A stretch of DNA of 64,000 nt from Nocardioides sp. Kera G14 (GTDB lineage Bacteria > Actinomycetota > Actinomycetes > Propionibacteriales > Nocardioidaceae). Under the pieces are notes generated by a model. That model saw only the letters and a list, made by a program, of their open reading frames with translations, had not been told where the DNA came from and searched no databases. A program made the position numbers and the translations under genes. Shown in pieces: positions 1 through 64,000 of the stretch. Position 1 is the first letter of the stretch. The number at the start of each line of letters is the position of its first letter. Location: assembly GCF_020715565.1 (NCBI RefSeq), contig NZ_CP085839.1, positions 62,001 to 126,000 of the forward strand, in the 5' to 3' direction.

Positions 1-3
1 CGA

Positions 4-1284
4 TCAGGCGAAGGCGTCGGGGATGCCGTCGCCGTCCGCGTCCTCGGACTCCAGTGCCGCCATCCGGCGGTAGGTCCGGTTGCGCGCGCGCAGCACCGAC
101 GCCGCCAGTACGCCGGCGAGGACCGATCCGGCCAACACACCGACCTTGACGTGCTCGTCGCGCACCGAGTCGGGCCCGAACGCCAACTCGCCGATCAGCA
201 GCGAGACCGTGAAGCCGATTCCGCCGAGCATGGCCATCCCGAGCACGTCGATCCAGCTCAGTTCGTCGTCGAGCTGGGCGCGGGTGAAGGTTGCGAGGAG
301 CCAGGTGGCCGCGCTGATGCCGACGGTCTTCCCGACCACGAGGCCCGCGATGATGCCCAGCGCCACGCGGTCGGAGAGGGCGTCGCCCAGACCGTCCCAC
401 CCACCGACGGTCACGCCGGCCGCGAAGAAGGCGAAGACCGGCACGGCCACGCCTGCGCTGAGCGGCCGGACCAGGTGCTCGATGTGCTCGGCCAGGCCGG
501 GCTTGTCCTCGTCACCGTCACGGCGCCGCACAGGCACGGTGAAGCCGAGCAGGACTCCGGCCACGGTCGCATGGATCCCGCTGGCGTGGACCAGGCCCCA
601 AGCCAGGAGCGCAAGCGGGATGAGCAGCCATGCAGGGAAGATGCGGCGCTGCACCAGCACGGCGAAGGCGATGATCGGGACGACCGCAAGCAGCAGCCAG
701 CCCGGGTGCAGGGACGACGTGTAGAAGAGGGCGATCACGACGATCGCGAGCAGGTCGTCGACCACGGCCAGCGTCAGCAGGAAGGTCCGTAGTCCGCTGG
801 GCAGGTGGGTCGAGATGACGGCGAGGATCGCCACGGCGAAGGCGATGTCCGTCGCCGTGGGGATCGCCCAGCCGCGCAGGCTGCCGTGCCCTCCGAGGTT
901 GAGGAGGGTGAAGATCAGCGCGGGCGCGATCATCCCGCCCACGGCCGCCGCGACCGGCAGGGCGGCACGACGGGGATCGCGCAGGTCGCCGGCGACGAAC
1001 TCCCGCTTGAGCTCGAGCCCCGCGACGAAGAAGAAGATCGCCAGCAGGCCGTCGGCCGCCCACTCACCGAGCGTGAGGTGCAGGTGGAGGTGCTGTGGCC
1101 CGATGCGGAAGGAGCGGAGGTCGTCGTACGACGAGTGCCAGCCGGTGTTGGCCCAGACCAGGGCGATCACGGCGCCGGCGATCAGGAGGAGACCGCCGGT
1201 GGTCTCGCCGCGGAGGACCTCTGCGGTGCGCGAGGTCTCGAGCCAGGAGCCGCGCTGGAAGAGGCGTCCGGAGCGATCAGGCAT
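4..1284 (-). CDS. nhaA: Na+/H+ antiporter NhaA
   Basis: Membrane antiporter that exports Na+ in exchange for protons, for pH and sodium homeostasis. The 426-residue protein has about 11-12 hydrophobic segments, an early [12 protein letters not shown] motif (about residues 84-95) and [17 protein letters not shown] near residues 173-189. The paired Asp (about 176-177) match the ion-binding DD of E. coli NhaA. The C-terminus ends in an acidic [12 protein letters not shown] tail, which I recall in other actinobacterial NhaA proteins. I chose ATG 1284 because GAAAGG lies 6-7 bases upstream; a start 18 codons earlier lacks this site. It is divergent from the agmatine deiminase gene, with a TAGGAT -10 candidate at 1348-1353 on this strand. 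Confidence 0.93.
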
Positions 1285-1347
1285 GAGTGGCCCTTTCGGG
1301 GGTCGGGAGTGAGACGCCGACCAGACTTCCCGGCTCACCTGGGCGTC

Positions 1348-1371
1348 ATCCTACGGGGCTAGGGTCTGGCC
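1348..1371. promoter_or_regulatory. Divergent promoters of nhaA and the agmatine deiminase gene
   Basis: On the plus strand TAGGGT (1360-1365) is followed by six bases and then the ATG at 1372, the layout of an actinobacterial leaderless promoter. On the minus strand TAGGAT (1353-1348) could serve nhaA, leaving a leader of about 55 bases with a ribosome site. No clear -35 box is seen for either. Confidence 0.5.
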
Positions 1372-2379
<1,008 letters not shown>

Positions 2380-3682
2380 CGGTGTACATCGCTCGGTCGG
2401 CGAGGCCGAGCAGCGCGTCGGGTGTCGTGTGGGTCTCGGGGTCGTAGTCGGCGACGCCCGCCGAGACGGTCACCCGGCATTCCTCGCCATGGGCCTCGAA
2501 CGGCCGGCTGACGGCCCGGACGACGCGTTGGGCGAGGTGATGGGCGTCCACGATGTCGATGCCCGGAAGGACGGCGACGAACTCGTCGCCCCCGAAGCGG
2601 CCGACGATCCCACCGGCCGTCGCCCGGATCGCGCTCGTGACGTGGCGCAGGGCGACGTCGCCGACGACGTGGCCCTGGCGGTCGTTGACCGCCTTGAAGT
2701 CGTCGATGTCGATGACCATCACCGACAGTGGCGCCGCCTGTTTGCGTGCGACGTCGACCGCGAGCCGGAGGACGGCGTCGAGGCCGGCCCGCGCCATCAC
2801 ACCCGTGACGGGGTCACGCTCGACGACGGAGGCGAGCGCGGAGACCGCATCGTCGGCCTGGCGTGACCTCATCCAGATGACCAGCAGGCCCGTGATCACG
2901 GCGACATAGGGCATCGCGCGCACGCTCGCCACCTGACAGGCGACGCCGACCAGCGCGGCACCCAGGGCTGCGAACGCGAGGGCACGTTCCCGTTCGTCGC
3001 CCGCCTGACGCTGCTCGACCCGCTTCAGCAGGGCGGAGGCGCCGACGGCGAGCAGCACGAGACCCCAGACGCAGTGGGCCTCGTAGAGGATCCCGGACGG
3101 CTCGTGATGCAAGGGATGCTTCGGCCAGAAGAGGTGGCCCCACGTGGGGTCGTCGAGGAAGACGCCGCAGAGGAGGACGACGAGTGGCTCGGCCACCATG
3201 AGGGCGAGCAGGGGGTTCCTGGGGCGCCAGGTGGGGTCCACGGCGCGCCTCGCGAGCAGCGCCCAGCCCGTCATGGCGACCGAGATCGAGGTGAGGTAGA
3301 GCGCGCTCCACCGGCATCCGATCGGATGCTCCGCGTAGTAGCCGAAGATCACGTTCCAGCAGGCCACGCCGAGGCAGGCGACGACCATCAGCACTGAATC
3401 CACATCCCGCCGTCGGCGTACGACGACCAGGGCTGCGACGAGCAGGCAGAGGGCAGCGACGAGCCAGCCGAGCACGACCATGCTTGTCCCCCTTCGCGGC
3501 ACGCCCCCGAGTGCTGCGGAATCTGCGAAGCATCTTAGGTGCGGGACCGTCCCGGGACCGTGGTTGGGACCCTCGGGTCAGTACGCGAAACGCCCACGGA
3601 CGGGTCGCCTAGGATCGACCCACGCGTGTCCTAACACCAGAGATCGGCTCGGGCGGGGACCACACCCTGCAAGGAGCACGCC

Positions 3683-4456
3683 ATGAGCGACCTGACCTTC
3701 GTCGACAAGTCATCCGCCGGTGCCGAGGAGCGCCAGTTCCACATCCGGGTCGCGCCCGGCGAGGTCTCGACCGTCGCACTCCTGCCCGGTGATCCCGGCC
3801 GTGTGCCCTTGGTCGGCGAGTTCCTCACCGACGTCATCGAGGTGGCGCACCACCGTGAGCACCGCACGCTCGTCGGCGACTACAAGGGCCGCCGGATCAC
3901 CGTCACCTCCACCGGGATGGGCTGTCCCTCGACGGCGATCGCGGTCGAGGAGCTCGCCCGCGTGGGCGTCACGTCGTTCATCCGGGTCGGGTCGTCGGCG
4001 GGCCTGCAGCCCTTCGTCGAGCCCGGGGACCTGCTGGTGAGCGAGGGGTCGCTGCGCAACGACGGCACCACGGCGGCGTACGTCCACCCGGGCTATCCCG
4101 CGGTGCCGGACCTCGAGCTGACCGTGGCCCTGAAGCGACACGCGGCCGCGATCGCGGCCCGGGCCGGCGTCGGGATGCACAGCGGGATCAACGCCACCGA
4201 CGACGCGTTCTACGCCGAGACGCCGGAGTGGATCGCCCTGCTCAACCGCCAGGGGGTGCTCAACGTCGAGATGGAGTCGTCGGCGATGTACGTCGTCGCC
4301 CGACTGCGCGGCCTCAGGGCCGGCATGGTCTGCAGCGCGTCGTCCAACCTGGTGGCGGGGCAGAGCCTCTACGGCGACACGCACGACCGCCTCGCGAACG
4401 GATGGCGGCTGAGCATCGAGGCGGCGTTGGAGACGGCGGTCGAGCTCGAGCTGTGA
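3683..4456 (+). CDS. udp: Uridine phosphorylase
   Basis: Cytoplasmic pyrimidine-salvage enzyme, phosphorolysing uridine to uracil and ribose-1-phosphate. The 257-residue protein is a PNP/UDP phosphorylase family member with GDPGR at 36-40, the phosphate-site RVGSSAG at 101-107 and NVEMESSAMYV near 194-204, the ribose-contact region of this family. The MESSA form and overall length favour uridine over purine substrates, but a related nucleoside cannot be excluded. AAGGAG lies six bases before the ATG. A TAGGAT -10 candidate at 3610-3615 sits inside an imperfect GGGTCG...CGACCC repeat. A strong hairpin follows the stop. Confidence 0.85.
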   Translation: MSDLTFVDKSSAGAEERQFHIRVAPGEVSTVALLPGDPGRVPLVGEFLTDVIEVAHHREHRTLVGDYKGRRITVTSTGMGCPSTAIAVEELARVGVTSFIRVGSSAGLQPFVEPGDLLVSEGSLRNDGTTAAYVHPGYPAVPDLELTVALKRHAAAIAARAGVGMHSGINATDDAFYAETPEWIALLNRQGVLNVEMESSAMYVVARLRGLRAGMVCSASSNLVAGQSLYGDTHDRLANGWRLSIEAALETAVELEL

Positions 4457-4464
4457 CAGACGAG

Positions 4465-4492
4465 CGGCCCCGGACCCATGGGTCCGGGGCCG
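4465..4492. terminator. Bidirectional hairpin between convergent genes
   Basis: Perfect 28-base palindrome, CGGCCCCGGACCC then its complement, between the uridine phosphorylase stop and the end of the SRPBCC gene. No T-tract follows, as is common for actinobacterial terminators. It would end both convergent transcripts. Confidence 0.75.
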
Positions 4493-4507
4493 ATCGACGT
4501 TCGTGCG

Positions 4508-5125
4508 TCAGATGCGCGGGTCGTCATCCTCGCGCTTCACGCCGGCACCGAGGTCGGTGCCGCCGAGGAGCGGGTCGGTCGGAGCGGGGGCGAGACCGCC
4601 CTCGGTGCTCGCAGCACCGGCGCCGCCTCCCAGCAGCGGATCGGTGAAGCCGGTCGTGCTCGTGCCGGCGTCACCAGGATTGATGTCGCCGCGCCACGCG
4701 CCGGTCTCATAGCCGTGTGCCTCGACGAACTCCTTGAAGTTCGCGAGATCCTTCTCGACCTCGTGGTCGATCAGGTGCAGCGCGTCGCCGACCTTCTCCA
4801 CGAAGCCCTCGGGCTCCACCTCGAGGCGCAGGGTGACCTGCGTCGTGGACGGGTCGGACGAGGCGAACGAGACGGTGCCGACGTTGGTCGTACCGTCGGT
4901 GGCTCGCCAGCTGATCCGCTCGTCAGGCGTCTGGTCGACGATCTCGGCGTCCCACTCGCGGGACACGCCGGCGATCTTCGCCTTCCAGTGCAGGTGCTTG
5001 TCGTCCAGCTGCTCGACGCGCTCGACGCCGTCCATGAACTTCGGGAACGTCTCGAACTGCGTCCACTGGTTGTACGCCGTGGTCACAGGGATATCGACAG
5101 TGATGCTCTTCTCGATGGTGCTCAC
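4508..5125 (-). CDS. SRPBCC (polyketide cyclase/dehydrase-like) family protein
   Basis: The 205-residue protein has an N-terminal SRPBCC/START-like domain (about residues 1-140): IEKSITVDIPVTTAYNQWTQFETFPKFM, then HWKAKIAGVSREWDAEI and RISWRATDG, typical of the small cyclase/dehydrase (COG5637-like) subgroup. The last 60 residues are a Gly/Ala/Pro-rich tail that repeats TDPLLGG twice and is probably disordered. The domain binds hydrophobic ligands in other proteins, but no ligand can be named here. The GTG start is preceded by AAGGAG at five bases. The gene is alone in its transcription unit. Confidence 0.75.
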   Translation of the reverse strand: MSTIEKSITVDIPVTTAYNQWTQFETFPKFMDGVERVEQLDDKHLHWKAKIAGVSREWDAEIVDQTPDERISWRATDGTTNVGTVSFASSDPSTTQVTLRLEVEPEGFVEKVGDALHLIDHEVEKDLANFKEFVEAHGYETGAWRGDINPGDAGTSTTGFTDPLLGGGAGAASTEGGLAPAPTDPLLGGTDLGAGVKREDDDPRI

Positions 5126-5248
5126 GTCATCTCCTTCGATGGGTTGTGAACTCTCTCGGTCGAAAGAGGAGTAGCCATCTGGCGCGGAAGCATCCGGGAA
5201 GCGCGACCTAAATCACGGCGGCCTCCGGCGGCCCGGCATGCTTGCCGC

Positions 5249-5848
5249 ATGTCGGGAAAGAAGAAGGCGAAGCAGCCCCCGATCGACGGGGATGAGGTAC
5301 GTCGTCGGCTTGAGCGCGCGTTGGGGGAGCAACTCCTTGTGCGTCTGACCCGATGGATTCCTGAGGCCGACCGGATCTTCGGGTTTGTCGTCGGTGTCGG
5401 TGGTCAGTGGGTCGCGCTGGCTGACGTGGCTGATTGGGTCAGGTCGGACGGCTGGAGTCTGGTGCGGCTCAAGGACGTCCAGGCAGTGAAGATCTATCCC
5501 GATCCGGAGACCTTCACGATTCGCGCATTGAAGTTGCGGGGCGAGTGGCCGCCTCAGCAGGTCGCGGTCGACCTCGATGACACGGCGAGGTTGATCATGG
5601 ACGCGACTGACGTCAGCCCGCTCTTGACCGTCCATTGCGAGTTCGAGCGACCGGACGTCTGCTGGATCGGGGCACCCGTGGCCACGGACGATGACGAGCT
5701 CACGATGCTCGAGATCGGAACGCAAGCCGTATGGGGCCGGAGGTCCACCCGTTACGACCTCGACGACATCACACGATTCGAGATCGGCGGCGGCTACGAA
5801 GAGACCCTCGGATTGCTGGCCGGACCGATGCCCGACGTACTGGAGTGA
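5249..5848 (+). CDS. Conserved-looking protein of unknown function
   Basis: Not recognised. The 199-residue, mostly soluble protein has a Lys-rich start (MSGKKKAKQ), a region with alternating hydrophobic residues (RIFGFVVGVGGQWVALADV, about 43-61) and a mixed acidic second half with a repeated DDxxRFE-like pattern near the end. There is no signal peptide, membrane helix or known catalytic motif. The ATG lies six bases after CATGCT, so the mRNA may be leaderless; no ribosome site is seen. The stop codon is part of the long hairpin that follows. Codon use looks like that of its neighbours. Confidence 0.65.
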   Translation: MSGKKKAKQPPIDGDEVRRRLERALGEQLLVRLTRWIPEADRIFGFVVGVGGQWVALADVADWVRSDGWSLVRLKDVQAVKIYPDPETFTIRALKLRGEWPPQQVAVDLDDTARLIMDATDVSPLLTVHCEFERPDVCWIGAPVATDDDELTMLEIGTQAVWGRRSTRYDLDDITRFEIGGGYEETLGLLAGPMPDVLE

Positions 5849-5895
5849 ACCTCGGTAACCCAGAGTCACCAGGTGACTCCGAGTTACCGAGGTTC
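5847..5895. terminator. Long two-part hairpin between convergent genes
   Basis: Outer arms GAACCTCGGTAAC (5847-5859) and GTTACCGAGGTTC (5883-5895) are perfect complements. After a 3x3 internal loop the inner arms GAGTCACC (5863-5870) and GGTGACTC (5872-5879) pair again. The hairpin begins inside the stop codon of the upstream gene and ends 14 bases from the stop of acs, so it can terminate both. Confidence 0.75.
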
Positions 5896-5909
5896 ATCTG
5901 CGAGGTGGT

Positions 5910-7898
5910 TCAGTCGCCGGTGTTCGTGGACTGACCCGCCGAGATGAGCTGCATGATCGAGGCGTCGGCCAGCGTGGTCGTGTCGCCCACGTCGCGCTTC
6001 TCCGCGACGTCGCGGAGGAGGCGGCGCATGATCTTGCCCGAGCGGGTCTTGGGCAGCTCGGGGACGATCATGATCTCGCGCGGCTTGGCGATCGGGCCGA
6101 TCTCGCTCCTGACGTGGTCGGACAGCTTCCGCTCGATGCCCTCAGCGTCCACGCCCTCCTTGAGGATCACGAACGCGACGACCGCCTGGCCGGTGTCGAC
6201 GTCCGTCGCCCCGACAACGGCGGACTCAGCCACTGCCGGGTGCGAGACGAGCGCGGACTCGATCTCGGTCGTGGAGAGTCGGTGGCCGGACACGTTCATC
6301 ACGTCATCGACACGCCCGAGCACCCACAGGTCGCCGTCCTCGTCCTTCTTGGCACCGTCGCCGGCGAAGTAGAAGGCCGCCCGATCCTCGGTGGCTTTGA
6401 ACATGGACCAGTAGGTGTCGACGTACCGGTCGTCGTCGCCCCAGATGGTGCGGAGCATCGACGGCCACGGCTCGGTGACGACGAGATATCCGCCGGAGCC
6501 GTTGGGCACCGACTCGCCCTTGTCGTCGACGACGTCGGCGCTGATGCCCGGGAGCGGTGTCATGGCCGATCCGGGCTTGCCGTGCGTGACGCCCGGCAGC
6601 GGGCTGATCATGATCGCGCCGGTCTCGGTCTGCCACCACGTGTCGACCACCGGGGCACGGTCCCCGCCGATGACGCGGCGGTACCAGACGTAGGCCTCCG
6701 GGTTGATCGGCTCGCCCACGCTGCCCAGGATCCGCAGCGAGGTGAGATCGAAGCCGCCGGGGATGGCATCGCCCTGCTTCATGCAGGCACGGATCGCGGT
6801 CGGGGCGGTGTAGAAGATCGTGACCTTGAGGTCCTGGATGATCTTCCACCAGCGGCCGCGCTCGGGGGAGTCGGGCGTGCCCTCGTAGAGCACCTGCGAG
6901 ACGCCGTTGGCCAGCGGCCCGTAGGCGATGTAGGAGTGCCCGGTGATCCACCCGACGTCGGCGGTGCACCAGTAGACGTCGGTCTCCGGCTTGAGGTCGA
7001 AGACCGCGTGGTGGGTCCAGGACGCCTGGGTGAGGTAGCCACCCGTCGTGTGCAGGATGCCCTTCGGCTTGCCGGTCGTTCCCGACGTGTACATCACGAA
7101 GAGCGGGTGCTCGGCGTTGAACGGCTGGGGCTCATGCTCGGTCGACTGGCTGTCGACCACGTCGTGCCACCACACGTCCACGTCGTCGTTCCATGTGACG
7201 TCCTGCCCGGTCCGCCGTACGACGACCACGTGCTCCACCGCGCCGCCGACCTTGGTCACGGCCTCGTCGACGGCGGGCTTGAGCGCCGCCGGTGCGCCGC
7301 GACGGTAGCCGCCGTCGGAGGTGATGACGACCTTCGCCTGGCAGTCCTCGATCCGGGCCGCGAGTGCCTCGGCGGAGAAGCCGCCGAAGACCACGGTGTG
7401 GACAGCGCCGATGCGGGCGCAGGCCTGCATCGCGATGACGGCCTCGGGGATCATCGGCATGTAGATCGCGACCCGGTCACCGTCCTGGACGCCCAAGGAG
7501 ATCAGGGCGTTGGCGGCGCGGGAGACCTCGTCCTTGAGCTGCGCGTAGGTCAGGTCGCGGCGGTGTTCGTTCGACCCAGTGTCGAGCGGCTCGCCGACCC
7601 AGTGGATCGCCACCCGGTCGCCGTTCCCGGCCTCGACGTGGCGGTCGATGCAGTTGTAGGAGACGTTGAGCTCCCCGTCGGGGAACCACCGGTAGAACGG
7701 GGCGCGGGAGTCGTCCAGCACCGTCTTCGGCTCGGTCGCCCAGGTCAGGCGTGAGGCCGCCTCGGCCCAGAAGCCGAGGCGGTCCTTCTCCGCATGGTCG
7801 TAGGCGTCGGCGGTGACGTTGGCGTGGGCGGCGAGGTCATCGGGCGGCGGAAAGCGCCGGTCCTCGCGCGACAGGTTGTCGAGGGTGCTCTGGGTCAC
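5910..7898 (-). CDS. acs: Acetyl-CoA synthetase
   Basis: AMP-forming ligase making acetyl-CoA from acetate, ATP and CoA in the cytoplasm. The 662-residue protein has the adenylation P-loop [11 protein letters not shown] (about 270-280), the C-terminal hinge region with [15 protein letters not shown], and [14 protein letters not shown] whose Lys (about 622) is the residue that is acetylated to silence Acs in other bacteria. I prefer GTG 7898, 13 bases after the stop of the acetate permease, because the protein then begins just before the conserved TLDNL region. A start at 7937 would overlap the permease gene. Co-transcription with the permease fits acetate uptake followed by activation. Confidence 0.95.
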
Positions 7899-7911
7899 AG
7901 TCCCGATCCTC

Positions 7912-8544
7912 TCACCGGGCGCCAACGGGGAGAACAACCCTCTTGTACGTCGAGTTCGTCACGACGGCGAAGGAGGTGTACCAGGCGGCGATCGCGGTGG
8001 CGAGACCGAGCCAGCCGCCCAGCTTGTGCAGGCCGTCGGTCGTGGTGAGGTCGCCGAGCGCAAGGGCCAGGAAGGTGAGCGTCAGCAGGCCGAAGACGGT
8101 CATGAGAGCCGCGTTGGTGCGCAGCGAGGCGACCAGCATGTAGGCGGTGAAGATCGTCCAGGCGAGGAGGTAGAGGCCGATGCCGTGGCTGGCCTCACTC
8201 GCGCTGACGCCGGTGAGGTCGGTGTGGTTCGTGAGGTACCAGAAGGAGAGCCAGAAGGCGCCGTACGACGTGAAGGCGGTGGCGCCGAAGGTGTTGCCCT
8301 TCACGAACTCCCACATGCCGGCGAGCAGCTGGGCGATGCCGCCGTAGAAGAAGGCCAGGCCGAAGACGACCGGCTCGGCGGCGAAGAGGCCGGTGTTGGC
8401 GAAGCTGAGGACGAAGGTGGTCATCGCGAAGGCCGCCAGGCCGAGCGGACCGGGATCGGCGATCGAGGCGAGCCCGAGCGTGGTGGTGGGCGTTGTCTCC
8501 GGGCTGACCCGGGAGGTCGGCACGGCGGGGTGCACTGCGGTCAT
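7912..8544 (-). CDS. satP: Acetate permease, GPR1/FUN34/YaaH (SatP) family
   Basis: Six-helix inner-membrane channel for acetate/succinate, likely a proton-coupled acetate importer. The 210-residue protein carries [18 protein letters not shown] (the NPAPLGL signature with Asp for Asn and Gly for Ala), [17 protein letters not shown] and [15 protein letters not shown], all diagnostic of the family. AGGAG lies six bases before the ATG. It is the first gene of a two-gene unit with acs. A TGTGA-N6-TCACA palindrome at 8606-8621 suggests control by a CRP/GlxR-type regulator. Confidence 0.9.
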
Positions 8545-8592
8545 CTCTTGCTCCTGTGTGGCTGGGGCCTCGCCGATGAGGCCGGTGACAGG

Positions 8593-8621
8593 ACGCTAGA
8601 ACCGGTGTGACCCGGCTCACA
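8593..8621 (-). promoter_or_regulatory. CRP/GlxR-type palindrome and -10 box before satP-acs
   Basis: TGTGA-CCCGGC-TCACA (8606-8621) is a perfect match to the TGTGA-N6-TCACA consensus of bacterial CRP and actinobacterial GlxR/Crp. On the minus strand TAGCGT (8598-8593) follows seven bases later and can be the -10 box, so the palindrome sits where the -35 box would be. Its centre is about 69 bases upstream of the satP start codon. Confidence 0.6.
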
Positions 8622-8718
8622 GAGGCAGCGCGACGGGTGGCGCCGGACGAGCGGATACGTGCGACGAGAGGGCGTGTCGACTGCGACGAACGGTCGCACC
8701 TGCGCGACGAGCGGCGGG

Positions 8719-10242
8719 TCAGTCCTCGGGGACGCGGGTCCGGAACCCCGAGCGGTCGACGGCTACGGACTCGGGCATGTGCAGTCGGACCATGGTGCGT
8801 ACGACGTGCGGCGGGAGCGACCTCGGCGTGACGAGTGAGACGCCGACCATGACGAGGAACGTGAGCGGCACCGTGAGGCTCGCTGGCTGCGCGAGCACGG
8901 CACCAGAGAGACCGGTCGGCGCATAGCCGGCCATCGCGGCGACGACCGCGACGCCCGAGGCGAGGCCTCCGACCACCAGGCCGGCGATCGCGCCGACGGA
9001 GGTGAGGCCGCGCCACCAGATGCCGAGGATGAGCAGGGGTGCGAACGTCGAGGCGCTCACGGCGAAGGCCAGTTCCACCGCGTGGGCGACCGCCAGGTTG
9101 GCGGTCAGCCAGGTCAGGACCAGCGTCACGAGCGCACCTCCGACGGCCGCGACGCGGAACGAGGCGACCGGCCCGAGTCGGTGGGAGCCACGGCTGACGA
9201 CGTCCTGGCTGAGCACTCCCGTCAGCGACAGGACCAGGCCGGACGAGGTCGAGAGGAAGGCCGCGAACGCCCCCGACGCCAGGACCGCGGTGAGGAGGTC
9301 GGCGCCCATGCCGCCGAAGGCACGGTCCGGCAGGGAGAGCAGCGCGGAGTCCGGATCGGCAGAGCCACCGAGGAGACGTCGGCCGAGGACGCCGTACGCA
9401 GGAGGGAGGAGGTAGAAGAGGCTCAGCAGGGCGAGGACGTTGACGGTCGTGCGGCGCGCGGCCGCGCCGTCGCGGTTCGTGTAGAAGCGGACCACGACGT
9501 GCGGCAGCCCCATCGTGCCGAGGAAGGTCGCGACGATCAGGGAGTAGGTGAGGTAGAGCGCGTGGTCGCCCGAGAGGGGCTCGAGCCACGCGGTGTCGTC
9601 GATGCGGTGCCACACGCGGGTCGAGCCGCCGTGGGCGCTGATCAGCAGGAAGACCAGCGGGGTGAGGAGCGCGGCGAGCTTCACCCAGTACTGGACGGCC
9701 TGGCCGAGGGTGATCGAGCGCATGCCTCCGGCCGCGACACCGAGGAGGACGACGACGGCGACCAGTGCGCTCCCGAGCCAGGACGGTGCGCCGGTGACGA
9801 GGTGGAGGGTCAGCCCCGCGCCGCGGAACTGGGGGATCAGGTAGAGCACCGCGATCATCACGACCAGTGCGCTGGAGACGCCGCGGGCGGCGCTGGACTC
9901 GAGCCGGAACTCGGCGAAATCGGGCAGCGTGTAGGCCCTGCTGCGACGGAGAGGGGCGGCGACGAAGAGGAGGAGCAGGAGGTAGCCGGCGGTCCAGCCG
10001 ACGGGGTACCAGACCATGTCGATGCCACGGACGAGGATCAGGCCGGCGACGCCGAGGAAGCTGGCGGCACTGAGGTATTCGCCGGAGATGGCCGCCGCGT
10101 TGACGCCCGGGCCGACGGTCCGCGAGGCGACGTAGAAGTCGCTCGTCGTCCTCGACACCCGCAGGCCGATCGCGCCGACGACGAGGGTGAGGGCGACGAT
10201 GACGAGCACGCCTGCCAGGGCGAGCGCGGAGCCGGTGGTCAT
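8719..10242 (-). CDS. Solute:sodium symporter (acetate/carboxylate type)
   Basis: Thirteen-helix secondary transporter of the SSS family, importing a small carboxylate with Na+. The 507-residue protein has SDFYVASRTVGPGVNAAAISGEYLSAASFLG near the N-terminus, typical of ActP/MctC-like acetate permeases, and GMRSITLGQAVQYWVKLAALL in the middle. It follows a DUF485 gene by seven bases, the same order as yjcH-actP in enterobacteria, and lies downstream of a LytS/LytTR pair. In other bacteria such pairs control carboxylate or pyruvate transporters. The substrate is inferred, not proven. Pyruvate, acetate or propionate are all possible. Confidence 0.85.
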   Translation of the reverse strand: MTTGSALALAGVLVIVALTLVVGAIGLRVSRTTSDFYVASRTVGPGVNAAAISGEYLSAASFLGVAGLILVRGIDMVWYPVGWTAGYLLLLLFVAAPLRRSRAYTLPDFAEFRLESSAARGVSSALVVMIAVLYLIPQFRGAGLTLHLVTGAPSWLGSALVAVVVLLGVAAGGMRSITLGQAVQYWVKLAALLTPLVFLLISAHGGSTRVWHRIDDTAWLEPLSGDHALYLTYSLIVATFLGTMGLPHVVVRFYTNRDGAAARRTTVNVLALLSLFYLLPPAYGVLGRRLLGGSADPDSALLSLPDRAFGGMGADLLTAVLASGAFAAFLSTSSGLVLSLTGVLSQDVVSRGSHRLGPVASFRVAAVGGALVTLVLTWLTANLAVAHAVELAFAVSASTFAPLLILGIWWRGLTSVGAIAGLVVGGLASGVAVVAAMAGYAPTGLSGAVLAQPASLTVPLTFLVMVGVSLVTPRSLPPHVVRTMVRLHMPESVAVDRSGFRTRVPED

Positions 10243-10249
10243 CCGCGCC

Positions 10250-10606
10250 TCATCTGTCCACCAGCTCGTGGAAGTGCTGCTCGTTGCGCTCCGCCCTGCG
10301 GACGTAGGCGATCCCGAGCCCGATCAGGACCGGATAGCAGCAGCCGCCGAGGAGGATCCAGGCGAGGACGTGCGCGTGCCGGAGCGACGGGATCAGCGCG
10401 AACGCGAGGGGCAGGGCGCCGACGGTGAGGACGAGGATCGCGGTGATGCCGAGGGCCAGCCTCAGCTGCGAGCGAAGCAGGGAGCGCAGGTAGACCTCCC
10501 CGATGGGGGACTGGGCGTCGAGCTCGCTGACCACGGTCGTACGCCGACGACGAGCCGTCGCAGGCGCCGTGACCCTGACCCGTGGCGAAGGTCCGAGGTC
10601 GCTCAT
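10250..10606 (-). CDS. DUF485 family small membrane protein
   Basis: The 118-residue protein has a basic N-terminal tail, the YLRSLLRSQLRLALGITAILVLTVG segment and a second hydrophobic helix (HVLAWILLGGCCYPVLIGLGIAYV), the layout of DUF485 proteins coded just before SSS carboxylate transporters. They are thought to assist the transporter, but the biochemical role is unsettled. The ATG overlaps the response-regulator stop by four bases and its own stop lies seven bases before the symporter, so all four genes probably form one operon. Confidence 0.8.
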   Translation of the reverse strand: MSDLGPSPRVRVTAPATARRRRTTVVSELDAQSPIGEVYLRSLLRSQLRLALGITAILVLTVGALPLAFALIPSLRHAHVLAWILLGGCCYPVLIGLGIAYVRRAERNEQHFHELVDR

Positions 10607-11337
10607 GAGGGCGTCTGGCGGGTGCGGCGGAGCTGCTCGCGCAGCGCGGCGGTGTGGCGCCGACTGACCGGGAGCTCGCGGCCACCGACGACGACGGAGA
10701 GCCGGCCATCGGCCTCGCGGACCTCGTCGATGCGGCCCAGAGGAACGAGGACCGAGCGGTGGATGCGGAGGAACCCTGCCTCGCGCCAGCGCTCCTCCAG
10801 CTGGCTGATCGGCAACCGGACCAGATGGGAGTCCTGGGCATCCGGGCCGGTGTGGAGGCGGGAGTAGTCGCCCTGCGCCTCGACCCAGGTGACGTCGGCA
10901 CGACTGACGAGGCGGGTCACACCGCCGAGCTCGACGGCGATCACGTCCTCCGCCGGACCGAGCGCGGCGGGCGCAGCGTCGGCGAGGCGACGTACGGCCT
11001 CACGGAGGCGCTCCTCGCGGACGGGCTTGAGCAGGTAGTCGACCGCGTGCAGGTCGAAGGCCTCGATCGCATGCTCGCTGTGGGCGGTGACGAAGACGAT
11101 CGCCGGAGGCTCCTTGAAGCGGCCCAGGACCGCGGCGAGGTCCAGGCCGGACAGGCCGGGCATCGCGATGTCGAGGAAGACGGCGTCGACCGCGGCGCCG
11201 CGGAGGATCTCGAGGGCCGCGGTCCCCGACGCGGCGGTGAGGACGGAAGCGATGCGGGCGTCACGCGAGAGCAGCCAGGAGAGCTCGGCGAGGTTGGGCT
11301 CCTCGTCGTCGACCACCAGGACCGTCAGGCCGCTCAC
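10603..11337 (-). CDS. LytTR-family response regulator
   Basis: Cytoplasmic DNA-binding response regulator of 244 residues. Receiver domain at 1-120, with acidic DDE at 10-12, phosphoacceptor Asp56 in VFLDIAMPG, the Thr of VTAHSEHA and Lys in LLKPV. The C-terminal LytTR domain (about 140-240) contains VTWVEAQGDYSRLHT and FLRIHRSVLVPLGRI. The GTG start overlaps the kinase gene by four bases. Inferred target: the downstream DUF485-symporter genes or another carboxylate-uptake promoter. Confidence 0.9.
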   Translation of the reverse strand: MSGLTVLVVDDEEPNLAELSWLLSRDARIASVLTAASGTAALEILRGAAVDAVFLDIAMPGLSGLDLAAVLGRFKEPPAIVFVTAHSEHAIEAFDLHAVDYLLKPVREERLREAVRRLADAAPAALGPAEDVIAVELGGVTRLVSRADVTWVEAQGDYSRLHTGPDAQDSHLVRLPISQLEERWREAGFLRIHRSVLVPLGRIDEVREADGRLSVVVGGRELPVSRRHTAALREQLRRTRQTPS

Positions 11338-12443
11338 GGCCGGACTCCGCTGGCGAACTTGGGTACGCGGACGGTCACCTTGGTGCCCGCCTGGGGTGCG
11401 GTCTCCACGACCAGACCGTAGTCGTCGCCGAAGGTGGAGCGCAGCCGCTCGTCGACGTTGAAGAGGCCGACGGAGTCGAGGCTCGTGTCCCCGGCAAGGA
11501 CGCGACGGATCCGCTCCGGGTCCTCGCCGACGCCGTCGTCCTCGACGACGAGGAGCGCCTCGCGATCGAGATCGCGGGCGCTGATGGTGACCGTGCCGCC
11601 CTCCGGCTTGGGCGCGAGGCCGTGGCGCACGGCGTTCTCGACGAGGGGCTGCAGGGAGAGCACCGGAATCGAGATGGGAAGGGTCTCCGGCGCGATCCGC
11701 AGCTCGACGCCGAGACGGTCGCCGAAGCGCGCCTGCTCCAGGACGAGGTAGCGACGGATCGAGCCGAGCTCCTCCTCGATCGTCGTGTAGTCGCCGAGGC
11801 GGCGGAAGGAGTGCCGCGTGTAGTCGGCGAAGTCGAGCAGCAGCTCACGCGCCCGGTCTGGGTCGGTGCGGACGAAGGAGGCGATCGCGGTGAGGGAGTT
11901 GTAGACGAAGTGCGGGCTGATCTGCGCGCGGAGCGCCCGGACCTCCGCCTCCATCAGCCGGCGACGACTGGCGTCCAGTTCGCCCAACTCGAGCTGGCCG
12001 CTCGCCCACGTCGCGACCTCGTCCGTGGCGCGCGCCAGGCCGGCGCTGCTCTCAGACGCATAGGCCTGCAGCGTGCCGAGAACACGGTCGTCGGAGACCA
12101 GGGGCGTCACGATCGCTGCCCGCAGCGTGCAGCCGGGCTGGGTGCAGACGAGGTCCTTGCGGTCGAAGACCAGCGTCTCGCCACGTTCGATCGCCACCGC
12201 GGCGAGGTCGGCCGCATGGGGCGCGTGGTGGTGGGCGGCCCCGTCCCACGCCAGGAGACGGTCGGTGTCGGTCAGGGCCAGGGCCGGCGTACCGAGGAGG
12301 GTGCGGAGGTGGCGCGCGGCCTTCTCCGCCGTCGTCTCGGAGAGGCCTTCACGCAGCGCGGGAGCCGCCAAGGAGGCGGTGTGGAGGGTGCGGAAGGTGG
12401 CGCGGTCGGCTTCGGACCCCAAATGCCTCCGTCCGCGCCGCAC
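11334..12443 (-). CDS. LytS/YehU-type sensor histidine kinase without a membrane domain
   Basis: The 369-residue protein has a GAF-like domain (about 40-130), a HisKA_7TM/His_kinase segment with RAQISPHFVYNSL (His178) and a C-terminal ATPase domain with SLQPLVENAVRHG and VEDDGVGE. No hydrophobic segments precede the GAF part, so the sensor seems soluble, unlike LytS or YehU with membrane domains. Two Cys (100 and 105, in a CTQPGC motif) are candidates for metal, redox or ligand sensing. The GTG start at 12443 has no clear ribosome site and lies only 17 bases from a divergent gene, so the true start is uncertain. Confidence 0.85.
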   Translation of the reverse strand: MRRGRRHLGSEADRATFRTLHTASLAAPALREGLSETTAEKAARHLRTLLGTPALALTDTDRLLAWDGAAHHHAPHAADLAAVAIERGETLVFDRKDLVCTQPGCTLRAAIVTPLVSDDRVLGTLQAYASESSAGLARATDEVATWASGQLELGELDASRRRLMEAEVRALRAQISPHFVYNSLTAIASFVRTDPDRARELLLDFADYTRHSFRRLGDYTTIEEELGSIRRYLVLEQARFGDRLGVELRIAPETLPISIPVLSLQPLVENAVRHGLAPKPEGGTVTISARDLDREALLVVEDDGVGEDPERIRRVLAGDTSLDSVGLFNVDERLRSTFGDDYGLVVETAPQAGTKVTVRVPKFASGVRP

Positions 12444-12460
12444 GATGAGAGTCTTGCACC

Positions 12461-13078
12461 ATGACGCTCGTCGGAGCTCGCGTGCAGTGGCGCACCTGGG
12501 CCAACCTCATCACCCTCGTCCGGACGGTCGCCGCCATCGTGCTCGGTGTCGTCGCCATCGGACAGGACTCGGTGGCGATGCTCGCGATCGCGTACGGCGT
12601 CTACTGGGTCGGCGACTCCGCAGACGGCAATGCGGCGCGGATCCTCAAGCAGGAGACGCGGTTCGGTGCCACCTTCGACATCCTCTCGGACCGTGCGAAC
12701 TCGAGCCTGCTGCTGGTGGGACTGCTCGGCATGCACCACGAGTTCGCGTGGCCGCTGGGCATCTACTTCTGCCAGTTCATGGTGATCGACCTGCTGCTCA
12801 CCCTGAGCTTCCTGTACTGGCCGCTGGTATCGCCGAACCACTTCTACCGCGTCGACCGCACGGTCTACACGTGGAACTGGTCGGTGCCGGCCAAGACCGC
12901 CAACACCACCCTGCTCATCCTCCTGCTGCTGGCGAGCGACCAGTGGGGGCTGCCCGTCTGGGTGGTCTCGGTGGTCGCCGTCCTGCAGCTCGTGGTGAAG
13001 GTCGTCTCGGCCAGGCGCGTGTACGGGCTCATCACCGAGCTCGAGCGCAGTGAGGCCCTGGAGAGGGTCAGTGCGTGA
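12461..13078 (+). CDS. CDP-alcohol phosphatidyltransferase family protein
   Basis: Integral membrane enzyme of phospholipid head-group transfer. The 205-residue protein has the complete signature D-x2-DG-x2-AR-x8-G-x3-D-x3-D at about residues 51-74 (DSADGNAAR then GATFDILSD), whose Asp residues bind metal and the CDP-alcohol. Several membrane helices follow. The acceptor alcohol cannot be told from the sequence; the actinobacterial family includes PgsA, PIP synthase and cardiolipin synthase. The ATG lies 17 bases from the divergent kinase start. The next gene overlaps by eight bases and is probably co-transcribed. Confidence 0.75.
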   Translation: MTLVGARVQWRTWANLITLVRTVAAIVLGVVAIGQDSVAMLAIAYGVYWVGDSADGNAARILKQETRFGATFDILSDRANSSLLLVGLLGMHHEFAWPLGIYFCQFMVIDLLLTLSFLYWPLVSPNHFYRVDRTVYTWNWSVPAKTANTTLLILLLLASDQWGLPVWVVSVVAVLQLVVKVVSARRVYGLITELERSEALERVSA

Positions 13079-13580
13079 AATCCTGATCGCGTGCCTCATC
13101 GCGGTGGGCACGGGGTGGGCCTCGGCCGTCATCCCGGTGATCAACGCGGAGGCCCTGGCGCTGGCGGGTGGTGCGGTCACCTCCGTCCACGGCGCGATCT
13201 TCGTGACACTGGCCCTCGCGATCGGCACGGTCTTCGGTAAGTGCACGCTCTTCCTCGGCGTCCGCACCGGCAAGAACGCCGTCGCACGCAAGCGCGCGAT
13301 GGAGGCCGAGGAGGAGATCGAGCATCGGGACAAGGACGCGCCGCGCGGTCGGTGGGCCAAGCTCCGTGACCTCTTGATGGAGAACCTCGACCACCCGTGG
13401 CGCGGCCCGCTCGTGGTCTTCATCGGCGGCTCGGTCGGCATCCCGCCGCTCTTCATCACCGCCTCCGTGGCCGGTCTGTCGCAGATGCGGATCGTGCCGT
13501 TCGCGATCGCGGTCTTCACCGGCCGCTGGATCCGCTTCCTCGTGATCGCGATCCCGGCGGCCCTCGCCTTCCATCACTGA
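13071..13580 (+). CDS. Small integral membrane protein, possibly SNARE-associated/DedA-like
   Basis: The 169-residue protein has about four hydrophobic segments, one near the N-terminus (ILIACLIAVGTGWASAVIPVINAEAL), a charged middle (about 75-105: EEEIEHRDKDAPRGRWAKL) and GGSVGIPPLFITASVAGL near 122-140. The NAEAL and G-x-PP patterns recall VTT/DedA proteins, but the match is partial. GTG 13071 was chosen because GGAGAGG lies before it and the frame overlaps the upstream stop. Co-transcription with a phospholipid head-group transferase fits a membrane-lipid role; this is inference. Confidence 0.6.
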   Translation: MREILIACLIAVGTGWASAVIPVINAEALALAGGAVTSVHGAIFVTLALAIGTVFGKCTLFLGVRTGKNAVARKRAMEAEEEIEHRDKDAPRGRWAKLRDLLMENLDHPWRGPLVVFIGGSVGIPPLFITASVAGLSQMRIVPFAIAVFTGRWIRFLVIAIPAALAFHH

Positions 13581-13597
13581 GGCGGCCCAGCCTCTCG

Positions 13598-13624
13598 CGT
13601 GACCTGAGTCACATGTGTAAAGAT
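13598..13624 (+). promoter_or_regulatory. CRP/GlxR-type palindrome and -10 box before the DUF3311-symporter genes
   Basis: CGTGA-CCTGAG-TCACA (13598-13613) matches the TGTGA-N6-TCACA consensus at nine of ten positions. TAAAGA (13618-13623) follows within five bases and is eight bases before the ATG at 13632, suggesting a leaderless transcript. The palindrome again occupies the -35 position, as at satP. Confidence 0.5.
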
Positions 13625-13631
13625 CCGGCTC

Positions 13632-13895
13632 ATGGCACTCGGGAACCATGAACCCTCGTCGACTCCTCCCTCGAGCGGCGCGCGGACGGCGAAGCTGATC
13701 GCCGCCGGCGTCCTGATCCTCATTCCGATCGTGGCGCTGCTCGCGGTGCCGACGTACGCGAAGGACAGCCCGCGGCTGTGGGGCTTCCCCTTCTTCTTCT
13801 GGTACCAGTTCCTCTGGGTCTTCATCTGCTCCGGGATGACGTACGCCGCCTACCGGCTCGTCCTCTCCGCCAACCGTGAGAGGGCCGGCCGATGA
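13632..13895 (+). CDS. DUF3311 family small membrane protein
   Basis: The 87-residue protein has two hydrophobic segments (LIAAGVLILIPIVALLAVPTY and FWVFICSGMTYAAYRLVL-like) separated by PRLWGFPFFFWYQFLW, the signature of DUF3311. Genes of this family almost always precede an SSS transporter, as here, where the stop overlaps the symporter start by four bases. It is presumed to be a transporter accessory subunit; no activity is known to me. No ribosome site is visible, which fits a leaderless mRNA from the -10 box at 13618. Confidence 0.85.
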   Translation: MALGNHEPSSTPPSSGARTAKLIAAGVLILIPIVALLAVPTYAKDSPRLWGFPFFFWYQFLWVFICSGMTYAAYRLVLSANRERAGR

Positions 13896-15613
13896 GCGGG
13901 TCCGTGCCGCAGGTCCTGCCGCTGACCGCGGATCACGGCGTCAACGGCGCGGCTCTCACCGTCCTGATCGTGCTCTTCGCGCTCGTGACCGTCGCCGGCT
14001 TCATGGCGACGCGCTGGCGCCGGCCCGCGTCGATGGACTCCCTCGAGGAGTGGGGCCTGGGTGGCCGCTCGTTCGGCACGGTCGTCACGTGGTTCCTGTT
14101 GGGCGGCGACCTCTACACGGCCTACACGTTCGTCGCCGTCCCGGCCGCGATGTTCGCGACCGGCGCGGTCGCGGGCTTCTTCGCCGTGCCCTACACGATC
14201 ATCCTCTACCCGATCGTCTTCGTCTTCATGGCGCGACTGTGGTCGGTGAGCCACCGCCACGGCTATGTCACGACCGCCGACTTCGTCCGCGGCCGGTACG
14301 ACGCCCGCCCGCTCTCCCTCGCCGTCGCGGTCACCGGCTTCCTGGCCACCATGCCCTACATCGCGCTGCAGCTCGTCGGCATCCAGGCGGTCCTCGAGGT
14401 CGCCGGCCTGGGCGGCGGCGGCAACTGGTTCGTCAAGGACCTGCCCCTCTTCGTGGCCTTCGCGCTGCTCGCGGCCTACACCTACACCGCCGGGCTGCGC
14501 GCGCCCGCCGTGATCGCGGTGGTCAAGGACCTGCTGATCTACCTGGTCATCATCGTCGCGGTGATCTACCTGCCCCACCACGTCGGCGGCTGGTCGCACA
14601 TCTTCGACTCGGCGCAGCAGAAGATGTCCACTGCCAATCCGGCGACGGGCAAGCCGGCCGGCACGTTCTTCTCGGTCGACGGGACGCACTGGGCCTATGC
14701 GACGCTGGCGCTCGGCTCGGCCCTCGCACTCTTCATGTATCCGCACTCGGTGACGGCCTCGCTGTCGTCCAAGAGCCGGAACACCGTCCGTCGCAATGCG
14801 GCCATCCTGCCGGCGTACTCCTTCCTGCTGGGCCTGCTCGCGCTGCTCGGCTGGGTGGCGATCGCGGCCGGCACGAAGCCGATCGGCCTCGACGGCAAGC
14901 CCAACGCCCAGCTCGTGATCCCGCAGCTCTTCGAGGACATGTTCCCGTCGTGGTTCTCCGGCGTCGCCTTCGCCGCGATCGCGATCGGTGCGCTCGTCCC
15001 GGCCGCGATCATGTCGATCGCCGCGGCCAACACGTTCAGCCGCAACATCTACAAGGAGTGGCTGAAGCCGAACGCGACCGTGACCGAGGAGGCGAAGGTC
15101 TCCAAGCTGATGTCACTGATCGTCAAGGTCTTCGCGCTCGGCTTCGTGCTGACGATGGACAAGCAGAACGCTCTGAACTTCCAACTGCTCGGCGGCATCT
15201 GGATCCTGCAGATCTTCCCGTCGGTGGTCTTCAGCCTCTACACCCGCTGGTTCCACCGCTGGGCGCTGCTCGCCGGCTGGGCGGTCGCGATGGTCTACGG
15301 CACGATCGCCGCCTACCGCGTGATCAACCCGACCACCGGCGGCCACTTCGGCGGCTCGCTCGCGGAGATCCCGGGCATCGGCGACATGGGCTACATCGCG
15401 CTCACGTCCTTCGTGCTCAACGTCGTCGTCGCAGTCGTGGGCTCGGCCATCCTCAACGCCGTCCACGTCTCCAACGGCGTCGATGCCACGTCGGTCGGCG
15501 ACTACCACGCCGACGCCGGTGACCCGCGGGTCGACGAGGACCTCGCCGCGCACGCCGCGATCGACGACCCCTTCATCGACCCCGAGGGGGCGGTACGCCG
15601 GCCGTCGCCGTAA
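13892..15613 (+). CDS. Solute:sodium symporter (MctP/MctC-like monocarboxylate permease)
   Basis: SSS family importer of 573 residues with about 13 helices. Key stretches are EEWGLGGRSFGTVVTWFLLGGDLYTAYTF (about 50-78), HGYVTTADFVRGRYDARPLSLAVAV and AIAIGALVPAAIMSIAAANTFSRNIYKEWL. This DUF3311-linked branch includes MctP of Rhizobium, which takes up lactate, pyruvate and other monocarboxylates. A hydrophilic tail of about 45 residues ends the protein. With acs, satP and the other symporter it forms a region rich in carboxylate uptake. The exact substrate is not determined. Confidence 0.85.
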   Translation: MSGSVPQVLPLTADHGVNGAALTVLIVLFALVTVAGFMATRWRRPASMDSLEEWGLGGRSFGTVVTWFLLGGDLYTAYTFVAVPAAMFATGAVAGFFAVPYTIILYPIVFVFMARLWSVSHRHGYVTTADFVRGRYDARPLSLAVAVTGFLATMPYIALQLVGIQAVLEVAGLGGGGNWFVKDLPLFVAFALLAAYTYTAGLRAPAVIAVVKDLLIYLVIIVAVIYLPHHVGGWSHIFDSAQQKMSTANPATGKPAGTFFSVDGTHWAYATLALGSALALFMYPHSVTASLSSKSRNTVRRNAAILPAYSFLLGLLALLGWVAIAAGTKPIGLDGKPNAQLVIPQLFEDMFPSWFSGVAFAAIAIGALVPAAIMSIAAANTFSRNIYKEWLKPNATVTEEAKVSKLMSLIVKVFALGFVLTMDKQNALNFQLLGGIWILQIFPSVVFSLYTRWFHRWALLAGWAVAMVYGTIAAYRVINPTTGGHFGGSLAEIPGIGDMGYIALTSFVLNVVVAVVGSAILNAVHVSNGVDATSVGDYHADAGDPRVDEDLAAHAAIDDPFIDPEGAVRRPSP

Positions 15614-15630
15614 GTGAGCCCGTGAGGTCC

Positions 15631-15687
15631 GTGAGGCCGTGAGGGGAACGTGACGCACACCTGACGCCGCCATATCTGGGGTGTCAC
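15631..15687 (+). promoter_or_regulatory. Nitrogen promoter module in front of narK (GlnR-like half-sites)
   Basis: GTGAGGCCGTGAG (15631-15643) is followed by GTGAC (15650), CTGAC (15661), ATATC (15672) and GTCAC (15683), each starting 11 bases after the last. This matches the GlnR layout gTnAC-n6-GaAAC and the AC-n9-AC mycobacterial form. The same module stands before the nitrate reductase and electron-transfer genes. It ends 23 bases before the narK ATG. Confidence 0.65.
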
Positions 15688-15710
15688 GCAGCGCGCTGAG
15701 GGTGGTCACC

Positions 15711-17249
15711 ATGACCACCGTGCTGAACACCCCGACGGCCGAGGACACGCCGGCCAAGAAGCACCTGCTGACCAACTGGCGACCCGAGGACCCCGAGTTC
15801 TGGGAGTCGACCGGCCGTACGATCGCCCGCCGCAACCTGACGTGGTCGATCTTCTCCGAGCACCTCGGCTTCTCCGTCTGGGTGATCTGGAGCGTCTCCT
15901 CGGCGTTCCTGCTCTCCCAGGGCTTCAGCTTCACGCCGAAGCAGCTCTTCTTCCTCGTCGCGATCCCGAACCTCGTGGGCTCGCTGCTGCGGGTGCCCTA
16001 CACGTTCGCCGTGCCGAAGTTCGGGGGTCGGACGTGGACGATGATCTCGGCCGGGCTGCTGCTCGTCCCGACGCTGTTGTTCGCGTATGCGGTCACGCAG
16101 CCGGGGACGCCGTACTGGGCCTTCTGCCTCATCGCCGCGACGGCCGGTCTCGGTGGCGGCAACTTCGCCTCGTCGATGGCCAACATCAACTTCTTCTACC
16201 CCGCCAAGGAGAAGGGCAAGGCGCTCGGCATGAACGCCGCCGGCGGCAACATCGGCGTCGCGCTCATCCAGTTCCTGCTACCCGTCATCGTCGGTGGCGC
16301 GGGCATCTTCGGCCTGGTCAAGGCCTCGGCCGGTGGCATCCACCTCGAGCGTGCCGCCTTCCTGTACGCCGCCCTCGCGGTGTGCGGCGTGATCGGTGCC
16401 TTCTTCTTCATGGACGACATCGAGGGCATCGAGTCGCATCCTCGCGAGCAGCTCGCTGTGCTGAAGCACCGCCACGTTCAGGTGCTCTCACTGCTGTACG
16501 TCGGCACCTTCGGCTCCTTCATCGGCTACTCGTCGGCCATGCCGCTGCTGATCAAGGTCAACTTCTGGCGCCAGCCCGTCCCTGCTGTGGTGGGGATCGG
16601 GATCAACTTCGCCTTCTACGCCTTCCTCGGCGCTTTGGTCGGCTCGCTCGCCCGACCGCTCGGTGGCTGGCTCGCCGACAAGTACGGTGGCGGCAGGATC
16701 AGCCTCGCCTGCTTCGTCGGCATGATCGCCTCGACGCTCGGCATCCTCTTCTCGCTCTCGAAGTTGCAGACGCTGCCACCGGCGCCCACAGGTGACGCGC
16801 TCGCCAAGATCGCCGCCGATCCGAAGGCCTTCACGTTCCCGCAGGCTGCGGTCGACGCGGTGGCCAACAACCACGACGTCTTCCCGCTCTTCCTGGCCCT
16901 GTTCATCTGCCTCTTCTTCTTCAGCGGTGCAGGCAACGGGTCGCTCTACAAGATCATTCCTGCCGTCTTCCGCAACGAGGCGATCGACTCGACCGGCCAA
17001 GGCACGCCTGAGCGGGAGCTCTCACTGATCACCGCGGCCAAGAAGGCGTCGGCCTCCGCCGGCCTGATCGGTGCCATCGGTGCCATCGGTGGCTTCCTGA
17101 TCCCGATCACCTTCAACAGCCCGTGGGTCACCGACCCGCTGGCTGCGACGAAGTCGGCGTTCTGGATCTTCACCGCCTTCTACGTGCTCTGCGCGGTCGT
17201 CACCTGGGCGTTCTACGTCCGCAGGAACGGCAAGCACGCGGGCATCTGA
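15711..17249 (+). CDS. narK: Nitrate/nitrite transporter NarK family
   Basis: MFS membrane carrier of 512 residues that imports nitrate (or exchanges nitrate and nitrite). The nitrate signature regions are visible: TAGLGGGNFASSMANINFFY and AKGKALGMNAAGGNIG-like (about 145-190), plus FFFSGAGNGSLYKIIPAVF in the second half. The larger periplasmic and cytoplasmic insertions around residues 360-395 are typical of actinobacterial NarK. The ATG at 15711 follows a weak GAGGG. It is the first gene of the nitrate region and has its own terminator, so it is a separate unit under the shared nitrogen promoter module. Confidence 0.92.
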   Translation: MTTVLNTPTAEDTPAKKHLLTNWRPEDPEFWESTGRTIARRNLTWSIFSEHLGFSVWVIWSVSSAFLLSQGFSFTPKQLFFLVAIPNLVGSLLRVPYTFAVPKFGGRTWTMISAGLLLVPTLLFAYAVTQPGTPYWAFCLIAATAGLGGGNFASSMANINFFYPAKEKGKALGMNAAGGNIGVALIQFLLPVIVGGAGIFGLVKASAGGIHLERAAFLYAALAVCGVIGAFFFMDDIEGIESHPREQLAVLKHRHVQVLSLLYVGTFGSFIGYSSAMPLLIKVNFWRQPVPAVVGIGINFAFYAFLGALVGSLARPLGGWLADKYGGGRISLACFVGMIASTLGILFSLSKLQTLPPAPTGDALAKIAADPKAFTFPQAAVDAVANNHDVFPLFLALFICLFFFSGAGNGSLYKIIPAVFRNEAIDSTGQGTPERELSLITAAKKASASAGLIGAIGAIGGFLIPITFNSPWVTDPLAATKSAFWIFTAFYVLCAVVTWAFYVRRNGKHAGI

Positions 17250-17265
17250 GCCTGCCGGTTTCTTT

Positions 17266-17309
17266 ACCCGGAGGGAGTGGCTTCGGCCGCTCCCTCCGGG
17301 TGATTTTGT
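17266..17309 (+). terminator. Rho-independent terminator of narK
   Basis: ACCCGGAGGGAG (17266-17277) and CTCCCTCCGGGT (17290-17301) form a perfect 12-bp stem around a 12-base loop containing CTTCGG. GATTTTGT follows, one of the few T-rich tails in this window. Confidence 0.9.
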
Positions 17310-17331
17310 ATGCCCGTACCACCGATAGCCC

Positions 17332-17366
17332 TTGCGTTCGATTGCTCGAACAGATAAGGTAGGCGC
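17332..17366 (+). promoter_or_regulatory. Leaderless promoter with overlapping inverted repeat before the HNH gene
   Basis: TTGCGT (17332-17337), a 17-base spacer and TAAGGT (17355-17360) form the best-spaced promoter in the window; the ATG follows after six bases. A perfect inverted repeat GTTCGA-TTGC-TCGAAC (17336-17351) overlaps the -35 box and spacer and is a candidate operator. Confidence 0.6.
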
Positions 17367-18629
17367 ATGTCGCAAGCTGTAGACGCCGGATCCACCGAGA
17401 ACATCCTCGGCCCCAGCAGCGGCATGCCCATCGACAACCCCCTCGCCATGATCGCCCTCACCAAACACTCCGCGAACATGGCCGAAATCGCCTCGCTGTT
17501 GCACACCCTCGACTGGACCCAGCAGCACCAGACCAACGACCCCGCGCACGCAGCCTCCGGTGACCGTGTCCACGACATCCCCCTGGCCGGCGACGGCACA
17601 CCCTGGATCGACGAATCCGCCCTCATGGACCTCGCCGCCGAGACCGGCATGAACGACCACCAGGCACGCTCCTGGGTCGGTGATGCGCTGGAGCTCCACC
17701 ACCGGTTGCCGAAACTCTTCTTCCGCCTCTACGACGAACAACTCCCCGTCTGGAAAGCACGCCTCGTCGCCCAGGCGAGCCGCGTCCTCACCGCCGAGGG
17801 TGCCGCGTGGCTCGACAAAGAACTGCACATGCGGTTCGAGAAGATCGGCCCCACCGCGTTGAAGCGGTTCATCGCCCATGCCATCGACCGCTTCGACCCC
17901 ACAGAGGCAGCCAGGCGCGCCGACGCAGCCGCCGAGAACCGCAAGATCAACCTCCACCCCCAAGACCACGGCACCACCGACGTATTCGGATCCATGGACA
18001 CCGCCGACGGCCTCGACCTCGAAGCAGCCCTCCAACAAGCCGCCGCCGACCTCAAGGAGCAAGGCTCCGACGAGTCGTTGGACGTCCGCCGCTCGAAGGC
18101 ACTCGGTGTGATCGCCCGCCACTACCTCGCAGGCACGACGGCCGGTGCCGTCACACGGACCGTGAACCTCTACGTCCACGCCGACAGCCAGGGGCAGTTC
18201 ACCACCGAAGGCGGCACCGGCCTCACCACCCTCACCCAGGTCCGCGAGTGGTGCACCGCCTCCAACACCAAGATGGCCGTCCGCCCCGTGATCGACCTCA
18301 ACACCAACCTCCGGCGCGCCGGCTACGCCCCCAGCGAGACCCTGCGCGAGCAGGCGATCCTGATCGACAAGACGTGCGTGGCGCCGAACTGCGAACGCAA
18401 CGCCCGGTCAGCCGATCTGGATCACATCGAGCCCTATGACAAAGATCATCCGGACCGCGGCGGACCCACATCGTCGGAGAACCTCGGCTGCCTGTGCCGG
18501 TACCACCACCGGATGAAGACCTTCACCGACTGGACCTACACCAAACTCGAACCCGGCTACTACCTTTGGCGATCTCCTGAAGGCAGGCACTACCTACGCA
18601 CACCGGCGGGCACGAACACGCTCCGGTGA
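17367..18629 (+). CDS. DUF222/HNH endonuclease domain protein (13E12-like family)
   Basis: The 420-residue protein has an N-terminal helical DUF222 region (about 20-300) and a C-terminal HNH domain. The HNH part shows CVAPNC (Cys337 and Cys342), DLDHIEP (His353), an Asn in TSSENLGC and the closing CRYHH pair, so zinc and catalytic residues are present. The family corresponds to the 13E12 repeat proteins of mycobacteria, which occur in many copies and behave like mobile or duplicated genes. The host role is unknown. It lies between narK and the nitrate reductase gene and has no visible tie to nitrogen metabolism. It has its own promoter. Confidence 0.85.
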   Translation: MSQAVDAGSTENILGPSSGMPIDNPLAMIALTKHSANMAEIASLLHTLDWTQQHQTNDPAHAASGDRVHDIPLAGDGTPWIDESALMDLAAETGMNDHQARSWVGDALELHHRLPKLFFRLYDEQLPVWKARLVAQASRVLTAEGAAWLDKELHMRFEKIGPTALKRFIAHAIDRFDPTEAARRADAAAENRKINLHPQDHGTTDVFGSMDTADGLDLEAALQQAAADLKEQGSDESLDVRRSKALGVIARHYLAGTTAGAVTRTVNLYVHADSQGQFTTEGGTGLTTLTQVREWCTASNTKMAVRPVIDLNTNLRRAGYAPSETLREQAILIDKTCVAPNCERNARSADLDHIEPYDKDHPDRGGPTSSENLGCLCRYHHRMKTFTDWTYTKLEPGYYLWRSPEGRHYLRTPAGTNTLR

Positions 18630-18671
18630 GGCTGTGAGGAGTCGGTGACGGTCCGGAGACCCATCGCTAAC
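18626..18671 (+). promoter_or_regulatory. Nitrogen promoter module in front of the nitrate reductase gene
   Basis: GTGAGGCTGTGAG (18626-18638), then GTGAC (18645), GAGAC (18656) and CTAAC (18667), spaced 11 bases apart. It starts inside the HNH stop codon and ends 25 bases before the nitrate reductase start. Layout and spacing match the modules before narK and the electron-transfer gene. Confidence 0.65.
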
Positions 18672-18696
18672 CCGCGCCGTCGATGGCGAGGCGAGG

Positions 18697-20760
18697 ATGG
18701 GGTCGATGGTTGACACACACTGCCCCTACTGCTCGCTCCAGTGCGGGATGTCCCTGCAGCGCAAGGGCCTCGCGCTGGAGGTGGCGGCGCGGCCGGACTT
18801 CCCCGTCAACGAGGGGGCGCTGTGTCGGAAGGGCTGGACCGCCGCTGGTCTTCGCGGGTCGCGCGAGCGGATCACCTCGCCAATGGTGCGCTCGCGTTCG
18901 ACGGGTGAGTGGAGTGCAGCGTCATGGGACGAGGCGCTCGACCTGATCGCGGACCGCCTTATGACGTTGAGGTCTGAGCACGGCGCTGATGCCAACGCGA
19001 TCTTCGGTGGCGGTGGTCTGACCAACGAGAAGGCCTACCAGCTCGGCAAGTTCGCCCGCATTGCACTGGGCACGGCGATGATCGACTACAACGGCCGTTG
19101 GTGCATGTCGTCCGCGGCGTCGGCGGGCAACCAGGCCTTCGGCGTGGACCGCGGCCTGCCCTTCCCCCTGGCCGACGTCGAGCAGGCGGATGTCGTGGTG
19201 CTCGTCGGCTCCAACCTCGCCGAGACGATGCCACCGGCCGCGCGGCACCTCGACCGCCTCCGGGAGCGTGGCGGCAAGGTCGTGGTCATCGACCCTCGTC
19301 GTACGCCGACCGGCGACCGTGCCGACCTCTTCCTGCAACCCGTGCCGGGCACGGATCTCCCACTGGCACTGGGGATACTCCACTTGATCGACGCTGCAGG
19401 AGGGGTTGACGAGGCCTATGTCGCCTCCCGGGCTGTGGGGTTCGACGAGGCCCGCACGGCCGCCGCTGAGTGGTGGGAGGAACGCGTCGAGCGGGTCACC
19501 GGCATCCTCGCCTCGGAGGTGCGCCAGCTCGCCGAGCTGATGATGTCGTCGAAACGCGTGATGGTGCTGACCGCCCGCGGTGCCGAGCAGCATGCCGACG
19601 GCACGGCCACCGTGCTGGCCTGGATCAACGTCGTGCTCGCCCTGGGGCTCCCCGGGAGGCCGTACGCCGGCTACGGCTGCCTCACCGGCCAGGGCAACGG
19701 ACAGGGTGGTCGCGAGCACGGCCAGAAGGCCGACCAGCTTCCCGGTTACCGGATGATCGACGATCCCGCGGCACGCGCGCATGTCGCCTCGGTGTGGGGC
19801 GTCGCGCCGGAATCCCTTCCCGGCAAGGGGTTGTCGGCCTACGAGCTGCTCTCCGCGCTGGGCACCGAGCAGGGCCCGAAGTCGCTGATGGTCTTCGGCT
19901 CGAACCCGGTCGTCTCCGCCCCGAACGCCCTCGCCGTGACGGAGCGGCTGCAGGCGCTCGACCTGTTGGTGGTCGCGGACATCGTCATGTCAGAGACCGC
20001 GGCACTCGCTGACGTCGTACTCCCGATCACGCAGTGGGCCGAGGAGAGCGGCACGATGACGAACCTCGAAGGGCGGATCATCCTTCGCCAGAAGGCGATC
20101 ACACCCCCGGCGGGGGTGAGGTCCGACCTCGACATCATGGCCGGCCTGGCCGAGAGGCTGAAGGCGCCGGGTGCCTGGTCGGTCGAGCCGGAGGTGGTCT
20201 TCGACGAGCTCCGGTTGGCGAGCAAGGGCGGCAAGGCCGACTACAGCGGCGTCACCTACGACCGGATCCGCACGGAGAACGGCCTCTTCTGGCCGGTCCC
20301 GACGCTTGATGACGGGGACCATCCCGGCACCGAGCGGCTCTTCGCCGAGTCGTTCTTCCACGCCGACGGTCGCGCCCGCTTCGTGCCGGTCGAGTGGCAC
20401 GGCGTCGCTGAGGAGATCGACGCCGACTTCCCGCTCCACCTGACGACCGGCCGCGTCCTGTCGCAGTACCAGTCGGGCGCCCAGACCCGCCGGATCCGCG
20501 ACCTCCCCGACGAGGGCGCCTTCGTCGAGCTCCACCCGATGCTCGCCCTGCGCCTCGGCGCGCATGACGGCGAGCCCCTCACGCTCAGCACGAGACGCGG
20601 CACGATGCAGGCACCCGCCAAGATCGTCGACACCATCCGCCCAGACACGATCTTCGTCCCCTTCCACTGGATCGGCGCCAACAAGCTCACCCTCGACACC
20701 CTCGACCCCAGCTCCCGCATGCCCGAGTTCAAGGTCTGCGCGGCTGCTGTGAGGGCGTGA
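18697..20760 (+). CDS. nasA: Assimilatory nitrate reductase, catalytic subunit
   Basis: Cytoplasmic molybdopterin enzyme reducing nitrate to nitrite. The 687-residue protein begins with the [4Fe-4S] ligands CPYCSLQC (Cys9, 12, 16) and Cys43, then NGRWCMSSA whose Cys136 is the expected Mo ligand, YGCLTGQGNGQGGREHGQKADQ at the cofactor site, and the C-terminal molydopterin-dinucleotide-binding domain (LHLTTGRVLSQYQSGAQTRR, about 580-600). There is no extra C-terminal [2Fe-2S] domain, so electrons probably come from the next gene's product. An alternative ATG at 18706 is equally possible. No twin-arginine signal is present, as expected for an assimilatory enzyme. Confidence 0.92.
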   Translation: MGSMVDTHCPYCSLQCGMSLQRKGLALEVAARPDFPVNEGALCRKGWTAAGLRGSRERITSPMVRSRSTGEWSAASWDEALDLIADRLMTLRSEHGADANAIFGGGGLTNEKAYQLGKFARIALGTAMIDYNGRWCMSSAASAGNQAFGVDRGLPFPLADVEQADVVVLVGSNLAETMPPAARHLDRLRERGGKVVVIDPRRTPTGDRADLFLQPVPGTDLPLALGILHLIDAAGGVDEAYVASRAVGFDEARTAAAEWWEERVERVTGILASEVRQLAELMMSSKRVMVLTARGAEQHADGTATVLAWINVVLALGLPGRPYAGYGCLTGQGNGQGGREHGQKADQLPGYRMIDDPAARAHVASVWGVAPESLPGKGLSAYELLSALGTEQGPKSLMVFGSNPVVSAPNALAVTERLQALDLLVVADIVMSETAALADVVLPITQWAEESGTMTNLEGRIILRQKAITPPAGVRSDLDIMAGLAERLKAPGAWSVEPEVVFDELRLASKGGKADYSGVTYDRIRTENGLFWPVPTLDDGDHPGTERLFAESFFHADGRARFVPVEWHGVAEEIDADFPLHLTTGRVLSQYQSGAQTRRIRDLPDEGAFVELHPMLALRLGAHDGEPLTLSTRRGTMQAPAKIVDTIRPDTIFVPFHWIGANKLTLDTLDPSSRMPEFKVCAAAVRA

Positions 20761-20805
20761 GCAGAAAGTGACACACCCCTGACACCTACGGGTCGGGAGT
20801 GTTAC
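20749..20805 (+). promoter_or_regulatory. Nitrogen promoter module in front of the nitrate electron-transfer/nirBD operon
   Basis: GTGAGGGCGTGAG (20749-20761), then GTGAC (20768), CTGAC (20779), GGGTC (20790) and GTTAC (20801), starting 11 bases apart. The first 19 bases of the GTGAC part match the narK copy at 16 of 19 positions. It overlaps the nitrate reductase stop and ends 22 bases before the next GTG start. Confidence 0.65.
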
Positions 20806-20827
20806 GACGGCCGCACACCATGGAGTT

Positions 20828-22276
20828 GTGACTGAGCGGATCGTGATCGTGGGCAACGGCATGGCTGCCGTGCGCCTTGCGGAGCGGTTGGTCTCGAGGC
20901 GCGACGCGAGCCGGCGCGACCTGCAGATCACTGTCGTGGGGGACGAGCCGCACGCGCCGTACAACCGGATCCTGCTCAGCGCCGTGCTGGAGGGGACGCA
21001 CCGGCCCGAGGCGATCACGCTGCGCAACGGCAACTGGTTCGCGGCCCACGGGATCGACCTACGACTCGGCATGCGGGTGGTCGACATCCACCGTGACCGC
21101 AAGGTGATCGAGCTCGCCGACCGCAGCGAGATTCCCTACGACAAGCTCGTCCTCGCCACCGGTGCGATCCCCACACTGCCGCCGATCCGCGGGCTGGTGC
21201 AGCGCGACGGCAACCTGCACCCGAAGGTGCACGCGTTCCGCAGCCTCGACGACTGCGGCCGACTCCTCGCTGAGGTTTCGACAAGCTCAACCAACAGGGG
21301 ACCTCAGACGGCGATCGTCATCGGCGGCGGCCTGCTCGGCCTGCAGGTCGCGCGTGCCCTCTCCATCCGCGGACTTCGAGTCGAGATCATCGAGGGCGCC
21401 GAGTCGCTGCTCCACTCCCACGTCGACGAGGCCGCCGGCGCCGTGCTCAAGCGCAGCCTCACGAAGCTCGGCACCGAGGTCTACACCGGTGCGCGAGCCA
21501 TCCGGATCGACGACAACGGCCTCCAGCTCGACAACGGCTTCACGCTCGACGCGGACCTCTTCGTCCTCACCGCCGGCGGTCGTCCGAGCGTCAACCTCGC
21601 CCGCCGCGCCGGCCTCGAGATCCGCCGGGGCATCGTCATCGACGACACCTTGGCAACGACGGATGAAGACATCTTCGCCATCGGCGACTGTGCGCAGCAC
21701 GACGGTCGGACGACCGGCTTCGTCCCGCCGGCCTGGGAGCAGGCCGCGATCCTTGCGGCGAGGCTCACCGGCGGCGAGAAGCAGTACGACGGCCACCGGA
21801 TCGTCGCGCGCCTCCGCGCCACCGACCTCGACGTCGCCGTCCTCGGCGACCCGCAGCACGCCGCGACGGAGCCCGGCGCCGAGGTCGTCAAGGTCTCCAA
21901 CCCGATCAAGGGCACCCACAAGCTCCTCGTCCTCGACGACGGCGTGATCACCGCCGCCACGCTCGTCGGCGACCTCTCCCAGGTCGGCCTGATCACCCAG
22001 GCGTTCGACCGCGGAACCCGGCTCGCGGAGGGCGAGCCGGGACTCCTTCTCACGGGTCCCCGCAGCATCGCGGGGTCTTCGGACGCGTCGCCGGTGCAGT
22101 CGTTGCCCGACGACGCCGAGATCTGTGCCTGCGCCGGTGTCAGTGCCGGCCGGATCCGGGCCTGCTCCTCGCTCGACGACGCGCGTGAGCAGACCCGAGC
22201 GACCACCGGGTGCGGCGGGTGCCGCTCGGTCGTCGAGCAACTCCTCGCCCCCGCACGAGTGAAAGAGATCGCGTGA
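20828..22276 (+). CDS. nasB: FAD/NAD(P)-dependent oxidoreductase with C-terminal BFD-like [2Fe-2S] domain
   Basis: Likely electron-transfer partner of nitrate reductase, passing electrons from NAD(P)H. The 482-residue protein has a FAD Rossmann motif IVIVGNGMAAVRLAE at the N-terminus, a second dinucleotide motif VIGGGLLGLQVARAL (about 160-174) and the FAD-contact EDIFAIGDCA. The last 50 residues hold a BFD-type cluster motif CAC (Cys433, 435) and CGGC (Cys462, 465). Organisation resembles the N-terminal half of NirB and Bacillus NasB. A 38-base palindromic element sits in frame at about residues 148-160. The GTG start is preceded by the nitrogen module. The symbol is by analogy. Confidence 0.85.
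   Translation: MTERIVIVGNGMAAVRLAERLVSRRDASRRDLQITVVGDEPHAPYNRILLSAVLEGTHRPEAITLRNGNWFAAHGIDLRLGMRVVDIHRDRKVIELADRSEIPYDKLVLATGAIPTLPPIRGLVQRDGNLHPKVHAFRSLDDCGRLLAEVSTSSTNRGPQTAIVIGGGLLGLQVARALSIRGLRVEIIEGAESLLHSHVDEAAGAVLKRSLTKLGTEVYTGARAIRIDDNGLQLDNGFTLDADLFVLTAGGRPSVNLARRAGLEIRRGIVIDDTLATTDEDIFAIGDCAQHDGRTTGFVPPAWEQAAILAARLTGGEKQYDGHRIVARLRATDLDVAVLGDPQHAATEPGAEVVKVSNPIKGTHKLLVLDDGVITAATLVGDLSQVGLITQAFDRGTRLAEGEPGLLLTGPRSIAGSSDASPVQSLPDDAEICACAGVSAGRIRACSSLDDAREQTRATTGCGGCRSVVEQLLAPARVKEIA
21270..21307. repeat. REP-like palindromic insertion inside the nitrate electron-transfer gene
   Basis: CTGAGGT (21270-21276) and ACCTCAG (21301-21307) are perfect complements enclosing TTTCGACAAGCTCAACCA. 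It adds AEVSTSSTNRGPQ at the linker just before the second Rossmann motif and keeps the frame. I recall this TTTCGACAAGCTCAACCA word as an abundant intergenic repeat in actinobacteria, but could not check it here. Confidence 0.5.
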
Positions 22277-24882
22277 TGAGCCCTGAGTACCGCAAGCGCA
22301 TCGTCGTCATCGGACACGGCATGGTCGGACACCGCTTCGTCCAGGCCGCCATCGAGCGTGGTCTGACCGAGACCCACGACATCGTCATCCTCGGGGAGGA
22401 GCCGCGGCCGGCGTACGACCGCGTCGCGCTCACCTCGTGGTTCGAGGTCGGCGACAAGGCCCTCTCCTTCCTTCCCGAGGGGGAGTACGACGACCCGCGT
22501 GTCTCCTTGAGGCTCAACGCCGAAGTGGTCGCCATCAGCCCGAGGCACCGCATCGTGACGCTGGCCAACGGTGAGGACCTCTCCTACGACGAGCTCGTGA
22601 TGGCCACCGGTGCGGCGCCGTTCGTGCCGCCCGTGCCGGGCCGCGAGCTGGGGAACGTCTTCGTCTACCGCACGATCGACGACCTCGACGCCATCCGTAA
22701 GGCAGCGCGCAAGGCCAGGACGGGTGCGGTCATCGGTGGTGGCCTCCTCGGCCTCGAGGCCGCGAATGCCCTGCACCAGCTGGGTCTTGAGACTCACGTC
22801 GTGGAGCTCGCGCCGCGGCTGATGGCCGTCCAGGTCGACGACACCGGCGGCAGGACGCTGACCCGGCACATCGAGAAGCTCGGCATCACCACCCACACCG
22901 GAGCGATGACCGAGGCGATCCTCGCTGACAGGTCGGGCACGCGGGTCGGCAGCCTGGCGCTCAAGGACCGCAACGCCCTCGACGTCGACATCGTCGTCTT
23001 CTCTGCCGGCATCCGGCCGCGTGACGCCCTCGCCCGCGCCGCCGACCTTCAGGTGGCCGAGCGCGGCGGCATCCTCGTCGACGAGCAGTGCCGCACGATC
23101 TCCGACGAGCACATCTGGGCGATCGGTGAGTGCGCCGCACCCGGCGGTGTGATGTACGGCCTGGTCGCTCCCGGCTACTCGATGGCCGAGGTCGCGGTCG
23201 ACGCACTGGTCCGGGGTGGCGACACGGAGGCCGCCTTCACCGGCGCCGACATGTCCACGAAGCTCAAGCTTCTCGGCGTCGACGTCGCCTCCTTCGGTGA
23301 CGCCCACGGCACCACGCCCGACTCGCTCGAGCTCGTCTTCCACGACGCCGTGGCCGGCATCTACAAGAAGCTCGTCGTCACGGAGAACTCCGACGGTTCC
23401 TACCGTCTGCTCGGCGGCGTGCTGGTCGGCGACGCGTCGGCGTACGGCCTCCTGCGTCCCATGGTCTCCAGTGGCCTCGCGCTGCCGGAGAACCCCGAGG
23501 AGCTGATCCTGCCCGCCTCCACCGGAGCCGGCGCCCACATCGAGCTGCCCGACGAGGCGCAGGTCTGCTCCTGCAACGACGTCAGCAAGGGCGACATCAA
23601 GCACGCTGTCGACAACGGCTGCGAGACCGCCGGTGATGTCACCCGTGAGACCAAGGCCGGCGCCACGTGCGGCTCCTGCAAGGTCCAGGTCAAGAAGATC
23701 GTCGAGGACCACTTCGCGGCGCAGGGCAAGACGGTCGACAAGAGCCTCTGCCAGCACTTCCCCATCACTCGTGCCGAGCTCTTCGACGTCGTGCTCATCC
23801 ACGGCTACACGACCTTCGACCAGATCATCGAGGCGCACGGCCGCGGCCGCGGCTGCGACATCTGCAAGCCCACCGTCGCCTCGATCCTCGCGAGCCAGCT
23901 CAACGGGCACGTCCTCGCCCGCGAGAACCGGACGCTGCAGGACACCAACGACTTCGCGCTCGCCAACATGCAGCGCAACGGCACTTACTCCGTCGTCCCG
24001 CGCATCCCGGGCGGCGAGATCACGCCGGAGAAGCTGATCGTCATCGGTGAGGTCGCGCGCGACTTCGGGCTCTACACGAAGATCACCGGCGGGCAGCGGA
24101 TCGACCTCTTCGGCGCGCGCCTCGAGCAGCTTCCCCTTATTTGGCGGCGGTTGGTCGATGCGGGCATGGAGTCCGGCCACGCCTACGGCAAGTCGCTGCG
24201 CACGGTGAAGTCCTGCGTCGGCTCGACCTGGTGCCGGTACGGCGTCCAGGACTCGGTCGGCCTCGCCATCATGCTCGAGCTCCGCTACCGCGGGCTGCGC
24301 AGCCCGCACAAGCTCAAGGGCGGCGTCTCCGGGTGTGCCCGCGAGTGCGCCGAGGCGCGCGGCAAGGACTTCGGCGTCATCGCCACGGAGAAGGGCTGGA
24401 ACCTGTACGTCGGCGGCAACGGTGGCGCCATCCCGGCCCACGCGCAGCTGCTGGCGGGCGACCTCTCCACCGAGGAGCTTGTGCGCTATCTCGACCGGTT
24501 CCTCATGTACTACATCCGCACCGGCGACCGACTCCAGCGCACCTCCACCTGGATCGACTCCCTCGACGGTGGCCTCGACCGGGTGCGTGAGGTCGTCATC
24601 GACGATGCGTTGGGTCTCGGGTCCGAGCTCGAGGCGGCGATGGCGCAGCACGTCGACTCCTACTTCGACGAGTGGGCCGCCACCCTCGAGGACCCCGACA
24701 AGCTGCGTCGCTTCGTCTCCTTCGTCAACGCGACCGAGACGCCCGACCCCTCGATCTCCTTCGGCACGCTGCGGGACCAGATCGTCCCCGTCGACTCCGA
24801 CGGCCAGGTGAACCTCGGCACCGCGATTCCCGTCGGAGCCCCCGCCGGCTTCGTCGGCGCACCGGCAGGAGCAGAGCGATGA
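22276..24882 (+). CDS. nirB: Nitrite reductase (NAD(P)H) large subunit
   Basis: Cytoplasmic siroheme enzyme reducing nitrite to ammonium with six electrons. The 868-residue protein has a FAD domain (IVVIGHGMVGHRF, then AVIGGGLLGLEAANAL), a BFD [2Fe-2S] domain with CSCND and CGSC (about 434-470), a linker with SLCQHFP and GCDICKP Cys pairs, and the sulfite/nitrite reductase half. The latter ends with the [4Fe-4S]-siroheme ligands SCVGSTWC and SGCARECAEA. All expected cofactors are present. The ATG shares one base with the upstream stop (TGATG) and nirD overlaps by four bases. Confidence 0.95.
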   Translation: MSPEYRKRIVVIGHGMVGHRFVQAAIERGLTETHDIVILGEEPRPAYDRVALTSWFEVGDKALSFLPEGEYDDPRVSLRLNAEVVAISPRHRIVTLANGEDLSYDELVMATGAAPFVPPVPGRELGNVFVYRTIDDLDAIRKAARKARTGAVIGGGLLGLEAANALHQLGLETHVVELAPRLMAVQVDDTGGRTLTRHIEKLGITTHTGAMTEAILADRSGTRVGSLALKDRNALDVDIVVFSAGIRPRDALARAADLQVAERGGILVDEQCRTISDEHIWAIGECAAPGGVMYGLVAPGYSMAEVAVDALVRGGDTEAAFTGADMSTKLKLLGVDVASFGDAHGTTPDSLELVFHDAVAGIYKKLVVTENSDGSYRLLGGVLVGDASAYGLLRPMVSSGLALPENPEELILPASTGAGAHIELPDEAQVCSCNDVSKGDIKHAVDNGCETAGDVTRETKAGATCGSCKVQVKKIVEDHFAAQGKTVDKSLCQHFPITRAELFDVVLIHGYTTFDQIIEAHGRGRGCDICKPTVASILASQLNGHVLARENRTLQDTNDFALANMQRNGTYSVVPRIPGGEITPEKLIVIGEVARDFGLYTKITGGQRIDLFGARLEQLPLIWRRLVDAGMESGHAYGKSLRTVKSCVGSTWCRYGVQDSVGLAIMLELRYRGLRSPHKLKGGVSGCARECAEARGKDFGVIATEKGWNLYVGGNGGAIPAHAQLLAGDLSTEELVRYLDRFLMYYIRTGDRLQRTSTWIDSLDGGLDRVREVVIDDALGLGSELEAAMAQHVDSYFDEWAATLEDPDKLRRFVSFVNATETPDPSISFGTLRDQIVPVDSDGQVNLGTAIPVGAPAGFVGAPAGAER

Positions 24883-25214
24883 CCTCGGTCTGCCCGGTCG
24901 AGGCGATCGATCCCGAGTCGGGCGTCGCCGCGCTCGTCGGGGGCGAGGCGGTCGCCGTCTTCCGGACGAAGGACGACCACTTCTACGCCATCTCCAACTA
25001 CGATCCGTTCGGTCGCGCCTCAGTCCTGTCGCGCGGCATCGTCGGGACACGCACCGTGGGTGATGAGGAGGTGCCCTTCGTGGCTTCGCCGCTGCTCAAG
25101 CAGGCCTTCGACCTGCGTACGGGCGTCTGCCTGGACGACCCGGCGGTCACCGTGCCGACGTACGACGTCGTGGTGAGCGACGGCCTCGTGCTGGTCGGAG
25201 ACAGAGTTGGCTGA
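24879..25214 (+). CDS. nirD: Nitrite reductase small subunit NirD
   Basis: The 111-residue protein has the Rieske-like NirD fold (VFRTKDDHFYAISNYDPFGRASVLSRGIVG, then SPLLKQAFDLRTGVCLDD) but lacks the Cys/His ligands of true Rieske proteins, as is normal for NirD. It binds NirB to form the active NADH-nitrite reductase. The ATG overlaps nirB by four bases; the next gene starts with TTG eight bases before this stop. Confidence 0.92.
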   Translation: MTSVCPVEAIDPESGVAALVGGEAVAVFRTKDDHFYAISNYDPFGRASVLSRGIVGTRTVGDEEVPFVASPLLKQAFDLRTGVCLDDPAVTVPTYDVVVSDGLVLVGDRVG

Positions 25215-26325
25215 TCGCCCCCTCGAGGGCTTCCGGATCGGCGTGACCGCAGCCCGCAAGGCGGAGGAACAGGTCGCGCTGCTGGAGCGCCGCGGAGCGT
25301 CGGTGGTGTGCGCGCCGGCGCTGTCGATGGACCCCAACCGGGTCGACGATGCCGCACTCCGGGAGAGCACCGAGGAGGTGCTCGGCCAGCGGGTCGACAT
25401 GCTCCTGGTGACGACGGGGATCGGCATGAAGGCGTGGTTCGCGAAGGCCGAGGAGTGGGGCCTCGCCGAGCGCCTGACCGCCCATCTCAACGAGGCCGAG
25501 ATCCTCGCCCGCGGCCCCAAGTCGGTCGGCGCACTGCGTCGTTTCGGCCTGCGCGAGCTGTGGGCGCCGTCATCCGAATCCTTCGACGACGTCCTCGAGC
25601 ACCTGCGCGGCCGCGACCTGACCGGCAAGCGGATCGTGGTGCAGGAGCACGGCCAGTCGCTCTCGATGGTCGCGCACGCGCTGCGGCGCCAAGGTGCCGA
25701 GGTCGTCTCCGTCGTCGTCTACCGGGTCGAGCCCGCTGCGGACCCCGGGCCGATGTTCGGGCTCGTCGAGCTGATCGCCGGCCGTGAGCTCGACGCCGTC
25801 ACCTTCACCTCCGCGCCCGCGATCGCCGCGCTGATGCAGGTCGCCGGCTCGATGGGCCTGCGCGACGAGGTCGTCGCGGCCTTCCAGGCCGACGTGGTCG
25901 CCTCCTGCGTGGGGCCGGTCGCAGCGGCCGCCTTCGACCTGTGGGGCGTACCGACGATCTGGCCCCCCGACCGTTATCGCCTGGTGGCGATGGTCAACCA
26001 GCTGGAGGCCGAGCTGCCCTCACGTCGCGCCGGCCTCTCCATCGAGCTCCTCGGCGGCCATCAGCTGCTGCTCCACGGCGAGGAGGTGCTGCTCGACGGC
26101 GCCGAGGTGAAGCTCTCCGCCGCACCACTCGCCGTGCTCAACGCGCTGGTCGCCAACCCCGGCAACGTGGTCTCCCGGCCTGCCCTGCTGGCGATGCTGC
26201 CCAGCGGGACGGCCGGCTCCGAGCACGCCGTCGAGATGGCGGTGGCCCGCCTCCGCTCCGCTCTCGGGACGCGGGCGATCCAGACGGTGGTGAAGCGCGG
26301 CTACCGGTTGGCCGTGGCGCCGTGA
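25207..26325 (+). CDS. nnaR: NnaR-type regulator: HemD-like domain fused to a winged helix
   Basis: The 372-residue protein joins a uroporphyrinogen-III synthase-like domain (about 1-265; FRIGVTAARKAEEQVALLERRGA and SCVGPVAAAAFDLWGVP) to an OmpR-type winged helix (about 275-370; LSAAPLAVLNALVANPG and VVKRGYRLAVAP). In Streptomyces and mycobacteria this fusion is NnaR, an activator of nitrate/nitrite assimilation genes acting with GlnR. HemD activity may or may not be retained. The TTG start is rare but has GGAG six bases upstream and overlaps nirD. Position in the nir operon supports the regulator role; siroheme synthesis is a second possibility. Confidence 0.85.
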   Translation: MADRPLEGFRIGVTAARKAEEQVALLERRGASVVCAPALSMDPNRVDDAALRESTEEVLGQRVDMLLVTTGIGMKAWFAKAEEWGLAERLTAHLNEAEILARGPKSVGALRRFGLRELWAPSSESFDDVLEHLRGRDLTGKRIVVQEHGQSLSMVAHALRRQGAEVVSVVVYRVEPAADPGPMFGLVELIAGRELDAVTFTSAPAIAALMQVAGSMGLRDEVVAAFQADVVASCVGPVAAAAFDLWGVPTIWPPDRYRLVAMVNQLEAELPSRRAGLSIELLGGHQLLLHGEEVLLDGAEVKLSAAPLAVLNALVANPGNVVSRPALLAMLPSGTAGSEHAVEMAVARLRSALGTRAIQTVVKRGYRLAVAP

Positions 26326-27041
26326 CCCAGCTCATCACCGTCGCCCACGGCACCCGGCATGCGACCGGCAACCAGATCGCGTCGGAGCTTGCCCGGCTGG
26401 CGGGCGAGCGGCTCGCGATGGAGTCGACGTCGTCGTACGTCGAGCTCTGCGCGCCTCTCTTCGCGGATGTGATGGCGGGCGCGTCCGGGGATGTGGTCGC
26501 GGTGCCGCTGCTGCTCTCGCGCGGCTATCACGTGGCCGTCGACCTCCCGGCGGCGGTTCTCGCGGCAGGAAACACCGGACTCGACGGCAGGAAAGCCCGG
26601 ACTCGGCGGGAGGAAAGCCCCGATTCGGTGGTGCTGGCGCCGCCGCTCGGACCGCACCCGCTCCTGGCCCGCGCCCAGGCGTCACGCCTGATCGAGGCCG
26701 GCGCCACGCCCGGGGAGTCGGTGGTGATGATCGCCGCCGGCTCGCGTGACCCGCGTGCGGCCGAGGACCTCGCTGTCGCCGCCGACCTGCTCACCGGGAT
26801 CTGGGGCGCTCGCGTTCGGGTCGCCGTGCTCAGCGGTGAGGGCGGCCGTCCGGCCGAGGTGATCGAGCCCGGCGACGTCGTCTCCACCTACCTGCTCAGC
26901 CCCGGTCACTTCGCCACCCGCGCCGCCGAGGAGGCCCGTGCCTCCGGTGCCACCATCGTCGCCGACGTGCTCGGTGTGCACCCGCTCGTCGTCGAGCTCA
27001 TCTGCGAGCGGGCGACCAAGGCCCAGCCAGTGAGGTTGTGA
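26322..27041 (+). CDS. Sirohydrochlorin chelatase-like protein (CbiX/SirB family)
   Basis: Likely inserts iron into sirohydrochlorin to make siroheme for NirB. The 239-residue protein has two half-repeats: ITVAHGTRHATGN with the metal-binding His at 9, PLLLSRGYHVAVDLP with a second His, and in the C-half MIAAGSRDPRAAED and LLSPGHFATRAAEE. About 22 residues near 82-103 (AGNTGLDGRKARTRREESPD) come from three 22-bp tandem repeats that interrupt the first half just before LAPPLGPHP. The insertion is in frame, so the gene may still work. GTG start, with a four-base overlap with the regulator gene. Confidence 0.82.
   Translation: MTQLITVAHGTRHATGNQIASELARLAGERLAMESTSSYVELCAPLFADVMAGASGDVVAVPLLLSRGYHVAVDLPAAVLAAGNTGLDGRKARTRREESPDSVVLAPPLGPHPLLARAQASRLIEAGATPGESVVMIAAGSRDPRAAEDLAVAADLLTGIWGARVRVAVLSGEGGRPAEVIEPGDVVSTYLLSPGHFATRAAEEARASGATIVADVLGVHPLVVELICERATKAQPVRL
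26564..26629. repeat. Three tandem 22-bp repeats inside the cbiX-like gene
   Basis: Units at 26564-26585, 26586-26607 and 26608-26629 share GGCAGGAAA-N2-CCGGACTCG with a few changes. Total length is 66 bases, so the frame is kept. The reverse complement of the same unit occurs twice at 47448-47491. Confidence 0.8.
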
Positions 27042-27109
27042 GAACAAGTTCACCGTGCCGGGTCTGCATCCGCCGAGCGCCGGCAACAGCCCGCGCGGAA
27101 CGTGAGGCC

Positions 27110-27538
27110 ATGGACAAGGAACTTCTCACCGAAAGCCTCGTCCTGGTCGATGGCCAGGAAGAGGCGCTGACGCCCCGCTTCTACGAGATCCTCTTCACGC
27201 GCTACCCCCAGGTGCGTCCGATGTTCTCTGCTGACATCGCCCCGCAGGCCAAGATGCTTCGCAGCGCCGTGCTCGCGGTCCTCGACAACCTCGACGACTC
27301 CGTCTGGCTCACCGACACCCTCGGTGCCCTCGGTGCGAAACACTCCGGCTGGGGCGTCACGCCCCCGATGTACGACGCCGTCGCCGAGTGCATGATCGCC
27401 GCCATGGAGGAGCTCGGTGGCTCGGCGTGGACGCCGGCGATGACCGCGGAGTGGACCGGTGCCCTCGGCGCCGTCGCCTCGCTCATGCTGGCCGGCGCCG
27501 AAGGCGTCGCCGAGCCGGATGCCGAAGGTGTCGCCTGA
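27110..27538 (+). CDS. Globin domain protein (flavohemoglobin-type globin, no reductase domain)
   Basis: The 142-residue protein is a single globin domain: ALTPRFYEILFTRYPQVRPMF in the A-C helices, AKHSGWGV with proximal His78, and TAEWTGALGAVASLM at the H helix. Gln46 may be the distal E7 residue, as in flavohemoglobins. It lacks the FAD/NAD reductase domain. Placed last in the nirBD unit, it probably binds or detoxifies nitric oxide formed from nitrite; this is inference from context. I chose ATG 27110 because it starts just before the globin A helix; a longer frame back to 27038 would overlap the previous gene. Confidence 0.8.
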   Translation: MDKELLTESLVLVDGQEEALTPRFYEILFTRYPQVRPMFSADIAPQAKMLRSAVLAVLDNLDDSVWLTDTLGALGAKHSGWGVTPPMYDAVAECMIAAMEELGGSAWTPAMTAEWTGALGAVASLMLAGAEGVAEPDAEGVA

Positions 27539-27646
27539 CGTGCGTGCCGTCGTCGACTCCAAGGGCAGCCTGCTCGGGCTGCTCTGCCTCAAGCGGCACC
27601 ACCGCGGGTTCTGCAGTGACGCCGACGTCGCGCAACGCCGCGCGGC

Positions 27647-28534
27647 TCAGTGCCAGGTGAAGAGCTTGACCTCGCCGGTGTCGGGGTCGTCGTAGCCGGT
27701 CAGCACGCGGGGGAGGGCGACGGCGGTGTTGTCGGGCTCCTCCTCGACCGGCTGGGGAGCTGAGGAGGAGATCAGCGTCGTGGGCATCGGCGGCGTGACG
27801 GGTCGCTTCTCGGTGACGGCGGCTCGGTAGGCGTGGCAGATGTAGGGCAGGCGCATGCCGCCGGTGCCACGGCCGTAGTCGTTGTACAGGCTCTCGACCT
27901 GGCTGCGGACCGCAGCGCGGTCCTCGTCCGTGGCGGTGGCCTGGGCCGAACGGCTCAGGGCGAGGGAGACGAGCATCTCCTTGTCGACCTCGTGCCAGAA
28001 GTTGAAGGTCTCGTGCAGGGTGCCGGCGAAGTAGCCCGACTCCTCGAGCAGCTCCGACGGGTCGTCGTGAGCCGTGTTGCCGATGATCGTGGCGAACTTC
28101 CGCACCCAGGGGATCGAGCGGTCGAACTCGTTCCAGGCGAGCGCGAGATGGCCGCCGGAGCGCAGCACGCGAGCGATCTCCGGCAGCGCACGCTCGAGGT
28201 CGAACCAGTGGAACGCCTGGGCCGCCATGACGACATCGACGGACTGGTCGGGCACGGGGAGCTGCTCGGCGACGGCCTTGGTCGCGCGTACGTCGGGCAG
28301 GTGGGCGGACAGGCGGTCGAGCATCGCGTCGTCGGGGTCGGTCGCGAAGACGTGATAGCGCTGCTCGACCAGGGCGCGGGTGAGCTTGCCCGTGCCGGCG
28401 CCGAGCTCGAGCACGGAGACGAACTCGGTGCCGGGGCGACCGACGAGCCAGGTCACCGCGTCGGCGGGATAGTCGGGTCGGCCGTGGTCGTAGGCGTCGG
28501 CGACCGAACCGAACGAGCGCGCGGGGTCAGCCAT
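27647..28534 (-). CDS. Class I SAM-dependent methyltransferase
   Basis: The 295-residue cytoplasmic protein has motif I VLELGAGTGKLTRAL (about 41-55), an acidic loop VFATDPDDAML, the VDVVMAAQAFHWFD post-motif and EIARVLRSGGHLALAW, the Methyltransf_11/25 layout. The last 60 residues are a Pro/Glu-rich extension. The substrate is unknown. The ATG at 28534 lies seven bases after TAACCT on this strand, whose box overlaps that of the divergent Fic-like gene. Confidence 0.85.
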   Translation of the reverse strand: MADPARSFGSVADAYDHGRPDYPADAVTWLVGRPGTEFVSVLELGAGTGKLTRALVEQRYHVFATDPDDAMLDRLSAHLPDVRATKAVAEQLPVPDQSVDVVMAAQAFHWFDLERALPEIARVLRSGGHLALAWNEFDRSIPWVRKFATIIGNTAHDDPSELLEESGYFAGTLHETFNFWHEVDKEMLVSLALSRSAQATATDEDRAAVRSQVESLYNDYGRGTGGMRLPYICHAYRAAVTEKRPVTPPMPTTLISSSAPQPVEEEPDNTAVALPRVLTGYDDPDTGEVKLFTWH

Positions 28535-28559
28535 GTGGATCAGGTTAGCCTTGCGCACC
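28535..28559. promoter_or_regulatory. Overlapping divergent leaderless promoters (methyltransferase / Fic-like gene)
   Basis: Only 25 bases separate the two start codons. TAACCT (minus, 28547-28542) lies seven bases before the methyltransferase ATG, and TAGCCT (plus, 28546-28551) lies eight bases before the GTG at 28560. The two boxes share positions 28546-28547. Confidence 0.5.
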
Positions 28560-29276
28560 GTGACTGATCCGCTGGCGCGACTCGTGTCTCTCGAGGGAGT
28601 GGCGAGTGCGTACGCCGCCACCCGTGACGGCATCGACGTGATGCTTCGGGACCGTGGCCTGCGGAGGACGACGCCCGAGCAGACGGCCGAGTCGCTGCTG
28701 CGCGGAGCGCAGGCGTCCGCGGCCCTCGAGGACTCCGAGTCGACGCTGGACGAGGTGCGTGACGGGGCTGGTGATGCGGTGGCCCGCGATGCCGTCAGGG
28801 TGTCGACGGAACTGCTCGCCCTGGTGCCGGTGCTCAGGACCGCGCCGTTGCAGGCCTTCGCGCGCCTGCACGCCCTGGCCGCCAAGGGCACGCTCGCCGA
28901 CGAGGAGCTCGGCCGGCCACGCTCCGCCGAGGCGGCAGGACGACTCCGCGGTCTCTCAGAGCTCCTGCTCGCCCCGACCACGGCACCGGCGCTCGTCGTC
29001 GCCGCGATCGTCCACGCCGACCTCATGACGGTCGCGCCCTTCGGCTCCCACAACGGGCTCGTCGCCCGCGCGGCTGAGCGGCTCGTCATGGTCGCCCGTG
29101 GCGTCGACGAGAAGTCGCTCACCGTGCCGGAGGCGGGCCATCTGACGCATCGGGCGGAGTATGAGAGCAACCTCCGGGGCTATGCGAGCGGTGGCCAGGC
29201 CGGCATACACGCGTGGCTGCTCTATGGCGCCGAGGCGTTCGCGGCAGGGGCCGAGGCGAGCCCGCTCAGAGCCTGA
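28560..29276 (+). CDS. Fic-like protein with degenerate active site
   Basis: The 238-residue protein has the Fic helical layout. An N-terminal SAALED (53-58) resembles the inhibitory (S/T)xxxE(G/N) helix, and APFGSHNGLVAR (159-170) stands where HPFxDGNGRxxR is expected. The catalytic His is Ala159, the metal-binding acid is Ser163 and the first Arg is Leu167, so AMP transfer by the usual mechanism is unlikely. A pseudo-enzyme or another activity is possible; homologues are often named oxidoreductase without evidence. I use GTG 28560 because it follows a -10 box; an upstream in-frame ATG lies inside the divergent start codon. Confidence 0.75.
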   Translation: MTDPLARLVSLEGVASAYAATRDGIDVMLRDRGLRRTTPEQTAESLLRGAQASAALEDSESTLDEVRDGAGDAVARDAVRVSTELLALVPVLRTAPLQAFARLHALAAKGTLADEELGRPRSAEAAGRLRGLSELLLAPTTAPALVVAAIVHADLMTVAPFGSHNGLVARAAERLVMVARGVDEKSLTVPEAGHLTHRAEYESNLRGYASGGQAGIHAWLLYGAEAFAAGAEASPLRA

Positions 29277-29300
29277 GAGCACGAGGTCCCGAAATGAGCC

Positions 29301-29332
29301 GGTGGCACCCGGCTCATGAGCCGGGTGCCACC
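29301..29332. terminator. Strong hairpin terminator after the Fic-like gene
   Basis: GGTGGCACCCGGCTC (29301-29315) and GAGCCGGGTGCCACC (29318-29332) are perfect complements with a two-base centre. It can end the Fic-like transcript from the left and any minus-strand transcript from the right. Confidence 0.8.
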
Positions 29333-29570
29333 TTCACTTCACGCGTCCATCGGGTTACCAAGCGTGCACTTGTCCTATTGCTGCTGTGCAGTTGTCTGTC
29401 CGCATCGCCGCAGCGTCCTCAAAGAAGGAACGATCACCGCGTGGGTACCTGACCGCGTGTGGCCTGTTGACTTTTCTGTCTGCAGGAACAGGTCTACGCC
29501 TCTGCGCGGGGGAGAACAAGGGTTGATCTTCCCCTTGCGGCGGAGGAAGGTGGATGGGTTGCCCCGACCG
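29333..29570 (-). ncRNA. Candidate Ms1 (6S-like) RNA locus
   Basis: About 240 bases with no convincing gene, less G+C-rich than the surroundings, between the 3' end of the HAD phosphatase gene and the Fic-like gene. In mycobacteria the RNA polymerase-binding Ms1/MTS2823 RNA lies directly downstream of the orthologous HAD gene (Rv3661) on the same strand, so the minus strand is assumed. CCACCTTC and GAAGGTGG (29546-29553 and 29328-29335) can close the ends into one long structure, as in 6S-like RNAs, with a smaller stem CAAGGG/CCCTTG (29517-29537) inside. The 3' closing arm overlaps the terminator hairpin. Promoter and exact ends are not determined. Confidence 0.45.
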
Positions 29571-29576
29571 GGTCCA

Positions 29577-30380
29577 TCAGGCGCCTATGCGCCGCCGGCG
29601 GGCGTTGGCCCAGAGCACTCCGCCGGCCACGACCACGCCGCCGACGGCGAGCGCCGCGAGGGTCGGCTTGGCGGGCGGCATCGGCAGGGTGGAGCGCAGT
29701 GCGACCGGCTTGGTGAAGACGAGGATCGGCCAGCCCTTCTCGTTCGCGATCCGGCGCAGCTCCTTGTCGGGGTTGACCGCGAAGGGATGCCCGACCTCCT
29801 CGAGCATGGCGAGATCGGTCATCGAGTCGGAGTAGGCGAAGGACTCTGCGAGGTCGTATCCGTTCGTCTCCGCAAGGGCCCGGATGGCGGTGGCCTTGTT
29901 CTCGGCGTACGCGTAGAAGGTGATCTCACCGGTGTAGCGGCCGTGCTCGTCGATGCCCACGCGGGTGGCGATGACGTGGTCGGCGCCGAGCATCTCGCCG
30001 ATCGGCTCGACGACCTCGGTGCCGGAGGCGGAGACGATGACGACGTCGCGGCCGGCCGCCTTGTGGTCCTCGATCAGCTGCACGGCCTCGTCGTAGACGA
30101 GCGGGTCGACGATGTGGTGGAGCGTCTCGGCGACGATCTCCGTGACGGTGGCGACGTCCCAGCCGGTCACCAGCTCACTCATGAACTGGCGCATCTCCTC
30201 CATCTTGTCGTGGTCGGCACCGCCCAGGACGTACATGAACTGGGTGTAGGCACTGCGCAGGAGGGCGCTCCGGCTGATCAGGCCACCGGCCTGGAAGGGG
30301 CGTGAGAACGCGAGCGTGCTCGACTTGGCGATGATCGTCTTGTCGAGGTCGAAGAACGCTGCTCCGGGTGCGTTGCCCAC
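29577..30380 (-). CDS. HAD-IB family phosphatase with C-terminal membrane anchor
   Basis: The 267-residue protein is a SerB-like HAD hydrolase: nucleophile DLDKT (Asp11, Asp13), SASGTEV for motif II, ENKATAI for motif III Lys and YSDSMTDLAML for motif IV. The last 40 residues form a hydrophobic helix followed by ARRRRIGA, suggesting an inner-membrane anchor with the enzyme inside. The substrate is unknown; related proteins include CicA and Rv3661. GTG 30380 lies six bases after TACGAT (30392-30387), a leaderless layout. It is always near the ssd/tad genes in actinobacteria. Confidence 0.88.
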   Translation of the reverse strand: MGNAPGAAFFDLDKTIIAKSSTLAFSRPFQAGGLISRSALLRSAYTQFMYVLGGADHDKMEEMRQFMSELVTGWDVATVTEIVAETLHHIVDPLVYDEAVQLIEDHKAAGRDVVIVSASGTEVVEPIGEMLGADHVIATRVGIDEHGRYTGEITFYAYAENKATAIRALAETNGYDLAESFAYSDSMTDLAMLEEVGHPFAVNPDKELRRIANEKGWPILVFTKPVALRSTLPMPPAKPTLAALAVGGVVVAGGVLWANARRRRIGA

Positions 30381-30494
30381 ATCAGCATCGTAAGGGGCCG
30401 GCGCTTCTCCACAGCCGGGACTTCGGTCACGGTTATCCCCAACGTTCGGGTGAGGCCCGGCAACCGATCGGTGGACCCCGGGAGTCTTCCGGCC

Positions 30495-31520
30495 ATGACC
30501 GGACAGGCCCTTCTCGTCACCCGCGACTCCTCCCTGCGTGAGGAGCTCACGCGCCTCGCCGCTGCGGCCGGCGCGCCCGTCGTCTCTGCGCCGGACAGTG
30601 GCGCCGCGTTGCGGGCCTGGGGCGCGGCCGGCTTGGTGCTGGTCGGTGGTGACCTCGCCTCGGAGGTCGCGGCGGCTGCTCCGCCGCGTCGCTCGCGGGT
30701 TGGTCTGGTGACGTGGGGCGCCCAGCCCGACGGGCTCTTCCGTGCTGCCGTCGACCTCGGTGCCGAGAGCGTCATCGAGCTCCCCGAGGGCGCCGGGTGG
30801 CTGACGGAGCTGATGGGCGACCTCGGTGAGGACCGACCGGCGCGGGGTCTCGTCCTCGGTGTGGTGGGCGGCTCCGGCGGGGTGGGTGCGACCACGGTGG
30901 CGTGCGCTCTGGGGCAGATGGCCGGACGGCCGTCGGCGGTCGTGGACCTCGATCCGCTGGGGCCCGGCCTGGACCGTGTGCTCGGCATGGAGGAGCTCGG
31001 CGGGATCCGGTGGGCCGATCTGGGCACGAGCAGCGGTCGCCTCAACGCCCGCGCGCTGCGCGAGGCGATGCCGCATCGCGACGGGCTGGCGGTGCTGACC
31101 TTCCGCGGTACCGAAGGGGGCGTGGACCGGGTCGCCGTGCGTGAGTGCCTCGCGGCCGTACGCCGGGGCCACGACACCGTCGTCATCGACCTGCCTCGCA
31201 CAGGAGGTGAGATGTGGGACGAGGTGGTGCCTCGGTGTGGCGTGGTGCTCGTCGTGGTGGAGCCCACGGTGACCGGTGTGGCCTCGGCCTCGCGTGTGGT
31301 CGCTGCTCTGCCCGATCGGGGCCGGGCGCGGCTGGTCGTCCGGTCCGGCGGAATCTCGCCGGACGCCGTGGCGCGGGCGCTGGATGTCTCGTGCGTGGCC
31401 GTGCTGCCGACGTACAAACGGGTCGGCGAGTCGATCGACCTGGGCTTCGGGCCGGTCCGCTCACGCAGCGAGCGGATCGCCCGGGCGATGCGGGGGATCC
31501 TCAGCGAGGTCGCGGCGTGA
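30495..31520 (+). CDS. ssd: Septum-site-determining protein Ssd (CpaE/MinD-like)
   Basis: The 341-residue protein has an N-terminal receiver-like part (1-110) and a MinD/ParA-type domain. The deviant Walker A reads SGGVGATT (127-134): both Lys of KGGxGKT are replaced, so ATP hydrolysis is doubtful. The Asp-rich VVDLDPLGPGLD follows, then VIDLPRTG. It matches the CpaE-like protein of the actinobacterial helicase/secretion neighbourhood (Rv3660c). The role is placement or control of the Tad machinery or of septation. ATG 30495 is preceded by GGAGTCTTCCGG. It overlaps tadA by four bases. Confidence 0.85.
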   Translation: MTGQALLVTRDSSLREELTRLAAAAGAPVVSAPDSGAALRAWGAAGLVLVGGDLASEVAAAAPPRRSRVGLVTWGAQPDGLFRAAVDLGAESVIELPEGAGWLTELMGDLGEDRPARGLVLGVVGGSGGVGATTVACALGQMAGRPSAVVDLDPLGPGLDRVLGMEELGGIRWADLGTSSGRLNARALREAMPHRDGLAVLTFRGTEGGVDRVAVRECLAAVRRGHDTVVIDLPRTGGEMWDEVVPRCGVVLVVVEPTVTGVASASRVVAALPDRGRARLVVRSGGISPDAVARALDVSCVAVLPTYKRVGESIDLGFGPVRSRSERIARAMRGILSEVAA

Positions 31521-32665
31521 GCGTCTCCGCAGTCGGGCGGGAGCTCGCCGCCGAGGTGATCGACGAGGTGCGCAACTGGCTGGCGCGCTCGCCCGGAGAG
31601 CTGACGCCACACCGGGTGGCTGCGGCGCTGCGTGCCTCGGGACGTCCCGTCGGCGATGCCACGGTGCTGATGGTCTACGAGGAGCTGCGTCGCGAGATCG
31701 TCGGCGCCGGTGTGCTGGAGCCGCTGCTGCGACTCCCGGGCGTCACGGACGTGCTGGTCAACGGACCCGACGCCGTGTACGTCGACCGCGGCTCCGGCCT
31801 CGAGGAGACCGAGGTCGTGTTGCCGGACGAGGCTGCCGTGCGCAGGCTCGCCCAGCGTCTTGCGGCTGGGGCTGGTCGCCGGCTCGATGATGCGTCTCCG
31901 TACGTCGACGTGCGACTGGGTGACGGGACTCGGCTCCATGCCGTCCTGTCTCCCCTGGCCCGTCCGGGGACGGTGATCTCGCTGCGCGTCCCGTCGCGTC
32001 GTGCCTTGCCACTGTCGTCGTCGGTGCCGGCCGCGCTGATGCCGGTGGTCTCGGCGCTGGTCTCGCGGCGCCTCGCCTTCCTCGTGAGCGGGGGCACGGG
32101 GTCGGGGAAGACGACGCTGCTGTCCTCCATGCTCGGGTTGGTTCCCGCCTCGGAGCGGCTCGTGATCGTGGAGGATGCCTCGGAGCTACGGCCGGTGCAC
32201 CCCCATGTCGTCGGGCTCGAGGCTCGGCCGGCGAACATCGAGGGTGCCGGACTCGTCACCGTGCAGACCCTGGTCCGGCAGGCGCTGCGGATGCGTCCTG
32301 ATCGCCTGGTGATCGGCGAAGTGCGCGGAGCGGAGATCGTCGACCTGCTCGCCTCGCTGAACACCGGACACGAGGGCGGCTGCGGGACGCTGCACGCCAA
32401 CTCGGCCCTGGAGGTGCCGGCGCGGGTCGAGGCTCTGGCCTTGGCCGCCGGTCTCGGGCGGGAGGCGGCGCACTCGCAACTGGCCGCCGGGCTCGACGTC
32501 GTGCTGCACGTCTCGCGAGCGACGCGGCAGGTGTCGCAGGTGGCCGTGCCGGTGCGCGGTCGTGACGGACTGGTGGCGATGTCGCTGGCTCTCTCCGTCG
32601 GCGACGACGGGGGCGTGGTCGAGGGGGCCGGCTCCGGCGTGCTGGCCGAGGTGCTGGAGCGATGA
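31517..32665 (+). CDS. tadA: TadA/CpaF-type secretion ATPase
   Basis: Cytoplasmic motor ATPase of the Tad/Flp pilus system, VirB11 superfamily. The 382-residue protein has an N-terminal domain with [18 protein letters not shown] (75-92), Walker [11 protein letters not shown] (191-200), the acidic VEDASELRP, Walker B-like [10 protein letters not shown] and His-box [11 protein letters not shown]. It lacks the long N-terminal region of proteobacterial CpaF, as usual in actinobacteria. The GTG start overlaps ssd by four bases. Confidence 0.93.
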
Positions 32666-33450
32666 GCCCTGCTCTCCTGGTGGCGGTGGTCGCGGCAGCC
32701 TGTGCCGGCGCGCTGCTCGTGCGGGTTCCGGTGGCGGTCGGGCTCGGCACCGTCACTCGTACGGGTCCTGGTTCAGGACGGTTCAGGCTGTGGCTCGTCG
32801 TGCCCGTCGGAGCCTTCGCGTTGGTGGTCGCGCCACGCGTGGGTGTCCTCGTGGTGCTCGGTGCTGCCGTCGTGCTGGTGGGGTGGCGGATGCTCGGACG
32901 ACGCCGTGAGGCGCGTCTGGCCGCGGTCACGTCGGCGCGTCTCATCGAGTCGTGCGAGCAGCTGGCCGGCGAGTTGGCGTCGGGGCAGCCTCCTGCGAGC
33001 GCCCTTGCCCGGGTGGCACGCGAATGGCCCGTCCTGCAGGAGGTCGCCGAGGCGGAGCGGGTGGGTGGCGACGTACCGACCGTGTTGCGGGCGCTCGGTG
33101 CCTCCGTCCCCGGCGCGAGCAGGCTCCGCGTGGTCGCGGCGGCCTGGCAGGTGGCGGCGCACACCGGGCAGGGGCTGGCCGAGGCACTGGATGCCGTGGC
33201 CGTCGACCTCCGTGAGGAGGCCCGGACCAGGCGGGTCGTCGACGGGGAGCTCGCCTCGGCACGCGCCACGGCTCGGCTGGTCGCGGGGTTGCCGGTCGCG
33301 GCCCTGCTGGTGGGGTCGGGAGTCGGCGGGAGCCCGTGGCACTTCCTGTTCGGCACGCCCGTGGGGTTGATGTGTCTCGCCGGTGGTCTGGCGCTCGGCG
33401 GGCTGGGTGTGTGGTGGATCGAGGCGATCGCGCGAGGGGTGTCGGGATGA
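32662..33450 (+). CDS. tadB: TadB-type inner-membrane platform protein
   Basis: Type II secretion system F-domain protein of 262 residues. Two N-terminal hydrophobic segments (1-25 and 42-80) precede the cytoplasmic GspF core (about 95-205; [24 protein letters not shown] and [27 protein letters not shown]), followed by two more helices. Overlaps of four bases with tadA and tadC indicate translational coupling. It pairs with TadC to form the platform on which TadA works. Confidence 0.88.
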
Positions 33451-34184
33451 GCATCCTCACGGTGGCTCTCCTGGCTGGCTCCGCTGCAGCACTGGTGCCA
33501 CCGGTGGGACCGTCGTCGGCCCTCGCTACCCCGACCTGTCCCACCGTAGACGCGGCGCGGGCGGACGACCCCACGGCCTCCTCCTGGATGGTGCGGTTCC
33601 GGCTGGGTCTCAGCGGCGCCGCCGGGGTCGGTGTCTGGGTGTTCTTCGGGGGACCGGTCGGCACGGTGCTGGCGCTGCTCGGGGCTGTGGCGTGCTGGGT
33701 CTTCATCGGGCGGGCGGAGCCGGAGTCGGTGCGGCGTCGCCGGGCGGAGGTGCGGGCGGATCTGCCGGTGCTGGTGCGGCTGATCGCGAGTGGACTGCGG
33801 TCCGGTCTGGCGGCGAGTGACGCGGCGCTGGCGGCTGCCGCTGCGCTTCCGGGTGCTGCCGGTTCGACTCTTGGGACGTTGCTCGCTCCGCTGAGGCTCG
33901 GTGGTGATCCGGCGGAGGTGTGGCGGCGGATGAGTGTCGAGCCAGGGCTGGCACCGCTGGGGCGCTCGCTGTTGCGGGCCCATGAGTCGGGCTCGTCGGT
34001 CGCTGCGGTGATCGACCGGCTCGCGGACGAGCTGGCCCGCGAGGCCCGGGGAGACGTCGAGGACCAGGCGCGTCGTGTGGGGGTGAAGGCCGCCGTACCG
34101 CTCGGTGTGTGCCTGCTCCCCGCGTTCCTCCTCCTCGGGATCGTGCCGGTCGTCGGTGGACTGATCGGCTCACTCGGGCTCTGA
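33447..34184 (+). CDS. tadC: TadC-type inner-membrane platform protein
   Basis: Second F-domain protein of 245 residues. N-terminal hydrophobic start, two helices (about 55-90), cytoplasmic core with [24 protein letters not shown] and [44 protein letters not shown] pattern, and a C-terminal helix [21 protein letters not shown] 33447 is chosen because it overlaps the tadB stop; a frame extending further upstream is read through tadB and is not needed. Confidence 0.87.
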
Positions 34185-34235
34185 GCCCGCAGGGATGTCC
34201 GGGCGCATCGGGCGGCCGGGGAGAAGGAGAGAAGC

Positions 34236-34400
34236 ATGAAGAGGATCACCGAACGCGGCATCACCACGGCGGAGTATGCCGTCGGGACGGCCGCAGGAGC
34301 CGGCCTGGCGGGGCTGCTGTTCAAGATGCTGACAGGCGGCTTCGGTGACGAGCTGCTGCAGAAGCTCTACAACCACGTGCTGTCGCTGCTGGGGCTGTGA
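34236..34400 (+). CDS. Flp-type pilin / DUF4244 small protein
   Basis: The 54-residue product MKRITERGITTAEYAVGTAAGAG... carries the prepilin pattern G-x4-EY (Gly8, then Glu13-Tyr14), a single hydrophobic helix and a short C-terminus. This is the DUF4244 pilin candidate of actinobacterial Tad clusters (Rv3656c position). AAGGAG lies six to seven bases before the ATG, the best ribosome site in the cluster, as expected for the most abundant product. Its stop overlaps the TadE gene by four bases. No prepilin peptidase gene is present in the window. Confidence 0.88.
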   Translation: MKRITERGITTAEYAVGTAAGAGLAGLLFKMLTGGFGDELLQKLYNHVLSLLGL

Positions 34401-34753
34401 GCCGCCCGAGGATGCGAGGGGTGAGGGGAGCGGCCACCGCCGAGCTGGTGGTGGCCCTTCCCGTCCTCGTCGCGCTCACGATCGCGATGGCGTGGTTCGT
34501 CTCGCTGGGGCTGGCGCAGGTGCGCGTGGTCGATGCGGCGCGGGAGACGGCCCGTGCCCTCGCCCGCGGTGACGACCGCGCCGCCGCCGTCGCTCGCGGC
34601 CGCGACGTCGGACCGGACGGCACGACACTCTCCGTCTCCGGGGGATCCGACGTGCGGGTGACGGCCAGTGCCCGGGTCAGTGGGCCCGGAGGTGTGCTCC
34701 GCCTCGTCGCCATCACCCTGCACGCCACCGCGGTCGCCGCCCATGAGGAGTAG
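34397..34753 (+). CDS. TadE-like pseudopilin
   Basis: The 118-residue protein starts with a short basic tail and RGAATAELVVALPVLVALTIAMAW, the TadE prepilin-like helix (Glu17 in TAELV). The rest is a small extracytoplasmic domain of unknown structure. GTG start, with a four-base overlap with the pilin gene. Probably a minor pilin of the same fibre. Confidence 0.82.
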   Translation: MSRPRMRGVRGAATAELVVALPVLVALTIAMAWFVSLGLAQVRVVDAARETARALARGDDRAAAVARGRDVGPDGTTLSVSGGSDVRVTASARVSGPGGVLRLVAITLHATAVAAHEE

Positions 34754-35084
34754 CGCTCGGGGATCGGCGGTGCCGATGGTGGTGGCCTGCGTCGGCGTAC
34801 TGACCCTGCTCGGGGCGGCCTGTGCGGTCTGTGCGGCCCTCGTGGTGGACCATCGTCGGGCCCAGTCGGCCGCCGACCTCGCGGCGCTCGCCGGCGCTCA
34901 CGCCCTGAGCAGGGGAGAGGACGCCTGTGCTGTGGCGGCCGGGCTCGCGTCAGCCAACGGCTCCCGGCTCCTCACCTGCGCCGTGTCGGCGACGGACGTG
35001 CGGATCAGCGTCGAGGTCGCCGGGCCGCACTGGCTCGGGCAGTACGCCGACGTCGCGGCCGTGTCACGTGCCGGGTGGACCTGA
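34743..35084 (+). CDS. Second TadE-like protein (helicase/secretion neighbourhood type)
   Basis: The 113-residue protein has GSAVPMVVACVGVLTLLGAACAVCAALVVDHRRAQSAADLAALAGA: a hydrophobic segment followed by the Ala-rich RRAQSAADLAALAGA motif typical of TadG/TadE-like proteins in this actinobacterial cluster (Rv3654c position). Two Cys (about 60 and 76) could form a disulfide outside the membrane. The ATG overlaps the TadE stop by 11 bases. It ends the tad operon. Confidence 0.8.
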   Translation: MRSSARGSAVPMVVACVGVLTLLGAACAVCAALVVDHRRAQSAADLAALAGAHALSRGEDACAVAAGLASANGSRLLTCAVSATDVRISVEVAGPHWLGQYADVAAVSRAGWT

Positions 35085-35100
35085 CGCCGCCCACTCGGGC

Positions 35101-35382
35101 TCAGTCGTCGTCGTTGGCCTCGCGCTCGAACTGCTTGGCCATGACGGAGTACTGCTTGCGCTCCTTGCGGCGGCGCCACCCCAGGGCGGCTCCCCAGCGG
35201 GTGAAGCTCAGGCCGACGAGGATCAGGAGGGCCGCGATGATGCCGGCGATGAAGACTCCGTTGGTCCCGATGTGCAGGCCGAGCAGAGTGGCGGTGCCGT
35301 TGTCCGCGTGGCCACCGGTGAAGAGGCCGATCACCACGAGCAGCGCACCGAGCAGGACCATGACGAGGCCGAGAGCGAGCAT
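35101..35382 (-). CDS. Small two-helix membrane protein, unknown function
   Basis: The 93-residue protein has two hydrophobic segments (ALGLVMVLLGALLVVIGLF and GVFIAGIIAALLILVGLSF) and a charged cytoplasmic tail ending EREANDDD. No known domain is recognised. The ATG lies six bases after TAGGGT (35394-35389); the TAG of this box is the stop codon of the helicase gene. This implies a leaderless mRNA started at the end of the helicase gene. Confidence 0.75.
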   Translation of the reverse strand: MLALGLVMVLLGALLVVIGLFTGGHADNGTATLLGLHIGTNGVFIAGIIAALLILVGLSFTRWGAALGWRRRKERKQYSVMAKQFEREANDDD

Positions 35383-35388
35383 GTCTCG

Positions 35389-35394
35389 ACCCTA
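35389..35394 (-). promoter_or_regulatory. -10 box TAGGGT overlapping the helicase stop codon
   Basis: On the minus strand TAG of the helicase stop (35394-35392) is the first half of TAGGGT, which is followed by six bases and the ATG of the small membrane protein. The same arrangement occurs at tmk. Confidence 0.45.
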
Positions 35395-37695
35395 GTAGGC
35401 GGAGAGCAGCGCGCGCAGCAGTCGAGCGGCCCCGGCTTTGTCGAGCGGGTTGTTGCCGTTGCCGCACTTGGGGGACTGGATGCAGGACGGGCAGCCCTCG
35501 TCACACTCGCACGCCTCGATCGTCTCGAGGGTCGCGCCGAGCCACTCGCGGGCGGCGCGGAAGCCGCGCTCGGCGAAGCCCGCGCCCCCGGGCTGGCCGT
35601 CGTACACGAAGACGGTGAGCTGGCCGGTGTCGGGATGGACGGCGGTGGAGACGCCGCCGATGTCCCAGCGGTCACACGTCGCGAAGAGCGGGAGGAGGCC
35701 GATCGAGCAGTGTTCGGCGGCATGCGCCGAGCCGGGCAGGTCGGCCTGCTCGAGGCCGGCCGCCTCCAGCACGCCCTCCGGCACCGTCCACCACACCGCG
35801 GATGTCCGCAGCGTCCGCACCGGCAGGTCCAGCGGTTCCTCGCCGATGATCTCGCCGCTCGGCACCCGTCGCTTCAGGAAGGAGACGACCTGGTGCGACA
35901 CGTCGACGTCGCCCCACGACAGCCGACAGTCGCTCCATCCCTGGTGCTCGCGCTCGGCGACGATGCTGATCTCGGTGACCTCGCGTGCCGTGGTGGAGTA
36001 CGGCGGCGACGCCTGCTCCATCACCGCGACCCGATCTCCGAGGTCCAGGGACGAGACCACCCACGTCTCTCCCATGTGCACGTAGACGGCGCCCGTGTGG
36101 GCGGTCGAGTGCGCCCGGCCGATGTCGACCGTCCCCACGACGCGACCCGACGAGCCCTCGATGAGCTGGACGTTGCCCCCGTCGGTGCCGCGGATGTCGA
36201 CCAGGTCCGCGGCGCGGCGGTGGTCGGTCCAGAACCAGCCGCGGGGCCGGTGCCGCAGCACTCCTGCCGCCGTGAGTTGCGCGAGCACATCGGGGGTCGT
36301 CGACCCGAAGAGCTCGAAGTCCACCGTCGTGATCGGCAGCTCCTGCGCCGCCGCACACAGGTGTGGTCCGAGGACATAGGGATTCGAGGGATCGAAGACG
36401 GTCGCCTCGACCGGCTGTCCCAGCAGCGCCTCGGGGTGGGTGACGAGGTAGGTGTCGAGTGGGTCGTCCCGCGCGACGAGGATGCCGAGCGCGTCCTGCG
36501 CTCCCCGCCCGGCGCGGCCGACCTGTTGCCACAGCGCCGCGCGCGTGCCGGGATAGCCCGCGATGAGCACGGCGTCCAGGCCGGTCACGTCGATGCCCAG
36601 CTCGAGGGCGTTGGTCGCAGCCACGCCCCACAGCGCACCCGACCGGATCGCCTGCTCGATCTCGCGTCGCTCCTCCGGCAGGTAGCCGCCGCGATAGGCC
36701 GCGACCCGCGAGGGCAGGGCCGGGTCGACCTCCGCCAGGTGCTGTTGTGCCGTCAGTGCGACCTGCTCGACCCCGACCCGCGAACGCACGAAGGCCAACG
36801 TGCGCACGCCGGAGACCACGAGGTCGGTCAGCAGGTCGGCCGTCTCGGAGGAGGCTGCCCGTCGCAGCGGCGCACCGTTCTCGCCGGCGAACGCCGTCAG
36901 CGGTGGCTGCCACAGTCCGAGCGTCAACCGGCCTCGCGGCGATCCGTCACGGGTCACCGGGACGACGTCGAGGCCGGTCAGGCGTCGGCCCGTCACCTCG
37001 GGCTCGGCCACCGTCGCGGACGCCAGGATGAAGGTCGGCGAGGCACCGTACGACGCGGCGACCCGCCTCAGCCGGCGCAGCACGTGGGCGACGTGGGCAC
37101 CGAAGACACCGCGGTAGTGGTGGCACTCGTCGATCACCACATAACTGAGCGAACGCCAGAAGGACGCCCACCGCGTGTGTCCCGGCAGCATCGAGCGGTG
37201 GAGCATGTCGGGATTGGTCAGCACGTACTCCCCGAAGGCCCGCGTCCACTCGCGCTGCTCACGCGACGCGTCCCCGTCATGCGTCGTCACCCGTACGTCG
37301 ACCCCGAGTGCCTCGACACGGGCGAGCTGGTCCTGCGCGAGTGCCTTCGTCGGTGCGATGTAGAGGACCGTCGCACCCCGTTGGCCGCGCTCGCCCCGGG
37401 CCTCGAGGATCCGGCTGAGGGCAGGCAACTGGTAGGCGAGCGATTTGCCCGACGCCGTACCGGTGGAGAGCGCGACGTGGGCACCCGAGACCGCAGCGTC
37501 CGCGGCGACGACCTGATGACGCCACGGTCGCTCGATCCCTCGCGCCCGGAAGGCCTCGATGACGGTGGGCGAGGCCCACCCGGGCCAGTCGACGACATCG
37601 GCCTCGCGAGGGGGCAGATGCTCCAGATGGGTGAGCCGGCCCTCGCGACCGGGCGCAGTGCTGAGCCGGTTCACCAGCTCTGCCACTGAACTCAC
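35392..37695 (-). CDS. DEAH-box helicase with DUF1998 zinc-binding domain
   Basis: The 767-residue superfamily 2 helicase has Walker [16 protein letters not shown] (about 68-82), DECH in [14 protein letters not shown] in [10 protein letters not shown], and motif [23 protein letters not shown]. The C-terminal DUF1998 part has a Cys cluster [10 protein letters not shown] then CG. It matches MrfA/Hrq1-like helicases linked to DNA repair and to the helicase/secretion neighbourhood. I prefer GTG 37695 (or 37686); a frame back to 37758 would overlap bldG. A direct link to the pilus has not been shown in any species I know. Confidence 0.9.
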
Positions 37696-37717
37696 GCCGG
37701 CATGGTTACATAGGACC

Positions 37718-38047
37718 GTGGATCTCAGTCTCTCGACCTCCGAACTCTCCGGAGCCACCGTGGTGGCCGTCGGCGGTGAGATCGACGTCTACACGGCACC
37801 GCGCCTGCGCGACAAGCTGACTGAGCTCGTCGACGGCGGTGCCTACCGTCTGGTCGTCGATCTCGAGGCCGTCGACTTCCTCGACTCGACCGGTCTGGGC
37901 GTGCTCGTCGGCGGGCTCAAGAAGGTCCGCGCGCACGACGGAAGCCTCAAGATCGTCTGCACCAACGAGCGACTGCTGAAGATCTTCCGCATCACCGGGC
38001 TGTCGAAGGTCTTCGACATCGTCCCCACGCCGGCCGCCGCGGTCTGA
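37718..38047 (+). CDS. bldG: BldG-like anti-anti-sigma factor (STAS domain)
   Basis: The 109-residue STAS protein begins [20 protein letters not shown] and has [22 protein letters not shown] with phosphorylatable Ser57, followed by [14 protein letters not shown]. It is very close to Streptomyces BldG, which controls development and antibiotic production by releasing anti-sigma factors. Its position, divergent from the DEAH helicase and upstream of topA, is also as in Streptomyces. The usual neighbouring anti-sigma kinase gene is missing. GTG start; TTACAT six bases upstream is a possible -10 box. Confidence 0.88.
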
Positions 38048-38073
38048 CCCGTCGGCCGACCCTGCCGGGTCAC

Positions 38074-38085
38074 TAGGCTGGCTCT
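38074..38085 (+). promoter_or_regulatory. Leaderless promoter of the methyltransferase gene
   Basis: TAGGCT (38074-38079) is followed by six bases and the GTG start at 38086. No ribosome site is seen. Confidence 0.45.
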
Positions 38086-39555
38086 GTGTCAGACCTTCCC
38101 CGCCGCCTCCGTGACGCGCTGCTCGACGCCGGATTCACCTACGACGCCGTCGCCGAGCAGCTCGGGCCACAGGCCCACGCGGCGCTCGGTCGCAACGAGA
38201 CGGTGCCGGGGCGCCAGCGCACGCAGGGCCGGAGCCCGCTCGAGACGCTGATCCGGCTCTTCCTGCTGCAGGTGCCGGTCGACCTGAGCGCGGCCGAGGC
38301 CGCACTGCCGGGGCTCGTCGACGAGCTCGCCACGAACGGTCTCGTCGAGCAGTCGATCGGCGAGGTCGCCGCGCGCATGGACGTGCGGCCGTACGCGACC
38401 GATGACCAACATCTCTGGGTCGTCTCCGACCTCACCCCCGGCCTCGACGGAGCCCCTCAGAACGTCGGTGCCAACTACGTCCTCGGCATCAGTCCGGCCT
38501 CGACCTCACTGGCCCAGCTGACCATCCGCCACGAGGTCGGCCGCAGCCTCGACCTCGGCACCGGCTGTGGGGTCCAGGCCCTTCACCTGGCGCAGCACTC
38601 GGGCACCGTGGTCGCGACGGACGTCAATACGCGCGCCCTCTGGATGACCTCCTTCAACGCCGAGCTCAACGAGGTCGCGGACCGGGTCGACGTACGCAAC
38701 GGGTCGTTCTTCGAGCCGGTGGCGGGCGAGACCTTCGACCTGGTGGCCACCAACCCGCCGTTCGTCATCTCGCCCGCCACCGGTGAGCGACTCGTCTACC
38801 GCGACTCCGGCCTGCCCGGCGACCGTGTCGTCGAGGACATCGTCCGCGCGGCACCCGACCTGCTCAACGAGGGCGGCTGGTGCCAGATCCTCGCCAACTG
38901 GGTGATCAGCAAGGACCGGCCGTGGGATGAGCGCCTCGCGACCTGGCTCACGGACGAGACGGACAGCCTCATCGTCCAGCGCGAGATCCTCGAGCCGTCG
39001 GCGTACGTCGAGCTCTGGCTCAAGGACGCCGGCCACCACCCCGCCAACGGCGGGTCACTCACCGACTACCTCTTCCGCTACGACACCTGGCTGACCTGGA
39101 TGGAGAACCAGGGCATCGAGGGCATCGGCTTCGGCTGGATCAACCTGCACCGGACCGGTGCCGGCAATGCGAAGCGCGAGCTGCTCGAGTGGCCGTACGA
39201 CGTCGAGCAGCCGATCGCGCCGGCCATCGCCGCGTGGGGCGAGGCCGTCCGGGCCGACGTCACGCTGGACTCCCGGCTGGTCGCACCCGACGACCTCGTC
39301 CAGGAGACCGTCGGGGCCCCGGGCGCCGAGGACCCCGGCGCGATCCTGCTGCGCCAGCAGCGCGGACTCCGCCGCGCCCACCAGGCCGACACCGTGACGG
39401 CCGCCCTGGTCGGCGCCTGCGACGGCGATCTCTCCCTCGGCCAGATCCTCGACGCGGTCAGCTCACTCCTGGAGCGCGACGTCGCCGGGACCCGGGAGAC
39501 CTATCTCCAGGTCGCCCGGGACCTCGTCGACCAGGGCTTCCTCACCGTCGCCTGA
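38086..39555 (+). CDS. N-6/N-5 type methyltransferase with N-terminal winged helix
   Basis: The 489-residue protein has an N-terminal winged-helix-like region (about 55-110; SPLETLIRLFLLQVPVDLSAAEAALPGLVDELATNGLV), then a RsmC/PrmC-like methyltransferase domain. Motif I is LDLGTGCGVQALHLAQHS (about 152-169) and motif IV is NPPFVISP (about 223-230). NPPF indicates methylation of a planar nitrogen, in rRNA, DNA or a protein Gln. The C-terminal third has no clear match. It lies between bldG and topA, as a related gene does in Streptomyces. The substrate is unknown. Confidence 0.8.
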   Translation: MSDLPRRLRDALLDAGFTYDAVAEQLGPQAHAALGRNETVPGRQRTQGRSPLETLIRLFLLQVPVDLSAAEAALPGLVDELATNGLVEQSIGEVAARMDVRPYATDDQHLWVVSDLTPGLDGAPQNVGANYVLGISPASTSLAQLTIRHEVGRSLDLGTGCGVQALHLAQHSGTVVATDVNTRALWMTSFNAELNEVADRVDVRNGSFFEPVAGETFDLVATNPPFVISPATGERLVYRDSGLPGDRVVEDIVRAAPDLLNEGGWCQILANWVISKDRPWDERLATWLTDETDSLIVQREILEPSAYVELWLKDAGHHPANGGSLTDYLFRYDTWLTWMENQGIEGIGFGWINLHRTGAGNAKRELLEWPYDVEQPIAPAIAAWGEAVRADVTLDSRLVAPDDLVQETVGAPGAEDPGAILLRQQRGLRRAHQADTVTAALVGACDGDLSLGQILDAVSSLLERDVAGTRETYLQVARDLVDQGFLTVA

Positions 39556-39571
39556 GGCTCGGGCCGCTCTC

Positions 39572-40327
39572 TCACGCCGCCACCTCGGCGGCGGGCAGCG
39601 GCCACGGCTCCGTGCCGGCGGCCTGGAGGGCACGCTCACGCACCTCGAGCAGCCGCGACCGGGTGTGGGCGGTGAGTAACCCGGGCTGGCCCAACGGTGT
39701 GAGGGCGTCCGCCGGCCGCTCCATCGACGGCCACCGCCAGGTCGGTCGGTCGCCGTCGGCCCAGGAGTATGCGCTCCGAAGGGCCGTGCGGATCTTCTGC
39801 CCCACCGGGCTGGCCGCCGCGTCGGAGCCGAGGAACTCGCGCACCGTCTTCTCCGTCAGCGCGGTGGTCGGGTGCAGCAGCCCGTTGGCCTTGGCGACGG
39901 TCCAGACCACGCCGAGGGCCGTCCGGACAGCCCGCTCGGCCGTGAGCACCGCAGAACGACGCTCGGCGAGCAGGACCAGTGCCCGTCGCAGGGCGAGGTG
40001 GACCTCGCCCCCGCTACCGCCGAAGAAGCGCTCGGCGGCCGCGTCGAGCAGCTCAGCCACGGCTAGATACCGCTCCAGCTCCGCCTGCTCGAGCCCGCCG
40101 GGCAGCCCGGGGAGCGGCCCGGACAGCGGAGCCGCGGTCAGCGTGAGGACTGCCTGACGGCCGCCGCAGTGGGCGTCGAGCCAGTTCATCGCGGCCACCC
40201 AGTCGGGCGGATCGATCCGGGCGGGGGTGTCCAGCACTCGGCGCTGCGCCGAGAGCACGTCGTACATCAGATCGCGGCACTCGGGGCAGAGATGAACGGT
40301 GCCCGCAGGCTCGCCGTAGTCGTACAT
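39572..40327 (-). CDS. Unknown protein with N-terminal CxxC
   Basis: Not recognised. The 251-residue soluble protein begins MYDYGEPAGTVHLCPECRDLMYDV; His12, Cys14 and Cys17 could bind zinc. The rest is helical and Ala/Leu-rich with no catalytic motif, and resembles structural or regulatory proteins. GGAGG lies six bases before the ATG, so the start is well supported. It is convergent with the methyltransferase gene (16-base gap) and divergent from topA. Confidence 0.7.
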   Translation of the reverse strand: MYDYGEPAGTVHLCPECRDLMYDVLSAQRRVLDTPARIDPPDWVAAMNWLDAHCGGRQAVLTLTAAPLSGPLPGLPGGLEQAELERYLAVAELLDAAAERFFGGSGGEVHLALRRALVLLAERRSAVLTAERAVRTALGVVWTVAKANGLLHPTTALTEKTVREFLGSDAAASPVGQKIRTALRSAYSWADGDRPTWRWPSMERPADALTPLGQPGLLTAHTRSRLLEVRERALQAAGTEPWPLPAAEVAA

Positions 40328-40400
40328 CAGGGTCCTCCAGTCAACATGGAGGTCGTCGTCCCAGACCTACTCCAGCACGAGGTGCCGACAGAACCGCATG

Positions 40401-40413
40401 TACCGTTCCGTCC
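40401..40413 (+). promoter_or_regulatory. Candidate leaderless promoter of topA
   Basis: TACCGT (40401-40406) is followed by seven bases and the GTG start at 40414. No ribosome site is seen before the start codon. Confidence 0.4.
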
Positions 40414-43113
40414 GTGGCACACAAGTTGGTGATCGTCGAGTCCCCGGCGAAAGCACGCACGATCGGCGGCTATCTCGGGGACGGCTTCGTCGTGGAGTCG
40501 TCGATCGGCCACATCCGCGACCTCCCGCAGTCGGCCGCGGATACCCCGGCGAAGATCAAGGACAAGCCGTGGGGCCGCCTCGGCGTCGACACGGAGAACG
40601 GCTTCGAGCCCTACTACGTCGTCCCCCGGGACAAGAAGAGCCACATCACCAAGCTCAAGGGCCTGCTGAAGGACGCCGACGAGCTCTACCTCGCCACCGA
40701 TGAGGACCGCGAGGGTGAGGCCATCGCGTGGCACCTCCTCGACGAGCTCAAGCCGAAGAACATCCCCGTGAAGCGGATGGTCTTCCACGAGATCACGAAG
40801 TCGGCGATCCAGGAGGCCGCGGCCAACACCCGGGAGATCAACAACGACCTCGTCGAGGCGCAGGAGACGCGACGCATCCTCGACCGCCTCTACGGCTATG
40901 AGGTCAGCCCGGTCCTGTGGCGCAAGGTCATGTCCGGCCTCAGCGCCGGTCGCGTGCAGTCCGTGGCCACGCGACTCGTCGTCGACCGCGAGCGGTCGCG
41001 GATGTCCTTCAAGGTCGCCTCCTACTGGGACCTCGAGGGCACCTTCGACGCCGGCAGCAAGGCCGAGCAGGGCACCCGGATGTTCCCGGCCAAGCTGCAC
41101 TCGATCGACGACAAGCGCGTCGCCGGCGGCTCCCACTTCAACCATGACGGCCAGCTCACCGGCAACGTCGTTCACCTCGATCGTCGTCGTGCCGAGGCCC
41201 TCGTCACCGCCCTCGCAGACACCAGCTTCGAGGTCCGCTCGGTCGAGTCGAAGCCCTACCGCCGCAGTCCGTATGCGCCGTTCCGCACCACCACCCTCCA
41301 GCAGGAGGCGAGCCGCAAGCTCGGCATGAGCAGCTCGGTGACGATGTCCGTCGCCCAGCGGCTCTACGAGAACGGCTTCATCACCTACATGCGTACGGAC
41401 TCCACGAGTCTGTCGGACACCGCGATCACCGCCGCACGCCGCCAGGTTCAGGAGCTGTACGGCGCCGACTACCTGCCCGACGCCCCGCGGGTCTACGCGT
41501 CCAAGGTCAAGAACGCCCAGGAGGCGCACGAGGCCATCCGCCCGTCGGGCGACACCTTCCGCACCCCTGCACAGACCGGCCTGACCGGCGACCAGTTCCG
41601 CCTCTACGAGCTGATCTGGATGCGCACCGTCGCCTCCCAGATGAAGGACGCCGTCGGCAACACGGTCTCGATCCGCCTCGGCGGCCCGGCGAGCACCGGC
41701 GAGGATGTCGTCTTCGGCACCTCGGGCCGTGTCATCACCTTCCACGGCTTCCTCAAGGCGTACGTCGAGGGCACGGACTCCGCCGACTCCGAGAAGGACG
41801 ACGCCGAGACCCGGCTGCCGAACCTCACCCAGGGCGACGCCGTGAGCGCGGCGAGCCTGAGCGCCAACGGCCACGAGACGAAGCCTCCGGCGCGCTACAC
41901 CGAGGCGACCCTGATCAAGGAGCTCGAGGAGCGCGAGATCGGTCGCCCGTCGACGTACGCCTCGATCATCAGCACCATCATCAACCGCGGCTACGTCTTC
42001 AAGAAGGGCACCGCGTTGGTGCCCGCCTGGATCGCCTTCTCGGCGACCCGGCTGCTCGAGGAGTACTTCGACCGGTTCATCGACTACGACTTCACCGCGA
42101 GCATGGAGCGGGTCCTCGACGAGATCGCGAACGGCAACGCGACCCGTGAGAGCGAGCTCGGCGAGTTCTACTTCGGCTCCGACCGCCAGGGCGGCCTGAA
42201 GCCGCTGGTCGACGGCCTCGGCGACATCGACGCCCGCGAGAACGCCACGTTCCCGATCGGTGGCGAGGAGTCGGGCATCCAGCTGCGCGTCGGCAAGTTC
42301 GGCCCCTACCTCGAGGGCCCGGACGACGACGGCACGCCGCTCGGCAAGCGCGCCAACGTGCCCGACGACCTGCCGCCCGACGAGCTGACGGTCGACAAGG
42401 CCAAGGAGCTCCTGGCCAACCCGACCGGCGTCGACATCGAGCTCGGCAACCACCCCGAGTCCGGCCTGCCGATCGTCGCGAAGGCCGGCCGCTACGGCCC
42501 TTACGTCACCGAGGTGCTCCCCGAGGACGCGCCCAAGAGCGCCAAGCCGCGGACCGCCAGCCTCTTCAAGAACCAGACGCTCGAGTCGATCACCCTCGAC
42601 GACGCGGTCAAGCTGCTGACCCTGCCCCGCATCGTCGGCGTGGCCGAGGACGGCGAGGAGATCACCGCGCAGAACGGCCGCTACGGGCCCTACCTCAAGA
42701 AGGGCTCGGACTCCCGCACGTTGGCGTCGGAGGAGCAGCTCCTCACCATCACGCTGCCGGAGGCCCTGGCGATCTACGCCCAGCCGAAGGCCCGCGGGCG
42801 TGCCGCTGCTGCCGCGCCGCTCAAGGAGTTCGGCAACGACCCCGTCTCCGGTCAGCCGATCGTCGCGAAGTCCGGCCGCTTCGGCGACTACGTCACCGAC
42901 GGTGAGTACAACGCCACCCTCCGCAAGGACGACGACCTCGCCACCATGACGCTCGAGCGCGCGGCCGAGCTGCTCGCCGAGCGGCGGGCCAAGGGTCCGG
43001 CGAAGAAGGCTGCCAAGAAGGGCGCCAAGAAGACGGCCACCAAGAAGACGGCTGCGAAGAAGAGCACCGCCAAGAAGACGACGGCCAAGAAGGCCGCCTC
43101 CAAGAAGGCATGA
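40414..43113 (+). CDS. topA: DNA topoisomerase I
   Basis: Type IA topoisomerase relaxing negative supercoils. The 899-residue protein has the TOPRIM motifs LVIVESPAKA (5-14) and TDEDREGEAIAW (95-106), active-site Tyr325 in GFITYMRTDST, and several C-terminal repeats (GKFGPYLEG, GRYGPYVTE, GRYGPYLKK, GRFGDYVTD) of the TOPRIM C-terminal type without zinc-finger Cys, as in actinobacteria. The final 35 residues are a Lys/Ala tail (AKK repeats) that aids processive DNA binding in mycobacterial and Streptomyces TopA. It overlaps the next gene by four bases. Confidence 0.96.
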   Translation: MAHKLVIVESPAKARTIGGYLGDGFVVESSIGHIRDLPQSAADTPAKIKDKPWGRLGVDTENGFEPYYVVPRDKKSHITKLKGLLKDADELYLATDEDREGEAIAWHLLDELKPKNIPVKRMVFHEITKSAIQEAAANTREINNDLVEAQETRRILDRLYGYEVSPVLWRKVMSGLSAGRVQSVATRLVVDRERSRMSFKVASYWDLEGTFDAGSKAEQGTRMFPAKLHSIDDKRVAGGSHFNHDGQLTGNVVHLDRRRAEALVTALADTSFEVRSVESKPYRRSPYAPFRTTTLQQEASRKLGMSSSVTMSVAQRLYENGFITYMRTDSTSLSDTAITAARRQVQELYGADYLPDAPRVYASKVKNAQEAHEAIRPSGDTFRTPAQTGLTGDQFRLYELIWMRTVASQMKDAVGNTVSIRLGGPASTGEDVVFGTSGRVITFHGFLKAYVEGTDSADSEKDDAETRLPNLTQGDAVSAASLSANGHETKPPARYTEATLIKELEEREIGRPSTYASIISTIINRGYVFKKGTALVPAWIAFSATRLLEEYFDRFIDYDFTASMERVLDEIANGNATRESELGEFYFGSDRQGGLKPLVDGLGDIDARENATFPIGGEESGIQLRVGKFGPYLEGPDDDGTPLGKRANVPDDLPPDELTVDKAKELLANPTGVDIELGNHPESGLPIVAKAGRYGPYVTEVLPEDAPKSAKPRTASLFKNQTLESITLDDAVKLLTLPRIVGVAEDGEEITAQNGRYGPYLKKGSDSRTLASEEQLLTITLPEALAIYAQPKARGRAAAAAPLKEFGNDPVSGQPIVAKSGRFGDYVTDGEYNATLRKDDDLATMTLERAAELLAERRAKGPAKKAAKKGAKKTATKKTAAKKSTAKKTTAKKAASKKA

Positions 43114-43949
43114 GTACGCCGGCTTCCCAGCCTTCAGCGACCGTCCTCACCCGATCCGAGGGCACCAGCTGGACGCTCATGACGTGGCGCGCCGCGGACG
43201 CGTCAGCACCGCTGCTCTTCCTCCACCCGGCGATGGGCATGCCGGCGACGTACTACCACCGCTTCGGTGAGCAGGCGGCGAAGGCCGGCTTCCACGTCGC
43301 CCTCACCGAGCTCCGCGGCCATGAGGCCGAAGGTGGCCGGATCCCCAGCCACCGCTACGACTTCGGCTACCAGGACATGGTCGACGACCTGTCGGTGGCG
43401 ATGGACGAGGCGCAGCGCCAGTTCCCGGACGTGCCTGTGGTGCTGCTCGGCCACTCGATGGGCGGGCAGGTCGGCACCGCGTATGTCGCCTCGCACCCGG
43501 GGCGGGTCGCCGGCCTCATCCTGATCGGGGCCGGGACACCGTACTGGAAGGCCTTCGGCCGGTGGATGCTCGGCGGCGCCCCGCTCGCCGTGCTGATGGG
43601 ACAGGTGCTCGGTCACTTCCCGGGCGAGCGGTTCAAGTTCGCCGGGCGCGAGTCCAAGGGGTTGATCCGTGACTGGGCGAAGCTCGCCCTGACCAACCGG
43701 CTGACCGGTGCCACGCGCGCACAGCTCGACGCTTCCTCGCTTCCGGTGCTGGCCTTCACCATCGCCGGCGACAGCCTGGCCCCGGACGAGTCGGTGCAGG
43801 GGCTCGTCGCCCAACTGCCCGCCGCTGAGGTCGACTGGCAGCACCTCGACATCGAGGGCATCGACCACTTCAAGTGGGCCCGTCGCCCCGACTCCGTGCT
43901 GCCACAGATCACCGCCTGGGCCGGCGCCCTCGTCGGCGACCCCGCGTAG
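43110..43949 (+). CDS. Alpha/beta hydrolase
   Basis: The 279-residue cytoplasmic protein has FLHPAMGMPATYYHRF, the nucleophile elbow GHSMGG (about 116-121; Ser118) and DHFKWA near the C-terminus as the likely catalytic His region. The Asp is less certain. The substrate is unknown; the short-lid serine hydrolase pattern fits small esters or lipids. The ATG overlaps the topA stop (ATGA). Its TAG stop is the first half of the -10 box for tmk. Confidence 0.8.
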   Translation: MSTPASQPSATVLTRSEGTSWTLMTWRAADASAPLLFLHPAMGMPATYYHRFGEQAAKAGFHVALTELRGHEAEGGRIPSHRYDFGYQDMVDDLSVAMDEAQRQFPDVPVVLLGHSMGGQVGTAYVASHPGRVAGLILIGAGTPYWKAFGRWMLGGAPLAVLMGQVLGHFPGERFKFAGRESKGLIRDWAKLALTNRLTGATRAQLDASSLPVLAFTIAGDSLAPDESVQGLVAQLPAAEVDWQHLDIEGIDHFKWARRPDSVLPQITAWAGALVGDPA

Positions 43950-43959
43950 GGTCTGGCGC
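43947..43959 (+). promoter_or_regulatory. -10 box TAGGGT of tmk formed from the upstream stop codon
   Basis: TAG (43947-43949) ends the hydrolase gene and starts TAGGGT (43947-43952), followed by seven bases and the tmk ATG. The tmk gene may therefore have a leaderless transcript of its own in addition to read-through. Confidence 0.45.
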
Positions 43960-44610
43960 ATGGCTTCTCCCGGCGTCTACACCGAGACGGGCGTCTTCGT
44001 CTGTTTCGAGGGCGGCGAGGGGTCCGGGAAGTCGACCCAGTCGACGCTGCTGGCCGAGGCGCTGATCGGGCTGGGCTTCACGCCGCTCCTGACCCGCGAG
44101 CCGGGCGGGACGCCGGTCGGCCAGACGATCCGTGAGATCGTCCTCTCGCCCTCCACCGGGGCGCTGGCCGACAAGACCGAGGCCCTCCTCTACGCCGCCG
44201 ACAAGGCCGAGCACATCGAGACCCTCGTCCTCCCCGCCCTGCAGCGCGGCGAGGTCGTCATCATGGACAGGTACGTCGACAGCACCCTCGCCTACCAGGG
44301 CGCAGGTCGCACGCTGCCGGTCGACGAGGTCGAGCAGGTGGCCCGCTGGGCCACCGGAGACCTCCGCCCGCATCTCACGGTCGTGCTCGACCTCGAGCCG
44401 TCCGCCGGACTGGACCGGTTCGAGGGCCGCGACCGGATCGAGGGCGAGTCGCTGGAGTTCCACCAGCGGGTCCGCGAGGCCTTCGTCGCGATGGCGTCGG
44501 CGTCACCGGAGCACTACGTCGTGATCGACGCCCGCGCACCGATCGACGAGATCCACCGCGAGATCCTCGCCCGCGTCATGCCCCTCCTGACCCAGGCGGT
44601 CCACAGCTGA
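43960..44610 (+). CDS. tmk: Thymidylate kinase
   Basis: Converts dTMP to dTDP. The 216-residue protein has P-loop FEGGEGSGKST (16-26), the TREPGGTPVG dTMP-binding loop (about 45-54) and the DRYVDSTLAYQG DR(Y/H) motif (about 103-114). The lid region GRDRIEGESLEFHQRV carries the catalytic Arg residues. Length and start agree with the family. It lies between topA and holB as in many actinobacteria. Confidence 0.95.
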   Translation: MASPGVYTETGVFVCFEGGEGSGKSTQSTLLAEALIGLGFTPLLTREPGGTPVGQTIREIVLSPSTGALADKTEALLYAADKAEHIETLVLPALQRGEVVIMDRYVDSTLAYQGAGRTLPVDEVEQVARWATGDLRPHLTVVLDLEPSAGLDRFEGRDRIEGESLEFHQRVREAFVAMASASPEHYVVIDARAPIDEIHREILARVMPLLTQAVHS

Positions 44611-44692
44611 TGACGGCACTGTCTCGTCCCTCGCGCACCGCCATCCGGGCCTCGCTCGCTGGCGCTCGCTCGTGTCCTCCGGCGGTGGCTTC

Positions 44693-45850
44693 GTGACGGT
44701 CTGGGACAGCCTCGTCGGCCAGAAGCACGTGATCGGAACCCTCGCCGGCGCGGCGGACGGCAAGGGCATGACGCAGTCATGGCTCTTCACCGGCCCACCG
44801 GGCTCCGGCCGCTCCAACGCGGCCGTGGCCTTCGCGGCCGCACTGCAGTGCCCGAACAACGGCTGCGGGGCGTGCCACGAGTGCCACACCGTGCTGGCCG
44901 GCTCCCACGCCGACGTCAGCCTGATCCGCACCGAGAAGCTCTCCATCGGCGTCGACGAGGTCCGCGACCTGGTTCGCCGCAGTGCCCTCGCGCCGGCCCG
45001 AGGACGGTGGCAGATTCTCATCGTCGAGGACGCCGACCGCCTCACCGAGCAGGCCAACAACGCCCTGCTCAAGGCGATCGAGGAGCCCAACGACCGCACG
45101 GTCTGGATCCTCTGCGCGCCGACGGTCGAGGATCTGCTGCCCACCATCAGGTCACGCTGCCGGCTCGTCACGCTCAGCACGCCGACCACGGCCGAGGTCG
45201 CCACCTTCCTCGCAACCCACGATGGCATCAACCCGGCTCTCGCGGACTACGCGGCCCGCGCCAGCCAGGGCCACATCGGCCGCGCGCGTGCGCTCGCCCG
45301 TGACGAGGCCACCCGCAACCGCCGCCGTGACGTCGTCGCGATCCCGACCAAGCTGCGTAACCTCGGCGCCTGCATGCGCGCGGCGAGCGAGATGGTCGAG
45401 CTCGCCAAGGAGGAGGCCGACGCGATCACCTCCGAGCTCGACGCACGCGAGCGGGCCGACCTCGACGCCGGTTACGGCGTGGTCGACAGAGGACGACGGC
45501 CTCGTGAGTACGCCCCCGCGCTCAGGCGCCTCGAGGAGGGGCAGAAGACCCGCGCCAAGCGTCGCGTCCTCGACGTGATCGACCGCGGTCTCATGGACCT
45601 CGTGAGCGTCTACCGGGATGCGATTGCGGTCGCCGCCGGCGTACCGACGAAGCTGGTCAACGAGGAGATGCGGGGCGAGGTGGAGGCGCTCGCCGGGTCT
45701 GCGAGCCCCGAGCTCAACCTCCAGCGGATCAACGCCGTCTTCGCCGCCCGCGAGCAGATGCTCGAGTTCAACGTCCCGCCGGCCCTCGCGCTGGAGTCAC
45801 TGATGGTCGCCCTGCGCGACACCGCCAGCGCAGAAGGAGCAATCGTATGA
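44693..45850 (+). CDS. holB: DNA polymerase III subunit delta'
   Basis: Clamp-loader subunit of 385 residues. MTVWDSLVGQ at the start, P-loop-like TGPPGSGRSNAA with Arg in place of the Lys, a four-Cys zinc module (CPNNGCGACHEC), VEDADRLTEQANNALLKAIEEP and the Arg-finger IRSRCR. The changed P-loop is normal for delta', which does not hydrolyse ATP. GTG 44693 gives the conserved N-terminus; a frame seven codons longer is unneeded. It overlaps the next gene by four bases. The 82-base gap before it contains a GCTCGCT repeat but no gene. Confidence 0.93.
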   Translation: MTVWDSLVGQKHVIGTLAGAADGKGMTQSWLFTGPPGSGRSNAAVAFAAALQCPNNGCGACHECHTVLAGSHADVSLIRTEKLSIGVDEVRDLVRRSALAPARGRWQILIVEDADRLTEQANNALLKAIEEPNDRTVWILCAPTVEDLLPTIRSRCRLVTLSTPTTAEVATFLATHDGINPALADYAARASQGHIGRARALARDEATRNRRRDVVAIPTKLRNLGACMRAASEMVELAKEEADAITSELDARERADLDAGYGVVDRGRRPREYAPALRRLEEGQKTRAKRRVLDVIDRGLMDLVSVYRDAIAVAAGVPTKLVNEEMRGEVEALAGSASPELNLQRINAVFAAREQMLEFNVPPALALESLMVALRDTASAEGAIV

Positions 45851-47442
45851 GCGCTATGTCCAAGGGCAACAGGATCATGGTCTGGGTGCTCATCGCGGCC
45901 CTCGTCCTCGGCGGGCTCGGCGCGATCATCGCGCAGGTGGTCAGCAACACCCACGACGACACGAGCAGCACGGCCACCGAGGGGAGCGTGCCGTCGGCGT
46001 CGGCGTCGGCGTCGGCGACGCCCGACCCCGGGTCAAGCGTTGCCCCCGACCCGGACCTCGCGAAGTTCTACGGGCAGAAGCCGGACTGGACGTCGTGCCG
46101 CAAGAGCTTCCAGTGCGCCACCATCGAGGTGCCGCTCGACTACACCCACCCGGACGGTGAGTCGATCAAGCTCGCACTGCTCAAGGTGCCGGCCAGCGGC
46201 AAGCGCGTCGGCTCGCTCGTCGTCAATCCCGGTGGCCCCGGCGCGCCCGGCACGGACTACGCGGCGCAGTACGAGGACGCGTTCGGCAGCCCGCTCCACA
46301 AGAGCTTCGACATCGTCGGCTTCGACCCGCGCGGCACCGGTGACAGTGCGCCGATCGATTGCCTGTCCGATGACCAGCTCAACGCGTACATCGACCTCGA
46401 CCCCGACCCCGACACGGCCGCTGAGGAGGCCGAGTCGTTCAAGGTCGGTCAGGAGTTCGGCAAGGGCTGCGTCGCCAAGTCCGGCGAGCTCGCCGCCCAC
46501 GTCTCCACCGAGGAGGCCGCACGCGACATGGACGTGCTCCGCTCGGCCCTGGGCGAGTCCAAGCTGACCTACTTCGGCGCCTCCTACGGCACCAAGCTCG
46601 GCGCGACGTACGCCGACCTCTTCCCCTCCAACGTGGGTCGCTTCGTCCTCGACGGGGCCATCGACCCCTCGCTCCCGGCTGCCGAGATGAACATCGAGCA
46701 GGCCAAGGGCTTCCAGACCGCCCTCGACGCGTACGTCGACAACTGCCTCTCCACGTCGAAGAGCTGCTTCCTCGGTTCGACCCGCGAGGCCGGCGAGAAG
46801 CGGATCTCCGACCTGCTCGCGTCGCTCGACTCGAAGCCGTTGCCGACGTCCACCGGGGAGAAGGTCACGGAGGGCGAGGCGTTCCTCGGCATCGCGCTGC
46901 CGCTCTACTCGCGCGACTACTGGGTCTACCTGAGCCAGGCGCTCAAGGAGGCCTTCGGCGGCTCGGGCGACACGCTCCTGCTCCTCGCCGACGCCTACGC
47001 CAGCCGCGAGGGCGACCACTTCACCGACAACTCGATGGAGGCGATCTTCGCGATCAACTGCCTCGACGACTCGTGGGCGCTCCACACGGCGGCCGAGGTG
47101 AAGGCCGTGACGCCCCAGTTCCTGGCGGCCTCGCCGACCTTCGGGCGTGCCTTCGCCTGGATGGACACCGCCTGCGCCGGCTCTCAAGAGAAGACCGACA
47201 ACGTGCCGCACGAGTTGCACGCCAAGGGCGCCGCCCCGATCCTCGTCATCGGCACGACGCGGGACCCGGCCACGCCGCTGCAGTGGGCCAAGGCGCTGGC
47301 CTCCCAGCTCGACTCCGGAGTGTTGTTGACCCGCGACGGTGACGGCCACACCGGTTACAACGCCGGCAACGACTGCGTCGACTCCGCCGTCGAGGACTAC
47401 CTCATCAAGGATGTCGTCCCCAAGGACAACACCTCCTGCTGA
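45847..47442 (+). CDS. Secreted/membrane-anchored alpha/beta hydrolase of tripeptidyl-peptidase type
   Basis: The 531-residue protein has an N-terminal helix RIMVWVLIAALVLGGLGAIIAQVV, a Ser/Thr/Ala-rich linker (about 38-62), then an alpha/beta hydrolase with NPGGPGAPGTD oxyanion region, FDPRGTGDS, nucleophile elbow GASYGTKLG (about 241-249) and a C-terminal TAP domain with VIGTTRDPATPL (Asp) and DGDGHTGY (His). It matches the SlpD/E-like exported aminopeptidases of Streptomyces. It is likely anchored outside the membrane and may release N-terminal tripeptides. AAGGAG precedes the ATG. Cys pairs near the C-terminus may form disulfides. Confidence 0.87.
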   Translation: MSAMSKGNRIMVWVLIAALVLGGLGAIIAQVVSNTHDDTSSTATEGSVPSASASASATPDPGSSVAPDPDLAKFYGQKPDWTSCRKSFQCATIEVPLDYTHPDGESIKLALLKVPASGKRVGSLVVNPGGPGAPGTDYAAQYEDAFGSPLHKSFDIVGFDPRGTGDSAPIDCLSDDQLNAYIDLDPDPDTAAEEAESFKVGQEFGKGCVAKSGELAAHVSTEEAARDMDVLRSALGESKLTYFGASYGTKLGATYADLFPSNVGRFVLDGAIDPSLPAAEMNIEQAKGFQTALDAYVDNCLSTSKSCFLGSTREAGEKRISDLLASLDSKPLPTSTGEKVTEGEAFLGIALPLYSRDYWVYLSQALKEAFGGSGDTLLLLADAYASREGDHFTDNSMEAIFAINCLDDSWALHTAAEVKAVTPQFLAASPTFGRAFAWMDTACAGSQEKTDNVPHELHAKGAAPILVIGTTRDPATPLQWAKALASQLDSGVLLTRDGDGHTGYNAGNDCVDSAVEDYLIKDVVPKDNTSC

Positions 47443-47447
47443 TCCTC

Positions 47448-47491
47448 GCCGAGTCCGGGGTTTCCTGACTCCGAGTCGGGGGTTGCCTGCC
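47448..47491. repeat. Two tandem 22-bp repeats, same family as in the cbiX-like gene
   Basis: Units at 47448-47469 and 47470-47491 share CCGAGTC-N-GGGGTTNCCTG and are the reverse complement of the repeats at 26564-26629. They lie in the gap between the peptidase gene and tRNA-Thr. Confidence 0.75.
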
Positions 47492-47559
47492 GTTTTCGTC
47501 GTCCAGCCGGTCGTCGCTATGCTTTCCCGCGTTGTCGTCGTCCCGTACGTCGACAGCAC

Positions 47560-47632
47560 GCCGCCTTAGCTCAGTCGGTAGAGCACTTCACTCGTAATGA
47601 AGATGTCGTCAGTTCGATTCTGACAGGCGGCT
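47560..47632 (+). tRNA. tRNA-Thr (anticodon CGU)
   Basis: GCCGCCT (47560-47566) pairs with AGGCGGC (47625-47631). The D-arm contains AGCTCAGTCGGTAGAGC, the anticodon arm is CTTCA-CTCGTAA-TGAAG with anticodon CGT, and the T-arm contains GTTCGATTC. The discriminator is T. CCA is not encoded. The 73-base length is normal. Confidence 0.95.
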
Positions 47633-47641
47633 CCGACACAG

Positions 47642-47667
47642 AACGGCCCCGGATCTTCGGGGCCGTT
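47642..47667 (+). terminator. Terminator of tRNA-Thr
   Basis: AACGGCCCCG (47642-47651) and CGGGGCCGTT (47658-47667) form a perfect 10-bp stem with a GATCTT loop, ten bases after the tRNA. Confidence 0.8.
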
Positions 47668-47685
47668 GCTGTCTCCGGCGATCGC

Positions 47686-47697
47686 TAGGTTGGGACA
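47686..47697 (+). promoter_or_regulatory. Leaderless promoter of the ribbon-helix-helix-like gene
   Basis: TAGGTT (47686-47691) is followed by six bases and the GTG start at 47698. The gene has no ribosome site. Confidence 0.45.
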
Positions 47698-47985
47698 GTG
47701 GCGGAGCGGAAGCAGTTCAACACCTCGATCACCGAGACGGCGCGGGGTCAGCTCGCGCGTCTGGCCGAGGAGCGTGGAGTGTCGCGGGACAGGCTCGTCG
47801 AGGAGCTCCTGAAGGATTACGCCGACGGGGCGCCGACGACGCAGCCCGAGGACTGGGTCCGCGTCCCGTTCCGGATCGACGGCGACGTACTTGAGGCGGC
47901 GCAGGCCGAGGCGAAGCGGCGCGGGGAGAAGCTCTCCGAGGCGCTGCGTCAGCGGATCGCCGCCGTCTTCGGCGACACCGGCTGA
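47698..47985 (+). CDS. Small ribbon-helix-helix-like (CopG/Arc type) protein
   Basis: The 95-residue protein begins KQFNTSITETARGQLARLAEERGVSRDRLVEELLKDYA, which fits a beta strand plus two helices of the CopG/Arc fold, and repeats a similar pattern in its second half (VRVPFRIDGDVLEAAQAEAKRRGEKLSEALRQRIAAV). Two RHH-like units in one chain would make a pseudo-dimer DNA-binding protein. No toxin gene is adjacent; the next gene, vanZ-like, is convergent and overlaps by 37 bases. The DNA target is unknown. Confidence 0.65.
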   Translation: MAERKQFNTSITETARGQLARLAEERGVSRDRLVEELLKDYADGAPTTQPEDWVRVPFRIDGDVLEAAQAEAKRRGEKLSEALRQRIAAVFGDTG

Positions 47986-48596
47986 GCCGCGACAGGACGA
48001 GGACGGCGCCGCCACCACGGACGCGAGAGCAGTGCCGCGACGCAGGCGCCGGTGGTGTTGAGGATGACGTCGTCGACGGAGGTGACACGGTCGAGGCGCA
48101 GGACGTACTGAGCCGTCTCGATCAGCGCCGAGCATCCTGCCGCGAGACCGAGGACGCGCGGAAGCGTCGAGACGGATGACCAACGGATCGGTGCGAAGAA
48201 GCCCAGCGCGGCAAGGAGGAGCAGGTTGCCGACGATCTCCACCGGCCCCGTCGTCACCATGTCCTGGAACGGCACGAAGCTGGTCCTGCCCGCCACCTCG
48301 CCGGCGTGACTGCCGGGCTTCATCGTGAGCACCAGCGAGGGCAGCGTCCCATGGATCATGGCGACGTCGGCGACCGCCGTCCGCCAGCCACGCCGGTGCC
48401 ATGCCAGGAGGGCGATCGCGAGCAGCGACACCGGCACCGCGAGGAGAGCCAGCTCCACCACGCCCGTGGAGGTCCCGAGCCAGTAGTGCCACCGTTCGAG
48501 ACGCGGCATCGTCGACGGGATCGTCTCGCAGGCGACGAATCCGAGCGCTTCCGCAGCCAGCAGGACGAGGACGAGAAGTGTGGTGCGTTGGTTCAT
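47949..48596 (-). CDS. VanZ family membrane protein
   Basis: The 215-residue protein has five hydrophobic segments and the VanZ core FVPFQDMVTTGPVEIVGNLLLLAALGFFAPI (about 115-146) followed by ETAQYVLRLDRVTSVDDVILNTTGACVA (about 165-192). VanZ gives low teicoplanin resistance in enterococci; in most bacteria the role is unknown. ATG 48596 begins the first hydrophobic segment; an earlier in-frame ATG (48680) is less likely. It is divergent from the two-component genes, with a GTATC-N8-GATAC repeat between them. Confidence 0.82.
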   Translation of the reverse strand: MNQRTTLLVLVLLAAEALGFVACETIPSTMPRLERWHYWLGTSTGVVELALLAVPVSLLAIALLAWHRRGWRTAVADVAMIHGTLPSLVLTMKPGSHAGEVAGRTSFVPFQDMVTTGPVEIVGNLLLLAALGFFAPIRWSSVSTLPRVLGLAAGCSALIETAQYVLRLDRVTSVDDVILNTTGACVAALLSRPWWRRRPRPVAAQPVSPKTAAIR

Positions 48597-48631
48597 GCAC
48601 CAAAGCCTTGAGAGGCCTGCGTTGCCACGGC

Positions 48632-48649
48632 GTATCCGATTTTCGATAC
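48632..48649. promoter_or_regulatory. Inverted repeat between vanZ-like and response-regulator genes
   Basis: GTATC-CGATTTTC-GATAC (48632-48649), the A+T-richest spot of the 90-base divergent gap. It may bind the adjacent OmpR-type regulator. TACGAT at 48672-48677 may be the -10 box of the regulator gene. Confidence 0.4.
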
Positions 48650-48686
48650 ACCCGCGATAGGTCCCGCCTCCTACGATCAACGGGTT

Positions 48687-49352
48687 ATGCGCGTGCTGAT
48701 CGTCGAGGACGAGCCCCTGATGGCCGTGGCCGTCCGTGACGGCCTGCGGCTCGAGGCGATCGCCGCCGACATCGCGGGCGACGGCGACACCGCGCTCGAG
48801 CTTCTCGCCGTGAACGAGTACGACATCGCCGTGCTCGACCGCGACATCCCCGGCCCATCGGGCGACGAGGTCGCCCAGCGGATCGTCGCCTCCGGCACCG
48901 GCATGCCGATCCTGATGCTCACTGCGGCGGACCGGCTCGACGACAAGGCGAGCGGCTTCGAGCTGGGAGCCGACGACTACCTCACCAAGCCCTTCGAGCT
49001 GCGCGAGCTCGTGCTGCGACTACGCGCCCTGCAGCGACGCCGGGCGCATCATCGGCCGCCGGTCCGCGAGCTGGCCGGGCTCCGGATCGACCCCTTCCGG
49101 CGCGAGGTCTTCCGCGACGGACGCTATGTCGCGCTGACCCGCAAGCAGTTCGCCGTGCTCGACGTCCTCGTCGCGGCGGAGGGCGGCGTGGTCAGTGCCG
49201 AGGAGCTGCTCGAGCGGGCATGGGACGAGAACGCCGACCCGTTCACCAACGCCGTCCGCATCACCGTCTCGGCGCTGCGCAAGCGGCTCGGCGACCCGGG
49301 GATCATCGCCACGGTGCCCGGCGTGGGCTACCGGATCGACGTGCATGCCTAG
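48687..49352 (+). CDS. OmpR-family response regulator
   Basis: The 221-residue protein has a receiver domain (1-115) with VEDEP, phosphoacceptor Asp51 in VLDRDIPG, Thr/Ser in MLTAADR and Lys in LTKPFEL, and an OmpR winged helix (about 130-220) with LTRKQFAVLDVLVAAEGGVVSAEELLERAW and ATVPGVGYRI. The kinase gene overlaps its end by eight bases. Target genes are unknown; the divergent vanZ-like gene is a candidate. Confidence 0.92.
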   Translation: MRVLIVEDEPLMAVAVRDGLRLEAIAADIAGDGDTALELLAVNEYDIAVLDRDIPGPSGDEVAQRIVASGTGMPILMLTAADRLDDKASGFELGADDYLTKPFELRELVLRLRALQRRRAHHRPPVRELAGLRIDPFRREVFRDGRYVALTRKQFAVLDVLVAAEGGVVSAEELLERAWDENADPFTNAVRITVSALRKRLGDPGIIATVPGVGYRIDVHA

Positions 49353-50439
49353 GACGACCCGACTGCCGGGCCTGAGTGTCCGGCTCAAGCTGACCCTGAG
49401 CTACGCCGCCTTCCTCATGGTCGCCGGCGGGCTGCTGCTCGCCGTCGTCTGGGTCTTCCTGCTGCGCTACGTGCCCGACCAGCAGATCCTCGGGCCGGGA
49501 CCGCACACGCCCAACCGCAGTGACCTGCAGCGGGCCTTCACGCCGCGAGCCCTGCAGGCGATGGCGGCGCTGCTGGTCTTCGGGCTCGTCGGTGGTTGGG
49601 TCCTCGCCGGTCGGATGCTCGCTCCCCTCTCGCGGATCACGGCCGCCGCCCGTCGCGTCGCGGCCGGCTCGCTCTCGCACCGGATCCAGCTCGACGGCCG
49701 GCGCGACGAGTTCCGGGAGCTCGCCGACGCCTTCGACACGATGCTCGACCAGCTCGAGGCACACGTCGAGGAGCAGAAGCGCTTCGCCGCCAACGCCTCG
49801 CACGAGCTGCGGACGCCGCTCGCCATCACGCAGGCGCTTCTCGACGTCGCCCGGCGCGATCCGGAGCGCGACCCCGCCGAGCTCGTCGAGCGCCTGCACG
49901 AGGTCAACACCCGCGCCATCGATCTCACCGAGGCGCTGCTCCTGCTCAGCCGCGCCGAGCGCCGCAGCTTCACCCGCGAATCGGTTGACCTCTCCCTTCT
50001 GGCCGAGGAGGCGGTGGAGACCCTCCTTCCGTACGCCGAGCAGCGCGGTCTCGCGATCGAGGTCTCCGGCGACGCCGCGGTGACGACCGGCTCGCATGCG
50101 CTGCTGCTCCAGATGACGACGAACCTCGTCCACAACGCGATCGTCCACAACCTGCCCTCGGCCGGGTCCGTGCACGTGACGACCGGCATCGATCACGCGG
50201 AGGCCGTCCTCACCGTTGAGAACTCCGGCAGCCACCTCGACCCCGGTCTCGTCGCGACGCTCACCGAGCCCTTCCAGCGGGGCAACGAGCGCACTCGCTC
50301 CGACCATGCCGGCGTGGGGCTCGGCCTGGCGATCGTGAAGAGCATCGCCGAGGCGCACGACGGCTCACTCGTCCTTGCACCGCGTTCCGAGGGTGGCCTG
50401 CGGGTCGACGTACGACTTCCGGCGGCGCCGCGTCAGTAG
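49345..50439 (+). CDS. Sensor histidine kinase (OmpR partner)
   Basis: The 364-residue membrane kinase has two transmembrane helices (about 17-41 and 71-92) around a 30-residue outer loop, a HAMP domain (about 90-143), HisKA with FAANASHELRTPL (His153) and a HATPase_c domain with NLVHNAIVHN and VGLGLAIVKSIAEAHDGS. The very short sensor loop suggests sensing in or near the membrane. ATG 49345 overlaps the regulator stop and starts just before the first helix. Confidence 0.92.
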   Translation: MPRTTRLPGLSVRLKLTLSYAAFLMVAGGLLLAVVWVFLLRYVPDQQILGPGPHTPNRSDLQRAFTPRALQAMAALLVFGLVGGWVLAGRMLAPLSRITAAARRVAAGSLSHRIQLDGRRDEFRELADAFDTMLDQLEAHVEEQKRFAANASHELRTPLAITQALLDVARRDPERDPAELVERLHEVNTRAIDLTEALLLLSRAERRSFTRESVDLSLLAEEAVETLLPYAEQRGLAIEVSGDAAVTTGSHALLLQMTTNLVHNAIVHNLPSAGSVHVTTGIDHAEAVLTVENSGSHLDPGLVATLTEPFQRGNERTRSDHAGVGLGLAIVKSIAEAHDGSLVLAPRSEGGLRVDVRLPAAPRQ

Positions 50440-50465
50440 GGGAGGAGGGGGCCGATCCGGGTTCC

Positions 50466-51410
50466 TCAGAGGCGGCCGGACTTGCCCTCGTACATCCGTA
50501 GGTCGGCCCGGTCCAGCAGGGTGGCGAGGGTGTCCTCGGGCCGTAGTTGCGCAACGCCCCACGTCCACGGCACGGACGCCGAGGCACGTGCCTCCGCCAG
50601 CCGGCGCGCGGCCGCGCACTCATCGAGGCCGGCGAGGACGACGACGAACTCGTCGCCTCCGAGCCTGCCCACAACATCGCCGTCAAAGGTGGTGAGCCAC
50701 TCGTGCGTGGCGCGGGTGAGCAGTTCGTCCCCGGCCCGGTGGCCGCCTGCGTTGTTGACCTCCCGAAGTCCGTCGAGGTCGATCAGCGCGATGCTGATCG
50801 GCTCGTCCCTGCGCCGGGCCACGTCGATCAGCCGGTCCGCGCGCCTGATGAGGCCCGCGCGGTTGTGCGCACCCGTGAGGGAGTCGGTGTACATCAGGCG
50901 GGAGATCCTGACCACCAGGATGCGGACCACCTCGGACATCACCACGGCCTCCGCCGCGATGATGAACGCCATGCTCGTCAGCACGTCGTCGCCGCGGTGG
51001 GTCACGCTTGCGACCCAGGCGACGAGGCCGGCGTAGAAGACGATCACCGCGCGCCGGGGGAGCAGCCAGCTCGTGTAGATGCCCAGCAGCGGCAGTGCGA
51101 GCCCGTTGCCGAAGGCGGCGAGGTCCAGGTTGCTGGTCCAGGTCAGCGCGGCGACCACGCCGAGGTAGACCGCGAGCAGTGCGGTCGCCTCCGACGTGGT
51201 GAACCGCCGGCCGCGCGCGAAGGTGCCGACGGCGAACAGCACAGCCACGAGGGCCAGACAGCCCAGGACCCAGCGCGGATTCTTGCCCGGTTGGTACCAG
51301 ACGGTCGCGATCAGCAACGCGAGCGCCGCCAAGGAATAGATCAGCGTGGACGCCACCGTCAGCGGCGGCAGAGAGCGGGTCTCGCGCGAGAGAGGAAGCA
51401 GTCGTGGCAT
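50466..51410 (-). CDS. Membrane-bound diguanylate cyclase (GGDEF domain)
   Basis: The 314-residue protein has about five or six N-terminal hydrophobic segments (18-165), then a GGDEF domain with TDSLTGAHNRAGL, ALIDLDGLREVNN and an intact RLGGDEFVVVL. As in the first cyclase, no RxxD inhibitory site precedes the GGDEF motif. No phosphodiesterase (EAL or HD-GYP) gene lies in this window. It is convergent with the kinase gene (26-base gap). Confidence 0.87.
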   Translation of the reverse strand: MPRLLPLSRETRSLPPLTVASTLIYSLAALALLIATVWYQPGKNPRWVLGCLALVAVLFAVGTFARGRRFTTSEATALLAVYLGVVAALTWTSNLDLAAFGNGLALPLLGIYTSWLLPRRAVIVFYAGLVAWVASVTHRGDDVLTSMAFIIAAEAVVMSEVVRILVVRISRLMYTDSLTGAHNRAGLIRRADRLIDVARRRDEPISIALIDLDGLREVNNAGGHRAGDELLTRATHEWLTTFDGDVVGRLGGDEFVVVLAGLDECAAARRLAEARASASVPWTWGVAQLRPEDTLATLLDRADLRMYEGKSGRL

Positions 51411-51481
51411 GGGGTGATCCGGTCGCTGGTGGGAGCCCGAGGTCGTGCACGACTTTACTGCGCCGCTAGCCTCGTGGGGCC

Positions 51482-51958
51482 ATGTTGCTGCGATCGATCA
51501 ACCTCGAGGACCACGGCGAGCTCGAGACCGTGCTCCGGATCAACCTCGAGAACGTCGAGGTGCTCGCCCCGATGGACGAGGAGAAGCTTCGGCGCAAGGC
51601 CGCCATCGCGGAGCGCTTCGATGTGATCGTGGCCGACGGGCAGGTGGCCGGGTTCGTCGTGGTCTATGGGCCGGGGTCGACGTACTGGTCGCCGAACTTC
51701 GCCTGGTTCAAGGAGCGCTACGACGACTTCGTCTACCTCGACCGGATCGCCCTCGACCCGCAGTTCCGTCGTCGTGGGCTGGCGAGCGCGGCCTATGAGG
51801 AGCTCGAGTCACTCGCCAGGCCGCACGGCCGGATGACGCTCGAGGCCGTCGACGACAACCACGGCTCGCTCGCCTTCCACGGTCAGCGGGGGTACGTCGA
51901 GGTCGGCCGCTTCACCTGCGACGGCCACGACAACGTGATGATGGTCAAGGAGCTCTGA
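51482..51958 (+). CDS. GNAT family N-acetyltransferase
   Basis: The 158-residue protein has the GNAT acetyl-CoA motif LDRIALDPQFRRRGLASAAYEEL (about 82-104; Arg-Arg-Arg-Gly-Leu-Ala) and a late EAVDDNHGSLAFHGQRGYVEVGRF segment typical of RimI-like enzymes. The substrate (amine or protein N-terminus) is unknown. It stands alone; TAGCCT lies upstream but is nine bases from the ATG. Confidence 0.82.
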   Translation: MLLRSINLEDHGELETVLRINLENVEVLAPMDEEKLRRKAAIAERFDVIVADGQVAGFVVVYGPGSTYWSPNFAWFKERYDDFVYLDRIALDPQFRRRGLASAAYEELESLARPHGRMTLEAVDDNHGSLAFHGQRGYVEVGRFTCDGHDNVMMVKEL

Positions 51959-52041
51959 CCCAGGTGGGTCTTGTCGAACAGGACAACTGAAGACACGCTG
52001 ATCTGGTGAGACCGACAGCGTGAAGGGGACGGCTGCGGCCC

Positions 52042-52055
52042 TAGGGTCGTTCCCC
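52042..52055 (+). promoter_or_regulatory. Promoter of the M20/GNAT/racemase operon
   Basis: TAGGGT (52042-52047) lies eight bases before the ATG at 52056. No ribosome site is present before this first gene. Confidence 0.4.
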
Positions 52056-53192
52056 ATGACCACACCGACTCTCTTCACCGTCGATGGGCTGCTCGCCGAC
52101 CTGCGGCAGCTCATCGAGTGCGAGTCGCCGTCGGCCGACCTCGGCGCGGTCGCCCGCTCGGCCGATCTCGTGGCCTCGCTCGGAGCCAAGCACCTCGGTG
52201 TCGAGCCGGAGCGGATCACCGTCGACGGTGTCTCGCACCTGCGCTGGCGCCTCGGCAGCCGTGACCGCGACACCGGAGGCCGCGTACTGGTGCTCTGCCA
52301 CCACGACACCGTCCATCCCCTCGGGACGCTGGAGACGATGCCGTACGACGTCACCGACGGTGTCCTGCGCGGACCCGGCTGCTTCGACATGCTCGCCGGA
52401 CTCGTGATGGCCTTCCACGCCGTCGCCGCCCTGGCCTCGACGGACGGGGTGACCCTCCTGGTGACGGGTGACGAGGAGCTCGGCTCGATCTCGTCACGTG
52501 CCCTCATCGAGGAGACCGCCCAGGAGTCGTCTGCCGTACTGGTGCTCGAGGCGTCCGCCGACGGCGGCGCGCTCAAGACCGCACGCAAGGGCGCCTCGAT
52601 GTACGACGTCGTCGTCACCGGTCGTGCCGCCCACGCCGGCCTCGAGCCGGAGAAGGGCGTCAACGCGACGATCGAGATCTCCCAGCAGGTGCTGGCGATC
52701 GCTTCCCTGGGTGATCCGGCGGCCGGGACGTCGGTGACGCCCACCGTCATCTCGGCGGGCACCACGACGAACACCGTCCCGGGGTCGGCTGTGCTGAGCG
52801 TCGACGTACGCGCGTGGACGACCGCCGAACAGGAGCGGGTCGACACGGCGATCCGTGCGCTCACGCCCGCCCTGCCCGGGGCGACCCTGGAGATCAGGGG
52901 CGGCATCAACCGGCCGCCGCTGGAGCAGGAGCTCGCCGCACCGCTCTACACCAGGGCTCTCACGGTCGCCGAGAAGCTCGGCCTCCCGCCGCTGGCTCAC
53001 GCGCAGGTCGGCGGAGCGAGCGACGGCAACTTCACCGCGGGCCTCGGCATCCCGACACTCGACGGCCTCGGCGCCGTCGGCGGCGGCGCCCACACCACCT
53101 CCGAGCACCTGTACGTCGACCGCCTGGTCGACCGCACCCAGCTGCTCCACGGCCTCATCCAGGACCTGCTCAAGGAGCCGGCATGCCTCTGA
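52056..53192 (+). CDS. M20 family metallo-amidohydrolase (probable N-succinylamino-acid desuccinylase)
   Basis: The 378-residue zinc amidohydrolase has HHDTVHP (His82, Asp84), the bridging Asp111 in GPGCFDMLAG, TGDEELGS (Glu140 catalytic, Glu141 ligand), VLEASADGG and the C-terminal His in GGAHTTSEH. It resembles carboxypeptidase G2 and ArgE/DapE enzymes. Followed by a GNAT and an enolase-superfamily racemase, it may remove the succinyl group from N-succinyl-L-amino acids in the D-to-L amino-acid route of Geobacillus. A general peptidase is the alternative. Confidence 0.85.
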   Translation: MTTPTLFTVDGLLADLRQLIECESPSADLGAVARSADLVASLGAKHLGVEPERITVDGVSHLRWRLGSRDRDTGGRVLVLCHHDTVHPLGTLETMPYDVTDGVLRGPGCFDMLAGLVMAFHAVAALASTDGVTLLVTGDEELGSISSRALIEETAQESSAVLVLEASADGGALKTARKGASMYDVVVTGRAAHAGLEPEKGVNATIEISQQVLAIASLGDPAAGTSVTPTVISAGTTTNTVPGSAVLSVDVRAWTTAEQERVDTAIRALTPALPGATLEIRGGINRPPLEQELAAPLYTRALTVAEKLGLPPLAHAQVGGASDGNFTAGLGIPTLDGLGAVGGGAHTTSEHLYVDRLVDRTQLLHGLIQDLLKEPACL

Positions 53193-54016
53193 ACCACGCC
53201 GCCGGGACCGAACCCGTCGCGATCGACGCCGCCGTGCTGGCCGAGGCGGAGGCGGAAGCGGCCAAGGCGATCGCCGCCGCCGGCTGCGACCTGCGCGAGC
53301 TCGAGACGATCGATGAGCTCACGGAGCTCTCCGACCTCCTCGACGAGATCTGGGGCGCCCCCGAGCCGCTGATGAACACCAACCTGCTCCGTGCCCTGAG
53401 CAAGGCCGGCAGCTACGTCGCCGCCGCGTACGTCGACGGCGAGATGGTCGGCGGCTGCGTCGGCTTCCACGAGCAGCCCGAGAAGCGTGCGCTGCACAGC
53501 CACATCGCTGGGGTCCGGCCCGAGCTGATCGGCCGCAAGCTCGGCGTCGCGCTCAAGCTGCACCAGCGCGTCTGGGCCCTGCAACGCGGCGTCACCGCCA
53601 TCGAGTGGACCTACGACCCGCTCGTCGCGCGCAACGCCTACTTCAACATCGAGAAGCTCGGCGCCCGCCCGGTCGAGTACCTCGCCAACTTCTACGGCTC
53701 GATGAACGACACGATCAACGGCGTCGACGAGTCCGACCGGGTCCTCATCCGCTGGGACCTCGTGGACCCGCCCGCCGCCGCGGTCGCGGGCGTGGACACG
53801 GTCGCCGTCGGCGTACCGGAGGACATCGAGGCGCTGCGCCTCACCGACCCGGACGCCGCGCGCGAGTGGCGGCTGCGCGTCCGTGAGGGCCTTCAGCCGC
53901 TGCTCGCCTCCGGTGGCGCCGTCGTCGGCTTCGACCGCGAGCGCGGCTACCTCATCCAGAACACCCGGACCACCCAGAACGCCCAGAACACCCAGACCCC
54001 AGGAGACACGCAATGA
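53183..54016 (+). CDS. COG3375-type GNAT acyltransferase (probable N-succinyltransferase)
   Basis: The 277-residue protein has LDEIWGAPEPLMNTNLLRALSKAGSYVAAAYVDGEMVGGCVGF, LHSHIAGVRPELIGRKLGVALKLHQR (the acyl-CoA loop) and IEWTYDPLVARNAYFNIEKLGA, as in COG3375 proteins coded next to N-succinylamino-acid racemases. The last 18 residues are Asn/Gln/Thr-rich (NTRTTQNAQNTQTPGDTQ) and come from a short DNA repeat of CCAGAAC-type units. AAGGAG lies five bases before the ATG; it overlaps the M20 gene by ten bases and the racemase gene by four. Confidence 0.83.
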   Translation: MPLNHAAGTEPVAIDAAVLAEAEAEAAKAIAAAGCDLRELETIDELTELSDLLDEIWGAPEPLMNTNLLRALSKAGSYVAAAYVDGEMVGGCVGFHEQPEKRALHSHIAGVRPELIGRKLGVALKLHQRVWALQRGVTAIEWTYDPLVARNAYFNIEKLGARPVEYLANFYGSMNDTINGVDESDRVLIRWDLVDPPAAAVAGVDTVAVGVPEDIEALRLTDPDAAREWRLRVREGLQPLLASGGAVVGFDRERGYLIQNTRTTQNAQNTQTPGDTQ

Positions 54017-55137
54017 AGCTTCGCGGCATCGAGCTGCGCCGGATCGGCATTCCGCTGGTCGGCCCGTTCCGGACGTCCTTCGGCACCCAGAACGACCGCG
54101 ACGTGCTGCTGCTCAAGGCCGTCACCGACGACGCCGAGGGCTGGGGCGAGTGCGTGGCGATGGCGGAGCCGTCGTACTCCCCGGAGGTGCTCGCCAGCGA
54201 GACCGCCGTGCTCAAGGACTGGTTCCTGCCGACCCTGGCCGGCGAGCGCGGTCAGGCCGCGCTCGGGGCGCACGGCGCGCACGCGGTGACCCAGTTGCTA
54301 CACCCGTTCAAGGGCCACCGGATGGCCAAGGCCGCCCTCGAGATGGCGATCCTCGACGCCGAGCTGCGCGCCGAGGGCCGCAGCTTCGGCCGCGAGCTCG
54401 GCGGTGTCCGCGAGACCGTCCCGAGCGGCGTGAGCGTCGGCATCTTCGACACCATCCCGCAGCTGCTCGACGTCGTCGGCGGCTACCTCGCCGAGGGCTA
54501 CGTCCGGATCAAGCTCAAGATCGAGCCGGGCTGGGACATCGAGCCCGTCCGCGCCGTCCGTGAGCGCTTCGGCGACGACCTCCTCCTGCAGGTCGACGCC
54601 AACACCGCCTACACGCTCCGCGACGCCCGCCACCTCGCCAAGCTCGACGACTTCGACCTGCTCCTCATCGAGCAGCCGCTCGAGGAGGAGGACGTCGTCG
54701 GGCACGCCGACCTCGCGAAGATCGTGAAGACGCCGATCTGCCTCGACGAGTCGATCGTCTCGGCCCAGACCGCGGCGGCCGCGATCCGGCTCGAGGCCTG
54801 CAGCATCATCAACATCAAGCCCGGTCGCGTCGGCGGCTACCTGGAGTCGGTGAAGATCCACGACCTCGCCCAGGCCCACGGCCTCGCGGTCTGGTGCGGC
54901 GGCATGCTCGAGACCGGCATCGGTCGTGCGGCCAACATGGCGCTCGCCTCGCTCCCCGGCTTCACGCTGCCCGGTGACGTCTCGGCCTCGAGCCGCTTCT
55001 TCCACACCGACATCACCGAGCCGTTCGTCCTCGAGGACGGGCACATCCGGGTGCCCACCGGCCCCGGCCTCGGCGTCACGCCGATCCCCGAGATCCTCGA
55101 GGAGTTCACGACGAGCGTGGAGTTCATCGAGCTCTGA
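54013..55137 (+). CDS. Enolase-superfamily N-succinylamino-acid racemase / o-succinylbenzoate synthase-like
   Basis: The 374-residue protein has the full catalytic set of the OSBS/NSAR family: RIKLKIEPG (Lys167 and Lys169), metal ligands Asp195 (VDANTAYTL), Glu220 (IEQPL) and Asp245 (CLDESI), and Lys269 in INIKPGRVGG. Family members may act in menaquinone synthesis or racemise N-succinylamino acids, often both. The operon has no other menaquinone gene but has the acyltransferase and amidohydrolase expected for the racemase route, so I favour that role. It overlaps the GNAT gene by four bases. Confidence 0.87.
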   Translation: MKLRGIELRRIGIPLVGPFRTSFGTQNDRDVLLLKAVTDDAEGWGECVAMAEPSYSPEVLASETAVLKDWFLPTLAGERGQAALGAHGAHAVTQLLHPFKGHRMAKAALEMAILDAELRAEGRSFGRELGGVRETVPSGVSVGIFDTIPQLLDVVGGYLAEGYVRIKLKIEPGWDIEPVRAVRERFGDDLLLQVDANTAYTLRDARHLAKLDDFDLLLIEQPLEEEDVVGHADLAKIVKTPICLDESIVSAQTAAAAIRLEACSIINIKPGRVGGYLESVKIHDLAQAHGLAVWCGGMLETGIGRAANMALASLPGFTLPGDVSASSRFFHTDITEPFVLEDGHIRVPTGPGLGVTPIPEILEEFTTSVEFIEL

Positions 55138-55169
55138 GGAGGGAGCCCGGCCACCGTATGCTCCGAGCC

Positions 55170-56795
55170 GTGAACCAGCGACCTCGGGCGAGCCTCGGCC
55201 GGGTGCTCGACGACCTGGGCGACACGCTCCTCGAGCTGCTCTGCGGTGACCCGGAGCATCCGGGCGAGATCGGCGGGGTCGTCATCGACGACCCGGTCGA
55301 CGAGCCTGCCTTCCCACCCCAGGCCATTGCGCTGGGCGTGGGCGTCACGGCCGACGGACTTGCCGACTTCGTCGCGCGGATGGCCGGTCACGGCGTCGCG
55401 GGCGTGGTCGTCCGCTCGATGGAGGTCGCCGACGTCGTACGCCGTCAGGCCGACGCGTCAGGTCTGGCGGTGCTCGGCCTGCGGCGTGGTGCGACGTGGG
55501 CACAGCTCACCGCGCTGCTCCGCTCGGTGCTCGCGTACGACGACCTCGGGACCGGCGATGACGAGTCGCTCGGCGGGCTGCCGTCGGGCGACCTCTTCGC
55601 CGTCGCGAACGCGGTCGCGGCCCTGCTCGACGCCCCCATCACGATCGAGGACCGCAACTCGCGGGTCCTCGCCTTCTCCGGCCGGCAGGAGGAGGCCGAC
55701 CCGTCGCGCGTCGAGACCGTCATCGGTCGCCAGGTGCCCGAGCGCTACGCCCGTCTCCTCACCGAGCTCGGCGTCTTCCGCGAGCTGTATCGGCAGCACC
55801 GGCCGGTGGTCATCGACCCGAGGTCAATGGACACCGACGCGATCACCCGGCAGCGGGTCGCGATCGCCGTGCGAGCCGGCGACGAGGTGCTGGGCTCCAT
55901 CTGGGCCGTGATGGACGGCGAGCTCACGCCCGAGCGCACCGCCGCCCTGACCGAGGCGGCACAGCTGGTCGCGCTGCACCTGTTACGCGTGCGGGCCGGT
56001 GCCGACGTACGGCGGCGACTGCGGACCGACCTCGTCTCCACGGCGCTGGAGCGAGGAGCGGGCGCGAGCGATGCGCTGGTCCGCCTGGGCCTGAGCGGCA
56101 GGGCCGTCATCGTGCTCGCAGCCTCGCTGCCACCCGACGACGAGCGCGTGACCGAACGAGCGGCCGAGCTCGACCGCCTCGCCGACGCGATGGCTGTCCA
56201 CCTCACGGCGACCGTCCCCGGGGCGGCCGTCGCTCCCATCGGCGGCGTGGTCTACGCCCTCGTCCCGGTCCCCTCCGGGGCCGGTGATCCGGAGGAGCGG
56301 GCACTGCGGCTCAGCGAGGACTTCCGCGAGCGCGTCGGCGCCAATCTCCCCGCCGTCGTCGCCGTCGGCTCGGTCGGTCCCACCTCGGCGCAGGTCGGCG
56401 ACATCGTCCACTCCCGTGCGGTGGCTGACCGGGTCCTGCGGGTGCTGCGCGAGGGTCACCTCTCTGCCCGGGTTGCTCGCCTGGCCGATGTCCAGACCCA
56501 GTCGCTCCTGCTCGAGCTCCGCGACCTCGCGACCTCCCGCGGCGAAAAGCTGACCGGTCCGGTCGCTGCGCTGATCGAGTACGACGAGCGCAGCGCCGGT
56601 GGCCTCGTGGAGAGTCTCGAGGCCTGGCTCGACGCCCAGGGAGATGTCGCGAAGGCGGCCGGCGCCCTCTTCATCCACCAGAACACCCTGCGTTACCGGC
56701 TTCGTCGGATTACGGCAATCACCGGCCTGGACCTCACCGACCCGGAGCAGCGCTTCGCCGCCATGCTCCAGTTGCGCGTGCTCGCACCGCGCTGA
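55170..56795 (+). CDS. PucR family transcriptional regulator
   Basis: The 541-residue protein has an N-terminal PucR-type domain (about 20-130), a GAF-like middle with ITIEDRNSRVLAFSG and a C-terminal PucR helix-turn-helix ALFIHQNTLRYRLRRITAITG-like segment. PucR proteins activate purine or amino-acid use genes. GTG 55170 follows TATGCT (55157-55162) by seven bases, giving a leaderless layout; an ATG 12 bases upstream (55158) is the alternative. It lies 32 bases after the racemase gene, so it may control the D-amino-acid genes. Confidence 0.85.
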   Translation: MNQRPRASLGRVLDDLGDTLLELLCGDPEHPGEIGGVVIDDPVDEPAFPPQAIALGVGVTADGLADFVARMAGHGVAGVVVRSMEVADVVRRQADASGLAVLGLRRGATWAQLTALLRSVLAYDDLGTGDDESLGGLPSGDLFAVANAVAALLDAPITIEDRNSRVLAFSGRQEEADPSRVETVIGRQVPERYARLLTELGVFRELYRQHRPVVIDPRSMDTDAITRQRVAIAVRAGDEVLGSIWAVMDGELTPERTAALTEAAQLVALHLLRVRAGADVRRRLRTDLVSTALERGAGASDALVRLGLSGRAVIVLAASLPPDDERVTERAAELDRLADAMAVHLTATVPGAAVAPIGGVVYALVPVPSGAGDPEERALRLSEDFRERVGANLPAVVAVGSVGPTSAQVGDIVHSRAVADRVLRVLREGHLSARVARLADVQTQSLLLELRDLATSRGEKLTGPVAALIEYDERSAGGLVESLEAWLDAQGDVAKAAGALFIHQNTLRYRLRRITAITGLDLTDPEQRFAAMLQLRVLAPR

Positions 56796-56836
56796 GTGAC
56801 GCTCGACCCCGACGCGAGGCGGACACACGCTCCGGT

Positions 56837-56848
56837 TAGCGTGGGGAC
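56837..56848 (+). promoter_or_regulatory. Leaderless promoter of the aldo/keto reductase gene
   Basis: TAGCGT (56837-56842) is followed by six bases and the ATG at 56849. No ribosome site is seen. Confidence 0.5.
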
Positions 56849-57778
56849 ATGACCCGCATCGGCAGCAGTGACCTCGAGGTCTCCGGCCTCAACCTCGGCG
56901 GCAACGTCTTCGGCTGGACCGCCGACCGCCAGGCGAGCTTCGCGATCCTCGACGCCTATCGAGAAGGAGGCGGCAACTTCATCGACACCGCGGACTCCTA
57001 CTCCGCCTGGGTTCCGGGCCACGCCGGCGGTGAGTCCGAGACGATGATCGGTGAGTGGCTCGCGGGCGACCCTGCCCGCCGCGACGAGGTCGTCATCGCC
57101 ACCAAGGTCAGCCGCCGCCCCGCCCGCCAGGGCCTGCGCCCGGACAACGTCCGCGCCGCCGTCGACGACTCGCTCGCGCGCCTGCGCACCGACCGCATCG
57201 ACCTCTACTACGCCCACTTCGACGACACCGAGGTCCCGATCGCCGAGGTCGCCGGCGTCTTCAGCGAGCTCGTCGACGCGGGCAAGATCCGTCACTCCGC
57301 CATCTCGAACCTGGCGCCCGAGCGGATCGACGGCTGGATGGCCGTCGTCGAGGCCGACGGCCTGCATGCGCCAGTCGCGCTGCAGCCGCACTACAACCTG
57401 ATCGAGCGCGACTTCGAGACCAACGGCCTGTGCGACGCCGCCGAGCGTCACGGCCTCGGCGTCCTGCCCTACTACGCCCTCGCGTCCGGATTCCTCACCG
57501 GCAAGTACCGCCCCGGCGCCACCCCCGCCGACTCCCCGCGCGCCGGCGGCATGGCGAAGTACCTCGACAACCCCGACGCCGTCGCCGCGCTCGAGGCCCT
57601 CAGCGAGATCGCCGCCGCCCGTGGCGAGTCCGTCACAACGGTCGCCCTGGCCTGGCTGCGCCAGCAGCCGACCGTCGTCGCCCCGATCGCCAGCGCGAGC
57701 CGCCCCGAGCAGCTCCCCGACCTGCTGGCGAGCATGACCCTCGAGCTCAGCGCCTCCGAGCTCGCTGCGCTCGCGTGA
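56849..57778 (+). CDS. Aldo/keto reductase
   Basis: The 309-residue cytoplasmic oxidoreductase has NFIDTADSYS (about 48-57; catalytic Asp and Tyr), VIATKVSRRP (catalytic Lys), DLYYAHFDD where the usual His is seen, and ALQPHYNLIERDFE. It matches the YghZ/Tas-like AKR group, which reduces aldehydes or ketones with NADPH. The substrate is unknown. A long hairpin follows its stop. Confidence 0.88.
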   Translation: MTRIGSSDLEVSGLNLGGNVFGWTADRQASFAILDAYREGGGNFIDTADSYSAWVPGHAGGESETMIGEWLAGDPARRDEVVIATKVSRRPARQGLRPDNVRAAVDDSLARLRTDRIDLYYAHFDDTEVPIAEVAGVFSELVDAGKIRHSAISNLAPERIDGWMAVVEADGLHAPVALQPHYNLIERDFETNGLCDAAERHGLGVLPYYALASGFLTGKYRPGATPADSPRAGGMAKYLDNPDAVAALEALSEIAAARGESVTTVALAWLRQQPTVVAPIASASRPEQLPDLLASMTLELSASELAALA

Positions 57779-57785
57779 CCAAAGG

Positions 57786-57856
57786 GTCACCGTGATGCTT
57801 TGCGGTGTGGGTGACGCTTCCGAAGGGTCACCCGCACCGCAAACGGTCACGGTGAC
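57786..57856. terminator. Very long hairpin (REP-like) between convergent genes
   Basis: Inner arms TTTGCGGTGTGGGTGAC (57799-57815) and GTCACCCGCACCGCAAA (57827-57843) pair with one mismatch. Outer arms GTCACCGTGA (57786-57795) and TCACGGTGAC (57847-57856) also pair. It fills nearly the whole gap and can end both transcripts. The length and inner repetition are more than a terminator needs. Confidence 0.7.
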
Positions 57857-57868
57857 ACTTTGCGCGAC

Positions 57869-58315
57869 TCAGCTCTGGACCGCGCCGGCCCAGGCGGCCC
57901 GCGCGCCGGACTCACCGACGCGGTAGACCTGCACCGCCGTGCCGACGGCGGCGATGAGCGCGAGCATGGCGACGCCGGTCGTCACCACCTTCGACAGCGA
58001 CCGGCTGCGCGAGACCAGCACCAGCGCCACGACGAGCACCAGTAGCGGAACGGCGAACCAGATCAGCTGGTCGCCGAGCTCCGCGTGGCGGCCGGGGTCG
58101 CCGACGTGCTTCTCGAAGGCCTCGCCGCTGGAGGTCGCCACGGGGACAAGGGCGGTCGCGACCGCCGTACACGCGACCAGGAGCCAGCCGTAGCGGAGTC
58201 GCCACGACGGCTTGAGCACCACCGCGACCGTGCCCAGCACGGCGAGGGGGAGCAGCACGACGACCGCGTGCACGACGAGCGGGTGCACGGGCAGACCATC
58301 GATGGTGTCGAACAT
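57869..58315 (-). CDS. DUF2231 membrane protein
   Basis: The 148-residue protein has four hydrophobic helices and the DUF2231 start MFDTIDGLPVHPLVVHAVVVLLPLAVLG, with conserved His residues (about 9 and 14), followed by GEAFEKHVGDPGRHAELGDQ between helices 2 and 3. The His residues may bind a metal or heme; the function is unknown. ATG 58315 begins the conserved region; a TTG at 58336 is an alternative. Confidence 0.82.
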   Translation of the reverse strand: MFDTIDGLPVHPLVVHAVVVLLPLAVLGTVAVVLKPSWRLRYGWLLVACTAVATALVPVATSSGEAFEKHVGDPGRHAELGDQLIWFAVPLLVLVVALVLVSRSRSLSKVVTTGVAMLALIAAVGTAVQVYRVGESGARAAWAGAVQS

Positions 58316-58381
58316 GCGGTCAGCATGATCTTTCAACCTGACGGTTGCCTGAGTACATCGGGCCCCGATGGGCCGCGCAGG

Positions 58382-59845
58382 TCAGGAGATCTGCAGGGTC
58401 TTCGCGGTGCGCTCGAGCGTGGCGGCGGCGAGCTCCGCGTCGTCGCCCAGCTTCGTGCCGTACGTCGGCACGATCTCGGCCAGCTTCGGCGCCCAGGTCT
58501 GGGCCTGATCCGGGAAGCACCGCGCGAGGATGTCGAGCATGATCGGCGTGGCCGTGGAGGCACCGGGCGAGGCGCCGAGGAGACCGGCGATCGTGCCCTG
58601 GTCGCCGACGATGATCTCGGTGCCGAACTGCAGGGTGCCGTCGGGGCGGATCACCTGCACGCGCTGGCCGGCGATCACCTTCTCCCAGTCGGCCGGCTTG
58701 GCGTCGGGGAAGAACTCGCGGAGATCGCCGAACTTGCTGGAGCCGCTCTGGAAGATCGTCTTGATCAGGTAGATCGTCAGCGGCACGTTGTGCACGGCGA
58801 CCTTGAGGTAGGACGGCAGGTTGTCCCCCTTGATCGACCGGAAGAGGTCGAGCCACGAGCCCTTCTTGAGGAACTTGGGCGTCCAGCCGGCGTACGGGCC
58901 GAAGAGCAGGTGGCCGGTGCCGCCGATCACGCGGGCGTCGAGGTGCGGCACCGAGAACGGCGGCGCGCCGACGGGTGCCTTGCCGTAGGCCTTCGCAAGG
59001 TGCCGCGAGACGAGCTCGGGCTTCGAGCTCCGGATGAACTGACCGGAGACCGGGAAGCCGCCGAAGCCCTTGATCTCGCGGATGCGGGACTTCTGCAGCA
59101 GGGGCAGCGCGCGGCCGCCGGCGCCGACGAAGACGAAGTCGGCCGTGTAGTGGAACTTCTGCTTGGTGTGGTGGTTCTTGCCCATCACGTGCCAGGTGCC
59201 GTCCATCGTGCGGTGGACGAGTCGGACGTCGGCACCGAACTCGAGCGTGGCGCCCTTGGCGACCAGGTTCTGGACCAGCGTGTTGGTCAGCGTGCCGAAG
59301 TCGACGTCCGTGCCGGCCGGGTGGAAGGTCGCCGCAATGACGTCGCTCCGGTCGCGGCCCTCGACCAGCAGCGGGGCCCAGCGCTTGATGACGTCGTAGT
59401 CCTCGCTGAACTCCATGCCGGCGAAGAGCGGGTGGTCCTTGAGCGCCTCGTAGCGGCGGCGCAGGTAGTCGACGTTGTCGGCGCCCCAGACGAAGGACAT
59501 GTGCGGAGTCGTGCGGATGAACGACGCCGGCTCCGGGATGTCGCCGTTCTCGACGAGGAAGGCCCACAGTTGCCGGGTGAGCTGGAACTGCTCGTTGACC
59601 ACGACCGCCTTGGAGATGTCGATCGTGCCGTCCGCCCGCTCCGGGGTGTAGTTGAGCTCGCAGAGCGCGGAGTGCCCGGTTCCGGCGTTGTTCCACGGGC
59701 CCGACGACTCCTCGGCGAGGACGTCGAGGCGCTCGAGGATGCGGATGTTCCACGTCGGCTCGAGCTGCTGCAGCAGGGTGCCGAGTGTGGCGCTCATGAT
59801 GCCGCCGCCGACCAGCACGATGTCCTTCGGAGAGGAAGAGGGCAT
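58382..59845 (-). CDS. mqo: Malate:quinone oxidoreductase
   Basis: FAD-dependent peripheral membrane enzyme that oxidises malate to oxaloacetate and passes electrons to menaquinone, replacing or assisting malate dehydrogenase. The 487-residue protein has the FAD motif DIVLVGGGIMSATLGTLL near the N-terminus, ESSGPWNNAGTGHSALCELNYTP (the Mqo signature) and IVGDQGTIAGLLGASPGASTA near the C-terminus. Length is typical. The ATG at 59845 lies six bases after TAGGAT, whose box overlaps that of the divergent gene. Confidence 0.95.
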   Translation of the reverse strand: MPSSSPKDIVLVGGGIMSATLGTLLQQLEPTWNIRILERLDVLAEESSGPWNNAGTGHSALCELNYTPERADGTIDISKAVVVNEQFQLTRQLWAFLVENGDIPEPASFIRTTPHMSFVWGADNVDYLRRRYEALKDHPLFAGMEFSEDYDVIKRWAPLLVEGRDRSDVIAATFHPAGTDVDFGTLTNTLVQNLVAKGATLEFGADVRLVHRTMDGTWHVMGKNHHTKQKFHYTADFVFVGAGGRALPLLQKSRIREIKGFGGFPVSGQFIRSSKPELVSRHLAKAYGKAPVGAPPFSVPHLDARVIGGTGHLLFGPYAGWTPKFLKKGSWLDLFRSIKGDNLPSYLKVAVHNVPLTIYLIKTIFQSGSSKFGDLREFFPDAKPADWEKVIAGQRVQVIRPDGTLQFGTEIIVGDQGTIAGLLGASPGASTATPIMLDILARCFPDQAQTWAPKLAEIVPTYGTKLGDDAELAAATLERTAKTLQIS

Positions 59846-59867
59846 GGGTGAATCCTAAGATGCGCCC
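59846..59867. promoter_or_regulatory. Overlapping divergent leaderless promoters (mqo / cysteine desulfhydrase-like gene)
   Basis: The 22-base gap contains ATCCTAAGAT. Read on the minus strand it gives TAGGAT (59857-59852) six bases before the mqo ATG; read on the plus strand it gives TAAGAT (59856-59861) six bases before the ATG at 59868. The two -10 boxes share two bases. Confidence 0.6.
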
Positions 59868-60923
59868 ATGCCGATCCTCACATCCGCCCATCGAGCGTGG
59901 ATCGACGAGGCGGTTCGCCGGGTCGAGGCCGACTCCAACCGCAGCGCCGACACCCACCTTCACCTCTTCCCGCTGCCGCCCGCCGTGGCCGAGGCCGGCA
60001 TCGCGCTCTACCTCAAGGACGAGTCGGTGCACCCGACGGGATCGCTGAAGCACCGGCTCGCGCGCTCGCTCTTCCTCTATGCGCTGTGCAACGGCTGGCT
60101 GCACTCCGGATCCACCGTCGTGGAGGCCTCCTCGGGATCGACCGCCGTCTCCGAGGCCTATTTCGCCCGGTTGATCGGCCTGCCCTTCGTCGCGGTCATG
60201 CCGCGCTCCACCAGCCCGGCCAAGATCAAGCTCATCGAGTGGTACGGCGGCACCTGCGCGTTCGTCGACTCCGCAGGTCAGGTCTACGACGAGGCCCGGC
60301 GCATCGCCGCCTCGACGGGCGGCCACTACATGGACCAGTTCACCTACGCCGAGCGGGCCACCGACTGGCGGGGCAACAACAACATCGCCGAATCGATCTT
60401 CAGCCAGATGGCCGCCGAGGAGCACCCGATCCCGGCGTGGATAGTGGTCTCGGCCGGCACCGGCGGTACGTCGGCCACCATCGGTCGCTACCTCCACTAC
60501 TGCCGGCACTCGACCAAACTGATGGTCGCCGACCCCGAGGGCTCGGCGTTCCTCGACGGCTGGGCGGCCGACACCTCGGACGCGACCGGGCCGGGCTCGC
60601 GGATCGAGGGCATCGGCCGTCCGCGGATCGAGCCGTCCTTCGTCGGCGGTGTCGTCGATGACATGCTCCGCGTCCCCGACGGCGCCTCGGTGGCGACGAT
60701 GCGCTGGGTCTCCGAGCAGCTCGGTCGCCCGGTCGGCCCGTCGACGGGCACCAACGTCTGGGCAGCCATGACGGTCATCGAGCGGATGATCGCTGCAGGG
60801 GAGACGGGCAGCGTCGTGACGCTGCTCTGCGACGGCGGCGAACGCTATGCGACCTCGTACTACGACGACGCCTGGCTCGCCCAGCAGGGCATCGACCCGC
60901 GCGTCGCAATCCCACGCGTCTGA
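59868..60923 (+). CDS. PLP-dependent cysteine synthase-family protein, Cds1-like (L-cysteine desulfhydrase)
   Basis: The 351-residue protein has the fold-type II PLP motif TGSLKHRLA with Schiff-base Lys61, [10 protein letters not shown] (about 99-108, phosphate loop), [16 protein letters not shown] (about 204-219) and a late LLCDGGERY. It matches the actinobacterial Cds1 branch (Rv3684), which breaks cysteine down to sulfide, pyruvate and ammonia. Cysteine synthase activity cannot be excluded. The ATG lies six bases after TAAGAT with no ribosome site. Confidence 0.82.
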
Positions 60924-60998
60924 CAGCTGGTCCAGACCAGCCGCACCCCATTTTCGCCGTTCCGCGTCATGGGATCTGCGGAGCTCCGTTCCATCCCC

Positions 60999-61034
60999 GA
61001 AGGTCGTCCACCGGTGGGGGGGTGGACGACCTTC
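60999..61034 (+). terminator. Hairpin after the cysteine desulfhydrase-like gene
   Basis: GAAGGTCGTCCACC (60999-61012) and GGTGGACGACCTTC (61021-61034) form a perfect 14-bp stem with an eight-base G-rich loop. It lies 75 bases after the upstream stop and 19 bases before the next start, so it could also be part of a leader. Confidence 0.7.
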
Positions 61035-61052
61035 ACCCCGGGTTACGGCAGC

Positions 61053-62129
61053 ATGAGCCGCATGTCCGATCCCGCCGTCTCGACCAGCAAGGCGATCTCG
61101 CCCGACTCCGGTGAGCACTGGAGCGCACCCGGCGCATGGGAGGTCGCCCCCGGCCTCCACCGGATCCCGCTCCCGCTGCCGATGGACGGGCTGCGGGCGG
61201 TCAACGTCTACGTCCTCGAGAGCGAGGAGGGACTCACGCTGGTCGACGGTGGCTGGGCGATCACGGAGGGTCGCGCCGCACTCGAGGCTGGGCTGAAGCA
61301 GATCGGCAGGGGCTTCGGCGACATCCGTCGTTTCCTGGTCACCCACGTGCACCGCGACCACTACTCCCTGGCGGCGACGCTCGGCACGGAGTTCGGCGCC
61401 GAGGTGACGCTCGGCATCGGCGAGAAGCCGACCATGGACATGCTCTTCGAGCCCGAAGACGCGACCGGACCGAACATGATCGACCAGCTGCGCGCCGCCG
61501 GCGCACACGACATCGCCGCCGAGTTCGAGACGTTCGACGCCGACGACGGCCGCGACGACCGGTCCCACCGCTATCCCGACACCTGGCTGACCGGTGACCA
61601 GCAGATCGCCGTGGGCGAGCGGGTCCTCGACGCCGTACACACGCCGGGCCACACGCAGGGGCACTTCGTCTTCGCCGACCAGTCCGCCGGCCTGCTCTTC
61701 GCGGGGGACCACGTGCTGCCGACGATCACGCCCTCGATCGGTTTCGAGCCGGCGGTCGTCGACCAGCCGCTGCGTGACTTCATGGACTCGCTCACCCGGG
61801 TGCGCCAGCTGCCCGACCTGCGGCTGCTGCCGGCGCACGGCCCGATCGCGCCGTCGACCTACGCCCGCATCGACGAGCTCCTCGCCCACCACGAGGAGCG
61901 TCTGGACCTGTGCCTGCGGTCCCTCGAGGGCAGCGCGCCGAAGACGTCGCTCGACGTCGCCGGTGACCTGCCCTGGACCCGCCACGAGCACCGGTTCTCC
62001 CAGCTCGACGTCTTCAACGGCGCCCTCGCCGTGATGGAGACCAAGGCCCACCTCGAGCTCCTCGTCGCCCGCGGCCAGGCGTCTCGCACTCTGACGCCCG
62101 ACGGCGTCACCTTCTCCGCGCTGCGCTAG
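61053..62129 (+). CDS. MBL-fold metallo-hydrolase
   Basis: The 358-residue protein has the metal motif THVHRDHYS (His98, His100, Asp102, His103), HTPGHTQGHFVF, FAGDHVLP and LLPAHGP, plus a C-terminal helical part (about 260-358) resembling the winged-helix extension of LACTB2-like proteins. The substrate is unknown; family members cleave thioesters, nucleic acids or sulfur species. I chose ATG 61053; ATG 61062 is equally possible. A frame back to 60969 would read through the hairpin. Confidence 0.83.
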   Translation: MSRMSDPAVSTSKAISPDSGEHWSAPGAWEVAPGLHRIPLPLPMDGLRAVNVYVLESEEGLTLVDGGWAITEGRAALEAGLKQIGRGFGDIRRFLVTHVHRDHYSLAATLGTEFGAEVTLGIGEKPTMDMLFEPEDATGPNMIDQLRAAGAHDIAAEFETFDADDGRDDRSHRYPDTWLTGDQQIAVGERVLDAVHTPGHTQGHFVFADQSAGLLFAGDHVLPTITPSIGFEPAVVDQPLRDFMDSLTRVRQLPDLRLLPAHGPIAPSTYARIDELLAHHEERLDLCLRSLEGSAPKTSLDVAGDLPWTRHEHRFSQLDVFNGALAVMETKAHLELLVARGQASRTLTPDGVTFSALR

Positions 62130-62140
62130 CCTCAGCAGGT

Positions 62141-62228
62141 CAGACAGGGGAGCCCGCGTCAAGGGCTGAGAGTGCGGTAGTCCGCAGACCCTCCGAACCT
62201 GCACCGGTTAGTACCGGCGAAGGGAGTC
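62141..62228 (+). promoter_or_regulatory. TPP riboswitch (thi box) controlling thiB-thiP
   Basis: Conserved thi-box parts are visible: ACAGGGGAGCCCG (62143-62155), GGGCTGAGAGTGCGG (62163-62177), CCGCAGACCCTCCGAACCTG (62182-62201), CACCGGTTAGTACCGG (62202-62217) and CGAAGGGAGT (62218-62227). The final strand contains the AGGGAG ribosome site of thiB, six bases before its ATG. When TPP binds, this strand is held in the closing helix, so translation is blocked. Confidence 0.93.
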
Positions 62229-62232
62229 GCAG

Positions 62233-63285
62233 ATGTTCTTGCGCGCCATTTCCGCGGCGGCAGCCGCACTGTCCCTCATTCCCGCACTCGCTGCCTGCGG
62301 CAGCAGCGACAGTACGTCGACGGGCGACAAGCCCACGACGGTCACCGTCGTCACGCACGACTCGTTCGCGCTCCCCAAGGAGCTCCAGGCGGAGTTCGAG
62401 AAGGAGTCGGGCTACACGCTCAAGGTCCTCTCCAACGGCGACGCCGGCCAGCTCACCAACAAGCTGGTGCTCACCAAGGACGCCCCGCTCGGTGACGTCG
62501 CCTTCGGCGTCGACAACACCTTCGGCTCGCGCGCCCTGAAGAACGGCGTCTTCGCCGACTACACGCCGGCGGACCTGCCCGACGGCCTGAGCCAGTTCGA
62601 CCTTCCGGACGACTCGGGATCGAAGCTCACCCCGATCGACACCGGCAACGTCTGCCTCAACATCGACACCGACTGGTTCGCGGCGCACAAGGTCGCGCCG
62701 CCGGTCACCCTGGACGACCTGACCAAGCCGGCGTACAAGGACCTCACGGTCCTGCCCGGTGCGGCCACCTCGAGTCCCGGCCTGGCGTTCCTGCTGACCA
62801 CGATCGCCGCGAAGGGCGACGACTGGCCGGCGTACTGGAAGGCGCTCATGGCCAACGGTGCCGAGATCACGCAGGGCTGGTCGGACGCCTACGAGGTCGA
62901 CTTCACCGCCGGGGGCGGCAACGGCAAGCGCCCGATCGTGCTCAGCTACGACTCGAGCCCGGCCTTCACCGTCAAGGACGGGAAGACGTCGACGCAGGCG
63001 CTGCTCGGCACGTGCTTCACCCAGATCGAATATGCCGGCGTCCTCGCCCACGCGAAGAACCCGGCCGGCGCCCAGGCGTTCGTCGACTTCCTGCTGAGTC
63101 CCGAGGTGCAGAAGGCGCTCCCCGACGCGATGTACGTCTTCCCCGTCGTGCCGAACACGCCGCTGCCGGCCGACTGGGCGAAGTTCGCCAAGCGGCCGAC
63201 GAAGCCCTGGACGCTCTTCCCGTCCGACATCGACAAGAACCGCGACACCTGGTTGCAGCAGTGGAGTGACGTCACCTCGCAATGA
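62233..63285 (+). CDS. thiB: Thiamine ABC transporter, substrate-binding lipoprotein
   Basis: The 350-residue protein has a lipoprotein signal with LAAC (Cys22 is lipidated) and the TbpA-like sequence VVTHDSFALPKELQAEFEKESGYTLKVL, DVAFGVDNTFGSRAL and LPGAATSSPGLAFLL. It should bind thiamine (or TPP) outside the membrane and deliver it to ThiP. The TPP riboswitch upstream confirms the ligand. AGGGAG at 62221-62226 is the ribosome site. ThiP starts ten bases after its stop. Confidence 0.93.
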   Translation: MFLRAISAAAAALSLIPALAACGSSDSTSTGDKPTTVTVVTHDSFALPKELQAEFEKESGYTLKVLSNGDAGQLTNKLVLTKDAPLGDVAFGVDNTFGSRALKNGVFADYTPADLPDGLSQFDLPDDSGSKLTPIDTGNVCLNIDTDWFAAHKVAPPVTLDDLTKPAYKDLTVLPGAATSSPGLAFLLTTIAAKGDDWPAYWKALMANGAEITQGWSDAYEVDFTAGGGNGKRPIVLSYDSSPAFTVKDGKTSTQALLGTCFTQIEYAGVLAHAKNPAGAQAFVDFLLSPEVQKALPDAMYVFPVVPNTPLPADWAKFAKRPTKPWTLFPSDIDKNRDTWLQQWSDVTSQ

Positions 63286-63295
63286 GGCGCCTCCC

Positions 63296-64000
63296 ATGAG
63301 ACGACTCAGTGCGCTGGTCGCGCTCGCCGCCGTCCCGCTCGCCGTTCTGGGCGTCCTCTTCGTCCTCCCGGTGAGCGGGATGGTGTCGCGCGGCTTCGAC
63401 GGCGGCCTCGCGCCGGTCCTCGACGTCCTGCAGCGCCCGCGGGTCCACCGGGTCCTCTGGTTCACCCTGTGGTCGAGCACGGTCGCGACGGCGATCGCCG
63501 TCGTCCTCGGCGTGCCGGCGGCGTCGGTCCTCTACCGGCTCCGGTGGCCCGGCAGTCGGGTCGTGAGGGCCTTGGTACTCGCGCCGTTCGTCATGCCGAC
63601 CGTCGTGGTCGGCATCGCGTTCCGCCAGCTCACCACGTCCGGCGGGCTCCTGGGCAGCCTGGGCCTGGACCACTCCGCGGCGGCGATCATCGCCGGGCTG
63701 GTCTTCTTCAACGTGCCGATGGTCGTCCGCACCGTCGGGCTCGTCTGGGAGGGGCTCGACCCCGAGCCGGCCGAGTCGGCGACGGTGCTGGGCGCGAGTC
63801 CGTGGCAGGTCTTCACCCGTGTCACGCTCCCGACCCTCCGGCCCGCGATCGCCGGCTCGGCCGCCGTCGTCTTCCTCTTCTGCGCCACGGCCTTCGGTGT
63901 CGTGCTCATGCTCGGCGGCCTCCGCTACTCGTCGGTGGAGACGGAGATCTACCTCCTCACCACCAACCTGCTCGACCTGCAGGGCGCGGCCGCCCTGTCG
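63296..64000 (+). CDS. thiP: Thiamine ABC transporter permease, partial
   Basis: The first 235 codons are present and the gene runs off the right edge. It has hydrophobic segments from residue 5 onward (LVALAAVPLAVLGVLFVLPVSGMV), then LAPFVMPTVVVGIAFRQL, and the EAA loop ESATVLGASPWQVFTRVTLPTLRPAIAG (about 160-187), which contacts the ATPase. ThiP proteins usually have two such halves, of which one is visible. The ATG lies ten bases after the thiB stop. A thiQ ATPase gene is expected beyond the edge. Confidence 0.9.
   Translation, partial: MRRLSALVALAAVPLAVLGVLFVLPVSGMVSRGFDGGLAPVLDVLQRPRVHRVLWFTLWSSTVATAIAVVLGVPAASVLYRLRWPGSRVVRALVLAPFVMPTVVVGIAFRQLTTSGGLLGSLGLDHSAAAIIAGLVFFNVPMVVRTVGLVWEGLDPEPAESATVLGASPWQVFTRVTLPTLRPAIAGSAAVVFLFCATAFGVVLMLGGLRYSSVETEIYLLTTNLLDLQGAAALS

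Follow-up and report, generated by a model that had tools for sequence, protein, structure and literature searches.

In Streptomyces coelicolor, nitrate and nitrite promoters are reportedly co-activated by NnaR and GlnR, as described by Amin in 2012. For M. smegmatis, the accessible part of one study gives the NnaR motif as CTCAC-N16-GTGAG beside GlnR boxes (PMC6277429), and binding of NnaR to the nirB, narK, and trHbN promoters was seen there by EMSA (PMC6277429; Antczak 2018). A second source, in the sections available, describes the motif as an inverted CTCAC-13-16 bp-GTGAG (PMC11162112). The locus presented here has much in common with these promoters as far as the available text of PMC6277429 describes them: an NnaR of the same HemD-wHTH type, GlnR, a GTGAG word just upstream of a GlnR box, shared targets (narK, nirB, nasA in Streptomyces, and a globin in M. 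smegmatis), and, as a prediction from sequence for our promoters, features of leaderless transcripts. It differs in the globin, which belongs to PF00042 and is not the truncated trHbN of M. smegmatis, and in the distal half-site, which is inverted in the published motif (CTCAC-N13-16-GTGAG) but here repeats head to tail at a distance of 8 bp, often with 3-4 copies. We regard the locus as a variant of the known NnaR-GlnR promoter whose new element is a direct repeat where the published NnaR motif is inverted. A search on NnaR and direct repeats found no description of such an operator in the text available from that literature, and a search on operator evolution found no matching work.

The window analyzed, 64,000 nucleotides of Nocardioides sp. 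Kera G14, carries a nitrate assimilation cluster on the forward strand. A preliminary description had placed three copies of one promoter module at 15631-15687, 18626-18671, and 20749-20805, with GTGAC 19 bases after each module start; the coordinates were correct and the spacing was true of all three, as was the identity of 16 of 19 bases between the narK and electron-transfer (nasB) copies, read from the sequence. The same description had half-sites recurring every 11 bases. This stood for some steps, P+11 and P+22 in all three copies (P being the second GTGAG), and the remaining steps were empty: AC-ending words occupy P+11, P+22, and P+44 in the narK and nasB copies and P+11, P+22, and P+33 in the nasA copy.

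The narK copy proved longer than had been stated, with four GTGAG words (15614, 15622, 15631, and 15639, in steps of 8, 9, and 8 bp) forming a presumed NnaR site at 15614..15643. It is followed by presumed GlnR half-sites at 15650..15687 (GTGAC 15650-15654, CTGAC 15661-15665, GTCAC 15683-15687), a -10-like hexamer GAGGGT at 15698..15703 (P+59), and the ATG at 15711 (P+72, 80 bp from 15631) of an MFS nitrate/nitrite transporter gene (15711..17249, PF07690), named narK from gene order and the earlier label. A DUF222 gene (17367..18629, PF02720) lies between narK and nasA, and its stop codon is overlapped by the second module, which comprises a GTGAG-N3-GTGAG pair (presumed NnaR site, 18626..18638), presumed GlnR half-sites at 18645..18671 (GTGAC 18645, GAGAC 18656, CTAAC 18667), and, 3' of these, a -10-like GAGGAT at 18693-18698. 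The molybdopterin nitrate reductase gene nasA (18706..20760; PF00384, PF01568, PF04879) probably starts, judged by geometry, at ATG 18706, 80 bp from 18626, rather than at 18697. Its stop codon is in turn overlapped by the third module, with a presumed NnaR pair at 20749..20761, presumed GlnR half-sites at 20768..20805 (GTGAC 20768, CTGAC 20779, GTTAC 20801), and a -10-like CACCAT 3' of them at 20816-20821. Downstream lie a nasB-like FAD/NAD(P) reductase gene with a BFD [2Fe-2S] domain (20828..22276; PF07992, PF04324), whose GTG start is 79 bp from the module start; nirB, the nitrite reductase large subunit gene (22276..24882; PF01077, PF03460, PF07992); a nirD-like small subunit gene (24879..25214), named by its position behind nirB and matched by an ORF in related loci; nnaR, whose product joins a HemD domain to an OmpR-type winged helix (25207..26325; PF02602 and PF00486); and a cbiX/sirB-like ferrochelatase gene (26322..27041, PF01903). 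A fourth module, absent from the preliminary description, was found at 27030..27053 with TTCAC replacing GTGAC (GTGAG-N3-GTGAG-N6-TTCAC), 80 bp before ATG 27110 of a single-domain globin gene (27110..27538, PF00042). As in the NnaR-GlnR regulon, with its nitrate/nitrite genes and NO-linked globin, the targets are nitrate/nitrite genes and a globin gene. In all four copies the module start lies 79-80 bp upstream of the start codon (P+71/72), the spacing that a leaderless mRNA would need.

A search of the whole 3,469,009-bp genome for GTGAG-N3-GTGAG-N6-GTGAC returned exactly three matches, those before narK, nasA, and nasB-nirBD, and the pattern read backwards returned none. The search had been proposed earlier with amt and glnA in mind; for these genes the outcome is that of the genome-wide pattern, which has no further exact copy. 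Within the window, GTGAGN{2,5}GTGAGN{5,7}GTGAC matched three times against 0.01 expected, and 0 of 100 dinucleotide shuffles reached three. The preliminary description would have been contradicted by modules in front of many unrelated genes; among pattern-only matches in relatives, 38 of 39 lie 27-161 bp upstream of nitrate genes (narK 31, nasA 3, nasB 2, nirB 2). With two mismatches allowed, the genome itself gave 14 matches (the three exact ones, the globin copy, one shifted narK match, and nine others) and the backward control 5. Each of the nine others overlaps a long open frame on its strand.

The earlier suggestion that an 11-bp period with AC-n9-AC fits GlnR found comparative support, since AC ends recur in the direct-repeat promoters of the Nocardioides clade (P+11 in 42/46, P+22 in 15/46, P+44/45 in 36/46) and the genome encodes a GlnR (L198:1057-1806; best PDB match 8hih, E 3e-89). 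Two AC half-sites 11 bp apart, GTGAC followed by CTGAC or GAGAC, are present in three copies but not in the globin copy. The GlnR boxes of actinomycetes, in the available text of PMC10704036, likewise consist of AC-n9-AC half-sites in 11-bp steps, and the a1-b1-b2 nas promoter of Amycolatopsis described there also has an additional distant half-site, separated by 16 bp compared with about 17 bp here (PMC10704036). A difference lies in the second half-site, which is of the GAAAC type in those boxes (PMC10704036); no GAAAC-type b-site was found 11 bp after the a-site in the window copies, which carry CTGAC or GAGAC at P+22. In relatives, GAAAC-like words occur mostly at P+44/45. The P+44 half-site would fall between -35 and -10, an odd position for an activator.

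The GTGAG part had been left earlier as either an NnaR or a second GlnR site. We prefer NnaR because GTGAG is the half-site word published for NnaR, where it likewise precedes a GlnR box at comparable genes, within what the accessible text of PMC6277429 and PMC11162112 covers; an NnaR-type protein is, moreover, encoded within the same cluster as the modules. An unlikely alternative is that GlnR half-sites make up the entire module, with GTGAG as a degenerate one and NnaR uninvolved at these sites. The second GTGAG does lie one GlnR step, 11 bp, before GTGAC, and related OmpR-type regulators such as MtrA have near-identical motifs (PMC6277429, in the part available), but the word ends in AG rather than AC, the 62 additional upstream GTGAG steps include 56 of 8 or 9 bp and none of 11 bp, and a general GlnR site would be expected in more than three exact genomic copies.

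Co-occurrence was considered as proof of NnaR binding and rejected as confounded. Across 215 genomes of the genus, the exact module was present in 141 of 162 with NnaR and 4 of 53 without (141 both, 21 NnaR only, 4 module only, 49 neither); among the 21, the genomes whose loci were compared had mostly near-matches, and one had NnaR but no nitrate genes. NnaR co-occurs with the nitrate genes, and nirB tracks it nearly as tightly as the module does (156/215), so these counts neither single out NnaR nor name the binding protein. The pattern GTGAG-N3-GTGAG-N6-KTGAC was found in 145/215 genomes, with no backward match among the matches listed.

Comparison of narK promoters, with loci carrying two narK genes (L216, L217, L220) contributing one upstream region each, revealed a division by clade. 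The exact direct repeat GTGAG-N3-GTGAG was present in 30 of 34 promoters of the Nocardioides clade and 0 of 42 outside it, and for the exact inverted repeat the counts were 0 of 34 and 13 of 42, respectively; shuffled sequences gave a mean of 0.11 both for the direct repeat among clade promoters and for the inverted repeat among those outside. A class-wide sample of whole genomes gave the direct-repeat composite in 13/14 of the genus, 1/1 of genus g5, 0/4 of g19, and 0/227 of the others. The distal half-site of the clade lies 8 bp upstream of the proximal GTGAG in the same orientation, many promoters have 3-4 half-sites stepped 8-9-8 (a stepping seen in 23 of 79 unique modules), and GTGAG copy number runs from 2 to 5. 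Exact inverted promoters of the outgroup have N18 in 16 of 19 cases. The spacing among the proximal GTGAG, the P+11/P+22 half-sites, and the -10 is shared by promoters of both kinds, direct-repeat and inverted-repeat. An in-frame start at P+71-73 was found by script in 19/46 clade promoters, or 20/46 counting ATG 18706 of nasA, and a start at P+70-74 in 7/18 inverted-repeat promoters.

The published inverted motif, sought as CTCAC-N12-20-GTGAG, was absent from the module sites, which would therefore act as NnaR operators without fitting that motif. Its two matches elsewhere in the window, a number at chance level (1.32 expected; 34 of 100 shuffles reach two), lie away from them. An inverted composite was detected in 4/215 genomes of the genus (backward control, one match), none beside a clear nitrate gene. 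These were taken as chance because the four loci show almost nothing of the nitrate gene set: only L247 has weak FAD-reductase similarity (31-33%), and the other three have no member of the set. The split is not absolute, because N. ferulae carries a direct repeat at narK and an inverted repeat at its globin gene, with the proximal part alike in both.

On the NnaR tree, one change suffices for the exact direct and inverted labels. The chances seem about even that a single change of operator geometry, on the branch leading to Nocardioides and its near relatives, replaced the inverted pair by a head-to-tail array on which rows of 2-4 monomers sit, with the half-site word, GlnR site, and -10 left in place, and that NnaR has kept the ability to use either arrangement, which the N. 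ferulae promoters suggest. No recognition-helix residue marked the clade in an NnaR alignment of 57 clade and 52 outside rows, and the switch is therefore not explained by a change in the protein. The 42 columns that do mark it, hand-sorted, fall in the HemD domain (34), the linker (3), and the wHTH (5), with none in helix 339-353, the presumed recognition helix of an AF2 model (pLDDT 87.9, pTM 0.64) that leaves the domain arrangement open; this spread is suggestive only. A longer HemD-wHTH linker was dropped as a cause, an inverted-site sister (L128) having a similar linker length. That another regulator took over the repeat in the clade, with NnaR acting elsewhere or only as a partner of GlnR, would account for a changed geometry with an unchanged word and helix, and the co-occurrence counts accommodate it; we hold it to be improbable, given that the word, its spacing to the GlnR site and the -10, and the target genes all match those of NnaR, that the labels follow the NnaR tree with a single change, and that N. 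ferulae has both geometries. Least credible is that NnaR binds the proximal GTGAG only and the other words were left behind by short local duplications: slippage could yield tandem 8-9-8 repeats of varying copy number, but the exact pair persists in most clade narK promoters and is found again at nasA, nasB, and the globin gene, with differing bases in the spacer.

From the observed sequences, spacings, targets, and clade distribution, we infer with good though incomplete confidence that each copy would serve a single leaderless promoter as a composite site for activators, with NnaR on a head-to-tail repeat in the Nocardioides clade. GlnR, the general nitrogen-starvation regulator, would occupy the half-sites set in 11-bp steps, at P+11, P+22, and, with less certainty, P+44, and NnaR from the same cluster would bind the GTGAG repeat immediately 5' of them. 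Acting jointly, the two would bring RNA polymerase to a weak -10 near P+59, and transcripts would begin at or close to the start codon, P+71/72. Both regulators would be required, so that narK, nasA, nasB-nirBD-nnaR-cbiX, and the globin gene would be switched on together, and because nnaR sits behind the third copy it may feed back positively on itself. In the clade, NnaR would sit on half-sites 8, then 9, then 8 bp apart, probably as a row of 2-4 monomers, and outside it on two inverted half-sites 21-23 bp apart; what changed would be their arrangement, with the half-site word and the recognition helix conserved. OmpR-type domains usually step by 11 bp, and neighboring monomers may clash at the tighter 8-bp step. 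BldC also reads tandem direct repeats as a row of monomers; the likeness is one of analogy, with no kinship claimed, BldC being MerR-like and its repeat unlike GTGAG in length and sequence.

The evolution of site architecture under a constant regulon is difficult to observe. Here word, register, and targets are fixed, only the orientation and spacing of one half-site altered, once on the tree, and a single genome, N. ferulae, holds both forms; the case lends itself to a clean test of a single wHTH regulator's ability to recognize either arrangement. The published inverted motif, used as a query, would miss nearly all of the Nocardioides regulon, as the few inverted composites above indicate.

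Module copies accompany breaks in the operon: a nasA copy was present in 0 of 32 loci where narK ends within 150 bp and in 6 of 7 otherwise (p 2e-6). Origin of module 2 as a fresh copy of module 1 was rejected by eye; its GAGTCG spacer also occurs in the nasA copies of some other genomes.

The three copies of the module GTGAG-N3-GTGAG-N6-GTGAC (a presumed NnaR site, the GTGAG repeat, followed by presumed GlnR half-sites) that the preliminary description had placed at 15631, 18626 and 20749 on the forward strand were all recovered, against 0.01 matches expected per window. A genome-wide pattern search returned the same three exact copies and none elsewhere in the genome. When up to two mismatches were allowed, the genome held 14 matches, compared with 5 for the same pattern written backward; among them were a fourth copy (27030-27053), with an exact GTGAG-N3-GTGAG 80 bp upstream of the globin ATG, and nine others, all nine of which overlapped a long open frame on their own strand. 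GTGAG-N3-GTGAG alone (hereafter the direct repeat) occurred five times in the window (0.33 expected): two copies at narK and single ones at nasA, nasB and globin.

The cluster is ordered narK, a DUF222 gene, nasA, a nasB-like reductase gene, nirB, nirD, nnaR, cbiX and globin. Counting the window, 30 of 39 related loci had a narK-nasA gap below 100 bp, and the DUF222 gene (17367-18629), which lies between the two, looks like an insertion into the operon. The closest NnaR in a 77-protein tree was that of N. terrae (81%). GlnR is encoded at ~2.817 Mb in the genome (best PDB match 8hih, E 3e-89), and the adjoining ORF, judged by eye and by the usual GlnR neighbourhood, is presumably mycothiol synthase. 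An OmpR-type response regulator followed by a putative histidine kinase (by eye; window ~48600-49340 and downstream) was unrelated to the module.

The published NnaR motif, in the excerpts consulted, is an inverted repeat adjoining the GlnR box (PMC6277429, PMC11162112). Upstream regions were cut from 80 loci with aligned NnaR (the best 80 of 582 relatives) and from 40 further stretches, leaving, after identical narK regions were dropped, 34 from the Nocardioides clade (Nocardioides and close kin) and 42 from outside it, the latter rich in Micromonospora, which mostly carries GTGCG in place of GTGAG. The exact direct repeat was present at narK in 30/34 clade regions versus 0/42 outside (33/34 versus 1/42 with up to one mismatch). 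The exact inverted repeat (CTCAC-N16-18-GTGAG) showed the opposite distribution, 0/34 versus 13/42; with one mismatch it was found in 6/34 versus 34/42, a looser count with a clear background. Shuffling gave means of 0.11 direct repeats for the clade set and 0.11 inverted repeats for the outside set. In three genomes of g19, a genus of the same family whose NnaR is 38-40% identical, the exact inverted site stood at nirB in all three and at narK in one, the other two having one mismatch. Across a sample of the class, 13/14 genomes of the genus, 1/1 of genus g5, 0/4 of g19 and 0/227 others carried the direct-repeat composite, and a family sample added a second g5 genome (G028) and one of genus g11 (G055). 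The predicted composite NnaR-GlnR promoter, with its new, clade-specific geometry, is well supported.

Counting from the proximal GTGAG (P), AC half-site ends in the 46 direct-repeat promoters fell at P+11 (42/46), P+22 (15/46) and P+44/45 (36/46), and in the 19 inverted promoters at P+11 (6/19), P+22 (11/19) and P+43-45 (16/19). CTCAC at -21 to -23 was found in none of the 46 direct promoters; its presence in 19/19 inverted ones is a consequence of the selection criterion. TAnnnT near P+59 occurred in 15/18 inverted promoters versus 2/46 direct ones, so that the -10 element of the clade looks weaker, with the TAnnnT form mostly lost; a much looser AnnnT was present there in 38/46 direct promoters.

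GTGAG was often further multiplied: 79 unique modules carried two (43), three (11), four (24) or five (1) copies, and 56 of 62 additional steps, searched 5-14 bp upstream, were 8 or 9 bp, the 8-9-8 array occurring 23 times. Upstream of N. bruguierae narK (L104), a mirror array combined CTCAC at -43/-35/-26 with GTGAG at -17/-8/0, again in 8-9 bp steps.

Geometry was set against a quick IQ-TREE phylogeny of the 77 NnaR proteins (SH-aLRT only), with 36 of 113 rows unlabelled and omitted (19 outside, 17 in the clade) and globin promoters unused for labels. Exact labels (35 direct, 17 inverted) required one change; one-mismatch labels required two, the extra one being L119, a locus from which narK is absent. 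The clade branch was long (0.68) with support 100, and its sister, L128, is a Propionibacteriales genome with an inverted site. Globin genes were found in 7/215 genomes of the genus. Direct repeats preceded globin at -80/-72 in the window and G260 and at -79/-71 in G526, while G222 had CTCAC-N18-GTGAG at -94/-71, its proximal part close to the window's; two of the remaining promoters had neither repeat and one was in a genome without an NnaR match. The G222 upstream sequence is that of L112, N. ferulae, whose narK carries a four-copy direct repeat, and clade NnaR may therefore read both geometries.

Module copies followed separate promoters. With up to one mismatch, the direct repeat preceded nasA in 0/32 loci with the narK end within 150 bp versus 6/7 others, and the same test gave 3/34 versus 8/9 for nasB and 1/33 versus 5/18 for nirB. 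The window nasA copy agrees with this rule, the DUF222 gene parting nasA from narK. For nasB, the window counts among the three exceptions, with a copy inside a 70-bp gap. Some separate clade nirB promoters had the degenerate form GTGAGGYCGTGCC. From module start to start codon, the window distances were 80, 80, 79 and 80 bp (nasA start taken as 18706). An in-frame start at P+71-73 was the highest peak in clade promoters (19/46; 20/46 with the window nasA), and 7/18 inverted promoters had a start codon at P+70-74. Corresponding M. smegmatis transcripts have leaderless features, according to excerpts of PMC6277429.

The form GTGAG-N3-GTGAG-N6-KTGAC was present in 145/215 genomes of the genus; among the rows listed, the backward pattern had none (checked by eye). 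Modules before many unrelated genes, an outcome that the preliminary description took as speaking against its reading, did not materialize: in 53 loci gathered through the pattern alone, 38 of 39 matches with this exact form preceded nitrate genes, 27-161 bp upstream of the estimated starts (narK 31, nasA 3, nasB 2, nirB 2). The odd one, in L035 (1501-1609, G133), precedes a non-nitrate ORF that by eye resembles an oxidoreductase of the Old Yellow Enzyme type, and may reflect chance or a further target.

The module was found in 141/162 genomes with NnaR versus 4/53 without (p 8e-27), an association confounded with the genes served because NnaR (162/215) and nirB (156/215) occur, by eye, in nearly the same genomes. 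Four NnaR homologues of 277-284 aa end after HemD, without the winged helix (L252 in G206, L253 in G563, L165, and L250 in G228). G206 and G563 had no module, but also no nirB match; G228 had no module, and a nirD-like piece lay just upstream of its truncated homologue on a short contig. Locus L214 of G170 encodes a full-length NnaR with cbiX and has no narK, nasA or nirB in the stretch, and genome-wide neither a nirB match nor an exact module was found, leaving this NnaR without the usual targets. In G164 and G178, two genomes without a nirB match, modules lay near NnaR fragments, apparently in decaying nitrate clusters.
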